Part shown: in pieces, positions 1 to 64,000 of the stretch
Layout: each line of letters starts with the position of its first letter
Position numbering within the stretch: position 1 is the first letter of the stretch
Origin: Tribonema minus
Taxonomy: Eukaryota > Sar > Xanthophyceae > Tribonematales > Tribonemataceae
NCBI GenBank assembly: GCA_017506865.1
Contig: JAFCMP010000531.1
Location: 310,001-374,000, forward strand
Direction of reading: 5' to 3'
DNA length: 64,000 nt
Program-made: the position numbers and the translations under genes
Notes under the pieces: generated by a model
Told to the model about the DNA's origin: nothing
What the model saw: the letters and a program-made list of their open reading frames with translations, nothing else
The model's database searches: none

Positions 1-16
1 CCCCTTCTGTGTGTAA

Positions 17-319
17 CATCTTGACCTCTGCAATTATGATGGGACGATTTGCAAGAGTTGGTGTAGTTTCACCAACTGCTGCTGCACGCCAAAAAATATC
101 GGTCCAGTACTCCTCTTTGACATCATTACAGCTGGCACCACTGATGGTGAAGAGTGCCGTTTGCTTGCAGTTGCAGCTGCGCAGGCTGCAGTTCTGGAAT
201 CCAAGCTGGGGACACAATGCCTGCACAGCGCATCAGCAATGCTTTGGTCGGGCACTGACACGCATCCGCTGTGCTTGCCTGTTGCTGCTGCAGTTGTCCT
301 AGGAGCATTCTTCGGCTAG
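17..319 (+). other. Open reading frame without ATG, possible terminal exon
   Basis: A frame stays open from a TAA at 14-16 to a TAG at 317-319 and has no ATG near its start, so it could only be a terminal exon of a gene entering from the left. It reads alanine-rich, with a stretch DIITAGTTDGEECRLLAVAA. I do not recognise the family. A faint likeness to LarB/PurE-type enzymes (a TAGTTD-like stretch) is too short to use. The same DNA is also open in other frames, so chance is likely. Confidence 0.15.
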
Positions 320-2663
320 GAATGGTGCTGGAGCAGCGGTACCAGAGCAGTGACGAAGGGGGGTGCTGCCGGGCGGGGTTGTAGCCACCAATCCGAGGTT
401 CAAATACACCCATGGAAAAAAGCAGCCACTGGTTAAGGACTTGCGTCAGTGCTTGTTGTTGCTGAGTTGGGAATGGTAAGCTGCAGTGCCCATGTATATG
501 CACAGATGTGTGTCTCAGCATTTGCTGTGAAGCGGTGCTCTACATGATGGTGGATGCTCAGCAAAGCGGCGCATCTGACCACTGCATTGCACATCTCACG
601 CTGGCTGCCGAGTGCTGCTTCGTTGAGCCAAACTGACACACGAGTCAGCAAGCAGTGACTGAGTGAAAGTGTGGCCCCTGCATTCTAGCTGCTGCCTGCT
701 CCGGCGGAAGGGAGCATGGAGCCAACTACCATTGAGTTGAGCGCGTGTTTGTATGGCGCTCAGGGCGAAATTCGCTGCTGCTGCGGCCACGGCTGCCGAG
801 CACTGCCGCTGGGTGCTGACGTGAACGACCACAGATAAGTGCCCATGAACGACCACAGATAAGTGCCCATCATGTGTCCATGCTGGCAAACATATCAAGA
901 GCATGCTTTGGCGTGTGCAGTAAGGGCCATGGTATGGCCATGACATGGTACCAGCGCATGTGACTGCACTTCCTTGATGAGCCCAGCAACTTCAAGTGTT
1001 GCGCAACAACTTCAATTCAAGCACTTCTGATCGTTCACCAAATACTCAGCAGTTGAGAACAACTGGACTAGTGTCACAGCGGCATACTCAGTTCTGTAAG
1101 GTCATCGTTCCTCTCTGAATGTAATGTTCAATATACATGTGAGTATGCATGTCAAAAGATTTGAGGTCTCTGAGCAGGTATACTCGCTGTATGCGTTTCG
1201 TGCACGTGACATAGTTATGGTGTGCCAATTTTCATACAATCAGAGACCAGAGTCATCGCAATACGCGCCTTCACATGTATGTGGCAGCAGCTGCAACCGC
1301 AAATCATGTCGGCTTGCAAGCAGTCACCTGCTCCCCTGCTCAACGCTCAGCAGTTGCTGACATCATTTGATGCCGTCAAGGGAGTTGCGATTGCGTTCGA
1401 CAGCAATACCGCGGCAGCATGTTGGTGTGTTTCCGCGCCGCATGGCAGCAGCAGTCCATCACATGAGACACATATATATGGCCAGGTCGTATGTGGGCAC
1501 TGTGGCCTTGCTGAGCGCTGCGCACTTCAAGGCTGCAACTTAAACTATGTTTGACTACATCCGGTAGTACATCGACACGATCATCATCATGCCACATGGA
1601 ATCAGACGTGTGGCTGGAGGTAAGCTTTTTTCTCACCTTCCTTCAATGCTGGTGCATGAATGCATGCTGACAACTGTCAGCGCGCGCTGTCATCTGGGCT
1701 TGCGCAGGGCAGGCAACAGGTTTATCGGCACTTGAGTTTTGTTCATGGAATGCCAGCATGTTTCATCGCCTGCGGCATACATGTGTCCTTGCTGCTATGG
1801 CCAGTGCGCAGACATTCATACTTCTACTTCGTTTGCCCATCCATTTCTGTAGATCCTAGTGCAGAACTTGGATGCAGTCAGCCTGCCAGCATTCTACGTA
1901 GGCCCCCAAATTTTAAAGGCCATCTCAAGCAGCTGCTGGGGAAGTATGAGTTGGCATTGCATCTCAATGCTGTGCTGCACACTACAGGGGCTGCTGCCGA
2001 CGCAAAACACAAAGGGGACAGAAGCGTGGGGCAGCCATATTGTTACTGTCTGATGCGTTTGCTGCTGCCGGCTCGTAGCCATGTAGTGTTATTGTGATGG
2101 AAAGCAGGCAAGCAGAACAATCCCATACAACCACGGATGTCAACAAAGCGCAAAGGGCCAGTAGGGCATCACCAACGTGCCCCCCCGTGCTCATTTACCC
2201 CTCATGGGGTGCAGTCAAAAAGCGGTCGCCACCCAACAAACTTGCCCACTGAATCACACTTCAAGCCATCTTGGCATTGCGCAACGCCACTGCTGCTACT
2301 TCGGCTGCGGTCAAGACACGATCACGCACGTGTGCAACCACTGTACAGGAGAGGCCACCAGTGTGGTAACGGCTGCACAACGTACTGATAGTGTACCGAT
2401 AGTGTACTGGTCAATGACGCTTTTCGCTTCAAGCAGCGCTTGGGGGGCAGTGCTGAGGGCGGCAAAACTGAACACACGCTGATCGACGATTGGGGTCGAT
2501 GGCCACTCAATGAAAAATGTGCACCGCAGCAGCGGCGGCGTGCGTCGACACTGCTGCTGCTGCTGCTGCTGTGCCACCCGTTTCGCTCAACTGGGTACTA
2601 GCTGGACCCCTATATGCGGGCGCCATGGGCAATCGTGGCGCTGTGTGCACGCGCCAGTGCCTG
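320..2663. other. Region without recognised gene
   Basis: No open frame here resembles a known protein and none has convincing splice sites. It holds a perfect 2 x 24 bp tandem repeat (823-846 and 847-870) and a (CTG)7 run at 2551-2571. It lies beyond the stop codon of the minus-strand ascorbate peroxidase gene, so its right end is probably that gene's 3' UTR. Confidence 0.5.
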
Positions 2664-5600
2664 TCACTGGATTGGGCACTCCAAGCACCAGTCGACTTGG
2701 TCAATGTCGATCCCGCCGGCAGGCTCAAATTTGGAGCCAAGCTCTGACAGCTTCTTGTGCGCCATGGCATAGTCACGGAAGAAGTCCGTCGCACTCTCTC
2801 TGTACTCATTGGCGTGCACCTTCAATCGTTCATCGGCGAACAGGGCTCTGTCGGTGTCGAGCTTGAGAAGGTCGTCGTCGTCGCCGGTGACGTCTTGGAA
2901 GTAGGAGTTGTCAAACTGCAACGGCGGCGGCGCGTTCGGCAGCATTTGCACCTGTCAGCTAGGGCGCGTACTCGCAAGAAGGGTACTTGGAGCGGCGTTA
3001 GGTGTGCCACCGCTATTCCTTACTCCCTGTACCAGGTTGCAGGGGCTGTCAGGCCTCATGTGATGGTAAGATAGCAGGTAGAAGTACTTTGTTGAAAACG
3101 GCGTTATGACAGGGTATGGGGTAATTATGGGGTGATATGGCGGAAGTGCTGCAGATGCATGTATGCACAAGTGCTGCAGGGCGCATGCCGTTTCAAGCGT
3201 CAACACCTTCGCATACCCTGCATCCACACTACAGTCATGTGTTGCTGTGCAATATGCACAGCGCCTGCGAGTGTGCGCTCTCCCTCTCAATGAGTCAGTC
3301 ACGGTGAGAAAATCGTTTTCAAGTGAACCATCACCACGCATTCACGTCCCCTGTCTGTAACGACCAAATCTACATTTCGCCAACGTCGACTGTGTCCGCT
3401 GCCTGTGTCCGCATCATTGCGAACACAACACACAAAGGTGATATTGCGCATGTAAAGGTGATATTGCGCATGTGCAAGCTATTGTCATGCTTGAGGTTGC
3501 TGAGTGCGAGAGTGAAAACAATGCCTTGCGCGATGGAGTACTGATATGCGCATCTCACTTTGAGCCATTGCTTGGTCCAGCTCTGGCCACCTATCCTGCC
3601 ACTCCCTGGCTTGCCGTCTGGCCGCACTATGCTGGTTCCATCCTGTACAAGCAACACCGACAGCGCCAGACTCGTTGTCATTGGCGGCATTCGTGAATGG
3701 ATCACCACATCACAGCAACGTGTTGAGTACGGCTGAGCGTTACGAGAGCTGTTGCTCACTACCCTGTTGCACCACACCAGCAGAGGCAGACATCAAGGTA
3801 ACCAATGCAACAGAAGACCGACGCCAGTCGTGTGCTGCTAGAAGTGGATGTATTGTAGTCTGTCTAGTAGTACGTACCTAGGGCTAACCCTAACCCTAGT
3901 AATGAGCATGTAACTGCCATATGCTCCAAAGTTACGTTACGTGGGTGCTTCGGACAGTGTTGGCTTAACATCGCAACGCAACAAGTCAAAGCTATAGCAA
4001 GAGGAACAGCGGTGCAGCGCTGGTAGCGCATAATGCAAAAGGTCAGCAGAAGACACGGTATGCACTGCTGTCAAAGACATCTGCAGCATTCTGGCTAAAA
4101 AACAATGCGCAACTGCCGAACGAGTCAACTGTTGAGTCGTTGCTGGTGAGGGATGCAGGCCATGCTCTGGCGGCGACGCAAGCCGTGCTGCGCTACACCG
4201 TTGGACTCACAGTGTACATGGATGAACTCACCGTGTACTTGGTGCTGTCCTTGCCCAGGCCGGATCGCTCAGGGTTTGCGCGTCCAAGTGTGTGGGCACC
4301 ACTCAGCGCGACAATTTCCTGATCATTGAAGCCCATCCTGCATGGCAGTTACAGGGCAGTTACAGGGTGTGAAACCGCTCTGACCCCAGGAAACTACCAT
4401 GAGTGGAGGCGTCTGCTTCAGTGTGTTTATTTGCGAGGCGAGCAAGAGCCAGGACGTACATGTAGGCTGTGTTTTTGTGAGCGCATGTCATCACATTGAA
4501 GAGGTAAGGTTGGCGCCGCCGCATTCGCAAGTGAAACAGTGTCTGATGTGGACTTTGCGCATGACGCACGATTGCATGGCGAGCGAGCCTGCCAAATATC
4601 AAAAACATATTCCGAGGCGCAGCGCCACGTAACAGTTTTTATGCCGTCAACATTGTTCCATGCATGTATGTCATCGCTGTGCGCATGGCACATGTTGTCA
4701 ATTACTACGCTACTACTCAAAATATGCACGCATGTATTCATGCATGTGCATGGCACAATGAGGTCAAGAGGCGGCCACAATGCCCTGTAGCCCCGCAGAC
4801 TGTAGGAGTTTAGCCACTTGATGCCCACCCTGTTGTGTAGTACTTCTTGTCAACACTATGTGTGCTCGTGGCTGTAAAGCAGAAGTGGAGCAAACCTCTG
4901 ATGCGTCCAACAGCGATGCATCCTGTCGCACCCCTGCAGGACTAGGAAGCGACTGCGCAGGCTTGGGGTTGCGTAAGGTACATCTATTGGAATGTTGGAC
5001 CTAAATACGTATGTGAATACTTGCCTCGAACGCTGTTCTGGTTCTCTGCATGTGCCATCACGCTCTGGGTGTGACAGTCGTCGTTTTCATACTGCTGCGC
5101 AAGAATCAAGTGATCTCTACGCCTAACCCTAACCCTAACCCTGGTCCTCGCCCTACCCAACCCCAGCCCTAATGTTGTCCTTCCCCACGGGGCTCTGCCT
5201 GCAACATCATGCTCTAGGGATGAAACCTGAAGTTTCTCATCTCCCAGCGCAAAACATGTCATCCAGGGTGCGTTGAATTGTACTACGCGTCATGCAACAC
5301 TCTAATCGTACGTTTACTTGCGAGGCACAACAACGCTCACCGTTCGAACACCGCTCGCAAGTGCTCGGCCGCGCTGGCAGCGTTGTTCGGCCATGGCTTT
5401 GCGCCAGCTGGAAGGTTTCCCTGCAGTGTTGAGAGCGCGCAAAAAAGCAGTCAGGCAAAGTGGGGTGTGCAGTTGCAGCGGTCAGCTGTGATGTTGAAGT
5501 CATATGTTCATTGTTAAAGTTTGTTCATCGCGGATGCTGTGGCGCCAGGCGTTCTTCATCATCACGTGACCGCGATGATGTCTCACAGGTCACATGATGT

Positions 5601-8122
5601 CATTGCGACCACACTTTGATAACATGTGTTGGATTCAGGGCATGGGAATGTTTTAAATGGCATTGCCACTGCTGCCGATCCACGATGCACACGTGGGAAG
5701 TCACGGTGCTGAAGTCAGAGTATTGAAGTGCACTGGCACGATCTCATGCAAAGCTCTTGTTCCTTCAACGCTATCATCACCTTCTCGCCATTAGTGGTGC
5801 GGTGCAAAGCGCATACCCCGTCATCATCGTGGCAGTTGATGTGCAAGCAACATGCACAAAGACTGAGGGAAGCGCAAGTGCACATTGCGCTTCTTTGGTG
5901 TCAAGAGCGAGAAGCGGGCGTTGCAATGCAAACAAGCAGGAACAGTACAACACTTGCACCATTTTCATCGCTGCGAACTATCAAACCTGGACGCACACTC
6001 GTGTGTATGATTGCTACGCTTGAACCGTAGAGGGTTATGTAGGTAGCAGATGCGCTGACATGACGCAGCTCGCACCTCGGCTATCAAGCCAGGCCACAGG
6101 AACTTCGTGTATACGCACAGCTTTACATAAGCAATACAACAAACTACCAGAAGCCGTCCACTCTTATTTTTGTTCAACAACAACAACAGGTGACAGTAGT
6201 GGAGAGATGAGGGTTGAATAATGCAACTTAGGAGTAGGGTTAGGGTTTTGGGGTTAGGGTTACATAGTCTGCTTTCAGGGGCGACAGGGAAAGAAATATT
6301 GAAATACAACCCCCTGCCCCTTCTCTGGATCTGCCAATTCAATTCATGCGAATACAGCTGTGTCTAAAGTAGAGGGTTCATACATAGATGTCGGCAAGTT
6401 GACAATGCTAACCCTACTAGTAACAGTGACCTAATGTTAGCCCTACGCGTAAGCCTCACTCTAAGTTTGCCTGGTACATGCTGGTGGTGCAGACCACGAA
6501 CGATTCATAGCGTAGCAACAGCAACCTCGATGCTGTCCTGCTGTGCTGAAGGGTGACATTGAAGGCCATCATGCTCGAGTCACGAGTCTCAATCACAAGT
6601 CAAGTGTGTCGGCAGGTGTGTGAGAGCAGGCCAGTCAAAGCTCAAGCTACTCAACACACTGCTCTGATGGATGTCTTCCTGTGAGTTAATGCAAGGCCGA
6701 GGGGTAGTTGCGATTCGCATTGCCGCGGACACACATCTGTACTGCATCAACGGGAGCCACAAAGTATGCTCGTAAAAATCTTTTGATGACCACAACAGCT
6801 TGTGCCACTCATGCAGGCAAGATCTTCACCTGTTGATGTCTGCAACAGCTCGCACCACCCATGAAGGCAAGTGACATGATGACATGAAGTCCAGTACTGA
6901 GCTACTTCTTGTGTTGAAGTACTAGTATGGACTATGTTGACAGCACCTTCACTTTCCTCAAGAAGCTCTGAAGTACCACTATATTCAAGCTCTGCAACAC
7001 CAAACCTGATCACGGCTGCATCATCGATCCCGCCAATATGGGAATCATCAGCAGGGGCATGAACTTCAACATTGGATTGTGAACTTCAACAGTGGTTTGC
7101 GTGCGCACTCACCTCGGGTGCGCATTCCGCAGCGCTGCTCACATCTTTCCTGCCATATCTCATGTCAATCTTTGGCCCTCCAGCTTGCTCTATGGCCGTG
7201 GCGCTAGCCATTTGAATCAGATCCGCCCAGGATATGCTTGGGTGTTTGTCCTGCAGTGTACAGCATGCGAGTAGTGAGTGACTCGCAAGTGACTTGCAAG
7301 TGACATGCAAGTGACTCTGACGCACAGCGAAGTAGAGGGGAGGATGCGGCAGAGGGTACACTGTCGCTGTCAAGTAGCGACATTCGCAACGTCAATAACA
7401 AGTTCAACCCGCAGCCGTTGCAGGTGTGGAACTTCAAGTCCATGATCCAACGTAGCCTTGCCGCATGACTCAACCGCACAGTGTGTATGTAAGCACAATG
7501 CGCTGAAAGAGGGGCGAAAACCACCTCGCCCTCGCCCTAATTCCCATCACTACCCCTGACCCTGGCCCTGATGTCAAGGCCTAACCTTGAGTGGCTTGAG
7601 CAGCTCCAGACCATGGACAAGGCCGCTGTTGGCCTTATGATCCAGCTCCAGAACTCTCCATTGCCCTAACCCAATCATAACCCTTTACTACATACGATCG
7701 CTAGCCGTCATCTCAACTGTTACTGCAGCCCTAGGCCAGCCAGTTACCTGGCCTTAAGGGGCTTGAGTAGTTCCAGGCCATGGACCAGGCCACTATTGGC
7801 CTTGTGGTTGATCTCCAGAATTCTCCACTACCCTGCCCCAACCATGACTCCCTCCTAGATCTGAACCCTAGCCCCAACTTCAACCATTACTCCAGCCCTA
7901 GTCTCTAACCTTGAGGGGCTTGAGCAGCTCCAGACCATGTACCAGGCCGCTGTTGGCCTTGTGGTTGATCTCCGGGACAAAGCGGATGGATCCATTTGCG
8001 CCTCCACATTTGGGCCACTCCTCGATCCTGATGCTCTTATCGTACGTGCCTGAGTCGTGCCACGCTAGGCGCACAAGCAGCGGCGCGCTGTTGGTCTTGT
8101 CGAGCAGAGTCTTAATTTCCTC
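2664..8122 (-). CDS. APX: Ascorbate peroxidase (class I haem peroxidase), exons
   Basis: Reduces H2O2 with ascorbate; organelle or cytosol cannot be decided because the N-terminus was not found. Five exons were read on the minus strand with matching phases. 7910-8122 encodes the distal-haem segment [17 protein letters not shown] plus [10 protein letters not shown]. 7113-7250 encodes [20 protein letters not shown]. 4232-4337 encodes the proximal segment [19 protein letters not shown] with the haem-ligand His. 3559-3642 encodes [11 protein letters not shown]. 2664-2915 encodes FDNSYFQD through [16 protein letters not shown] and ends in TGA. The exon that should carry the conserved LPDA...HLRxVF segment, between 7113 and 4338, was not located, nor were exons upstream of 8122. 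The C-terminus runs about 25 residues past the usual KLSELG end. Family identity is very secure; completeness is not. Confidence 0.9.
3433..3473. repeat. Tandem 20-bp repeat in APX intron region
   Basis: Two copies of AAAGGTGATATTGCGCATGT lie head to tail, next to the last but one APX exon. No function can be inferred. Confidence 0.7.
3881..3899. repeat. Interstitial telomere-like motif
   Basis: Two adjacent CCCTAA-type units inside an APX intron. Further units occur at 5122-5142 (three units) and 6235-6262 (TTAGGG orientation). They match a TTAGGG-type telomere repeat rather than TTTAGGG or TTTTAGGG. Confidence 0.7.
5122..5142. repeat. Interstitial (CCCTAA)3 motif
   Basis: Three perfect hexamers followed by degenerate CCCTA-rich sequence up to about 5172, within the long APX intron. 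This is the longest perfect run of the telomere-like motif that I found in the window. Confidence 0.75.
7567..7840 (-). repeat. Two decayed tandem copies of an APX exon 3' end
   Basis: The 3' end and donor region of the APX exon at 7910-8122 (about 7905-7975) recurs twice in the intron downstream, near 7735-7835 and 7567-7665, with a period of about 165 bp. All copies keep the plus-strand string GGCTTGAG followed by CAGGCC or AAGGCC, then GTTGGCCTT or ATTGGCCTT. The copies carry substitutions and diverge beyond about 80 bp into the exon. They look like non-coding leftovers of partial exon duplication. Confidence 0.8.
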
Positions 8123-9860
8123 CTGCGTACGCGCAGCATGGAAAGTGAGGTTCAGTATGGCACCACAGAAACTGTAACTTCAACTGCAACGGCCAGTGAG
8201 AGCCGGCCTGCAGCTCGCGGCGATGCGCATTGCCGACACCAACATGGGTCTGAGGGAGAGAGCGTGGATGTAGTGGGGTTGAAAGGCAGCCAGCACCTAA
8301 CATCACAATATGCATTAAGAGTTCTCTCAAGCGCTCAGAAGCGTGAATACGAGGCGTGTACTGATGCGAGCAGCCAGATGATCCCTCAGCATTATGCTGC
8401 GTAGTCAGCAGTTGTGGAAGGCACTCCACAATAAAATGTGGCAGTTGGTCGCCGCAGGACAATGGTTGAGTGTGTTGACGGAAGATCTAAAATTCCGCTG
8501 GCACTACCTCGATTTTGGCCATTATGTTGTGGCCTGAGGTACTGACAGCACCTCAAGTGATGCACTGATACTAGTGTAGGACATCGATTATGTATCTGTA
8601 ATGAATGCCAGCCAGCTCGGCGTAATCATGTTGTTGTGTATGATAATATGCCAGTCAAGTGGCATTCAGGGAGTTGATCTCACACAAAACGCACCAACTG
8701 TTGCTTATGTGATCACTGGCGCAGGAGACGACGGACAAGCTTCTTCTGCCCGCATGCTCTGCTCTCTCGCACGGCATTAAGGCAAAATATGCAGCACCAA
8801 CTACAGTTAGGGTTAACTTACTGGCTTGGGAACAACGTGTGGAAACTCCAAGATGTACCAACATCAAGGGGCGACAGGTTTGAGACACAGCATGCGTCAT
8901 TCATGCTTGCAGAAGTTGACTGCAGGTGCAGAGGCTGGTTGGCCGTGATTTAAATATCAAACAAGCCAGCTAGTAGGTGCGCATGACTAGCAAAGTGCAT
9001 GATGAGAATCCGACTTTTTTTCTCGCCTGACTGTGATCAGCTCTACGACCACCAACTGGCACGCCGTGTTGAGCTTACCCTGAGATCCAGATACTCCTTC
9101 CGTTTGGCCTTAAGCTTCATCGCCGACACCACACGCGCGCCTCGCCTGAAGCCCCACTGCACTGTAGTCCTAAATTTAGGAAAGTACCCCTAACGTTAGG
9201 GTTAGCCCAAAACGCAAAACGAGACGCATATGCCCCCCCTTCCGCTCACAACATTCTGCTGTCTGTGGCGGCTGAAACTGGGACAGAAAGTCGATCGTTT
9301 TTCTTCTTGGTGATCTCTTTTGACGACTGTTACCTACGAGTCATCTGTATTTTTCGGTTTTTATGTTGAAGACACATATCTCACGCAAGGAAGTCACCAT
9401 ATGGCCCCACCCCATCTTGCATTGTGTGACTCGTGCCCATTTGATCCACATCTCATGGCATGTACGCAAGATGCAACAATCAGCACACACCAGCACCTTC
9501 AGCAGGGAAGTCAACTGCATCTGGGAAAGTCGGCAATCACCATGTGTTGCATAAGCTTGCCACTTCCAAGTCAGATCAGCATGGAGCAAATGCAATCAAG
9601 ATCGTTCAGAAATGAACACCTGCAACTGGCTAATGGCACACAAGACAGAAATTCAGGACCAGCAGGGACCAGGCGTAATCTCAAAGTTCACGGCTCATGT
9701 ACAGATCATGTGATGTTCAATCAAACCTCACAATCAGGCACTCCAAGTGCCGCTCGACTGTGCTGCTGCCGTGCTGCTGCCGATCACACCCAAAGCTGCT
9801 AGAGCTATACACCAGGCAAGCCTGTGTGTTACTGCTGTAGACGCCGCCATGTGGGTGAGA
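8123..9860. other. Region without recognised gene (5' side of APX)
   Basis: The APX N-terminal or transit-peptide exon should lie here or further right but was not recognised. Single telomere-like TTAGGG motifs occur near 8807 and 9196. No other supportable feature was seen. Confidence 0.4.
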
Positions 9861-9874
9861 AACGCACAAGTCAG

Positions 9875-10979
9875 CGGGCGCGCCGCCGCCGCAGCCCCCA
9901 TGCTACTGCTGCGGCGGCGGCAGCGCTCACACACACAAGCAGCGCCACGGCGCGGACGGGCGGGACGAGACGGGCCACCACAAGATGTCAGCACTCCGAG
10001 CTTGCGCCGCCTCAGCCCCGGCGCGTGATCACTCCAAAACGCCTTGGCCACGTACGCGGACACATCCACCCACAGCGCCCCCTCCAGGTCCTCCCCCTGC
10101 ACCCACAGCGCCTCGGAGTGCAGCCGCCGCCGCCGGTCCTTGATGCGGCGCCGCCGCTCAAACTCCTGAAATGCCGCGTCCGCCGCCGCCGCCGCGGCGT
10201 CCTCGCGCTCAGACATGATCAGCGCAGCGAGCCGCGCCGCCTTCTGCGCCGCCCCCGCCTCACGGATCGCCAGTGCATCCTTGTACCTTCTCAGGGCTGA
10301 GGACACCCGGTCACCGGATTGAGACAGAAAGTGAGATGCGCGGCCGCCGCGGCGCGCAGGGGTCAAGTGCCGCCTGCGGTTCAGGTGCCGCTTGCAGTTC
10401 AAAGCGCCGCTAGCATTTCAGGTGCCGCTTGCAGTTGGCGCAATCGCAGATCAGCACTCACAAGCGTGCGTCTCTTGGCCAGTGAGTCAGATGTGAAAAG
10501 GGGCACTTCAACCCCCCAAGACACGACTACTTCAAGTATGTGAACTGACAACCGCCAAGATCGAGATGTAAGGGCACGCCAACTCCCCACCTTCAACTTC
10601 AACTTCAATGCAGATGGGGCGCGCACCTGGCCTTGCCAACAATGGTGAGGGCACTCTACTGCTACTTGCTGACACATCGTGGATCCTGATCACAACTGCG
10701 ACTTCAAGTACTTCGACACAGCAGAATGCTAATAGATGGGCGCTGCTGCGCCTGTTGAGCGCTGCTGCTTCAATCTGAGCTCAGCTTGCTTTGCCGTGAG
10801 GCGCTACACCTAGGCGTTGAACGCCGCTGCGTGGTGTGAAGGGCACACGTAATTGCGTCACGCACCATTGGCACTCCGGTTCTTCGCAACCTTGTCCGCC
10901 TTGGCCTTGGTGGCGGCCACCTCCTCCGGGCTCATGGCGAGTGCCCGCTGCTTGTCTTCCTCCGTGGCGCACCTCACGC
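9875..10979 (-). CDS. Hypothetical charged helical protein, two exons
   Basis: Two minus-strand exons fit each other in phase. 10866-10979 follows an acceptor (GGGCAG) and encodes ATEEDKQRALAMSPEEVAAT and a Lys-rich tail before a GTGCGT donor. 10296 downward follows TCCTCAG and encodes a long Ala/Arg/Glu-rich helix (AAFQEFERRRRIKDRRRR) and then GALWVDVSAYVAKAFW. The right-hand gene border and the 3' end (about 9875) are guesses, because several donors or a stop could end the second exon. It has coiled-coil character with no catalytic motif. I do not recognise the family. It could belong to the same gene as the 12174-13753 reading frame; nothing connects them directly. Confidence 0.45.
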
Positions 10980-11019
10980 CTGCCCAAGGGTGACAGGTTG
11001 CAGGTCACGGGCACACAAT

Positions 11020-11042
11020 GCAGCAGCAGCAGCAGCAGCAGT
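11020..11042 (+). repeat. CAG microsatellite
   Basis: A run of about seven CAG triplets outside any recognised exon. A similar run lies at 49007-49029 in an intron of the esterase gene. Confidence 0.8.
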
Positions 11043-11400
11043 GCTGGATAGTGATGCAGACACTTCACATGCAAGCTCAGTGCCGGCAACATGTTGAAGT
11101 CATGCATCACACAGCTTCTGAAACCAAAGCCGGGCTTGGTGCTCTCTCGCCTGCATGGCGCCGATGCAACAACAGCACCATGGATGATCAGCACATAAAG
11201 TGTGAGGGGTTATGATGGACACCATGTGTGTTGCAGGTGCAACCTCGAATGGACACACATGCAGAACAGGGCACAGCCCATGGTCAATATAGAATTTGAT
11301 GGTGACCCTCTGAAATTATGTAGGTGCGCGAGCATGCCGCGTCAGCAGCGCCGACGGTGCGCGCGACGTGCAAACTCTCGGCCCCCATTCCACACGTGCA

Positions 11401-11487
11401 CTAGGGTTAGGGTGAGGGTTGGTCAACCCTGCCCCAACCCTAGCCCTAGTTAGGGCTAGGGTTGACCAACCCTAACCCTAACCCTAG
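11401..11487. repeat. Inverted repeat built of telomere-like units
   Basis: A 30-bp arm at 11401-11430 pairs with 11458-11487 with one mismatch, around a 27-nt spacer that is itself CCCTAG-rich. Both arms consist of TTAGGG-type hexamers followed by GGTTGGTCAACC. Head-to-head telomere-like units are the structure expected from an end-to-end fusion or from insertion at break repair. This copy is very short, so local inversion is equally possible. Confidence 0.7.
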
Positions 11488-11956
11488 CCCCACACCAAGT
11501 ACAATTTCTGAATCACCTATGGCTCACCATACCACACGTTCAATGTGCACAGGAGGCGCCCACCTTATGTATATGCTACTGATAGTGGTATATGAATGCG
11601 CTGTTCACGTAGCGCACCAGAGTTGAAACACGTAGGAAGAGATGCTTCGCACCTGCGCGCGCGCGAACACCGAGTGGATGGTTGAAGTTCAACCTCAATG
11701 TACATGCAGCTTCAACATGAGCAGCGCTCGCGCAGAGCCATGATGCGCCCCTTTCAAGAGCGCTGCCGCCTCCGCCGCCGCCGCTGCCAAATACGACGGC
11801 AAACCCCAGCGGCAGCACCTGCAGCACACCTAGGCTTGCCAGCCATGGTGAGGGCACTCTACAGCTGCACACCGACATGCTCTGTACCCTGAAGTATCAC
11901 AGTCAACTTCAACTGGCACATTAGAGCTCACCTCACGTACTTGCCCGCGCGCACTG

Positions 11957-11988
11957 CCCCCCCCCCCTCCCCCCCCCCCCCCCCCCCC
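11957..11988. repeat. C10-T-C21 homopolymer run
   Basis: Pure C run on the plus strand, a G run in any minus-strand transcript. It lies about 190-220 nt past the end of the 12174-13753 minus-strand reading frame, as similar G runs do after other genes in this window. Confidence 0.85.
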
Positions 11989-12173
11989 GATCACATGTTG
12001 AGCACAGCTGTTGAGTCATCTGCGCACGCACAGCGCCTGTAATGATTACTGTACTGGTGGTGCTCTCATACCGCCTGTCACCTCAACTGCTTATCTTGTT
12101 CAGCACCAAGACACAGCACAAAGAACACGCAAATGACGCTCACCATTACGGGATCCCCTGCGCCTGCAAGGTG

Positions 12174-13753
12174 TCAATCTCCCCCCCCCTGCCGGTGGAT
12201 GACACTGTACGTCGCCCCGCCGTGCCCTTTAATTTTGGGGTGCAGGTCCACGACGCCGTGCAGCAGCATCTGCCACAGTAGCTCCCGTATGCACACCTCC
12301 TCTTCACCCAGGCCATCTGCAGGCTGCTCCTGCTGCCAGGAGTGGTCGCCGCTGCCGTCCGACGCCGTCTTGAAGTGGACGCATATCGCCGCGTCAAACA
12401 GCGGCCCGCACCACTCCTGCGACGCGGCGGCGCGGCACCGCGTCTGAAGGTCTATAGTGGTGAACTTGACGTTGCCATCGTGACTGGTCTGCAGGATGTA
12501 GCCTGCCGGCGCTGACCACTCCCCCACCCTGTTCTCCGCCACGAGCAGCCGGAGCGGCAGCCGCTGACGCGTGCAGCCGGCACGTGGGCACCACTCCACG
12601 TTCAACTTGCCAGGCGGCATCACCCAGTCCTGCGGCGCGTGGGCCGCTCTGGCAACCGCCTCGTCGTTCAGGCACGCGACTGCCACCTTCGTCTTGCCGG
12701 GCACAAGGCGGCTGCGGCCGTCAGGCAGCAGCCGCGCATCCGGCTCTGCCAGCACAAGCTGGTGCGCTGCCGCCAGCGGTGTGCCTGGCACCGTGTATTT
12801 GCAGCACGGTGCCACCTCCGCTGCCAGTTGATCCGTGCGTAAGTGGTCGAGCGCCGTGAAGCGCTCAACGGTCGCAGCTGCGTCGCGCCGTGCGGCCTTG
12901 ACAGCCTTGGAGTCAGCGGTGCAGCCCACGACAGCGCCACATCCCCTCGTCTCGAGGTTGTCGCGTCTGCGGTGCAACGGCACCGTTTCGCCAGGCTGGC
13001 CGCAGAGTACCTCCTCGATGGGGCCGAAGACGCATTGGCTTTGCGGCCCATCGCCGGTCTGCTCGTAGCGTTGCAGTTGAGCCCACGTGCACACGAAGCC
13101 GGTGCCGCTGCCGCCGCCGCCGCGCCGCCGCAGCTCTAAACGCAGGTTCAGAACGACCTCCGGGCTGCAGCTCCAGTCGCTACGCAGGGCGCTGCGGGTG
13201 GCGATTGCATATTCGCCGTTGCGGGCGTCAAGCAGGAGCTGCAGGGGGTTGACGCCTTCGTAAAGCTGCTTGAGTGCCGCTGTGCGGACGGTGTCCAGAC
13301 AGGGCGGGACGCCGCCGAAGGTGCCATGGTTGTTGCGGATGAAGGCGACTGCCTCTGCTCGCGTCAAAAATTACGCGATGCGCCCTTCACCGTCCTTGGC
13401 GTTGTGCGGCACCAGTGCGATGGTGCCGTCCAACCCTGCGGCGGCAAGGTTGGCGGAAATGCAGGCGCGGTGTACGTCGGCTTCCTGCAGTGCGGCATCG
13501 ATGGCGGCGGTGTCGGCGGCGGCGGCAACGGCGACGGCGGCGGATCTGGTGGCAGAGTCGACACGGGCGGCGGCGGCGGCGGCGGCGACAGCGGCTACTG
13601 CCTTTGCGCGGCGAGGGCGATCGCAGGCTGGTGCGGTTGGTGATGCAGGTGCTGCGGGTGCTGCGGCGGCGGCAGATGTCTCCGCCGCCGCTGCTGCTGC
13701 CTGAGCACTTGCCGCTGCCGCTGCTGCTTGCACGGCAACGTTGGTCGCCTGCG
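12174..13753 (-). CDS. Hypothetical protein, long frame with one internal TAA
   Basis: A minus-strand frame runs about 526 codons from a possible acceptor (AATGCGCAG, exon start near 13753) to TGA at 12174-12176, broken once by TAA at 13371-13373. The first part is Ala-rich low complexity. The second, about 395 residues, has ordinary composition, with segments such as RNNHGTFGGVPPCLDTVRTA and LLWQMLLHGVVDLHPKIKG and several Cys. No family was recognised. Upstream in the same frame lies a hydrophobic stretch starting MLSFFLLSHSALKLCLV that could be a signal peptide if no intron is present. A G8 run abuts the stop, so a one-base assembly error there could also alter the end. The internal TAA may be a real nonsense mutation, an assembly error or an unrecognised intron. 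Confidence 0.5.
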
Positions 13754-14221
13754 CATTCACAAGGCACAATTTGAGAGCTGAGTGAGAGAGCAGGAAGAAG
13801 CTGAGCATTTTCCCCAATCTCTTGTCAAGGATGTCATTGCATGCCCTTCCAGTCCAAGATCGTGCAGGGCAAGCGAGGCAAGCATGTTTTGGTGGCATTT
13901 CAGAACAGGCTGGTACACGGTGGTTCAGTGTTGCTGGTCCTCCGTGTTGATGGTCCTCCGTGCCACCGAAACTCAAGTTCAAGGCAGTCTGAGAACATGT
14001 GCAAAGGATCTGATGCTCATGTGTACATCGTGAATCCGCAGACTGCAAATGCCGCAACCAGTCACCGACAGCAGATGATTTGGGGTTTGCATGAGCACAC
14101 AACCTGCATTTGGGCTTTGCACGAGCACAAGCAGCCGAAGCCAGCATGTGGCATACTCCGCCATGCGCAGTGCAAGATCCGATTCGACGCTCACCTGGTC
14201 CTCGGTCTGAGCCCTCATGTC

Positions 14222-15022
14222 CTGCTGGCGCTGCTTTCGTCGGCCTGCTGCTATGCTGCCGGCTGCGTGGGTGTCTCACTCTCGCAGGTGAACTGGTTCA
14301 ACAATGTGAACGTGAAGTTGAAGTCTGAGATCCAAAACAGAGAGGGAGAGAGGGGGAGAAAGAGGGTCAGTCATGGAGTCTGTCATGTCGTTGCCGTCCA
14401 GCGGGGATGAGCGTCCGCCCCGGAAGCGGAAAATGTCAGCGAGAATGGCGGCTGCAGTGGCAGGGGGGAGGTGCGGGATCCCAGCCGCTGCAGAAAATTG
14501 TGCGGCAGGACAAACCGCTTTCCCACGGCCCGCAGTGGCTGGACGTCGCGGCTGCTGTGACTGACAGTGACACAGGCATCCGCCCTCGGAGGACACGGCG
14601 GACACGGCGGACACGGCGGACACGGCGGACACGGCCTCCGAGGGCGGATGCCTGTGTCACTGTGAGGACACTGTCAGTCACAGCAGCCGCGACGTCCAGC
14701 CACTGCGGGCCGCGGGAAAGCGGTTTGTCCTGCCGCACATTTTCCTGCAGCGGCTGGGATCCCGCACCTCCCCCCCTGCCACTGCAACCGCCATCCTCGC
14801 TGACATTTTCCGCTTCCGGGGCGGACGCCCATCCCCGCTGGACGGCAACGACATGACAGACTCCATGACTGACCCTCTCTCTCCCCCTCTCCCCTCGAGG
14901 TCTCTGTTTTGATCTCAGACTTCAACTTCACGTTCACGTTGTTGAACTAGTTCACCTGCGAGAGTGAGAACACCCACGCAGCCGGCAGCATAGCAGCAGG
15001 CCGACGAAAGCAGCGCCAGCAG
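14222..15022. repeat. Large inverted repeat with minisatellite loop
   Basis: The left arm (14222-14592) and right arm (14635-15022) are reverse complements over about 370 bp, with scattered substitutions and a roughly 10-bp insertion near 14665. The loop holds about five copies of the 9-mer ACACGGCGG. Each arm carries the same small open frame, 14373-14564 (+) and 14678-14866 (-), beginning MESVMSLPSSGD and containing the basic RPPRKRKMSARM. No terminal target duplication or transposase was seen. It could be a foldback element, an inverted duplication of an exon, or, if transcribed, a long double-stranded hairpin RNA source. Confidence 0.9.
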
Positions 15023-15816
15023 CAGAGGACGGATTTGCATAGGGGCTGGAGTGCGCTCCTGGAGTCGCTGGCAGCACTAAAAGTAACCCTAACGCTACGG
15101 TTTTCCCCCACTGTTCAGTGCCTAAACCTCACTGATCATCGATGTTGATGGTGCACAGCTGGTGATGTGCCACCAGTAAGCAGCAGCACTCGCTCCAATG
15201 ATGCATTAACGGCAGCTTGCCACTGGCACATTCAAGTCGGATCTGCTCGCCCTGCACTGCACCAGGCTTTCCATACCTACATACTGACATGGTAATTGAT
15301 GCACAGCCTGAGAATGCGGCCATCACCTCACAGAAGCACTCATGCTTGTCATTACAGTAAGCCAGACACACACAAGCTGGTGACAAAACATGTACTTCGA
15401 AGTACTTGAATTTGCACTCAGGTGGTGCGTGCAGTGCCATCACTTGGCAATAAACATGCAAGTGACATGGCGCACATGCACCAGTCAGTATGACCATTCA
15501 TGCCAGCGGGGCACACACTGTGCCCCACCGTCCGCAGCCAACTCAGTCTGGTGTGCACTCAAGGGCATGGTGCAAGCGGCCGGTCACCAGAAGAACACAC
15601 ATAAGCATGCTGGCACTGCCGTGCAGTGGCGCCTCATAACCATTCCGAGTCGTAAATAAAGTGCTTCCAGTCTCGTAAAGGCGCCGCGTGGGGCAGCCAG
15701 GGACATGTGGCGCTAAACGCCTGCGCGCTGCACACCCGCTCGCGGCGGCTGCGAGCTTACACGGCCAACTACATACATGCACAAGGGGGCGTGCGGTGCG
15801 CATCTGCAGAGCCGCT
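15023..15816. other. Spacer between inverted repeat and PP2C gene
   Basis: No recognised gene. On the minus strand, which carries the PP2C gene, a TGTAA motif occurs at 15757-15761, about 90 nt after the stop codon, and is a candidate polyadenylation signal. Confidence 0.4.
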
Positions 15817-15841
15817 CCCCCCCCCCCCCCCCCCCCCCCCC
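15817..15841. repeat. C25 homopolymer (G25 in PP2C transcript)
   Basis: Twenty-five consecutive C on the plus strand, ending 7 nt before the complement of the PP2C stop codon (15849-15851). In the PP2C mRNA it is a G run directly after the stop. Confidence 0.9.
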
Positions 15842-15848
15842 TGCCCCC

Positions 15849-17636
15849 CTAAAGCTTCACGACGAGCGCCGTGATGTCGTCGATCATCGGCGACAGGCCG
15901 TCCCAGCGCTTGCGCGCCGCGGCCGCGAGCAGCGCCGCCGCCTCGCGCGGGTCCCACTCCGCGCCGCCCGCCGCCGCCGCGCACGCCGCCACGATGTGCA
16001 CCGCCGCCTGCGCGTCGAGGACGTCCCAGACGCCGTCGGACGCGAGGACGAGGAAGGCGTCGCCGGCGTCGCGGTCGAGGCAGTGCTCGACGACCTCCGG
16101 CTGCGCGCTGACACCGGCGGCGTGCGCGATGACGTCGCCTATCGAGCGGCTCATGGCGAGCCCCATCGTCTCGCCGCGCACCTGGTACCACACGCGCGCC
16201 GGCCCCATGGGGATGCGGATCGGGCCCGCGGGGCCGCTGCCCACGATGAGCTGGCGGCTGCCTACCTGCCCCCCCGCGGCCTGGATGCGCGCGCGCTCGT
16301 CCGGCCTGTCCGGCTTGTGGTCCGTGGTCAGCGGCACCGCGCACACCTGCCGTTGCGCGCGGCCCACCATTCCGCCGCCGCCGCCGCCGCTGCGCCCGCC
16401 GCCGCCGCCGCACTCCCAGCGCCCCAGCACGCACCGCGAGTCGCCGAGGTTCGCCACAGTGACGGCGCCGCGCGCGCTGATCGTCACCACCACGCACGTC
16501 GCGCCGCTGCACTGGCAGTCCACGTGGACGCCGGAGGCGAGGTCCTCGTGCAGCGCGACGCACGCGCGCGCCGCGTCGCCGCGCGCCGCGCGCAGCAGCT
16601 GCGGCAGGCGCTCGCGGCAGCGGCGCGTCACGAGGTGCCCCGCCTCGCCGTGACCGTCCAGTACCGCGAAAACGCGCAGCCTGTCGCCGCCGCCGTCAAT
16701 GTCCAGCGCCTCCTCCATGACAAAATTGTCCTGGTTCTCCCAGCGCGGGTTCCCCGGCTTGAGGCCCTGTATGCTGCAGACGCCGGCGCGCCCGCCCGCG
16801 CACGTCTGCGCCACCGTCACCGGGTCTCGGCGCGGGTCGTGCAGGATGTGGTGGTGAGGCGGCGGCCGCAGCACGCCGCCGCGCTCCCGCGCCGCCGCCG
16901 CCGGCGCGCCCGCCATGATGCTCGGCAGATGCTGCTGCGCGGCGGCGGCGGCGGCGGCGGCGGGGCTGGCGCCGTAGCTCCGCGTTCGGAGGACTTGAGC
17001 CCCGTGGGGGCCGCGTCTGCCGCCGTCTCGCGGCGCCAGCTGTCGCTGTGGCGTGGCGGCGCCGGGGTGGGAGCTGTTGAGCACGTTGACGCTGTTTTCT
17101 AGCGCGCCCGCCAGAAGCGGCGTCGAGGGCAGGCTCCCCGTGCTGACCAGCCGCCCCCTTGTGCCCTCTGGTCGCGCCCAGGGGGTTGGTGGTGGCCTGC
17201 TTGTGTTGGCGTTGGCGGCGCTAGGGGTACCCCTGCCCCCCGCCTCTGCTTCCATGCTGTTGGCAGCATATAGACCTCTCGGCACCCGCGCGAGCTGGCC
17301 TGCCGCCGCCGCAGCAGGCGCACCCCCCCCCTCAGCCCCGCTATCTCGACGCCCACTTACGCCACCCCTGCCTTCTACAACAGTCATGCCTACTTGAGGG
17401 AACGAGCCTGTCCTTCCGGTCCTGCCACTAGTCCCTACTCGCCTCGCCGCCACATAGCCGCCATTGACACCATCGTAGTTGGTGCCAATGCTGAAGCCTC
17501 CTGCGTAAGTGGGGTGAGACCCACTGGTACGCCTCTTGTACCCACGGCTGCCCATCTGATATGGCGCCTCCGCGTATATGCTCTTCAAAAAGCTGGAGGC
17601 AAAAGCATTCCTGTTGAGCAAAGGCGGCTCAGACAT
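15849..17636 (-). CDS. PP2C-type Ser/Thr protein phosphatase
   Basis: Metal-dependent protein phosphatase of the PPM/PP2C family, 595 residues in a single exon. The start is the ATG at 17636 (MSEPPLLNRN); the frame upstream has no ATG. Residues 1 to about 265 are a Gly/Arg/Ser-rich low-complexity extension. The catalytic domain follows with all standard motifs: NPRWENQDNF, FAVLDGHGEAGH (metal-binding Asp and Gly), SGATCVVV, VANLGDSRCVL, TTDHKPDRPDE, GLAMSRSIGD, LASDGVWDVLD and DDITALVV at the C-terminus, so it should be active. Two Gly-rich insertions sit inside the domain. The exon is far more GC-rich than its surroundings. The stop is TAG at 15849-15851. Physiological substrate unknown. Confidence 0.95.
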   Translation of the reverse strand: MSEPPLLNRNAFASSFLKSIYAEAPYQMGSRGYKRRTSGSHPTYAGGFSIGTNYDGVNGGYVAARRVGTSGRTGRTGSFPQVGMTVVEGRGGVSGRRDSGAEGGGAPAAAAAGQLARVPRGLYAANSMEAEAGGRGTPSAANANTSRPPPTPWARPEGTRGRLVSTGSLPSTPLLAGALENSVNVLNSSHPGAATPQRQLAPRDGGRRGPHGAQVLRTRSYGASPAAAAAAAAQQHLPSIMAGAPAAAARERGGVLRPPPHHHILHDPRRDPVTVAQTCAGGRAGVCSIQGLKPGNPRWENQDNFVMEEALDIDGGGDRLRVFAVLDGHGEAGHLVTRRCRERLPQLLRAARGDAARACVALHEDLASGVHVDCQCSGATCVVVTISARGAVTVANLGDSRCVLGRWECGGGGGRSGGGGGGMVGRAQRQVCAVPLTTDHKPDRPDERARIQAAGGQVGSRQLIVGSGPAGPIRIPMGPARVWYQVRGETMGLAMSRSIGDVIAHAAGVSAQPEVVEHCLDRDAGDAFLVLASDGVWDVLDAQAAVHIVAACAAAAGGAEWDPREAAALLAAAARKRWDGLSPMIDDITALVVKL

Positions 17637-18273
17637 ATTTGCCCTATGGCCACAGGTGCTGCAGCTGGCGCAGCGGGTCACCCTCTGCTGGCTTTCTTAT
17701 GTGACAGCCCTTGGTTTGTTACTCTACCTCACGTGAAGCCGCACCGAAGTCATCTTGACGCACTTGCAACCTCATAGCAGAACTCTCAAGCTTGAGGCCT
17801 TGAGCTCCCCGATGAACGGCCGTTACATTTCCCCCCCCTTAAATTTCCCCTCAGCACGGCATCGCGGGCCCAAATAAGTGCAAGACTGTGACACCATGTG
17901 ACATGTCGCAGGCTTGTGATCACCAGTAATCATAATTTCAGCACTCATGTACATCACGTGAGTTGGCCTTGGGCATGCACCTTCCTAACTAATAAATGGC
18001 GCCTGGTATGTACACATCAAAACCGCAGGGGCACGTGCAGCATCCCCCTACTACCCGCTTCTTAGTGCACTTCATGCCGGTAGTGCCACACTTGCAACAA
18101 CGTCGCAGCTGCAAAACATGGCCGCCCATGCAGCAGCATGACACCAGACATGACCGCAGCAGCTGCAGCGACGAAACCTGTTCCACGTAAAGATTGTCGC
18201 AGACCCACGGCTTATATACAGTATGTAGACGCAGCGTACTTACACCCTCACCACACCGTATTGTAGGTAAGCG
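17637..18273. other. Spacer between PP2C and EI24-like gene
   Basis: Holds the presumed PP2C promoter on the right of its ATG and the 3' flank of the EI24-like gene. A TGTAA motif on the minus strand at 18240-18244 lies about 85 nt after the EI24-like stop. No other gene was seen. Confidence 0.4.
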
Positions 18274-18313
18274 CCCCCCCCAGCCCCCCCCCTCTCCAAT
18301 AAGCACCCCCCCC
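18274..18313. repeat. Three C8-C9 runs (G runs in EI24-like 3' UTR)
   Basis: C runs at 18274-18281, 18284-18292 and 18306-18313 on the plus strand become three G runs in the minus-strand transcript, 13-52 nt after the stop at 18326. Spaced G runs of this kind could form a G-quadruplex in RNA. Confidence 0.85.
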
Positions 18314-18325
18314 TAAAGCCCCCTG

Positions 18326-20569
18326 TCACCGCCTCTTCTTCGCACTGACGACATCGTTCACCCCGCGCAGCACTGCGTCAGAGCACCGCGTGCTCAGCCT
18401 GAAAATGGGCAGGCGCGGCGCTGGCAGGCCCGTCACTTCCTCATCGACCGTGTCAGGCCTGCCAAAGGTGCTGCAGGTGGCCTGAATGAGGCACGCAGGA
18501 AAGCACACGGCGAATACACCGAGGCCTATGAAGGTGGACCAGAAGGACGACACCAGCGCCACCGGCGTCCCGAAGCCCATGAAGTATGGCCAGTGCCTGC
18601 GCACGTGCATGCGCGCATGCAACGATACATACATACGCCGTGTCAGGCTGAGCAATGTGTTGCGCACGCACGTTGACGTGCCGCGCTGTTCAAGTCCTGG
18701 CACACGTGACGAAAGCTTTGCGAAGTCTGTGGGGGTCCAGTAGGTGAAGTTTCAGTGCTCGTCATGTTTACACACAAAGGGGCGCTATCATGGTTGGCCT
18801 GTTGCAGTACCATCGGATGCTGCTTGGATCACATGCAGAGAGTGGCGGCAAACTGTACACGCGCTTGAGAGCACTTCAGCAGGTCAACAAAGGGCCCCAA
18901 CCACGGGCAAGAGGCCTTCCGGCGTACTGAATATATGGACCACAGATAAGTTGACCGAAAGCGTGACGTTGCCTCATGGTCAAACGCCCATTCGCCACAT
19001 GGGCGTGCATCACATACACATGTATACATACACGTACAAACAGACATTGTTGTGTTTGACTGCAACCGTCGCGTTGACCGAGCCTCCACTGCATTACAAC
19101 TTCACCAGGATGCACATGCAGTTTAAGAACGCAGAGGCTCCACTGTTTGCTTGCTTTCCAGAGAAGCAACAGCGCATGTACTTCATGTATAGTACTTCAA
19201 GTACATGAGATGCGCAGCAGCATCTGCAGTGCGCTGCAACAGCATACACCTGGCAACGTCCACTCACCTCTCTATCAGCAAGAGCCGCTTTTGCAGGTCC
19301 AGGCCCTGCATGGTCCACACGCTCTCAAAGCTGTACAGCGCGTTCATCCAGCAGACGAGAACCGTGCTCACGAGCGGGCCAACAACCGGCAGCGCCTGGT
19401 ACGCCACGACGCTCTCCAGCACGTAGAACACCAGCACCAGGGCCCGATACATACCCTCCTTGATGGTCACGTCGACGCCGACGGCGACCTTTACGCCATG
19501 GTGCAGCTCGAACGCCGCGTCCGCGATGCGGCTGTACCAGATGGTGTTCATGAGGAGGCTGATGAGGTAGAGCGGCGTGATCCAGAACGCCTGGTACAGC
19601 GCGCCGACCGCCGCCTCGACGACCGTGTGCGCGGCGCTGGCGACGTCGCCGCGCGCGCCCAGCACGAGGCCGCCCGCCTTGTGCAGCAGCGGCAGCAGGC
19701 CGGAGTGCAGCAGCACGATGCTGCCTATGAAGAGCACGCCGTTGAGTACGATGCACTGCGAACGGGCAGAAGCGGCAGAGGAGGCGGAGGCGGCAGAGGA
19801 GAGGGGGTCGGTGCTGGGAGGCGGAGGGATGAGGAGCGTGCCAGGCCATTTGTGGCACATAGCGTGTGGTTTTGAGTTGACTACCTATATGGTGTTTACG
19901 GTGGAGGTATGCTTGATCAGAATGCCGTTGTCACATCGTTGTGCAAGCTGTACAACACCCCCATGCATGATGACACTTGGGGGCATAACGGCATGGGCTT
20001 TTGCCGGCACCTAGTCCTGGCAGTTGACATGAGCATCGGACTATGAACAATACAACACTTATGTCCCGATAAAGCTACAGTGATTGGCTTATAGTATGAC
20101 GCAGCTTGTTTGAGTAAATCGATTTGTGACGCGTGCATTACACAAAAGCTCTCGGTGTTGTGTTCAGTTTTTTCTGATCGTCGGCACATCAGGTGGCAGT
20201 CGCAACGCTGTGTAAGGGAGTGCTCAATTTCGTACTTCTTGATAGCAAACTGCTGTTGTTTCTGCTGCTGCCTGCGTTAGCAGTCAATGTTGCACGCTCG
20301 GCGCAATTGATTTTGTCTGTTTTAGTCGCACAGACGCCATGACTCATGTTGGTATGTGCGATTGTGCAGCGCCAGAAATAGCCTTGAAGCCACGCATAGC
20401 GGTGGAGCCAAGAATTTAACTTTGTTGGCATGCATCAACTTACTCGTGACGAGGCCTTGCGGATCTTCTCCGACTTGATGGCGTAGTAAGCTGGCCAGTA
20501 GACGTTGAGCGCATCCTGAACTCCAGTCCAGTAGAGTCTGAACGCATCATTAGCCCATTCCAACACCAT
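18326..20569 (-). CDS. EI24: EI24-like membrane protein
   Basis: Homologue of etoposide-induced protein 2.4, an endoplasmic reticulum membrane protein linked to autophagy in animals and conserved in plants. Three exons join in phase: 20444-20569 (MVLEWANDAFRLYW), 19268-19755 (CIVLNGVLFIGSI, FWITPLYLISLLMNTIWYSR, ALVLVFYVLESVVAYQ) and 18326-18596 (RHWPYFMGFGTPVALVSS, GVFAVCFPACLIQATC). The total is 294 residues with about five or six hydrophobic segments, close to the family length. The motif pattern (LNGFIFLGS, NTIWY, WAFFxGFGxP) is that of EI24. The frame is open upstream of the chosen ATG, so an earlier start is possible. Its 5' end faces the nocturnin-like gene. Confidence 0.88.
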
Positions 20570-20702
20570 GTACAAACCCGCCCGCCCTCCACGGCGCGCA
20601 GCGCGCCCCCCCCCGTTGAGTGCGAGAGAAAAAATACTCAAGTTCAAGTTGCAGTGAAAGTATGTGCATCTCCAGCTCCTCTGACGCCTTGACCGATATG
20701 AC
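20570..20702. promoter_or_regulatory. Probable bidirectional promoter, EI24-like / nocturnin-like
   Basis: Only 133 bp separate the two divergent start codons, so both genes must share this region for 5' UTR and core promoter unless their first exons lie elsewhere. No TATA box is evident. Inferred from layout only. Confidence 0.4.
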
Positions 20703-23433
20703 ATGAAAAGGTGGGAGCGGTGGGTGCTGCTCGCCACTTGCATGCGCGCGGCGCTGTCGACTGCAGTGGCTGCGCGGCAAGTTTCCCTGTTCATGATGTC
20801 GACGACTCAGAAGGTCAATTCCAGCAGCCGGAGTCCTCTGAAAGCTCTGCAGCATGGCATACAACAAGCTGTAGGGAGTTGGCCACCGCTGGCTGCGAGA
20901 GCCAGAGTCTCCATCGCCCCAGACACTCCTTCAAACCTCTCTCTGCTGCAGTGGAACGTGAGTTCAAGAGCAATCGCGCAAGGTAGTACTGCTCCTGCGA
21001 ACGAGATGGCATGTACCCCCGCTTGCCCGTTTTGAGTGCAGGCGCAAGGCAAATTTGCGATGACGATGCTGCATGATGTCACTGACGCAAAGACGACTCA
21101 TCGGCTTCCCTGGCATGCTGCCACTTACCTGCGTGCGCAGGTCCTGTGTGATGCCCTCAGTGGAGCCAGTCCGGACCTGGGCGGCTTTGTCAGAAGCCCA
21201 CCAGAGAGCCTTCGGTGGAGTTCGCGTAAATGGCGTATCCTGGAGGAGATTCTGCGTTTTGATGCAGACATCATCACACTGTGCGAGGTAGATCACTACG
21301 ACGACTGGGTAGCGCCCATGCTGGCGACGGTCGGCTATAGAGGTGAGGTCCCATTGTGCTGTCATGGTGTATTGCGCAAGCAGACCTCAGTGTGTCAGTA
21401 ATACTGTACTTTTTCCTACATGATGTAATGCCTGTGCATGTTGAGCTGCAACAGTCGGCTTGCCTCAGGCAGAAACGCAACTGCGTCACATCAGACATGC
21501 TTCAGAGTACCAGTAGATACTGCTAGTTGCAGTTTGGCAGTGGTGCTGCGCTGTTACATCTGCTTCATCGCTGATGAGAGTATGCGTGTTGCTTCTTTTC
21601 ACAGTCCACCTCTTGTTGCAACTAATTGTGGATTTCTCAGTGAGTGGTCACTGCAGGTGCATGTTGACCAGCATGGCATTTCTCCTGCATCAACATCACT
21701 TCAACAGCAGCCATAACAGCATGGCCACTTCACAGGCACAGTGCTCAATGAAATCGCTCCAGCATGCACAGCAGTCACATGCACGCTAAGAGTACAGTCA
21801 GACGCACCCCACATCGCATCGCAGCGCTCCACGTGCGCGGCATATACCTGTCACTGTTACACAATAAAGGTGTTGCACTCTGACACCCATCGCCCGTCGG
21901 CCGCTGGATTCAACACATATGCGCCAGGGTGCTTTGTGAAGAAGCCAGCGAGCCCGACGCTGCAGTACGGCGACCTCGAGGACGGCTGCGCCATCCTGTA
22001 CCGAGCGGACAAGGTGGAAGTGCTCAACTCGCACAGCCTCGTCTACGCCATCGCCGACACGCCCGGCGCGCCGCGCAAGATCTGCAACCAGGTCGCCATC
22101 ATGGCCCTGCTGCGGCTGAAAACTGATGCGGAGGGGGCGGCGGGGGGCGATGGTGCCAGCGGCGGTTACAAGCACTTTGTGCTGGCGACGACGCATCTCA
22201 AGGCGGATAAGAGCGCGGAGGGGGAGGCGGTGCGCGCGCAGCAGGCGCGGCAGCTGCTGGCGGAGGTGGGCAAGTTCCGCGACAGGGCGGCGGCGGGGCT
22301 GGGGCTGGCGAGCGCTGAGGCGCTGCCCGTCATTGTCACAGGTGATTGTGGTCGCTCGCTATGACATGGTAGGTCGGCTGTAGAGTGTGTCTGCAAGGTA
22401 GGTCACCCGGGGGTGCCAGTGCGGTTGTCGTGGGGCTCGCCAAGTTGTTGTGTGCGGTGTGCACCTGCATGGAGCTACTGCGTGTGATTATGGTGTGTGT
22501 ACCACGAGCATTTGTCACCCCTGCACATTGCTTTAAACGGCACAAGTACGTATGCAACACGACTTGAACACCAGTTGCTGTACGTGTTGGTGGCAGCACG
22601 TATACAAGTGTTGGTGGCAGCACGCATGCAACACAACTTGAACATCAGTTGCTACGAGTGTTGGTGGCAGCGAAGAGGTGCAGGTGTCCACGACGACGTG
22701 CGCCGCAGCGTCAGTTTCAGCTGCGCTGATCTGCACGGCCGCCTGCTACGGAGGTCATGGAGGGGCGGGAGTGCTGCGCCGTGCGTATACGCGCACAACG
22801 GCTGCTAGCGCTTGTGCACACCCTGTTGCACAGAACCATGCCTCGTCATCAGTCAACAGAGCGCACCCTGCATGGTCCGCTGCCACAATCCGTACTGCAG
22901 TCTGCACCCGACGTGCGCTGCTATGCGTGCGCGCTGAGACCTCTACTGAGACCTCTACTGCAGTCTGCCGCCTGACGTGCGCTGCCATGCGTAGTAGTGC
23001 TTGTGGCGAGACCTCTCTCACCGCGGTGCGCGTACGCCATTTCATGTAATGTTGAAGTGGGAGAGTCATCAGTTGATGTTTAACCCACGTGTAACCGCCC
23101 GCAGGCGACATGAACGCGACGCCGCACGCGAGCGCCGACTACGGCGCGCTGTGCTACGCGGAGCTCAGCACGAGCGCGCTGCGCCTGCGGAGCGCGTACC
23201 CGCTCGCTGGCGACGACGCCTTCACCACGTGGAAGATACGGCCGTGCAAGGACGGCAGCGGCGGCATGCGCGAGACGCGCCACACGATAGACTACGTGCT
23301 GTATGCGGGGGAGGGGTGCGAGGCGGTGGCGCGCGTGGCCATGCCCACGGCTCAGGAGTGCGGGGAGAGCCGCGTGCCGTCGTTTATGTACCCCAGCGAC
23401 CACTTCAGCCTCGTCGTGGACTTCAAGATCTGA
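20703..23433 (+). CDS. Nocturnin-like EEP-family phosphatase
   Basis: Member of the endonuclease/exonuclease/phosphatase superfamily, nearest to nocturnin, which removes the 2'-phosphate of NADP(H) in animals; CCR4-type deadenylases are the alternative. Exons: 20703-20957 (ends LSLLQWN), 21141-21342 (RWSSRKWRILEEILRF, IITLCEVDHYDDW with the catalytic Glu), about 21900-22341 (GDLEDGCAILYR, HFVLATTHLKADKS) and 23105-23433 (GDMNATP, TTWKIRP, RHTIDYVLYA, PSFMYPSDHFSLVVDF, TGA). The metal and catalytic residues E, D/N (GDMN) and D/H (SDH) are all present. The third exon's acceptor was not pinned down. The second intron junction needs phase 1; the other joins fit. Confidence 0.88.
22560..22680 (+). 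repeat. Intronic tandem repeat, nocturnin-like gene
   Basis: Three degenerate copies of a unit containing GTGTTGGTGGCAGC separated by partly matching sequence, in the last intron. A second local repeat containing GAGACCTCTACTG occurs near 22935-22965. Confidence 0.6.
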
Positions 23434-24495
23434 GCTTCAAGAGGAGGGCAGCTGGGGAATAGTGGGGTGTGTAGCTGACGGCCGCCGTGCGGTGGACTGT
23501 GACTGCCCGTAGTGCATGTTGTGCGTAATTGTGATGGTTGCACGTGATATAGTCAACTTTGGGCATAGCTAGTCTAGTCAACTTTGGCATAGCTATAGTC
23601 TACATATGCCCAGTTGCCTATATCAGCATGGGCTCGGGCTGCTGGAGTTGAAGTTGAAGTGTTACAGTTGTGTGCGGCCGTGTCGCGCAGCGCCTCGTTC
23701 ACAGGCTACACATGTGGCGTCAGGCAGCATGCAGGCGATGATGCGACGGACTTGCGGTACATTCAAACAAGTCATTTTGGCACACACCATGGCAAAGCGA
23801 CAGGTTGCAGCAGTACAGGAGGGGAGGCACAGCCACGAGTTCATCAAGCTACAGTACGGGACACAACAAGACAGTAATATTCACACTTGTGGCACTCTGC
23901 ACATTACATCACAACGCCTGCGGCTGCTGCAACCGCGTCTCTGCCGGTGCCGCGCACGCTCTGGTTGAGCACTGTGTATAGGCGTTGTGTATACATGCTG
24001 ATATAAGTGCGCCATACGTCTCTCTAACATGCGGTACCACAAAGAGTCGAAGGTTTAGTTAGACTCAACCTGTGTGTTGACATTGTGTGGCAGGTGCTGT
24101 GCACCAGCGTCACTGATTGTGTGTCGTTGGGGGCCGCAAAGTGGCAGCGGCGTTCTTGTTGCTGCTGGCATGGTCGGGGAACATGTTGTACCCGTGCGCG
24201 TGTTGCTCCCAACTGACATGCAAGCTGCCGCGTGCATTGCGTTAGCAGCAGCGGCGCTCTGCTGCCAGTAGGCTGCAAGCTGCACAGTGCCGTGCGGACG
24301 TTGGTTTGCTTGCATGCCACTATGTGGTGCTAGCCTTGTCCGCCGCGACTGCCGGTTGCTACGCGCGCAACCGTACTGCAATGCCATGTTGGCATTGTGC
24401 GCTAGCGCCGGAGCACATGCAGCATCGCATCTCGTTGCTTCACCTGAGTTATGGGCTCGCTCCCCCCGCTACCTCCAGGCACTGCTTTTTGCTTT
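23434..24495. other. Spacer, no recognised gene
   Basis: About 1 kb between the convergent nocturnin-like gene (+) and the myristoylated protein gene (-). It holds short direct repeats (ATAGTCAACTTTGG twice near 23549-23587) and nothing else supportable. Confidence 0.4.
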
Positions 24496-24503
24496 CCCCC
24501 CCC
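24496..24503. repeat. C8 run (G8 after stop of minus-strand gene)
   Basis: Eight C on the plus strand, a G8 run in the mRNA 12 nt after the stop at 24516. Part of the pattern of G runs following stop codons in this window. Confidence 0.8.
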
Positions 24504-24515
24504 GCGCTCCACGCA

Positions 24516-25424
24516 TCACCGCACCCGCCCGCCGCTGATAAAAGCTTGTCCATAGGGGCCCAGGCCCAGCGGCGCCATCACGCTGAACTCCAGCAGGCTG
24601 CAGCAGAGATGCGGACTGGCGCTGATCCAGCGCTCGAATGCCTCCAGCGGTATGACGCCTGTTGAGGTTTTGTCGTGCATGCTGAACAGCCTGTCTACGT
24701 AGCTGCTGGCGCACCGGCGCGCGACACTCAGGACGACCTCATCTGTAACCGCCATCCTGACCCCCAGCGGACCCCCATTCGCGAGCTGCTTCAGCTGCTG
24801 GTGGTACGCTTCGCTGACTTGGGTGATGATGGCGAGCCAATCCGCCCTCGCGATCCCCCGCGCGTTGCCCGACACGTTATAGACCCTGTACGCAAGCGCT
24901 AACCACTGATGCGCCGTTTTGGGCGCTATTTTGCTCAGTGCTATGGCAGTGGTGCGGAAAGTAAGGTCGCCGCTGGCCGGGGACCCCTCCGACAGCGCCA
25001 GAAACACCAGTCTCTGCACCAGAGGCATCGGCGCCGCTGACAACGCCAGGTCCGGCACGCCAGCAGCAAACGCTTTCGCCAAGTCCGCGTCGTCACATAT
25101 ATCGTCAACGCTCACAGTGACTGCCGACAGCTCCGCTGCTTGTTTGACAGGCGCCTGACCAACTGCTGATTGCGCCGCTTCCGAAGCGCCGAATGCCGCA
25201 AGCAAGCGAACCAGGTGCTGGGTCGTGAACACCGTCTTGCCCTTTAGTCTCGCTACCTCCTTCGCCCAGGCAACGGGGGGCTCCGGAGTGCCCGGTCGAG
25301 GATACGGCGCATCCAGAGGAGCTGTCATCTTGCCATTTGACAACGTGCTGCTGGAAGATGTGGTTGGCGTAAGCTTGCTAGGGACCTCCTCTGCATGCGC
25401 CAGGGTCGACGTATAACAACCCAT
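24516..25424 (-). CDS. Hypothetical protein with N-myristoylation signal
   Basis: Single-exon frame of 302 residues from ATG at 25424 to TGA at 24516. It starts MGCYTSTLAH: Gly2 with Cys3 is a classic dual myristoylation/palmitoylation signal, so membrane anchoring is likely. The N-terminal 50 residues are Ser/Thr/Pro-rich. The rest is helical and resembles an EF-hand-like all-helical protein: VDRLFSMHDKTSTGVIPLEAF near residues 235-255 has an EF-loop-like D-K-T-S-T-G-V-I pattern but is not a perfect loop. Overall it recalls calcium-sensor-like or TLDc-associated proteins of algae; I could not settle the family. Gene finding is secure, function is not. Confidence 0.65.
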   Translation of the reverse strand: MGCYTSTLAHAEEVPSKLTPTTSSSSTLSNGKMTAPLDAPYPRPGTPEPPVAWAKEVARLKGKTVFTTQHLVRLLAAFGASEAAQSAVGQAPVKQAAELSAVTVSVDDICDDADLAKAFAAGVPDLALSAAPMPLVQRLVFLALSEGSPASGDLTFRTTAIALSKIAPKTAHQWLALAYRVYNVSGNARGIARADWLAIITQVSEAYHQQLKQLANGGPLGVRMAVTDEVVLSVARRCASSYVDRLFSMHDKTSTGVIPLEAFERWISASPHLCCSLLEFSVMAPLGLGPYGQAFISGGRVR

Positions 25425-26328
25425 GACAAGCGCGCTTTCCGCAGAGCTCTGCTAGAGCATCATTGTCATGTCAGCGGTTTGTTTCTTGCTCTGGCAAACG
25501 CCTGCCCCAAAACTCCAAGTTCCAAGGTAAAAACTTCAATTTCATGTCTTTCATCCGAATTTTTTCATGACTGAAGCAGTGCTCAAAGCATGTGAGAAAA
25601 CTCCACGTGGCGGCGATCAGGCTCGCTGTCATGAAGGAATCAGCACATTATTGACAAATGCCCAAAATGCACGCGAGTACAGGGTCAAGGCATGAATGGT
25701 GACAACCATGGTGCACCAGTGTGATGTGCCATAATGAGGCTTGGCAATAAATACGGCGCATTCACATGAGTGTATGTGCATACAGTGTCAGGAATGAGAT
25801 GATGCACCCGATACACCATTACTTCATCCATTGCCTTCAACAATTGGTAGACATGCATGTACGACGTAGAAAGCATGTCGTGCTAAGTGGAGCACAATGT
25901 CAACCATGGACAGCTGCACACACAACCATACATATGACACAGGCGCATGCTGCCAGCACATCGGACCACTTGCGCACGCTGCCAGTACCCTAAAGGAACG
26001 GAAAAAAGAAAACTGAAACGAGCGAGTCTCATGAATGCGTTGTTTTATAATGTGTGTTGCGGACGCGTAAGGGTGTAACGCGCCAACACTTGTGCCTCTG
26101 GCGCACGACCCGCGCCAACGCAACGAATGCCCCGTTGCACGGAGGAGCAGCAGCGCCGGTGTATGTATGGCACATGTATGGCACATGGCAGTGCCATACA
26201 ATGGCAGTGCACCTAGCTGCGCGTTCAGCAGTGCGCCTCGCAACGAACCTTTGCGCGCACGCACGATCCCAAGCGGCGGCAGCGGCAGCGCACTAAACTC
26301 CAACAGCGCCTGCGCCACCAGCACACAA
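25425..26328. other. Spacer, no recognised gene
   Basis: Separates the myristoylated protein gene from the orphan terminal exon at 26345. The minus-strand stretch near 26260-26310 can be read as LLEFSALPLPPLG, loosely like the C-terminus of the gene at 24516, but it lies after a stop and is judged coincidental. Confidence 0.4.
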
Positions 26329-26343
26329 CCCCCCCCCCCCCCC
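26329..26343. repeat. C15 run directly after a stop codon
   Basis: Fifteen C on the plus strand, separated by one base from the complement of the TAG at 26345-26347. In the minus-strand transcript it is a G15 run starting one base after the stop. Confidence 0.85.
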
Positions 26344-26344
26344 T

Positions 26345-26611
26345 CTACAGCCCTGCCAGCGGCCCCATCAGGTGGCGGCACCCCGGCTGCACCTCCGGAA
26401 ATTGCACCCAGAACCCGGGGTCCGCGCCCGCAGCCGCAGCAGCAGCGCTCGTCACCCTCAGGCGCTTGCGCCCGCTGAGGGGCACCGCGCCGATGAACAG
26501 CGCTTCTCTGAGCGATGCGGTGCGCTCCGCGCGGAGCAGCGACTCGAGGCGCCGCAGCGCGGGCGCGTCGCGCAGGCACGCGTCCGTGAGGTCTGCGACG
26601 TTCGCCAGTGG
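26345..26611 (-). CDS. Orphan terminal exon, hypothetical protein
   Basis: An 88-residue open exon that follows a textbook acceptor, a run of C residues then CCCCCAG, and ends in TAG. It reads ANVADLTDACLRDAPALRRL and FWVQFPEVQPGCRHLMGPL, with even composition and GC-rich third positions typical of coding sequence here. The upstream exons of this minus-strand gene (above 26646) were not recognised; the repeat-rich sequence there must be intron. Function unknown. Confidence 0.5.
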   Translation of the reverse strand, partial: PLANVADLTDACLRDAPALRRLESLLRAERTASLREALFIGAVPLSGRKRLRVTSAAAAAAGADPGFWVQFPEVQPGCRHLMGPLAGL

Positions 26612-26613
26612 CT

Positions 26614-26645
26614 GGGGGGGGTGGGGCGGGGGGGGGGGGGGGGGG
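26614..26645. repeat. G8-T-G4-C-G18 run (C tract before 3' splice site)
   Basis: On the minus strand this is an almost pure C tract ending directly at the acceptor of the exon 26345-26611, acting as its polypyrimidine tract. Confidence 0.85.
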
Positions 26646-26800
26646 TGAGTGCCTTGGGGACAGCTTTGGGGGAATGGAAAGGGGGTTGTGAGCGCCATGT
26701 GGGCAGCTTTGGGGGCTGGTCAGTGCTGTAAGGTGCCTGTGGGGGGGGGGCGTAAGCGCCTTGTGGGCAGCTTTGGGGGTACACAGATGTGGCGCTGTAA
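26640..26800. repeat. Intronic tandem repeat
   Basis: Three degenerate copies of a unit containing GGGCAGCTTTGGGGG (first copy GGACAGCTTTGGGGG), with GCGCC..TGTGG before it and GCTGTAAGGTGCCT after it. They lie in the presumed intron upstream of the 26345-26611 exon. Confidence 0.7.
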
Positions 26801-27415
26801 GGTGCCTACTGTGACACAGACGATGGCTTTTGGAGGCGCGCGCATGAAGTCGTGGTACCAGCAGCACGCCTCTGATGACACAAGTCATGGCTTTCATGGG
26901 GCACTTGAGTGGGGACGAACCGGAGGACAAGGCAGAGCATATGCTACTGCAGCCTGGACTGAGCAAGCGCAGCAGTACATGAGCCCAAAAGCTGAGTGTA
27001 CCATCTGTCTGAGCATCGCTATGGCCAAGCTCCACAACGATTTACAAGCAAGTCAAAATCATAAGCGAGCCGTTGAGCTAGCAGGTATCTAGGCGGCCAT
27101 GCAACGTGAAACTTGGTGCTGCTGTTGTGGAAGCGTCCAGGGGACCTGCAGTGAGTGGTGACGTGCCTATGCAGCATGCTGATAAAAAGCATAGGGTTGC
27201 CACTCCGTGTCACTGGTCTGTGTATTTAGACTAGAATAATCCATCACGGACAGCACCACATGGGCCCCCACTCGCCACAGCTAGTCATGCTCACGCCGCG
27301 TCTGACAAGGTACACGATGACAAGGTGTGAATGAGACTCGGATATACACACCAAATAAATCTGTCCGTTCAATACTCTGGCAGTTACGGACCGCACGATC
27401 AGCGACCGACAGCAT
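26801..27415. other. Region without recognised gene
   Basis: Presumed to hold upstream intron or exons of the orphan 26345 gene and the 3' flank of the 27416-29377 gene. No protein family was recognised in any frame. Confidence 0.35.
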
Positions 27416-29377
27416 TCACACTGTGCGCAGCACCAATTCAACTGCAACTGACCCCAAACCCCGTAATGGCAAGAGTTGTCCCCGCAAACACACACGAGAA
27501 ACACCAAGTAGCGTATCAGCAAAGCTCACCGTTACTGCGGCGCTGCCGTCGCCCGCGAACACGCACACCTCCCGCGCCAGCTCCTCCACGTGCTCCCAGT
27601 ACCCCGCCGCCACCGACGCGCGCAGGTTCGGCTGCACCAGCAGACTCTGCAGGTACTTGTGCCCCGCAACGTACGCCAGCATGTCGTCAATGTCGTCCAG
27701 CGGCAGACAGCGCTCAGCGGCGCCAAAGACCTTGCCGCCGTCGCCGCCGACGCCGCTGCCGAGTTTGGCGCGTGCCAGCAGCGCGCGCACGCGCTCCATG
27801 ACGTCGGCGTCCACGTCTAGCTCCCAGCGAATCGCATTTCTGAGCGTTGCTGAGTCGTGGTCGTGCGCGTTTTCCTCCCCCTCCCCCTCCGCCGCGGGCG
27901 TCGCCGTCTGCGCGCCCGGCCAGCTCCCGCGGCCCAGCAGGACCTCCATGAGCGGGCGCATGGGCTGCATGTACTGCAGCGCCAGCGACAGCAGCGCAGC
28001 CGGGTCCTCCGCATTGAACTGCAAGTTGCCCGTCGAGTCGTCCACCATGATGCAGCAGCAGCAGCACGTGGCGCCGCCGTCGTCGGCGGCGCTGGTCGCT
28101 GCCGCCGCTGCCGCCGCCGCCGCCGTATCAGCTGCCGGCGTCGACTGCGGCGGCAGTGCTATGGCTGCATCGTCCGCTGCATCCGCTGCTGCTGCTGTGG
28201 GTGCCTCGTCGTCAAAAATATTCGCTCCTGCCAGAACTGGGACTGGAAAGTCCTCGCTGGGCAGCGGAGTTGCAGTTGCAGCGTCTTCCTCGTCGCACCA
28301 GCAGACGTTGAGCAAGCGCTTGAGCTCGAAGCGCAGCAGCGAGCTGAGGGCTTCCTGGAAACGGCTGTGTATGTGGCTCGCTGCAAGGCCTGTGCGCCAG
28401 CTAGCCCGGTCGCAGACATCGAGGCAGAGCAGTCGCAGCTCAGTCGCGTAGAAAGACGCCGCCTTGCGCTCCGGCGCCCCCCAGCCTGCCGCTGCTGCTG
28501 CGCCAGATTTGCTCGCTGTGGTAGCCGCAGCTCGGGGGTGCTGTGCCAGCTGAAGATCCGCCAGCGCACGCAGAGCGCGAACGAGGGCCTGGACATCGGC
28601 TCGAGCCCTGGCGGCTTCCTCGGAATCCTTGGCCGCCAGCACCCGTCGCACCTCCACCGCCATGAACAGGACGCGGTGGGAGTGGTCGAGAAGAGCTCTC
28701 ATGGCCAGGTCGCTGCCGATGCGGCTCATGTCCGGCGTCTCCACAGCGCTGAGATCGTGGGTGTGAAAGCTTACCCGCTTGCCTCTGGTGCTTCGCCTGC
28801 TGCCTTGCACCGTCGACGTGGGCGCCACGGGTGTGGTGGCGAAGCGCGGAGGGATGTTCTCGTGCCCCACCGGCGGGTCAGAGGGCTCTCGCTGAATGTG
28901 GGCGATGACTGCGATTTCGCAGCTCACAACATTCCGCAGCAGAGACATGACTGTAGGGTGGAGGGGCGCCCCCAGTTTTTCCCACGTGGTGTCGCCAGAT
29001 GCTGCCGCTGCTGGCGTCTGCCTGGCCCCGGAGCATTCCCCACTAGCGGCTGCTTGTGCCGCAAGAGACATGTGCTTGAGGGCAGCGCCAAACACTCGTG
29101 CTGTCACCGCATGCAGGGGAGCATCAGTCAAGCCGCCAGGGCTTTCTGCTACAGGGCCAGCTGTTGCAGGAGCGTCGCTGCTGCGGATCGCCAGCGTGTC
29201 CAGTCGGCAGCCTGGGGACTCCAGCGTCGTAGCATTGGCCTTGCTGCGGCGGATGGGGGTGGCAGGCAGCCTGGTTGGGCTGTCGCTGCCTTCCAAACTT
29301 TCCCGCTTCCGCTTGATCAACCGCAGCGGGCTGAGGACTTGCTGAGCCGGCATCGTGTCTACTAGGGTCGGGCTCAT
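27416..29377 (-). CDS. Hypothetical 653-residue protein with S/T-P sites
   Basis: Uninterrupted frame from ATG at 29377 (MSPTLVDTMP) to TGA at 27416. The N-terminal 220 residues are rich in proline-directed sites (LSPLRLIKRKR, SDSPTRLP, ATPIRRSK, ESPGG), with basic clusters that could be nuclear localisation signals, so CDK-type phosphorylation is plausible. The middle and C-terminal parts are helical (ASHIHSRFQEALSSLLRFEL) and interrupted by Ala- and Asp-rich low-complexity stretches, one with CCCCC. No family was recognised. The length of the open frame and the amino-acid composition strongly support a real gene. It may be a nuclear or cell-cycle protein; that is inference. Confidence 0.65.
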   Translation of the reverse strand: MSPTLVDTMPAQQVLSPLRLIKRKRESLEGSDSPTRLPATPIRRSKANATTLESPGCRLDTLAIRSSDAPATAGPVAESPGGLTDAPLHAVTARVFGAALKHMSLAAQAAASGECSGARQTPAAAASGDTTWEKLGAPLHPTVMSLLRNVVSCEIAVIAHIQREPSDPPVGHENIPPRFATTPVAPTSTVQGSRRSTRGKRVSFHTHDLSAVETPDMSRIGSDLAMRALLDHSHRVLFMAVEVRRVLAAKDSEEAARARADVQALVRALRALADLQLAQHPRAAATTASKSGAAAAAGWGAPERKAASFYATELRLLCLDVCDRASWRTGLAASHIHSRFQEALSSLLRFELKRLLNVCWCDEEDAATATPLPSEDFPVPVLAGANIFDDEAPTAAAADAADDAAIALPPQSTPAADTAAAAAAAAATSAADDGGATCCCCCIMVDDSTGNLQFNAEDPAALLSLALQYMQPMRPLMEVLLGRGSWPGAQTATPAAEGEGEENAHDHDSATLRNAIRWELDVDADVMERVRALLARAKLGSGVGGDGGKVFGAAERCLPLDDIDDMLAYVAGHKYLQSLLVQPNLRASVAAGYWEHVEELAREVCVFAGDGSAAVTVSFADTLLGVSRVCLRGQLLPLRGLGSVAVELVLRTV

Positions 29378-29610
29378 TTACCACTGTGTAGCCCACGGTA
29401 TCCCCGGCACAGCGATGTCGTACACCACCTGCTGTGTGTTCTGATGGCAAAGTGAGTTGGTGAAACGGGGGTTTTACCCTCCCACCACTTCCCCCGACTT
29501 GAAGTACTACACTTTTTTTCTAGTCTCACACGACGCGCTGAGCTGAACACCAGCATGATCTGCTGCAGCTAGCTGGGCCTGTTGGAAGCGGAATCTCAAG
29601 GAGCACGAAC
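29378..29610. promoter_or_regulatory. Probable bidirectional promoter
   Basis: A gap of 233 bp between the divergent starts of the 653-residue gene (-) and the O-acetyltransferase (+). It contains the motif CTTGAAGTACTAC, a dispersed GAAGTACT-type word of this window. Inferred from layout. Confidence 0.35.
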
Positions 29611-32600
29611 ATGGAAAGCCCGGCGCCACTGGCGTTGCTGCTAGTGTTGGGCGGCAACGCTGTCCTCGCACTTGCTCTCACGGCGCATGGGCGATGCCGC
29701 ACGAAAGTCAGTGAGGGCAGCTACTCTGCTGTGGCCACAGATGATGGGATCATCAAGAAAGCGCCCGCAAAGCAGCTGTCGAAGCCCCTGTGCTTGGAGC
29801 TCGAGTCTATCCAAGCATTGAGCATGGACTTGCTGAGACTCGGGGCGGTACTTGGCTTGGCTTATTGCTGCGAGAAGCACCCGCCCTTCCCCCACTCAGC
29901 GAAGGCAAGTTGCACGCGCTTTGTTCGTTCGAGTGAAATCCATAGTACTGATTTGTGCGTTACGTGCCTGCTGCAAGACCAGGGTTTGGTCAACTTGAGC
30001 TCAGCCCCGTGCGTGTGCCACTGCAAACATGTTTATTGCTGTTTGAAGCAAGGTAACAAGTACTGGCCCAAGGTTGCTATCAACTCGCAGGGTCAGGGCT
30101 AGTTGTGGCTCCGCTACGCTTCTGCGATGCTTTTGACAAAGCCACAATTTTATCAATCATATACATACAGGCACACGACATGGACACGTTTTGGACGATG
30201 GTGACGCTGCTGGCAGTGTCGTGTGCGTTCAACATCCGCAAGGGGAAATCTACGGAGGTGCTCAATCGGGAGCAGACGGAGGAGTGGAAGGGCTGGATGC
30301 AGTTCATCTTCCTGCTGTACCACTACTTCAGCGCTCATGGTGAGTGAGTGAGTGAGTGAGTACATGAGCGAGTAAGTAAATGAACGCCTGCGCGCAACAA
30401 TGGCATGAATGAGAGTTGCTATACCACTTACAACCGATAGGCGTCGTGTGACCACTGCCGACAAACTCAACAGTGAGATTGGTGCACAAGACAATGTTCA
30501 GGCTTTCTATTTGGACCAAGTAGACTAGACAAGTGAGGTCGTTTTTTTTCACGTGCTAGACTTGAACCTGCATGCTCCAGCGACTGCTATGGCAACACGG
30601 CCATCGTAGCCAGCCACAAAAGTTATCTGGTTTGGGACAATCGCCTTTGGAAATCCGATGCCCGCTAGCGCCAAAGCCGGCATCGCAATGCTGACGTGTG
30701 GCATAGCACCAGGCGTCAAACAATGCGTCCGCATGCAGCGCATGGCTCACCTCTCTCGCCTGCCCCCCTGCCCGCGCTGCCTCCGCCAGAGGTGTACAAC
30801 TCCGTCCGCGTCATGATCACGAGCTACGTGTGGATGACGGGATTTGGCAACTTCAGCTTCTTCTACATGAAGGGCGACTACAGCCTCGTGCGCGTACTTC
30901 AGATGCTGTGGCGCCTCAACTTCCTGGTGACGCTCCTCTGCCTCACCTTTGGCAACACGTACATCCTCTACTACATCTGCCCCCTCCACACCTTCTACTT
31001 CCTGGTCGTGTACGCCGTCATGCGCGTGCTGCCCTCCGCCAACTACACCACGGCTGTGCGCTGGAAGCTGGCGGTCGCGGCGGCAGTCATTTACCTGGTA
31101 TGGGACGCAGACCTAGGACTGTTCCAGAGACTGTTCTTCTTTCTTGGAAGCAAGCCCGTCGTTGGAGCGGGGAGCGGCACTATGTGGGAGTGGTACTTTA
31201 GGAGCTCTTTAGACCACTGGTCAACGTTTCTGGGCATGGTGAGTGTGCTGAGTCACTCGTCTGAGTCATGAGTCATAGTGATTGAAGTGTCATGTTGCAG
31301 TCCGCACACAACGCGGTTGGCGCATTTGCACATGGGGTCTTGCTCCTGTTGTATTCCATGCGCATCAACCACACCAAGATCTCCTTTTTGAAAGTAGGCA
31401 TCTCTGTTTTCCAGCCCATGCGCCGTGCCTGCAGCTTTGCTATCATCAGCCGTTCCAGCGCTGGTCAGCAGCTGCTGTTATGGCGACCTTCGCTTTTGTA
31501 AATGCAAGTTGCTCACCGTCTTTTCGACCACGCCTCACGCTGGCCAGCTATCACACACACACACACCCCTTCCTACTTCGCGCTGCTGCAATCGCCGCCG
31601 ACTGCAGATCTTCGCGCTGAACTTCCCGGTCACCGCGCTGTGGATCAAGAAGGTAGAGGCCATGCCGCCGGCGCGGCAGTGGGCTATTAAAGGCGCGGTC
31701 GCGGCGGCGCTGCTGTCGGCGTTCGTCTGGTGGGCCGCGATCATACTGCCGCAGCCCAAGCTCCAGTACAACAGCAGCAACGCGTACTTTGGCGTCGCGA
31801 TACCGCTGCTCACGTACATCTTCCTGCGCAACCTGTCGCCAGCGCTGCGCGGCTACTACGTCGAGCCGCTGCACTCTATCGGCAAGACGACGCTGGAGAC
31901 GTACCTCATGCAGCACCACGTCTGGCTCACGTCCAACGCAAAAACGGCGCTCACGCTCGTGCCCGGCTCCCCGCGCCTCAACATGATTGTCGCCGGCGTA
32001 CTCTACGTCCTCGTCAGCCGCGAGCTCTACCGCCTCACCATGAGCCTGCGCGGCATGCTGCTGCCAGACGCGCGCGCCGCGTGCCTGCGCAACCTCGGCG
32101 GCATTCTTGCGCTCTTCGCGCTAGCCCTCGGCGCCGCGGCGCTGCTGCAGCGCGGCGGCGCCGGCGCGCTGAGCATCACCCTCGCCGCCTGCGCCGCCGG
32201 CGTCGCGGCGGCGGCGGCGGTGCACATCGCACTGCTGCGCGCGGCGCGCCCCGGCGGCAGCAGCGGCGGCGGCGGCGGCAGCGCGTATGACGGAGGTCTG
32301 ATGCGGCCCGCCACGCTCGCGCAGCTGGCGGTGTGTCTGGCGCTGGTGCTGGGGGGGGTGGGGGCGGCGGGGGGGGCGCTGACGCGGGAGGGGGGCGTGG
32401 CACCCTCCCCGGGGGCGGCGAAGGCGGTGGCGGCGGGTAATGGGGGAGGAGCTGGGGCGCCTGCTGCGGAGGTGCTGGGGCCGGCGGACCACTGCCTGGC
32501 GAGCATCAACCGCGGGGCATGGGAGACGGTGAGTTGTTGAAGTTTATGAATATCACAGTTGAATCAAGGTTGATCGCCAGAGTGGCTTCAGAGTTGAGAG

Positions 32601-34653
32601 CTCAAAGTGGACATGAGTCACATGACGGTATCTGCACACGCTTGCTGAGCGCTCATGCAGTGGGGTCACTGTTCGCCGTAGCGCGTGAGGTGATGTATCT
32701 ACAGTGGATGCTAATGCCTGCGTATAGCACAACTGCACTCAGCCATGCCATAATGGTGAAGTCCCGATGGCCGCGTGGCGGGCTGGAAAGCTGCAGCCAC
32801 TGGCAGCTGGCCTTGAAAGCTGGCAGGTTTCAACTCATTTGCTTTTCAAAGTCTGAGGACGCTGAGAACACCGCGCGCACAAATGTGGACCTATGTGTGT
32901 TGGTGCCCACCATGGCCATCACTGGCAGGGCATGAGCTGTGCGTGGTGCTGCAGCGTCAGGGCGGTCGCACAATGCCATATGTACTCACAATGCGGTTCA
33001 GGGCCGCCATTATGGGCTACAGGCATGTGTGTTATAGTTCAGACATCATAAATGCCTTTATAGTAAAAGACAAATGATCGGCCAGGTCATTGCTGTCTCA
33101 GTCATGCGTTTCAAACCGTTTCAAATGCCCTGAGCTGACGCACTGTGCCTAAACTTCAAGTGTGCCTGGCTTTGATTCTGCACTGCAAAACCAACAACAG
33201 GGTGCATGCGTCCGTCAGCATATACTCCTTGATTATGACACAAGCACTCCACAATGCAGCACTGTGTGCTGTGAATCTCCACATCACACCCTGTGCTTCG
33301 TCCAGAATGTGCACGCCACCAAGCACCACGAGCTATAAACACATAGCACTAGTGTGCATGTACGCTGGGTACCTACTCTCTCGTACACTGCCGTGCCCAA
33401 TTGGAGCAACACTTGTAGCGCGTCACCCACAGCCAACGCACTCCTCATCACCACCGCCGCCGTCCTTGCAGACCATCGGCGCGTGCACGCAGGGGCACAC
33501 GCTCTACTGCAACTACAATGCGTGGCGCTGGGTCGACGTCCCCGACGACTGCCACTTCGCCTTCCTTGCGCCCGGCGACGTCAGAGCCATCACCGCTCAC
33601 CGCCACCTCGTCTTCATCGGCGACAGCGCGCACCGCATGACGTACTACGCCGCGCTGCGCGCCCTCGGCGAGCCGACCCCTGAGTCCAACGACGCGACGC
33701 ACGAGCGCCACGCCGACATCACCTGGAACGGCGCCGACGGCACGCACTCCGCTTCCTTCCTGTGGGCGCCGTACACGGAGGACGTCGTCGCGAAGCTCGA
33801 CGCTCTGGCGGCGAGCGCTGCCGCGCCGCCGCCGGCGATGATAGTGATGGGCGGCGGACTGTGGGACGCGCTGCACGTGCGCTCGCTCGACGCGTACGCG
33901 CACGGCCTCGAGGCGGTGGCGGAGGCGCTCGCGGCGCCGGCGTTCGCGCGCGCGCTGCGCGTGTGGGTCATGGCGACCGCCGTCGCCGAGACGCACCTCA
34001 CCGGCGCGGACCGGCAGGAGTGGCTGAAGGAGGAGCGCGTGCGCGAGTACAGGGAGGTGGCGCGCGGCTCTGTGCTCATGGCGGAGATGTCAGCAGTGCT
34101 CGACGGGCACGCGCTCACCGCGCCGCGCGCCGCCGACTCGTACGACGGCCTGCACTACGCGGAGTTTGTATATGACGCGCTCGCGCAGCTTGTGGTCAAC
34201 GTCGCGCGCCACTACGGCTGGGGCGACGCTTCCGCCGCTGCTGCCGGCGGCGGCGGCGCAGCGGCGGCACCGCCCGCGGCCGCCAAGCGCATCGGCAGCA
34301 TGTCGCACCCGCTGCTGGGGCTGCTGGTGGTGCTGCTGGCGGCGGTGATGATGGCGATGATGGACGCGTACCACGGCCTGTCGCGCCTTGCGCTGTCGCT
34401 GCTCGGCGGCGGCGAGGGGCTCACGTGGGAGGAGGCATATGGGCCCATTCTCGCCAAGATCAAGAGGCCGCTGCAGCAGCAGCAGCAGCAGGCTGCGGCG
34501 GCGGCGCTGGCGCAGTCGCGCGGCGATGCTGACGGCAGCGGCAGCGGCGGCGGCGGCGCGGAGCAGGAGCTCGCGTGTCTGACTTCGTCGCCCAGCGTGA
34601 TGGTTTCGCCGTCGCGGCGGCGCAGCCGCTCTCCGCAGGGCGGCGCGCAATGA
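29611..34653 (+). CDS. Cas1p/RWA-type O-acyltransferase fused to SGNH esterase-like domain
   Basis: Predicted polysaccharide O-acetyltransferase of Golgi membranes, 1035 residues. Six exons join in phase: 29611-29904, 30171-30339, 30790-31238, 31301-31393, 31608-32528, 33472-34653. Exons 1-5 encode about ten membrane segments of the RWA/Cas1 family ([83 protein letters not shown]). Residues about 630-880 form a PC-esterase/SGNH-like domain: Cys-rich [16 protein letters not shown], nucleophile motif FIGDSAHR (GDS at 692-694) and D867-G-L-H870. A last hydrophobic segment (about 921-942) and a polyQ, Ser/Arg-rich tail follow. The membrane-first order is opposite to CASD1/Cas1p. Intron 1 uses a GC donor. 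Confidence 0.88.
30340..30374 (+). repeat. (GTGA)n repeat at a splice donor
   Basis: The donor of exon 2 is the first of about five GTGAGT-like steps in a GTGA microsatellite, so several overlapping donors exist at 4-bp spacing. The phase of the next exon fits only the first. Confidence 0.7.
32529..33471 (+). other. Intron 5 of the O-acetyltransferase gene
   Basis: A 943-nt intron between the membrane domain and the esterase-like domain exons, GTGAGT to CTTGCAG. No separate promoter, stop or start that would split the gene in two is obvious, and both flanking exons are phase 0. Confidence 0.6.
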
Positions 34654-35216
34654 TTTCAGCCTTTTTTTGCATTGCATGCAGTTTTTGATAGGCAGAGTGG
34701 ACAGCTTGGGCAGTGTGTTTGGCAATGTGGTGGGACGGTGAGCGAATGAGGCAGTGTCGGTGAGCAGATGGGTGGTGCCGCTGGCGGCGATAGAGCGCAT
34801 CTGCTGCGGTTGGCAAGGTTTACAAAGCGTTGCTTGCAGCACACAAGCGTGCCGCAGCTGCTGACAGATTAGCTGGCATGACAGGCAGAGCGTCTGTACA
34901 TTAGTGATGTACACAGTGTGGTATGGTCTACAGGGTGTCCGTGCATGCACCCCTTGGGGTGCATGCAGGGGTGCCCTTCCTTGACAAGTATCCTTCTTGG
35001 TGCTGACAATATGATGGACCATGGTGGCTTTCAGGGTACGATTTGTTGTGTCTGCTGCGACGATGTCAGTGAATGTCATTGCCATTCTATAATGTGTCCA
35101 TTTGCTTGCAACTGCAATTTGTGGTACACCCGAGATTTGTCCTCTCCATCACTACTTCACTTTCATAGTTGTCAACTTCAAGTAGAACAATCCCGAAATT
35201 TGTCCTCTCCCCGGGA
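34654..35216. other. Spacer with palindrome and direct repeats
   Basis: Lies between two plus-strand genes. It contains a perfect palindrome at 34942-34967 and a direct repeat, TTTGTCCTCTCC with CCGAGA or CCGAAA before it (about 35130-35148 and 35192-35211), the second copy ending just before the glycosyltransferase ATG. Confidence 0.6.
34942..34967. repeat. Perfect 12-bp-arm palindrome
   Basis: TGCATGCACCCC, then TT, then its exact reverse complement. In RNA it would form a 12-bp stem with a 2-nt loop as drawn, more likely a 4-nt loop after opening the top pair. It lies 290 nt after the O-acetyltransferase stop; it may be a 3' end hairpin or unrelated. Confidence 0.8.
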
Positions 35217-37626
35217 ATGGTCATCGGCGGCAAGCAACTTGCAGGTGGGGGGGGCAGCAAACAAAAAGCCATGAGCAGCAGCGGGCAGTGGCCTGCTTTC
35301 GAGGACTGCTTGCCTAGCGACAGGCCCTTAAAATGGGCTCTGTGGAGCACCGAAGACAGACGGTGGCTGCACCTGGCATCCTTGCACTATGAACACACCT
35401 GGAGGCAACGGTGCAGTGGCGATGCGACTGCTGCAATTGGTCAGCAGCCATGCATTCCGCACACGCTGCATCAGGTGTGGCTGGGTGGCAGCATGCCGTC
35501 GAAGTTCAGAGATCTAAGGGAGAGCTGGGCTAAGCTTCACGATGGATGGGAGCTGCGACTGTGGGGGGGTGGCGACGTTGAGGATTTCGGGCTGGAAAAC
35601 AGGGCTGCCTTTGACGCAGCCACCAACTACGGCGAGAAAAGTGACATATTCCGCTATGAGGTGATGACGGGTGTCTGTTGCGCAGTTGAGCCTGGCATTT
35701 TGCACGATTGCACCGTGTTCATTCCTGCACAAAAACCGGCGGACTGGCCGTTCTGTGCAGTGCTGGCTGAGGATTCCGCATCAAATCATGCTGAGGGTGT
35801 TGAGCATTTGTGCAGTCAGGATATGCATTCCTTGCACACGGTTACATTTGTAATGAACTACTTTGCCTCCTCGAGTCACTGCAGTTGCCACGGTTGACAC
35901 CCATCCAGCTTTCGAATTGATCGCATGATCTACACTTCAATTTTTTGTAACATGCTGCTTTGTAAGCAGCGAACACCTTCTGTACATCTCCATGTCTTGT
36001 ACTCACTGTTTAGTGAACAAAGTTGCATTCAAACATGCACTGTCAGCAGGATGGTGTCAAAAGCCTCCTGCAGGTGCAGAAAGGACGCACTGCTGATGCA
36101 CTAGTTTAATGCAACATGCTCACATACGCACACACACACACGTACTGCTGTACAGGCATTCAGTGCAGGAGACCGCTTTGTGCGACATGTACTACACAGC
36201 ATTCATTGTAAACCATTATTTGGGTGCCTTGGGCTTCATTCGCATAGCCAAGCCGACTCCGTGCTCAGCGGTAATCATCAAGACTTAGTGTAGCTTCGGC
36301 TTTTTGGCCGGCTCGATTGAATCGGCCAACAACACGCAGCACCATTTTGCATTTGAAGCTCTTAAGCTCATCTGAAGTTCACAAGAGCATATGAAGCTTA
36401 CAAGAGCATGCAATAGCCTTCAAACAAGCAAGAGTCTGCCAGTGGGTGCAGGTTGTAACTACAGAATCGGAGACCTATGCTGCAAACTGCGGCAGGTCCT
36501 GACCGTTGTCCGTTCATGTGAGCGGCCATACAGCTACATGGTTGTGCTTGGGGCTTGTGCATTGATCCCGCAATGGCAAACCTTGACACCCATGTGACTC
36601 ACCCTCTGTCTGCAGATATTGCATCGCCACGGCGGCATCTATGTGGATGTGGACTTTCTGTGCCTACAGTCTCTGCAAGTCATGGCGGACAATCTGGACT
36701 TCTTTGCTGGGCTGGCGAATGTCGGCGCCGTGGAGATCAACAATGGGCTCATAGGGTGAGTCAAGTCACTCGTGAATAGCAATCTATGACTCATGAGTAA
36801 TGCATTGTACGTGATAAAATGTACCTTGCAGCATGAACTCCTGAAGCTTGCCGAAACGAGCATACCTAGTTTCAAGTCAAATGCCTCTCGCATCACCACC
36901 AGATGCAGAAATTTTCTGCCTGCACCTGTGCTGACACGCAGTCGATGACTGTGGCGGCGCCACATCACCAGCCCCTGTTCTTCAGATGCAACGTCTTCGG
37001 AACTCATCATCGTTGCCACGCCATATCTGTATCTTTCATCCTGCTTAGCCACATAAAGTGACGCATCATTCAGAATTCATTCCTCAATACGCGCTGGTGC
37101 TGCGGCCTGCCGCCGCAGCTGCACTGCCGGCCACCCGGTCATCCGCGCGGTCATCGACAGCATCAAGCGCGCAGCTGCGCCGCCACCGCTGTCGCCGCCG
37201 CCTCCAGCGCACACCACCGCCGCAAGCCTGCTCTCACTGCTCAACGCGGCGGACAAACCGCGCGCGGCGGGGGGCTCGGAGGCGGCAAACACGCTGGCAG
37301 CGCTGCTCGGCAGCAGCAGCAGCGTGGCAGCGGCTCAGTCGGCGCTGGCGGAGGCGCCGCAGCTGGTCCCCGCTATGGCTACCATCGCAAGGACGGGGCC
37401 GGGGCTGTTTACGCGCGTGGTCATGGGGGCGCTGGTGAGGAACGCAGGGGACATGGACAGAGGGGTGGTGTTTCCGACGCTGTACTTCTTCCCGGTGCCA
37501 AATACGCACCGGTGTCGGTGGCCGGAGCGAGGCGAGGGGGAGGGGCGGGGGGTCGTTGAGCAGCTTGGAGAGCTGCCTGCTGTGTCGCGCGCTGCGCATC
37601 TGTGGGCACGGTCGTGGCAGGCGTAG
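35217..37626 (+). CDS. GT32-type (DXD sugar-binding) glycosyltransferase
   Basis: Transfers a sugar from a nucleotide-sugar donor, most likely in the Golgi; OCH1-like family. Three exons fit in phase: 35217-35660 (HTLHQVWLGGSMPSKFRDLR, YGEKSDIFRYE), 36616-36755 (ILHRHGGIYVDVDFLCL with the DVD metal-binding motif, INNGLIG) and 37119-37626 (GHPVIRAVIDSI, TGPGLFTRVV, TLYFFPVPN, TAG). That gives 363 residues with the usual order of GT32 motifs. Exon 3 has an Ala-rich insertion of about 70 residues. The chosen ATG gives no membrane anchor, so a 5' exon with one may be missing. The preceding gene on the same strand also modifies glycans. Confidence 0.85.
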
Positions 37627-38750
37627 GAAGCGCAGCTGATAGTACATGTGAACCGACAGACTCAGCAGTGGTGCACGTCGTTTGGCGCCCCGCCTGCAGT
37701 CGCCCCTTGTGGTGTGCTGTGTGTGCATGTATTGAACCGCTCTATGTATGCCGCTGGGGCATCTTGTCGCGACTTTGCACATAGGCATTTGTGCAGCATG
37801 TCACCGCACCAAGACACGTAGTGGTAGTGTCGCTTACATTGGCCCGAGTATATGTGGTGCCAACTGACATGGCAGATGTCTAACTTGCGCCATAAGCCGT
37901 ACTTGCGCAATGCTTCGTAATGCAGTATTGTCATTGCTCAGGGTACACAGCAACCGAAAGGAAGACGGACCAGACAATGCGACATGACACGGCACCTGTG
38001 ATTGACGCCCTCTCATGATTTCAGGGAACCGAGAAGCAAGAGATGGGTCCCAACACAGCAAGATGACACCTTCCAGATGTGCACTCGAGGAATGCAAGCA
38101 GAATGACAGCAGCAAGCCATGGTGCTCGATGGAACATGTAGCAACCACCCACAGCATGGCAAATACACTTCATGCATGGTGTTCCCATTGTGCATTCGTG
38201 TGTGATCAATAAGCATAAGGTGAATGCGACTTGTAGCCCTACAGTAGTGCTGTGCACCGCATGCTGTGTTGGCTGTAATAGCCTTGCAATTGCGACCAGA
38301 TGCTGCACAGAGGACCGCCGTTGTCTGCTGCCCCTGTGACGCAAGAATTGCGGTCGTGACGGCAGCGCCAATGCAAGTGGCACTCAACCATCTGTGGCAC
38401 TGAATGCCAATGCACGCCCTCAGGAGCCTCTGCAGCCGCAGCACGCATTGGCCTGAGGGCACCACCTGCTGCCGTGTGCACAGTGACATGTGTCATCACG
38501 TGAACTTTCTGCCGGGCACGGGGAGTGCGCTGCTGCAACACTGACTGGCGCAATGAGCGGTGCCTTTTCTAAACCCGCAGTGCCTGCCGCGTAGGCGCGC
38601 CATGACTGACGCGCTCGCAGCTGAGACAGCGGCACCACACCACAGCGCACCGGCTCCGACAGTGCACACGGCGCAGCGCCGCTGCCGCAGCGCGCCCCCT
38701 CGCAGGTCTGCCGAAGCGCAGGCACACGCGCCGCAGCGCCCCCGTCGCCG
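37627..38750. other. Spacer between convergent GT32 and TAF10 genes
   Basis: No recognised gene in about 1.1 kb. It should hold both 3' UTRs. Confidence 0.4.
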
Positions 38751-40045
38751 TCACCGCTTGGCGTGGTCCTGCTCCAGGCACTCGTACTCGTGCACCATGA
38801 TGCCGCGCTCATGCAGGCACCCCGCCAGGTCGCACATCTGCAGGCACTCGTCCGCTGCTGCTGCGGCGTCGCGCCCCCTGGCTGCGCGCGCCGGCCGCTG
38901 CGCCTCCAGGCGCGCCATCTGGAACACCGTCGCGTCATACACGGCGCACGCCATGAAGCGGTCCGCCGCCAGCGACACGAGCTTGAGAATGCGCGGGTCG
39001 GTGGTGCCCGCGCCCCCTCTCTGCGGGTGGTGATGGGAGGGGGGGGGGGGGGGGATATTGGGCGACTGTCTGTGCGTTCAAAGCGCTGCAATGGTAGATG
39101 CAAGGGAGAAGTGCATGAGCGTGCGCTTGTGCGGCGGCTGCCGGCATTGCGCCGGGCAACTGGTCAGATGTGGCTTTCAGCATGGACGACGCCGTCTTTT
39201 CTGTGGCGTCATGTGTGCATCAGGACTACATGCTGAAGTTGAAATAGGTGGTACGCAGCACGCTTGCTTCAGCCAGCCTGCCTGCTGCATGACCTGCTGC
39301 AACGCGTCACACGGTGCTGTTGGTGACGCGTGCTGCGGTGGCATTGCTCAGTACAGTTCGTCTTGAAGTTCCAACGCGCATGGACTGCCGCAAGACAGTC
39401 CTGTGCCGCTGTCACCCCCAACCTGATTTGACCTAACACACTACCCATGAAGACATGTGCAATGCCATTGCATGAGCATCGCACCTGCATGTAGTGCTGC
39501 GTCACCGCCACCGGCACAGTGGGCGCATAATCATCCAGCGCCTTCAGGAACTTCATGAAACCCGCCTCGCGTTGCCGCTGCTGCGCGATGGCCGGCGGCA
39601 ACGGGCGCGGCGGCGGCAGCGCCACCACCTGCTGCTGCGGCGGCGGCGGCTGCTGCGCCGGCGGCCGCACTGCTGCTGCTGGCGGCGGCGCGGCCTGCGG
39701 AGGCGCCTGCGCCGCCAGCTGCGCGCCCTGTGAGGGTACTGGCGTGCCCAGTGGCCGTTGCAGTATGTGCTGCGGGAGCATCTGCTGCGGTGGCGGGGGT
39801 GCGCCCGCAGCCGCCGGCCTGAACTGCGGCGCTGGCAGCTGCGCTGGCGGCGCCGCTGCTGCTGCCGCCGCCGCCGCCGGCTGCGCAGATGGCAGCGGCG
39901 CTGCTGCGCCAGCGCCCATCGTGTTGTTGACAGCAGCTGCTGCTGTTGCGGCGGGCGGCGCTGCTACGCTGCCGCCCTGCCCCGTTTCAACTTCAACTTC
40001 ATCGCCATCGTCGTCATCGTCCACGACAGTCATGGGTGTGGCCAT
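38751..40045 (-). CDS. TAF10: Transcription initiation factor TFIID subunit 10
   Basis: Histone-fold subunit of TFIID and SAGA. Two exons join in phase 0: 39485-40045 and 38751-39020, giving 276 residues. Exon 1 begins with an acidic stretch (VVDDDDDGDEVEVETG), then Pro/Gln/Ala-rich low complexity, and ends in the conserved FMKFLKALDDYAPTVPVAVT. Exon 2 continues with TDPRILKLVSLAADRFMACA, the start of the TAF10 helix, then a variable loop and CLHERGIMVHEYECLEQ, matching the end of the fold. The N-terminal tail is longer than in animals, common in algal homologues. The acceptor of exon 2 is preceded by a C16 tract. Confidence 0.9.
39039..39054. repeat. G16 run (C16 tract before TAF10 3' splice site)
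   Basis: On the minus strand a pure C16 lies 18 nt upstream of the acceptor of TAF10 exon 2. Confidence 0.9.
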
Positions 40046-42086
40046 GGTAACTAAGTTCCGCTGTCACAGGCGCAGTGTTTTGCTGCCAGCACGTCTGTTG
40101 AGCGATGTCTGCGTCAGCATACTGGCAGGCAACAAAACGAAGAGAGCCAAAGCGAATTGAGTTGGCCAGCAGGTCACGCCGGTGTGTGTGGTGGTTTGAT
40201 CGACTGGTGCTGCCTGTCAACAAGTCCAGGAGCTTGAGTTGCCAGTGCTGAATGTGACCCAACGGTGCTCTTCTGTCTTGCAAACTCGGCGATGATGGGT
40301 TGCGTGTCGCTATTCACAGCAGCTGGTTAGCCCTTAGACTCTAAGGCTCAGCAACAAATGCTTCGGCAAAAATGCGAGCGTGATGGCACTCCGGGCAACA
40401 CCAGCGGGTGCGCTAGCAGTGGCAGTGCTGAAAAATTCAAGCTAGTTCATGTGCCAGCAACACCTTACCTACCCATCTAGCATGCACTGGAACACGGTGC
40501 ATTGCCAGAAACATATTGTTTGTTACACAAGGCTGTGCTACAGCTCAAGCGTTCGCTAAGGAAGCCAAGTCTGAACGAACCTGCCTCTGTACATACGCGT
40601 GCAAGATGATTGTGGAGGGTACTGCAGTGGCTGTACGATGAATGAGTGACCACTAACATGTCACTCAGCGGCAGAGTAGTGACCTGTATTGCGGTTCACA
40701 CGACAGAATCCGATAAACGTCACCGTTTACATGATGGCACGGCCACTGGTGGTCAATTGGCATTGCCACAGCATTACGCAATCGGCAGCTGCATTGGAAT
40801 ACTTGGGTCTGCTGAGGAATCCTTATCACTCTCTGCCGAGGACGGCATGTGTACCTCTCTGAAGCATCAGACGTGGAAAAGTTGGGCCCAAGCGTAGCTT
40901 TGCGAAGTGAATAGGCCTGCTGCCATATCATAGCATCATCAACACGATGGTGCATTGGATGTGTGTTAGCCTAGCTTAGTGTCACAAAGCATCACTCGAT
41001 CAAACTTCCGAAGTCTCACAACACATTACAAGATCAGGCAACCGTCACGCTTGTCCGGCACCAGCGATGCTGAAAGATTTTACGCAGTTGCACCGGTCAT
41101 GTACTGACTGCTTGAAAGCATAAGCTGGTGCTGTTGGCTCTGGCTGAGTTTCTGCATTTTTGCTTGCGAACTCAGGTGGCTATTGATTCGCTTCAAACAT
41201 GCTTACCGCGGTGATGCGGCAGCAGATCCACTGCTGCAACCAGCCAGCCCACCACAGCCTCCCAGCAGCTCACGCACGCACAACCCTCTGCTCTCTGTTT
41301 CTTTTTTTTTACCAAAAAGAGTTCACTTCCATTGGCGAGTCACGCCCTCGTCGGCAGCTAAAGTTGAAGCCCCGTGCGCGAGAAACACCAACTAGCTGCG
41401 ATTCGGGCGACAAGTGCTTTAGCATTTGCTTGGAATGCTTTAGCATTTGCTTGGAACGCCTTCGGAATGACAATCAAGCAGCACGACGTGCAAGCCGTCG
41501 CCATTGGTGAGGAACTCTCATGAAAGATCCACTGCGTCCGGAGAGATGATCGGGCGCTTTCAACAAACCAACCAACCAGTAAAGTGGCAGGCTCTATACA
41601 TCGCCAGGCGAAGATGCATGTTTCAAGAGATTGTTACGAACCTCGCGAGCTGCATGGCACCGTGTACCAGTACGCCCATCTTATTTCCGAACAGCAATCG
41701 CCGACCTTGAAGCTAGCTGCATACGGGCTGTGTCATGTTGTATTGCAGCTGTGCATGCGTAATTGATGGACGATGTTGCAACACAGCAACGGCTCTGTCA
41801 TGCACCGGCATGGCAGTAGCATGTTCTGCGAGCGCTGAGGCCGAACAAGCGAACTACTCATCCCATACAACACAGCACATCTACCCGCGCCGTTGTGGTC
41901 ATTGCCCTTGTTGTTGATGTGCAGAGCAAGACTGACGAGCAACATGAGGCTTCTGGTCAAACTGTGTGTAGCGTCTTCAGCGTGAAGCATTTGCATGGGT
42001 TAGTCAGCATCAGGTCCTTCACACATGGCTGTGACCACTCAGGCTCGTTCCTTTGCACAGCAACGCTTCAAGCGCAATCATGGCCG
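40046..42086. other. Spacer, no recognised gene
   Basis: About 2 kb between the divergent TAF10 (-) and esterase (+) genes; both promoters must lie here. A perfect short tandem repeat, CTTTAGCATTTGCTTGGAA twice, occurs at about 41416-41455. I saw no coding similarity. Confidence 0.45.
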
Positions 42087-45000
42087 ATGATGAGCGTACC
42101 AGAGCACCGCAAATCCCAAAGTTCTTGGGCTCACCTGTATTTTGCCCTTCAATCCCTCCTGCCTGCGCCTCTAGCGGCAATTGGCCTGGATCTGCTCAAG
42201 CAGGACGACTTCAAGATTCTCCGCGAAGCAATCGGGTCAGCTAGGGTCGTGTGCGTCGGAGAGGAATCTCATGTGAGTGGTTCTAGCCAAAGCCCTAACC
42301 TTTACACTAAGAAATGGCAGGCCAGTCCTGACGTGTCTTGGGCTGTGAGTGCATTGTGCTCTTGAAATGTACTCACGTGGTGCACGCGAGAGCCTGGCGT
42401 TGCTTTGCAGCACGTCAGCACTTGCAGCGAGCCTGCAGAGCGACGTTTCACGAAGTGCTACGCACAAATCTTGATTTATTGACGGAGGTGGCTTCTACTC
42501 ATATGAATGTGTGACGGGCTAGATAGCGTCACCGCACAGGAAATCACCCTTCTGTTTCTATGCGGCACACATGGCGCTCTGGCACAGTAGAGGTATGTAT
42601 GCAGGTGTGGTGTGATGCCCCTGCGTCATCAGAATTGACTGCACTCTTCCAGGAGGCTTTGGGTCTGTCGGTGCTGCAGCCAATCATGGGTTTTACAGCA
42701 GACAAAACTTCAAACTTCCAGTAACTTATCGGGCACCGAGCACCTGCTGTAGCTGCACCGCACTGTGCACGAATTCATACACAGGTGGTTATTCCTACAC
42801 ATGTGTAGCTAGTCTGCGCAGATGGTGTTGCACGTGATGGTTGACGTCCATTGCATTGCTCAACTGCAGCATTTCCAACAATTATGGTGTGCGAGGCCTT
42901 CAGAATCAGCCCCTCATCATAGCACATTGTGGCAATGCATGATGGCAGCAACAATGCGTTGCGCCCTCTGATGCCAGCCACTCTTAGAGCGTATTGAGTC
43001 ATGCCCTCCCCCACCACAACATCGTGGTCAGCCAAGGTGCACCTGGACTTCAACAAACATTTGAAGATGACGCCCCTATGCGTGCCTGTGACTCAACCGC
43101 AGGGCACCGAGGAGTTCTATCGGCTGCGGGCAGAGATCACCAAGGCCCTCATCAAACACGAGGGCTTCACGTCCGTGCTCTGCGAGGCGGACTTTCCGCC
43201 CTTCTGGGTAAGTGCATTGTGCGTTTGCGACGGCACCAGCGCGCATCAAAAATTGCAACTTCAATTGTGTAACTTCAACTTGAGATCATCCAGCGATGCT
43301 GTGGAACGCAAGCTGTCACAGATGTCCGGTCTTCGTCGGTCCTGGCAGGTTTGCGAGTTGGCTACTCATTGCAATGTTGGTAGAAGCAATCACGAGGAAC
43401 ACGGCGAGGTTCAGGCAGGGTGCAGCTTGGGGCTGCGGGTACGTTGAGGGCAATGTCTGTTACAAAACCAATCCCTGTAGCAAGGAGTTGAACTTGCACA
43501 CGCACTGTGCTGTGCTCCTTGACGCGTGGCAATGGCCGCAGAGTTCTATTGAGCATGCCAGAACTGTGCGCTGCAGGGATACGCACTACCATCGTGCTCC
43601 AGGCTGCGCCGTGAGTGGAGTGGTGCAGCTATGGCATATGTATGTTTGGCGTACCTCGAGGACGGCATGCTCTCCACAAATTGTACCCTCAACCCAACCG
43701 GTGCTTCTTTCTTCACGACTGCATCGAGCAGCCGGGCGCACGCATACATGCACATACATACATGCATACGCACACGCATACATAGAAGTATACATACATA
43801 CTTCTTCGTGCAGCGCATATCGTGGCCCTTCAACATGACCGTTACGCAGTGTGTCTAGCAAAGCTCATGTGAAATGTGTACAGGAAGCCCTGACTTCCCC
43901 AGTGAACTGGTTTGCTGCTGCATTTTCAGGTGCGTTTCACCATGTGGATGATACAATTATTAAGCACACACGTGTCCTAAGCAAAGCATGATGACACTTG
44001 CTGGCACTGCGGAGAACTTGCCATTGCTTCATGAGGTATGACATGGCAAAAATATTTGCATACGCTGGTCACCAGCACACCAAGCATCGATGCATGTCCC
44101 AACGCACCCCATACCTACATACCATATCATCTATGTACCGGAGAATGTAGGTATGAAGGTGACCTGAGGCACCGGAAGGCCGGCGCCACGACGCATGCTG
44201 TTTCAAACCCGCACCAACTGGCAATCACCACACCGACCTTAACCCTACAAACTGACACAAAACACCAACGCCACATTGCATGCTGTTGGGAGCAGACACG
44301 CTGCAGAGCGATCAGCACACCAGTCCTAACCGTACGTAATGACGCGTGATGATGCTGTACAGGACTTGAACCGCTTCGTTGGCGGCACCCACAAGATCCG
44401 CGATCTCAAGCCCGCCAAGATGAAAGCGCCGGCAGAGTCCATGGACACAGGGGGTCCGCCCCAGCCTTCTGCCCTTGACAAAAGGCAGTTCCCAGTGAGC
44501 AAGCAGCACAAAGCCCCCAAGACCATTGAAGAGGCCATGAGCGGTCTCAAGGAGAGGTTCCCGGTCTGGATGTGGCACAACGAGGTGAGCACTGGGGGCT
44601 GAGCACTGATGCATAAACCCTACTAATGCTAACCCTAGTAAGGTACGGGTCAAGCATTGACATGCTGCAGTATTTTTTACTCCTCGGGGCGAGCGCTGAC
44701 ATGCAAAACCCTAGTGCTAAGGTAAACGCTGAGCACTGCCATGCAAACTGTGTTAGCGCAAAACTACCGTAAGGCGAGAGTTGAGTGCTGGTGCTCAAGC
44801 CCTCATGACACCCTAGTAGTATAAATGCAGAGCACTGCCATGCAGGCCTTGGTGTGAACCTCTGTGGAGGGGAGGGTTGGCCGCTAATGCGCAAGCCCTC
44901 GTGCTAGCTCTTGTACTTCTATGCGGAAGCCAACGCAGTGTGTGGTTTGTGTGCCAATGCTCTGTTGCCATGCGCCGAGCCACTTCATCAATGCCATTTC

Positions 45001-48000
45001 CCATATACTTCACGTACTTGAAGTTTCATATTTGTGGCACTCAAAGCACTTGGTTAAGCTGCTGCTGAACCTTTCAAACTCGTATGTCTCACCTTACCCA
45101 TGCCAACTATATATATGTGTGTGTGTGTATATTTGCTGCAGGCAACCCGTGACTTCGCCCTGTGGCTCAAGGAGTACAATGATGCCCTCACGGCTCCCCA
45201 GGAGGGGCTGCCCCCGCTGCCCGTGGCGCTTCTCGGGCTTGACATCTACTCGCTCTTCACGTCCGCTGATGAGGTACAACTTTGAAGTATTCATGTTGAA
45301 GTTCACCATACATGTAATGATCTGGAGTGTGATGAAAACGTAAGAGCGCTTGCTTTGTCGAGCTGGGGGAGTATGGCTCACTGGGTACACGCCATGTGCA
45401 GTGACGCGCACACTGATGTTCAGCTGTGCCAGTGCTTTGGTGGTTCAGTGCAGTGGGTTGCGCGCCAATACATGCCTATTCATTCATGTCTGTTTCGTAC
45501 CTGGTTGTCAGCCTGATGCAGCCGTAATGTCAACGATATCACCGGGTCTGACTGCCGGGGCTTGCGCGGGTCGTAGAAATTAATTAAGGTACCCAGTGTG
45601 CACGCTCATGCCCTCAACCGCCGCTTTGCAGGGTGCAGCTGAAGTTGGCAGCAGCTCTCGACTGCAGTTTGCAGTTAAAATGGGCAGCAAGAGGCAGCAT
45701 TACGGGCCAATATCTGCACTCGTCACTAGAGCAGCGCAATGTGCTCCTCGTCTTTTAGCCCTGCAGCGTCAACAGCTGTATACGTACTTCTACTATACAT
45801 ATCCATATCCCCGCGTCGTGCATGTGGCTCGGCGCGCACCTCAACAGTGTACGCGAGTGACGGCACGTCGTCCATGCCGTCGCACGCACCACACACACGA
45901 AACAGCATCATTTCAGTATGTGGTCACTCAAACATCGCTATCACGCTGGCACGCGTTTTCATATGTCGCATTGCCCCCGCTGCGCACACACAGGAAGCCG
46001 GCCTGGACGATTTGGATGCCGCTGCCGCCAAACAGGCGCGCTGCCCATGGTAACGACACAAGCGTAACTGCCGCACTCGCGATCATGCCTAACCGCCGCC
46101 GCTGCTGCTATGCGCACGCGTACTGCCGCTGCTAGCCCATCTGCAACTGCCCCATCTGTTTCTGCCGCACCGGCACGCACCGCGCTGGCGCCGCATGCGC
46201 AGGTGATTGCGTACCTCGACAACATCGACCCTGCCCGCCATCGAGCCGGTGCCTCTTAGGATTGGAGTTAGGGTTCGGGTTAGAGTTAGCACCGCGCACT
46301 TGGTAACAGCCGCATTTGCAACTGGCGCATTTGTAAGTGCCACACTGGCGCCCTCGTCAACTTGTCACTTCGCGCACAGCCTACCTCGATGGCGTCGCCT
46401 CCCCCGCCACCGAGCTGACGCGCAAACCTCACTTGAACTGCCGCGTTTGTAACTGTCGCATCTGTAGCTGCCGCTGACATCCTCGCGAACTTATCTTTTG
46501 CGCACAGGTTATAGCCTACTTCGACGGCGTCGACCCCGCTGCCGCCAACCTGGCGCGCCACCGCATTTGTAACTGCCGCGTCTGTAATTGTCACACTGAC
46601 ACCCTCGTTAACTTATCACTTTGCACGCAGGTGACAGCATACCTGGACGGCGTCGACCCCGCCGCCGCCACGCTGGCGCGTCAGCGCACTTGTCAACTGC
46701 CGCGTTCGTAACTGCTGCGTTTTGTAACTGCCACATCTGTAACAGCCGCACTCACACCCTCTTCACGCGCAGGTGATCGCCTACCTGGACGGCGTCGACC
46801 CCGCTGCCGCCAAGCTGGCACGTCACCGCTACGGCCTGCTCGGCAGTTTCAGACCCGAGGTCTCTGAGTACGCGCACGCTGTGCGGTCGGGGTTCATCAA
46901 GAGCCAAGCGGAGCGCGTCGCGGCGGTGGTGAGGGATCTCGAGAGGCACGAGAAGGAGTATTCTGAGGCGGGCGGCAACAGCGACGAGTACTTCAACGCC
47001 ACGGAGAACGCGCGCATCGTGCAGGAGGCGGAGCAGTACTACATCATGAGCTTCATGGGGGGCACCGTCACCTGGTGAGCAAGTCATGCATGAGTATGAG
47101 TATGAGTATGGAAATGAGTACGATTACATTGTGCAGGAGGCAGGAGGCGGAGCAGTGTTGCGTCGTGAGCTTCATGGGCGGCACCGTCACCTGGTGAGCG
47201 AGTCGTGTATGAGTACAAGTATGAGTATGAGTATCAGTATGATGACATTGTGCAGGAGTGCGTGTACATGGTGCAGGAGGTGGAAAAGTGCTGCGTCTCC
47301 AAAGTCAAGCTTCATGGGCGCCAACGCCACCTGGTGAGAAAGCAGGTGAATGTATCTATGTATGTATGTGTGGGTGTGGGGGCATTGTGCAGGAGGTCGA
47401 GCAATGCTGCTTCTTGCAATTCATGGGCGGTGCGGTCACCTGGTTAGAGTGCATGCAAATGGCGTTTGTGTCTATGCATGCGTGAGAACAAGTAGGTACA
47501 CATGTGTGTACCTGTGAGAGCAGACAATGGGTGCATGTGCGCTGTTGCTGACAAAGTGCAAGTGTACGCCTTGTAGCAGCATCTCGCTTCTCCCTACCAA
47601 TAGGGAGGGCGGCAGGGGCTGGCGGAGGGAAGCAGGGTACACTCTACTTTGACCATACTCCTAACACTAACCCTAATGGAAACGAATCAAAAGATCGTAG
47701 AGCTCTAGGTGAGAAGGTGTGGTTAGCCGTCAAAATGAATGCCTTGCACCTGGTACCGCCGTTTAAGCAATGATGATGCGGTGATGATGCTCATCACAAA
47801 CCTGCGCGGCAAGGGGATATTCCTGACCCTAGCCCTAATTGTGCCGTTTACGCAACGATGATGTGGTGCTGATGAACAGGAATCTTCGCGATAAAGCGAT
47901 GACGGACATGATACAGCACGAGCTGGAGTTCCAGGACAAGAAGCGGGGCAAGGCCGGCACCGTGCGCGTGATCATCTGGGCTCACAACTGTAAGTTTAAG

Positions 48001-51000
48001 CATGAACAACAAATGGTTCTTCAGAGCTATGCCTACATGTCCATAGTCCTTGTGGCACACACACACCACACCCCGCCACTCCGTGACAAACTTGACGAAA
48101 TTGGCTGAAATTCGGTGAATATTGTATGCAGCTGAATACTGCAACAACATCGCCAATCAATTGTCAAGTCATTTTGTGAGTCGTGAAGTCCCGTGCTCAC
48201 ATCGGGTATGCTGATATCCTGGTACCTGTGAGCCGCCTACACCAGCAATTGTGAAGGTCCAAGGCTGATTCCCTTGTGACACCGTGCGTATGCAGCCCGC
48301 CTGCAATACGCGTGCGCCACGAATCGTGAAGGTCCACGGCTGATTCTCTGCGACACGATCCGTATGCAGCTCACCTGTGAGACACCTACGCCACGAGGTG
48401 TGCTGATTCGCTGTGATACCGTAGGTATGCGGCCCACCTGTGGGACGCCTACGCCACAAACCCGTGATGGTCCCATGGCTTATCCCCTGCAGTATTGTAC
48501 GTATGCCTATGTCACAAATGTTGAAAGTCCACGGCTGATTCCCTGTGATACTCTATGTATGCAGCCCACCTGTGAGACGCATACGCCACAAATGGTCAAG
48601 CTCCATGCCTTACGTCGGGTCCGCTGATTTCCTGTGACAAATTATGTATGCAGCCCACCTGTGAGATGCCCATACCACTAATTGTGAAGGTTTACGGCTG
48701 ATTGTCTGTGATACCGTATGTATGCAGCCCACCTGGGAGACGCGTACGCCACAGAGCACGCGGAGCATCGGCAGCACAACGTGGGTGCACTTGTGCGCGG
48801 CATCTATGGCAAGGAGGGCACCTTCCTCATTGGACAGTCCACGCATCACGGCTCAGTCAGGGCGGCGCGCCGCTGGAGCGGCAGGTGAGCAGCAGCGCTC
48901 AGCGTTCAGAAAGTTCCAGTAATTCCTGCACTACGTTAGAATAGAACCGTCTAGGCCAGATAACATGTGTCGTCATGGCTCAACAAATCGTGAGAGATTG
49001 CTGCGAGCAGCAGCAGCAGCAGCAGCAGTGCTCAGTCTTCGCTAATGAAAGTGCGCATTGTTGTCATTGAGCGACTGCTCGGCGTGATGGATGCGCAGCG
49101 TTGCGCGGCGTGCCAGGTGAGAGATGCATTGCAGAAGGACAGGTGCACCGCATTGCTCAGCGTATTCTGTGAGGAGCAGCAACGCTCACCACTGTTGAGA
49201 GAAGAGGGAATTCTCAAAAATGGGCTGTTTCATCAGACGCGCCCGAGATAGCGCATTGACGGACATTACTTGTAGCACGGCTACAAAGCTCCGCATTATG
49301 GGTGCAAACACCCATATTGGCATGGCCAGGAGGGTGCGCTGCTGGCGTGGTCGTTGAGTAGCATTGCTCATCACGGCCACAGCGAAAGGCATCATGCACC
49401 AGTGCGTGCGAATCAGCAGCATTGCTCAGCGTGATCATGATCAACAGCATTACTCAGCATGACACATGATCGCCATCGCTCAGTACATGCATCGACGACC
49501 TGTGATTTGGTGCTTGTAAAAGGTACGACACATCAGCTTGGTGTGACACAGACGCGGTCCTATCAACCCTAGCGTGCCCGCCATGCGGTGCTTTTGCTGG
49601 CATATGCGGTGATGCTGATTGAGATGTGTGTGGATCTCCTTCGGTGTACCCGTCACCGATTGCCACATCGCCTGCAGCGGTGCTAGCAACACTTACTGTA
49701 GAAATGGCATATGCCGCCTGCAAGCAATACACACCTGCCCATCCTGCGCTCACACTCTCCCCCCCCCCCCTCCCTCCCTCCCCCCCCCCCCCTTCTTTGC
49801 GGAACTTCAACTGCAGGGACACGGCCATGGATCTGAACCCCTCGCTGCCCGACAGCTCTGGTGACCTCCTGCACCAGGTGGCACTCGCGCGCAAGCAGAA
49901 CGACTTTGGCCTCATCTTCCGGTCCAACAACCCTGGGCACCCCGCCGCCGGCACCAGCGCCGATGCCGACAGGTAGGGAAGCGATGGATCATTGAACCAT
50001 GTGAAGTGGTATGAGATAGTGTGAAAAAGCAGATCTTGCGAGCGTTTCAAAGTATTGACTTTGTGGAAACAACAGTGGGGTTTGTTTGTGCTATGCGGTC
50101 AGGATAGGCAGTCGGCAGCCCCAAAGCCATGCACAAGCTTCAAACCTTGCGAATCACAGCATTGACTTGTAAGAAACGGTTGATTCTATGCCATCACACA
50201 GTCAGGATAGGCAACAGCCCCAACACCAATGCAGAAACTTTCAGCGCTGTCTCGTCGCTGTATCGCATCAGACGCACTGGGCACGGTAGTGCTGACGTTG
50301 GGTACGGCAGGCAATCGCATTGGAGGAAACAGACATGCAGGCACTGCCATTTGTGTGTACTCCAATTCAGGTCAGAGTGAACGTATTTGGTGAGCCCAGA
50401 GGAACACTGCGAGCAACCCATGGCGCAGCGCACTCGTCATTTGCATGTTTAGGTTTGACTTGTAGTATAGGGATGGGTTTAGGACGTGTAGGGCCTGGCT
50501 CAGCCATAAAATCCGCGTCGTTTGCAGTCAATAGCCGGCAGGTTAACGCTGTTACTTCCTTTTTGTTGCCCAACACCGCTCTGCCGCACCAACCTGCCCC
50601 CCTCCCTCCGTTGCCGCATCGCATGGCGACGGCAATGCATACACCAGTGCTGCACTGCTCTTCAGCATTAGATCCTTACGTACTCTTGCTTGCATGCATG
50701 CATGCATCATTCTCACACAAAACTGGCAATGGAGAGACCCCCCCCCCCCCGCCCCCCCATTGTGTTTACACATTCTGGAGGAGTCTAAGCACACAACCCC
50801 TCTTTGCCACCGCCGCTGCAGGGCGGCGGCGATGGCGGAGGCCACGGCAGTGCTCCGCGAGGAGCGCCTCCAGCGCTTTGTCGGCGTGAGCTACGTCAAG
50901 GCCACGGAGCGCCTCAGCCACTACAGCCACTGCCGCATGGGGGACCAGTACGACGCCGTGATTCACATGGACGAGACGCAGGCTCTCAAGCCCCTCATGC

Positions 51001-51113
51001 ACCCCGCGCCTGTGCCCAAAGAGGCGCTGCGGCCCGGTACTACGGATTACACCAAGTGGCAGATGCTCATGCGCGACCTGCCGGAGGAGGAGCTGAGCGA
51101 TGAGGAGCTGTAG
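42087..51113 (+). CDS. Erythromycin esterase family hydrolase, nine exons
   Basis: Homologue of bacterial EreA/EreB-type esterases (hydrolases of the TraB/EreA-like fold); the substrate in algae is unknown. Exons, all phase-consistent: 42087-42272 (ends VVCVGEESH), 43103-43207 (GTEEFYRLRAEITKALIKHE, LCEADFPPFW), 44363-44584 (DLNRFVGGTHKIRD, FPVWMWHNE), 45142-45273 (ATRDFALWLKEYN, LLGLDIYSLF), 46773-47074 (VIAYLDGVDPAAAKLARHRY), 47880-47989 (NLRDKAMTDM, VRVIIWAHN), 48728-48884 (SHLGDAYATEH, FLIGQSTHHGS), 49817-49972, 50822-51113 (TAG). The catalytic GEESH, CEAD and WAHNSHLGD motifs are kept. About 553 residues, longer than bacterial relatives. The first exon's start is a best guess: a CTCTAG acceptor near 42173 is an alternative. 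Several introns contain copies of the flanking exon ends. Confidence 0.85.
44590..44860 (+). repeat. Degenerate tandem repeat after a donor site
   Basis: About four copies of a 60-70 bp unit around GAGCACTGxCATGCAxAACCCT, starting at the donor of exon 3 (GAGGTGAGCACTGGG). The units contain telomere-like CCCTA motifs. They are less conserved than the exon-derived repeats downstream. Confidence 0.5.
45989..46772 (+). repeat. Five decayed copies of an exon 5' end in the preceding intron
   Basis: The acceptor and first 60 nt of exon 46773-47074 (GCGCAG then GTGATCGCCTACCTGGACGG) recur at about 45989-46051, 46194-46252, 46371-46432, 46498-46564 and 46621-46687. Spacing is 120-205 bp, with a linker of TTTGTAACTGCCGCAT-type repeats. 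Copies nearest the exon are most similar. Three copies keep a CAG acceptor followed by GACGGCGTCGACCCCG-like sequence (one in degenerate form). None has a matching donor in frame that I could see. Confidence 0.85.
47127..47450 (+). repeat. Three copies of an exon 3' end in the following intron
   Basis: The last 50-60 nt of exon 46773-47074 with its donor recur at 47127-47206, 47247-47340 and 47384-47450, separated by GAGTATGAGTATG microsatellites. Each copy starts with GTGCAG, an acceptor, and ends CACCTG before GTGAG or GTTAG, so each resembles a complete mini-exon. The first two bodies, from CAG to donor, are both 57 nt and stay open in the phase of the upstream exon. Confidence 0.85.
47770..47815 (+). 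repeat. Decayed copy of the start of exon 47880-47989
   Basis: CCGTTTAAGCAATGATGATG and the following 35 nt repeat the acceptor region and first codons of the next exon (CCGTTTACGCAACGATGATG). The copy can be read ITNLRGKGIF against NLRDKAM in the real exon. Confidence 0.65.
48218..48727 (+). repeat. About seven copies of an exon 5' end in the preceding intron
   Basis: The acceptor region and start of exon 48728-48884 (TATGTATGCAGCCCACCTGG then GAGACGCGTACGCCAC) recur near 48222, 48292, 48362, 48424, 48508, 48557 and 48646, each preceded by GTCCACGGCTGATT-like sequence, in units of about 60-90 bp. Most keep GCAG and CACCTG; one has lost the AG (GCGG) and one most of the core. Confidence 0.85.
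49759..49792 (+). repeat. C12 and C13 tracts before a 3' splice site
   Basis: C tracts at 49759-49770 and 49780-49792 with TCCCTCCCT between, 25-58 nt upstream of the acceptor of exon 49817-49972, as polypyrimidine tract. Confidence 0.9.
50738..50758 (+). repeat. C13-G-C7 tract before the last 3' splice site
   Basis: Lies 63-84 nt upstream of the acceptor of the last esterase exon (50822). Confidence 0.85.
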
Positions 51114-51193
51114 GTCCGCCGCCAAGTAGGGCTAGGGTTTGCGCACAGCAGAGACAGTGCGCACTCTTGGAGGGTGCGAGAATGTGATGAGCC

Positions 51194-51229
51194 GGGGGGG
51201 GGGGGGGGGGGAGGGGGAAGAGGGGGGGG
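51194..51229 (+). repeat. G18, G5 and G8 runs after the esterase stop codon
   Basis: Starts 80 nt after the TAG at 51111-51113. A purine-only GGG...GAGGGGG...AAGAGGGGGGGG stretch, able in principle to form a G-quadruplex in RNA. Confidence 0.85.
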
Positions 51230-52905
51230 TTCACAGCGCTGCTCACACGAGTGCCCACATGTGCTTGTGGCACTGAGAGGAGGAAGCCTGTGTGAAGGTG
51301 CTGAAGCACCAGGCATGGCTTGTATCAATACGGCCAAGAGGAGCGTTAGGAGTAATGCGGGAAGCCTGCGATGGGGTGATCAAGTGTACAACTGCATATA
51401 TTGAAGTTGGCTGCCGGCTTAGAACCGCTGCTCAGCCGTACTACGGCGTAGCTCAGCCATAAGTGTAACTGCCAGTGACTGCCAATACGGCCGCATACGG
51501 GCTCTCAAATATTGAGAGCATCCTACATGACGGTGCCAGCAACTGGATGAAGGCCACATGACCTCACAGAGGAACCCTGTCAGGTGGTGTATATTGGTGT
51601 AGAAAGGTACTCTCACGTTCAGGAACAAGCGTGCACACACACTGTTCGCGAGCCTGGCATTCAACAGGAGACTGAGGCACGCGGCCCAGCATGCCCGTGC
51701 GAGCAAACGAGAAGTCATATGGTATTGTGCCATGGTGCACGCATACTACAATCTGTACTGCGGCACTGAGTATGCAGTCTGACCAGCAGTGCACAACATG
51801 AGACCAGCCAGGCGACGTACTTCCTAGGTAGATGTTGCATTGTGACGCAATAGACTGTATGAGCGTCTTCGCATGCCGCATCTCTGTCAGCTGCTGCGTG
51901 CTGACAAAACGTGATGTTTGCTTGTCGGCTGATAAGCGACTGTTGTGTAGTGCCTGCACATCTTCCATTGGCACCATCATGCATGTGAGCATAGACTTTG
52001 ATGTCAGATTCCCGCACCAACCTCTCGAGATGTTATTGGTTGTCATGATTACATACATGTTAGCGTGGTGAGCCAACAGAAGCGCTGCGCCGCTGTCAAT
52101 GTCAGTGCATGTCCACATGGCACTCACATGATGGCAGCCGATCAATGAGTATCCTACGCATCCATGAGGATTTTTCGCATGCATGTGCTGTCGCCTGATG
52201 CTACCGCACCACATCATCACTGTCGAGCACCCCAGCATTGGCACAACCGGCGGCACGAAAGCACCCGTGTTGAAATTTAGTGTCTGACATCACACTGCAA
52301 AACGACAGTGTTTTCACTGACATGACAGTGTGCTCACAAGAAAAGTTGTTCGCGTGGACATGCGACCCGACCCATCTTCCATGTGTTGATTCGAGCCATA
52401 CCAACAACCGTCTGTGCTCACGAAAGCATGTGCAAGTCGAGGTTGGCCCACGCATGACTCACCTACTCCGAGTAAAACTCCTTGTGAGCGCCAGCTTCTG
52501 CATGATCAGTATATACTCGCTGAAGCAAAAACTCTGAAGTACATGAGTTGTGCGCAAGACAAAATTGCTGCATTTTAACTGTGTACGCATACTGCACCTA
52601 CACCAAGGCTCAGATACTGTGAAATGAATGAACACTTGGCCTCTGAACAGTGTATTGCAAATCATGTACAGAGGTCAGCATGTGTTTTGAACGCGACGCA
52701 CCAAGCACCTACTTGCGTCAGGGATTAGCATGTGCACACCAGTGTTGACAGAAAAAAGTAGAAGCGAGGCAACGCGCAGACAACATGCCCAGTACAAGTC
52801 AAGCAGCTCTTTTGACTTCTTGCTCAACACGCTGAATCAGCCAAAACCGTGTATTTACAGGCGCTCAATGTGATGTGAACGGTACCCGTGCTCCCGCGCG
52901 CATAC
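51230..52905. other. Spacer between convergent esterase and ATP12 genes
   Basis: About 1.7 kb with no recognised gene. On the minus strand a TGTAA motif at 52855-52859 lies about 50 nt past the ATP12 stop, a candidate polyadenylation signal. Confidence 0.45.
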
Positions 52906-54615
52906 TTACAACGACAGCTGGTTATCGACATCCCTGGTGAGCCAGAGCAGCATGGAGGCAGCGCTCAGCTGCAGCTTGGTAGAGCATATGTCCAAGTCAT
53001 GCCCTCCCTCCACGAGTCCCCAATGTTCAATGTTGAAGCCCTCTTCTAGGCGCGCAGCGTCAAAGGCCTGCACCGGTAAGGGCCGATGCACAAGGGACTG
53101 AAGTGAGCGTCACATTAATGAACACATCACCATCATACTTTGTGGAGCATGTAATTAAGTGATGCCTGCGTGCGCGTGCGATGGCAACTTGGCATGCATG
53201 GCATTGTGCAGGATGATGGTGGCGGCGCATTTGCGGAGCTTGCTGCAGCTGTGAAAACAAGGAGTTGACGACAAAAATTCTGCAGACCATTCCGCATTCA
53301 TGTACACACTTGAGAGATGGACTCTGCTGCTGCATGCCGGCTGTTGCGCCACCTGCACGCATTTTGTTGCCGGACGGTGTGCACCCCTATCGTACATGCA
53401 CATATGGCGATGCTAGTGGTGCGCAACTGTCGATCAATTTATCCCAGTTGACATCCTAACACAGGTATCAGCAGGATGAACTGACGTAAGCGCAAGAATG
53501 TAGGGTGGGTACCAAGAAGCGAAAGGGTTGCAAGTGCCTCTCTCACACCAAGTTAACCACCGGCAGCGGTGAAGCTGTCGTGACGTTGCTGTTGGCTGGC
53601 CTATAGCGCTGCGCGTGCCATTGTTGCGGTGCTACCCCCAACGTTCCGGCAGGCAGTGACTCTAAAGAGGCAGCCGTGTGACAATGTATCAAACCCGAGA
53701 AGGTTCCATAACGTACAAGTGTACTCCTAATGAGCTGTTCCGACAGGAGTGAAAAAAATGACATCAGCCAAGTGTTGCTCAGCTGCTGTAGTGCTGTGAA
53801 CCCAGGGGCTTGTGTAAATAGGTGTGGCAGAGGATTTGGGCTAACTGACGCACCTGCTCCATGGTGATTTGACGGTACGCCACTGCTAGCGCCACCACCA
53901 AGCTCTTACATTCCATGGTGATGCACTGCACAGCCGAGAGTGCGAATGGGTCCAACCCAGCCACGATAGCTCTGGCTTGATCTACGACCTCCGGAGGATG
54001 TTGCGGCCTTGCGATCGCGTGCTGGGTCTTGACGAGCTCTCCGCCGAGCGCTTTGCTAGCCCAGGTGTGCAGCGGGCCCCACGTCTTCTTCTGCCGCTTA
54101 AGGATGATCCTGTCATCGTCTGGTGCGAAGAAGCACACCGTGTCTGTATGCAGATAGTTCATGACATTATCGATGGTGGGTTCCGGATTCACCGCCACCT
54201 GGTCGAGCGCTGTTGCGCACAGTGTCATGAGGGGCATCACCGCAGGCTCTATGCCTGTAGACCGTGTCTGAGCATCCCACTCGGCCGCCACCGCCCGAGC
54301 CAGGGCCTCGGTGGGGAAGTGCAGAGGGCGTCGGGCGGGAGTTCGAAGAGGGCGGTTATCCAGGAGCACCTGCCATTGCGGTCCGCTGCTGTCGCTGGCC
54401 TTGACCTGATCCACGCTCACGATCTTGTAGAAGCGCCGCCTACCCTTAATCTTCTGGTGGACAGTATCTTGTACTGACATGTTGCGTCTTTGGCAGCGCA
54501 GAGGCAGGTCTGCCGCGTGCTGCTGCTGCCATGGACCGCATGCTGCACGGCACAGCGCGCTGCTGCAGCCCAACGCCCGCTTGGTGCAGCGCCGCAGCCC
54601 AAGAGAGAGTGACAT
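52906..54615 (-). CDS. ATP12: ATP12 F1-ATPase assembly chaperone, mitochondrial
   Basis: Chaperone that holds F1 alpha subunits during mitochondrial ATP synthase assembly. Two exons join in phase 0: 53854-54615 and 52906-53067; the 786-nt intron runs GTGCGT to GTGCAG. Start at ATG 54615 gives MSLSLGLRRCTKRALG, a basic amphipathic presequence. The mature part has GRRRFYKIVSVDQ, VLLDNRPLRTPARRPLHFPT, AVAAEWDAQ, AVMPLMTLCATALDQV and, in exon 2, FDAARLEEGFNIEHWGLVEG followed by GHDLD, the family's signature C-terminus. The total is 307 residues, normal for the family. The stop TAA lies inside a GTAAGT donor-like sequence, so a read-through splice variant is conceivable. Confidence 0.93.
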
Positions 54616-54742
54616 GCTGTATGTGTGGTCCTGGCGATCAGCTCGGACATGAACTTCACCTTGGGAAGTTTGACCAAAGTTTTTGAAAAAATCGCGCATG
54701 TCCCGTTGCAGGCCAGGCCGCTAGCGTAGCCGGAAGGCGCAG
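54616..54742. promoter_or_regulatory. Probable bidirectional promoter, ATP12 / ankyrin gene copy 1
   Basis: 127 bp between divergent start codons. Part of it (from about 54645) is included in the segmental duplication, so copy 2 of the ankyrin gene carries a version of this promoter without ATP12. Confidence 0.4.
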
Positions 54743-56762
54743 ATGCCTTGCGACGCTAACGCTCAGACCTTGGCCTCGGCTTTCACAGCATGGCTTCTGT
54801 GCGTGCAAGCGGCAGCTAGTGATCCCGAGAAGCAGTCGCTCGCGGGTATTGAGGGACACATTGAGGTCAAGTGGCGGGTTGACGGGCGCTGCCTGATCAT
54901 CAGGAACATAGTGGCTGATGCTGGTTGGGACAGAAATGCAGTGCTGCTGCAAATCTGCCAGGAAACACTGGCTCTGCCCACTGTGGGTGCGGTAATGCTG
55001 GAAGCCAGGCGGCCCTGCAAGAGCTGCTATCGGCGCAGGACGTATGGGAGAGGGAGGGGACAAACAGCCTGGTGCTTTGTGAAACCGCGATGGCAGGTAC
55101 GTTGCATCTATTGCCGCATGTCCATATGTCATGTTTCGGCTTTTCCAACGCTACAGCTTGATGATACGCAACTCACCACCATATTGCTCCCTGGTCTGTG
55201 CCTCAACCATGCCCTTTCTGCCATTTTTGTGATAAGGCGGCGCTCGTCCTACGGGTGACTGCAAACGACAGAAGCTGGAGGCAGCTGAGCCTCTGTGCTG
55301 CGATACACTACACCATGCGGCGTGCGAGGGGCACACATCATGCATCCATCAGCACCTTAAGCACGATGCTTACGCCAAGCTGACGGCCGTCAACAAGAAC
55401 GGTGACACAGCGCTGATTGTGGCTGCAGAACGCTGCCGTGCGGATTCCATCCACATGCTTCTCCAGCAGCATGCGCACATTCAGGTCATGGCGACCTCCC
55501 CCAATGGGAAACACACGGCACTCATGTGGGCAGCATCGAAGGGTGACATAGCTTGCATCCGCCTGCTTCTTGAGCAGAATGCCGACGTGCAGCTGGTGGC
55601 CAGCGACAGCAGCGGCACCATTGCACTCATGTACGCCACAGGCAACGGCCACGTATCTTGTGCCCGCCTGCTTCTGCTGCAGCATGCCAGTGTGCAGCTC
55701 ACGGCGGTTGACAGTGATGGCCAAACAGCACTTGTTCACGCTTTGTCTGATGGCCATGTTGAGTGCGTTCAAATGCTTCTCCAGCAGGATAGCGATGCCC
55801 AGCTCACAGTCCCTGACAACTTTGGCAGAACAGCCCTCATGTGCGCCGCAAGTTGTGGCCGTGCCAGCTGCATGAGACTGCTCCCTGCAGCAGGGAGCAC
55901 AGGTCCTGGCGAGCGACGAGCGCGGCATGACGCCCCTCATGCACGCCTCAATCAATGGTCGTGTCAACTGCATCCGGATACTTTTTGAGCAGCTTGCTGA
56001 GGCTCAGGTGATGGCCGGTGACAACCACGGCTCAACGCCACTCATGTACGCCTCATTACTTGGCCACGCCGACTGTGTCCGTGTGCTTCTCCAGCAGCAC
56101 TCTGATGCTCAGCTAGCAGCCGCTGGTAGGTTTCGCAGGACACCACTCATGTGGGCGGCCCTTAAAGGTCATGCTGAGTGCGTCCGTCAGCTTCTCCAGC
56201 AACGTGCCGAAGCTCAGCTGGCCGCCGTAGACGCGCAAGGCTTTACCGCACTTCGGTGTGCTGCGCGTAAAGGCTTCACGCAGATTGTGGGGGTTGCTGT
56301 GTGCAGGCGCGGATCCGTTTACTGTAGTGACCAAGGCTGAGAAACAGGTGGTGAGGGCAGCAGTGACAGACCTGTGCCAGGCAGCCACTGCGCCGCACAA
56401 AATGCAAAGTGTCGTGGTGGAACTCGCAGAGCTGATGTCGCGCCGCGGCACCTCGTGACTCAAACATGATACACAGCATTGCCGACCCTGTATAGTATTA
56501 CTTAAGCTGGCTCTTATGGCTGCTGTGCATCAATCATTGCCACGCGACTGTCAAGCATGCTTCCTTGCGTAATTGGCATACTCGTGGCAGATTCATTCAC
56601 ATGTATGCTTGAGTCGCGTCAGTCCCTTGTTGGTATGGCATGTTCATGATGAACCCTTTAGTCTCGTCGAAGCTTGTTGTGTATGGTGCAGGTAAGCGCT
56701 GAACGCTGATGACGGCACATATCGTCATGTCCTCCACAACTTGCCGGCCGCTGCACGCATGT
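54645..56762 (+). repeat. Segmental duplication, copy 1
   Basis: About 2.1 kb that recurs at 58286-60491 in the same orientation, 3.65 kb away. It includes the ankyrin gene, its intron and about 300 bp of 3' flank (TTCATTCACATGTATGCTTG in both). The left breakpoint lies inside the ATP12 5' flank. Confidence 0.8.
54743..56458 (+). pseudogene. Ankyrin-repeat gene copy 1, frameshifted
   Basis: Matches the intact copy at 58429-60177 over its whole length but with at least three frame breaks: a 10-nt deletion in exon 1 at about 55006, a 1-nt insertion at about 55881-55885 (CTCCCTGCAG against CTTCTGCAG) and a 2-nt deletion at about 56291. After the first break the spliced reading would end at TGA shortly into exon 2. 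The splice sites (GCAG then GTACGT; GGCAG acceptor) survive. Long ankyrin fragments remain open between the breaks (55419-55880 and 55927-56290). It could still be transcribed, since it keeps the promoter side shared with ATP12. Confidence 0.8.
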
Positions 56763-57240
56763 GGTGCAAGTACAGGCAGGTGGCGGCTTCGCCTGCTTGG
56801 TGGCCTACGCCGACGCAGCGACCGAGTGTCAAGCCTGCTGCCTGCTGCGCCAAGATCATCAACGCGAACACTAACACCTGCGACCACACCGTCGAAGACC
56901 GGAGCCTATCCGCCGCCGTCCCTGCCGCCGGCGATGGCGCACGCCTTCAACCCACAACCGACACAAGGACACTATCTTGGGGCCTCGCGGCACCCTTGAT
57001 TGTTAGTCATACAACTCTGCGGAGTGTTGTCCAAGGCATGTGGTTAGAGAGCGGCGCCTGTGCGCGGCGACGGGGCAGGCGGCGGCAGCTGCTTGGCGGG
57101 AGCGGCGCGGAGGAGCAGGAGCAGGAGCAGCAGGAGGAAGGAGTTCGCAGCAGGGGTTCCAGTGTGCGGCCGGGACACCGGGGGGGGTAACACTAGCAAA
57201 TAGAAGGGCGGGTTTTAGTAGATATGCTTGCTGGAGTGAC

Positions 57241-57640
57241 AGCATCAGCCTTTGCAGCACCAGTGCCTGGCACTTAGTGATCCATGACCATTGTCCTCAG
57301 TTCTGGGCGCTGCTACCAGTAGCCCAGGCCTGCACAAAGCTGTTCACGGTTAGGACCATTTTGGCAGAGACACGGGAGGCCTCAAAGTGGGTCTGGTCGT
57401 GTAGAGGCAGTAGCTTAGGCACTTTGGTGCAGCATGATAGTGGGGACCGATCGGGGTTTGGGTGGGGTTTGTTGGGGTTGGGTTGGACTCTTCGTAGCAA
57501 CAGCATTGATACCCTTAGCACCAGTGCCTGGTGCCCAGTGATTATTTTGCCTAGAGGCGTGATTCAGACGTGTCAGCATGGTCCTCAGTTCTGGGCGCTG
57601 TCAAAGGCGACCCAGGCCTGCATAAATCTTTTTCGAGACG
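57241..57640. repeat. Degenerate direct repeat, 261-bp period
   Basis: Two units beginning AGCATC or AGCATT and sharing AGCACCAGTGCCTGG, GTCCTCAGTTCTGGGCGCTG and CCCAGGCCTGCA. Divergence is considerable. No coding content recognised. Confidence 0.65.
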
Positions 57641-57785
57641 GGACAAGTGTGCCTCACGGCTGGGCAACCCTAAGTAGGGTTTGGTTGTGGGGTGTTGGTG
57701 GTAGTGTGAAGAGGGGGAAGCCTGTTTGCGGTTGAGTCTCTCTTCGGAGAAGGAATGTTGCATTGAGTGCACATCCAAAGAGAGG

Positions 57786-57959
57786 GCTTTTCGCGCCCCT
57801 TGCGAAGCGAAATTAATAAAGTACATGGCGGCGGCGGCGTTTGAGTGGTTGTCGTTGCGACACTTTCAGACTGTCGTACGACATGTAGATTCCTTACAGC
57901 TAGATGCCAATCATCTGGGCTTTTTCGCGCCCTGAGCGAGAATTAATAAAAAGTACATG
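57786..57959. repeat. Pair of 40-bp repeats with AATTAATAAA
   Basis: GGCTTTTTCGCGCCC-type sequence, then GCGA or GCGAG, then AATTAATAAA and GTACATG, occurs twice about 134 bp apart. The AATAAA core could serve as a polyadenylation-like signal, but this class of alga normally uses TGTAA. Confidence 0.6.
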
Positions 57960-58285
57960 TTGTGCAGTCATGTGTGTGCACCATGGTGTTGACTGCTCAC
58001 TGGCTTTGTCCTCCTGCTCTACGACCGCATAATTGTACGCAGTTTGTGAATGTTGCACCTGTTATCCGCCCATCAAGACCTGTTACAGCCTGCCACATGT
58101 CGAATGAGGATCGGTTTCAGCAATGGCCATGGCATATCATGTACCATGGTGTCAGGCTTGCTTTCGAATGATCTGTATGTGGTCATTGAGCCAGCAGTCA
58201 AGTAAATCCGGGCATATGTGGTGCAGCACTGGTGCTGGCGCTCAAGCTATGCTGTGAGTGGAATCATGATCACGCACGGGGCTCA

Positions 58286-60491
58286 CCTTTTGCAGACATG
58301 AACCTCCCCTTGAGGTTTCAGAAATGAACCTCACCTTTGAAGTTGCCGTAGAACCTCACCTTTGAAGTTGCCATCTGTTGAACGGTAAACCAGGCCTGGC
58401 GCAGGCCAGCCTGGAGGCGCAGGCGCAGATGCCTGGCGACGCTAACGCTCAGACCTTGGCCTCGGCTATCACAGCATGGCTTCTGTGCGTGCAAGTGGCA
58501 GCTAGTGACACCGAGAAGCAGTCGCTCGCGGGGATTGAGGGACACATTGAGGTCAAGTGGCGGGTTGACGGGCGCTGCCTCATCATCAGAAACATAGTGA
58601 CTGATGCTGATTGGGAAAGAACTGCAGTGCTGCTGCAAATCTGCCAGGAAACACTGTCTCTGCCCACTGTGGGTGCCGTAATGCTGGAAGCCATCGAGGA
58701 TGAGGCGGCCCTGCAAGAGCTGCTGTCGGTGCAGGACGGATGGGAGAGGGAGGGGGCGAACAGCCTGGTGCTACGTGAAACCGCAATGGCAGGTATGTTG
58801 CATCTATTGCCGCATGTCCATTTGTAACAATTCAGCTATTACGAGGCTGCTGCTTGATGACATGCTGTGGGCATGACCCACCACCGCACATGGTCAAGAA
58901 CTTGCCCCCTGGTCTGTGCCTCAACCATGCCCTTTTTGCCACTCTTGTGATAAGGCGGCGCTCGTCCTACGCGTGACTGCAAACGACAGAAGCTGGAGGC
59001 AGCTGAGCCTCTGTGCTGCGATACACAACACCATGCGGCGCGCGAGGGGCACACATCATACATCCACCAGTACCTTCAGCACGATGCTTACGCCAAGGTG
59101 ACAGCCGTCAACGACAACAGCAGAACGGCACTCATGGTCGCTGCAGCACACTGCCGTGCGGATTCCATCCACATGCTTCTCCAGCAGCATGCGCACGCTC
59201 AGGTCATGGCGACCTCCTCCGATGGGAACTGCACGGCGCTAATGGGGGCAGCATCAAAGGGTGACATTGCTTGCACCCGCCTGCTTCTTGAGCACGATGC
59301 TGAGGGGCAGCTTGTGGCCAGCGACAGCAGCGGCACCACCGCCCTCATGCTTGCCACAGACCGCGGCCACGTCGCTTGCGCCCGGCTCCTTCTGCAGCAG
59401 CATGGCGGCATGCAGCTCACAGCGGGTGATAGTGATGGCCAAACAGCGCTTATGCACGCTGTATATGATGGCCACGTTGGGTGTGTCCAAATGCTTCTCC
59501 AGCAGGATGTCAAAGCCCAGCTCACAGTCCGCGACAACTTGGGCAGAACGGCCCTCATGTTTGCTGCAGGTCGTGGCCGTGCCAGCTGCATGAGACTGCT
59601 TCTGCAGCAGGGAGCACAGGTCTTGGTGAGCGATGAACGCGGCATGACGTCACTTATGTACGCTTCAATCAATGGTCATTACGACTGCACTATGATGCTT
59701 CTTCAACAGCATGCTGAAGCTCAGCTGATTGTCGGCAACCACCACGGCAGAACGCCACTCATGTGCGCCTTAAAATCCGGCCGCATCGACTGCATCCGTG
59801 TGCTTCTCCAGCAGCACGCTGATGCTCAGCTCGCAGCGAGGGATAGGTTTGAAAGGACACCGCTCATGCGTGTGGCACTTAAAGGCCATGCTGAGTGCGT
59901 CCGTCAGCTTCTCCAGCATCGTGCGGAAGCTCAGCTCACCGCTGTAGCCGCAGACGGCTCGACGGCACTTGGGTGTGCTGCACGTAAAGGCTTCACGCAG
60001 TGTGTGGGGATTATGCTGTGTGCAGGCGCGGACCCATATGCTGTAGTGACTGAGGGTGAGAAGCGTGTAGTGAGGGCAGCGGTGGCAGACCTGTGCCAGG
60101 AAGCCACTGCGCCACACAAACTGCAATGTGTCGTGGTGAAACTTGCAGAGTTGATGTCGCGCCGCGGCACCTCGTGACTCAAAACATGATACACAGCATT
60201 GCCGACACTGTATACCTATGCTGCTTCTTATGGCTGCTGTGCACTACAGTAACCATTGTCAACTACTCCCATGTGCCTGTCAAGCATGCTTCAAGTTGCT
60301 TACGCATTTGAACCACTTGTAACAGGTTCATTCACATGTATGCTTGAGTCGCATCAGTCCCTTTTGGCATGGCATGTTCATAATGAACCCTTTTGTCTCG
60401 TCAAAGCTTGTGTGTATGGTGCAGGTAAGAGCTGAATGCTGATGACGGCAAATATCGCCATGTCCTCCACAACTTGCTCGCCGCTGCATGC
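58286..60491 (+). repeat. Segmental duplication, copy 2
   Basis: Second copy of 54645-56762. Its left edge holds a short local tandem array of GAACCTCACCTTTGAAGTTGCC (two copies near 58323-58372) not present in copy 1. Confidence 0.8.
58429..60177 (+). CDS. Ankyrin-repeat protein (intact copy)
   Basis: Two exons join in phase: 58429-58792 and 59003-60177, giving 512 residues. The donor is GCAG followed by GTATGT; the acceptor GGAGGCAG was chosen because only it keeps the frame. Residues 1-122 form an N-terminal domain I do not recognise (GIEGHIEVKWRVDGRCLIIR). From about residue 125 some ten or eleven ankyrin repeats follow, with consensus GRTALMxAAxxGHxxCxRLL then LQQHAxAQL, ending RRGTS and TGA. 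Ankyrin repeats mediate protein binding; no catalytic domain is present. A TGTAA motif at 60318-60322, 141 nt after the stop, may be the polyadenylation signal. A frameshifted copy lies upstream. Confidence 0.85.
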
Positions 60492-62704
60492 ATATCATAC
60501 ATATGGTTGAGGTATACACATATGGTTGAGGTGTACATTATGCCGTCATGTGTGATGCTGGCGACTGGTCGCTGGCATTGTCCTCATCAACTTGCAACAC
60601 CCGCTGCGGCATGTCACACCTCGAAAGAGGACCGTCTGACGGCAACAGCTATGGTGCCCGAATGTCAGGCTTGTTTCTGAATGCTCTGTATGTGTCCAGT
60701 GAGGCAGTGCACCCCGTCCATTCAAAACCCTTTTGCTGGTGCATGGCCTACTACAGTAGGGCTTGATGAGCTCTTCATTGGACTTGGCAATGCGGATGGC
60801 CCTCTGAGCTTGCCTTTGAGAGCATATAGCCCGAAGAACTTCAACACAAGCTTGGTGTATGAAACGATGGGCATATGTGTGCAGCAGGTGACCTGTCTGA
60901 GCTTTGTGAAGACATGTGCGGCAGGCAAACACACAGAAACGCTTGACGTAGCGTAACTGTAAGAAGAGAACTATTCACAAAGCTCCGAAGCCAAGCAGCA
61001 TTCAAAGCAGCGCCAGCATGGATGCGCAGTCAGAGTGTACACATGGCACCTTGGCTGACAGGCCAGAAGCAGAGGCGCTTACACTTCATGCATACTTGTT
61101 GACGTACATTAAAAACAGAAGGGGACATCAGCATGCGGCAAGCAGCACGGACGCATGGCAGCGCAGACATGATCTCAAAGTGGTGTTGCATGATTTCCGT
61201 TTGACAAAGGCAGTCACAGTCAGCAAAATGCACCAGAGGTGCGAGCCAGAAAGGCAGGAGAAGTATGAGGTGCAAGGGAGACTGAAGGGGGCCATGTAAG
61301 CATTACAACGGCGAAGGCAGCGATGCACAAAAATGGCATCACCTGCCAGGCTGATGGCAGCTCAGCAGGAGCAGTGCTTGTGCTGCAATTGCGCCACCGT
61401 GCTACCCTTAGGCTACTGCACATGTGCCGCCACGATTGCGCCTGCTGCCGCCATCGAATGACAACTCGTCATGACTACCTCTGTGCTAGGACAACAACAG
61501 CAGCTGCTGCACTCTGTCTAGTAACCGCAGCATGCGCCGCTGCCGCCACTGCGGAGCGCAGCAGCGGCGGCACTTGGCAGCAGCGGCAACAAGTCAGGCC
61601 GTGTACAGGGTAGACACAGCAGCGCTGCTGGCTAGAATATGGTGGGCATTGCTGGCGCCGCTACCCCAGGAGCGATGCGCCTCAGCAGCGCGATGCGAGG
61701 GTCTTGAACAAGGTCATGGTGCGGCAGCGTCGTGTGTGTCGCCAGCGGCGGCGCCACCGCTGCACCGGGCCGCAGTGGCCACACGTGCCGCTGCAACGGC
61801 GGCAGTGGCGGCGGCGATCTTGATGCAGCAGCCGGGCCAGCGGGATGATCAAAAACGTCCTTGCAATGGTAAGGTGCTTAGCGCGGAGGACGTCGGGGCT
61901 GTGCTGCATTCCCAAGCTCACTTGTCCAGTCCATGGTGCTCTTGGCTTGCATGCAGGGCGTCACAGCGAGCAGAGGTTGCAGCGCCGGTGTCAGCGAGCA
62001 TCAGGGTAGGTACGCAGGATATGCTGTGAATTGTCACAATGCGCACGAGCACTGCGCGAAAATCACAGCAGCGCAACAGTGCCTACATGGTGGCGCAGGT
62101 GGCGTGTACTCCGCTGCTGATCAGCTGTGTACACTGCATACCATTGCTCATCAGCGGTACACAATCAGAGGTGTACGGCGGCGCGCACCGCTAGTCAGCG
62201 CTTCTAGTTGCGCGTCGTGCGCGCCTCCATCTATTCTATCTACCAGGTCTCGCGACGGCACCCGTCTCAGCTACCTATCCAGATGGCCTGGGTGCCGCCA
62301 CGCCCTGCCTACAGCTGCGCCACCCAACACCTAGGGGGGAGGTCATTGGCGATTGCTGTATGCGCAACTGCAATCGGCAAAGCCACGCCCGAACTAGATC
62401 CTAGCGCGCGGGAGAGAGGGGACGCGAAGAAGCGCAAGGAGGGTCTGGCGGCCAACGCCAGACCATGCGCCGTCGCTGATCGGATGCGCACGTGTGGGTA
62501 TCAACGAAACAGCGACGAAAAGGCGCGGTAGGGCCGGCTAAGACCATCAAGAAGCCCTTAAACCGACACAGCCGGGCTGCATGCAAGACGCTGAGACTGC
62601 ACGATGAGTGCAGGCCACCAGCGCTGCACCAGCGACCCCAGCAGCGCACGCACAGCAGTCGACAAAGCAAGCCAAGTTGCGAGGTGGAAGAGGCAACATC
62701 AAGT
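60492..62704. other. Region without recognised gene
   Basis: Contains short tandem repeats (CATATGGTTGAGGT twice at about 60499-60535) and two open stretches of doubtful coding value: 61018-61299 (+), 93 codons starting MDAQSECTHG, and an Ala-rich frame around 61532-62029 (+). Neither resembles a known family, and no clear splice sites support them. Confidence 0.4.
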
Positions 62705-63057
62705 TGAAGCTCGGACTTACTCACTCAGCCATCCGTACCAGGTCATGAACGAAAGAGCCCCGGGTCAAGCGCATGCGGCCAGTGCGCCCTAGTCGTTGCG
62801 CCTGTTGCTGATGCGCCAGTTGAACCTTTTGCCCATGATCGTTTTCAAGTGCGTTTGCGCAAGGGAGGAGCTGCCCGAGCTACTCCGAGATGAAGCTCGC
62901 ACTCACCTCAGCACCCCCCGTCCCGGGCCAAAGAATAAAAGAGCCCCAGGTCATGCGCATGCAGCCAGTACGATAAGGAGTCGCATCTGTTGCCGATGCG
63001 CCAGTTGAGCCACTCTTTGCCCATGGACGTTTTCCGGTGCGTTTGGGCCTTCCCTGC
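62705..63057. repeat. Degenerate tandem duplication, 186-bp period
   Basis: Unit 1 from 62705 and unit 2 from 62891 share TGAAGCTCG, AGAGCCCC, GCGCATGC, TGCCGATGCGCCAGTTGA and TTTGCCCATG. Substitutions are frequent. Neither unit has convincing coding signals. Confidence 0.75.
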
Positions 63058-63860
63058 CCATCGAAAGCTGTGTGTGCGCCTGCTACCGCCCCTTTGCCCT
63101 CGACTCTATGCCCCTCCTACTCTCTCCTCCCGCAGGCACCCACCCCAACACTAACAACGCCTAAACTTAGTTATGATTGACCTGCCCTCGATACTTGCCT
63201 GACTGCGCGCCGCCGGCACAAGACGCGAGCAGAGTCGCGCATCGGTATCATCGAGCTTCCTGATAGAGCTGCCCCGCCACGTTTCGAGGCAGGCAGAACA
63301 ACCCCAGTCGCATGTGCCCTGCGGCCTGCTGGCTGGTGTCTGGTGAGCTTGTCTGCTCTGAGCCACAAAAGCGGAGTGCAAGTCAGAATGAGGTATTGTG
63401 TACGAGGGGGCACTTACACGTGCATCGCATGCTGGTGGTGCCTCCATACTCATCTCAAGCTTGCCTGATTGCTTGCTTGCTCGTCACAACGTACAGCTTG
63501 CTACGCTTTGCTCAGGTGGAGTCACGAGGTCTCAGTCCCGCCAAAAAATCCAAGCGCGGCTGTCGGCCCAAGAGCATATGCGCATCAAGGCGTCCTGTTG
63601 TCCTGTCTGTGTCTTGTGCTTGTGCGTGAATTGTCTTTTGTGAAAGAGACACACACACCTCATGCCTGAGCACACACTTCAACTGTTCACCTGAACACTG
63701 GGGCTTTCGGCATGCTGCGGAATGACGACCATGCTGAGGAATCACGTCTGCCTCACCTTGAGGGCCTCAGGCCCTCAAGAGCCACTATACGGTGCTGTAC
63801 AGTTTTCCACTATCCAAAACACTTCAAGCCGTTGCGCAAACTTCAACTCCCATTTTGCAG
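63058..63860. other. Presumed intron or 5' flank of the last gene
   Basis: No recognised gene. It contains a perfect inverted repeat at 63757-63779, 82 nt before the acceptor of the exon that follows. Confidence 0.4.
63757..63779. repeat. Perfect inverted repeat, 10-bp arms
   Basis: CTTGAGGGCC, TCA loop, GGCCCTCAAG. It lies upstream of the last exon. It could be a hairpin in the intron or a binding site; nothing favours either. Confidence 0.7.
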
Positions 63861-64000
63861 CGCGCTGACGGAGTGAGTGAGGTGTGTGGAGACCTAGCTG
63901 AGTTTTTGGAGCGTGAAAAGCGTCAGGGCCATCTGTGCTGCGGCAGAGAGGTTGCTAGTGCCGTTCATGCGAAGGCTGAGGCGGCCGAGGTCGCAGCTGC
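63861..64000 (+). CDS. Partial exon running off the window
   Basis: After a good acceptor (CCATTTTGCAG) only one of three frames is open to the window end, reading GVSEVCGDLAEFLEREKRQG and then an Ala/Glu-rich helix (HAKAEAAEVAA). It has the look of a real exon of a helical protein. Upstream exons were not recognised and the family cannot be named. Confidence 0.45.

Follow-up and report, generated by a model that had tools for sequence, protein, structure and literature searches.

The 64 kb window (the whole stretch of DNA analysed here) contains a gene of the erythromycin-esterase family, identified by a PF05139 match, in which exon 46773-47074 is accompanied on both sides by partial copies of its own edges. 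We refer to such copies as echoes. The exon boundaries of the gene hold because the joined protein, with the echoes omitted, covers the full PF05139 profile (positions 1-358 of 358 matched in one stretch). In the family search for paralogues with which to compare it, this esterase gene alone was matched. The features on the acceptor side of the exon are the following.

45142 to 45273, forward strand: upstream esterase coding exon, ...GLDIYSLFTSADE (gene model with open frame; PF05139 over the joined protein)
45274 to 46772, forward strand: intron housing the five acceptor-side echoes (gene model)
45997 to 46040, forward strand: echo 5, the outermost, exon head (score 22; CA at the aligned place, AG not intact)
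46194 to 46240, forward strand: echo 4, acceptor and exon head with a 2-nt deletion (score 27; AG intact)
46379 to 46422, forward strand: echo 3, exon head (score 24; CG at the aligned place, acceptor dinucleotide not intact)
46501 to 46564, forward strand: echo 2, acceptor and exon head (score 48; AG intact)
46619 to 46687, forward strand: echo 1, the nearest, acceptor and exon head (score 49; AG intact)
46773 to 47074, forward strand: true exon, both edges echoed (gene model; PF05139 match across the exon)

Exon 46773-47074 starts with VIAYLDGVDPAAAKLARHRYG, and an earlier note on this DNA had described five copies of this acceptor and exon head in the preceding intron. Local alignment of the query 46760-46838 against its own intron recovered five copies of the edge (the acceptor and up to ~57 nt of exon) with scores of 22-49, compared with a maximum of 18 among 1000 first-order Markov introns. 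Measured from the true boundary, those of the echoes lie 142, 265, 400, 570 and 782 nt upstream. Head-to-exon identity is 0.88, 0.88, 0.71, 0.76 and 0.62 from the nearest echo to the farthest; the graded similarity reported earlier is thus real as a trend, but rough. Three of the five echoes keep AG at the aligned boundary, in agreement with the suggestion that decoy splice sites are left behind. Few derived changes are shared among the echoes of this array.

Echoes that the earlier note did not list accompany the donor end of exon 46773-47074, the acceptor of exon 48728-48884 and exons of other genes. In the window these are the following.

47133 to 47198, forward strand: donor-side echo 1 of exon 46773-47074, consisting of exon end, GTGAG and intron start (85-86% self-match; shift 119)
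about 47258 to 47342, forward strand: donor-side echo 2 of exon 46773-47074 (self-match; shift 259)
47382 to 47447, forward strand: donor-side echo 3 of exon 46773-47074 (76% self-match; shift 368)
48224 to 48727, forward strand: four acceptor-side echoes of exon 48728-48884 (repeat family; shifts 432, 358, 295 and 163), with boundaries near 48296, 48370, 48433 and 48565
48728 to 48884, forward strand: esterase exon with echoed acceptor, ...HLGDAYATEH... (gene model, PF05139 search)
7581 to 7973, reverse strand: array of donor-side echoes belonging to exon 7910-8122 of a different gene (unit 167)

Elsewhere in the window, positions 54725-60177 hold two adjacent ankyrin-repeat-like reading frames (55236.. 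and 58954..) of closely similar sequence, which have the look of a tandem gene duplication.

The wider analysis covered 213 kb of the 158 Mb genome, made up of the 64 kb window, 130 kb from nine contigs, and tRNA-synthetase loci (eight from a family search, merged to five). The gene models are computed predictions of a small self-trained HMM gene finder, which returned 118 confident exons. Joined, the histidyl-tRNA synthetase on contig C100 aligned to residues 3-398 of PDB entry 3hrk with two one-residue gaps and none longer. As both this protein and the esterase are full-length without the echoes, the expected proteins do not include them. An echo was counted at a score of at least 20 with at least 18 exonic nt, the query being limited to 100 nt of exon. 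The echo counts exclude three genes with proteins of repetitive or low-complexity appearance (the ankyrin gene of the window, a zinc-finger gene on C100 and gene 0 of C40), whose removal reduced the counts from 81 hits at 37 edges to 60 hits at 29 edges; the exon-interior control and the boundary profile of local copies were computed before this step. One gene that was kept, gene 5 of C100, which contributes 4 of the 60 echoes at 2 of its 3 edges, may represent an exon and its own echoes called as exons. Also left out of all counts, for its GC content of 72%, was the 20 kb segment C1:50001-70000.

Across this sample, 29 of 185 exon edges had an echo in the adjoining intron, compared with 1.7 expected from shuffled pairings of introns and exons (34/3700); the scan proposed in the earlier note therefore yields the excess of exon-edge matches that it anticipated. 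Without the three most echo-rich genes, echoes remained at 9 of 153 edges (about 1.6 expected; 31/3060 shuffled). A wrong-side control, in which the exon head was sought downstream and the exon end upstream, gave 2/166, and the exon-interior control on the gene set before the drop gave 2/78 at a score of at least 20. In the boundary profile (40-nt queries, score of at least 18, same earlier gene set), local copies were found for 17/106 acceptors and 14/98 donors, and for 1/96 and 1/92 of queries placed 80-120 nt inside the exon. The nearest echo lay 82-226 nt away at 28 of the 29 edges, with a median of 154. The exon portion of the 60 kept echoes ranged from 18 to 92 nt (floor 18, query limited to 100 nt), and 52 of the 60 alignments crossed the boundary and so included intron sequence adjoining the exon edge. 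Both acceptor and donor edges were copied, in several genes. Tandem duplication of segments containing exon edges thus lengthens introns in this sample, as the earlier note had proposed for acceptors; the proposal has to be widened to donor edges and to duplications away from edges, and the growth is uneven across genes.

This unevenness is pronounced. Echoes occurred in 10 of 33 genes and were absent from the other 23, and three genes held 44 of the 60: in the histidyl-tRNA synthetase gene 11 of 12 edges were echoed, in the synthetase gene of L025 4 of 5, and in the esterase gene 5 of 15. Clustering by gene gave a permutation p of 5e-5, which is the floor of the test. Median intron length was 1043 nt with an echo (n=17) and 674 nt without (n=57; p 0.09); among introns without an intervening weak exon, the medians were 758 nt (n=9) and 510 nt (n=42; p 0.03).

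In the flanking intron part, echoes diverged by 0.222; in the exon part, divergence was 0.241 at codon position 3 and 0.113 at positions 1+2. Relative to the intron, these values correspond to ratios of 0.51 for positions 1+2 (bootstrap by edge 0.39-0.66) and 1.09 for position 3 (bootstrap 0.88-1.32). A ratio of 0.51 equals the value expected of a neutral echo beside a constrained exon: divergence at positions 1+2 is halved because the echo alone changes there, whereas both lineages change at position 3 and in the intron. Echoes accordingly decay as dead sequence. When two echoes of one edge were compared, the nearer one matched the exon better 34 times and the farther one 14 times, and the two were equal 4 times (sign test p 0.0055, echoes of one array yielding non-independent pairs). 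Derived changes shared between echoes at positions 1+2 numbered 22, compared with 6.5 expected under independent copying from the exon, which indicates that some arrays grew by echo-from-echo copying too. Repeated copying of the exon, as initially suggested, therefore holds with the amendment that not each echo came fresh from the exon.

We favour, with a probability of roughly three in four, the view that short tandem duplication is a general process whose products survive at exon edges since splicing conceals the added copy. Short tandem duplications would arise across the genome. In the middle of an exon a duplication would disrupt the protein and would rarely be seen; a duplication across an exon-intron boundary would be tolerated, the copy contiguous with the remaining exon being the one used. 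The second copy, made up as observed here of some intron sequence and roughly 20-90 nt of exon edge, would become intron, and the intron would grow by one unit. Renewed duplication, or unequal exchange among the copies, would add more of them, and the echoes would then decay neutrally, as we observed, while selection would keep the exon. Slippage, template switching or unequal exchange may make the copies, the spliceosome may identify the correct site through cross-exon pairing of splice sites, and mis-spliced transcripts would presumably be cleared by nonsense-mediated decay. The clustering by gene counts against this reading, as a uniform process does not predict it.

The distribution of duplications along genes bears on whether exon edges are special. 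In 40-nt windows from 41 introns of 640-3000 nt, a local copy was found for 10 of 41 windows at the acceptor, 9 at the exon head, 8 at -50..-10, 8 at the donor exon end and 7 at -100..-60 on the acceptor side, compared with 12/246 mid-intron and 1/47 exon-interior tests (Fisher p 0.0002 to 0.010 against mid-intron for four raised edge windows); the -100..-60 window (p 0.010) is non-coding intron tail. Windows in the intron on the donor side were not raised (1/41 and 2/41), and intergenic 40-nt windows had a copy in 5/77 cases with both directions searched. By self-BLAST, 27 of 42 clusters spanned an edge, 15.8 (sd 2.8) being expected under random placement (p 0.001); 15 clusters lay wholly within introns and 4 were intergenic. 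With distances limited to 60-400 nt, the median unit was 158 nt at edges (27 clusters), 159 nt in introns (15) and 164 nt in intergenic DNA (4).

One alternative is that exon edges are true hotspots, through transcription- or splicing-linked breaks or exon-bound nucleosomes, so that introns grow from their ends. The excess of edge-spanning clusters, the raised edge windows (10/41 against 12/246 mid-intron) and the echoes at nearly all edges of the histidyl-tRNA synthetase gene speak for such hotspots. Against them, the donor-side intron windows are not raised, and at least 3 of the 27 edge clusters, by reading of their positions, sit in coding repeats (ankyrin, zinc-finger, alanine-proline-rich). 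Part of the edge excess is moreover expected, because an edge pair stays recognisable for longer when one of its copies is under selection (~1.5-fold by a rough arithmetic estimate), although this longer survival may not cover the whole excess. Tandem Repeats Finder (period of at least 60) placed 5 of 14 arrays across an edge, with 3.1 expected (p 0.17), and thus does not support hotspots. Finally, units of similar size at exon edges, within introns and in intergenic DNA favour one general process, and since duplications also occur away from edges that process need not be edge-specific. We therefore consider hotspots unlikely. Similarly doubtful is a stronger proposition, namely that edges in this lineage are active hotspots from which a boundary-linked process repeatedly copies segments of ~160 nt outward, that affected introns consist largely of echoes, and that exon definition selects among sites of equal strength.

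C40 (L022) holds, at positions 2515-3265, a young tandem duplication with a period of 375 bp and 97% matches that comprises a whole predicted exon and its splice sites. It has the appearance of a recent duplication of this type.

Echoes could instead be functional, as alternative exon starts, regulated decoys or ratchet points of recursive splicing. Intact echo acceptors indeed score like true ones (median 4.8 compared with 4.7; intact echo donors 5.0 compared with 6.6 for true donors), three of the five esterase echoes contain AG|GT, and the exons predicted by the gene finder include some echoes. Codon positions 1+2 in the echoes, however, decay at the neutral rate. In the small sample of aligned echoes, AG was retained in 22/26 and GT in 18/26, close to the ~20/26 expected from identity at codon positions 1+2, so that the splice dinucleotides are not clearly better kept than the remaining sequence and show no selective retention of AG|GT as recursive splice sites. 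In addition, all 40 of the 40 intact decoys are predicted to cause a frameshift, a stop or both if used. A function for the echoes is on these grounds quite improbable.

Very improbable is a further possibility, that the introns arose when an exon segment containing a proto-splice site was tandemly duplicated, the echoes being relics of that origin. The mutation class is identical, and cases come from Drosophila, where intron gain by tandem duplication of an AG|GT exon segment follows the Rogers model (PMC2891723), and from other organisms (PMC4974935). Like the echoes, the Rogers mechanism, as outlined in the available part of that report, alters gene structure by local tandem duplication and leaves the protein unchanged; unlike it, where exon sequence turns into a new intron, the process seen here lengthens an existing one (PMC2891723). 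The Rogers model predicts the head of the downstream exon at the intron start and the end of the upstream exon at the intron end, a layout for which 1 of 72 introns exceeded the shuffled maximum in each test. As 52 of the 60 echoes contain intron sequence from beside the exon edge, the intron predates them.

The chance that the copies are a dispersed repeat, a mobile element or assembly errors is negligible: all four matches listed for the query 46700-47074 in the 158 Mb genome lie at the esterase locus (the query itself and three echoes, two of the acceptor and one of the donor), contrary to the dispersed family that the earlier note had named as its refutation, the L025 gene matched itself and otherwise just one 43-nt piece of intron on another contig, and the echoes have accumulated numerous neutrally patterned substitutions, which collapsed or repeated reads would not show. 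In these whole-genome searches, the best candidates alone were scored and common words were skipped. The histidyl-tRNA synthetase search says little about edges, because the best 40 of 201 candidates that were scored were mostly a dispersed repeat of ~170 bp in an intron of that gene (query 669-839). This repeat, at L013:968-1138, has at least 41 matches elsewhere with 80-93% identity; it and the 43-nt match to the L025 intron are the findings that speak for a dispersed element.

Several known systems resemble parts of what we describe. In a potato RNA-dependent RNA polymerase gene, according to the available part of the report, one recent tandem duplication across an intron-exon boundary created a new intron, and the exon copy is retained in the mRNA with the support of RNA-seq reads (PMC4974935). 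The unit is alike, combining the 3' part of an intron with the 5' part of the following exon (PMC4974935), and this unit or its donor equivalent was present in our sample in 60 echoes at 29 edges. In contrast to the potato gene, several decayed copies have here been absorbed into an existing intron, on acceptor and donor sides and in several genes; judged by homology, the two genes that are full-length without echoes contain no potato-type new intron with an added exon piece in the mRNA. In Chlamydomonas and Volvox, tandem repeats with motifs such as GT/AC are enriched near intron-exon junctions (PMC3887541). These repeats likewise concentrate toward intron ends, but the portion of the report at hand describes no tie to adjacent exon sequence, whereas the unit found here includes the exon edge (PMC3887541). 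In mammals, pseudogenic (decaying) exons are disabled exon duplicates (PMC2718932). There, too, duplicated exon sequence decays in place; as far as the accessible text of that work goes, the difference is that here edges of about 20-90 nt and a splice site were copied, often several times (PMC2718932). The 60 kept echoes, with 18-92 nt of exon from queries limited to 100 nt, did not have the form of whole-exon duplicates. Self-BLAST of the histidyl-tRNA synthetase gene, with query length unlimited, gave alignments that mostly ended 40-90 nt into the exon, with the exception of one 61%-identity alignment through a whole exon. The whole-exon duplication on C40, in a gene excluded from the counts, does fit the whole-exon pattern of pseudogenic exons.

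No report of serial exon-edge echoes was recognised from titles and abstract openings, a survey that covers the subscription literature thinly and is weak evidence of absence. There is some precedent all the same, since a boundary-spanning tandem duplication has been published for the potato gene (PMC4974935). The kind of mutation is already known; what is striking is its repetition at nearly each exon edge in some genes.

Intron lengthening without mobile elements is, to our knowledge, poorly documented, and in this genome intron growth can be read unit by unit. The echoes also carry an internal clock in the comparison of codon positions 1+2 with the intron. Because decoys of normal strength sit in the intron and all intact ones are predicted to be harmful if used, the arrays amount to a natural experiment in splice-site choice.

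Two further observations concern other loci. At C246:700950-701488, a second kinesin match (profile positions 268-311) follows an exon that covers positions 191-311, as a donor-side echo would. The 72% GC segment C1:50001-70000 (L008, L009) is gene-dense and intron-poor, and its composition is unlike that of the other sample DNA; a reading as contaminant DNA was rejected, given that light-harvesting matches lie elsewhere on C1. The light-harvesting-protein family has 92 matches in the genome, suggesting a photosynthetic organism, presumably an alga. Pherophorin domains (PF12499), a further marker tried for placing the organism, had no match here, nor in any control genome. The light-harvesting matches on C1 and C79 are near-identical in layout and scores, perhaps as two haplotypes or a segmental duplication. 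If so, the pair could reveal copy-number differences in echo arrays.
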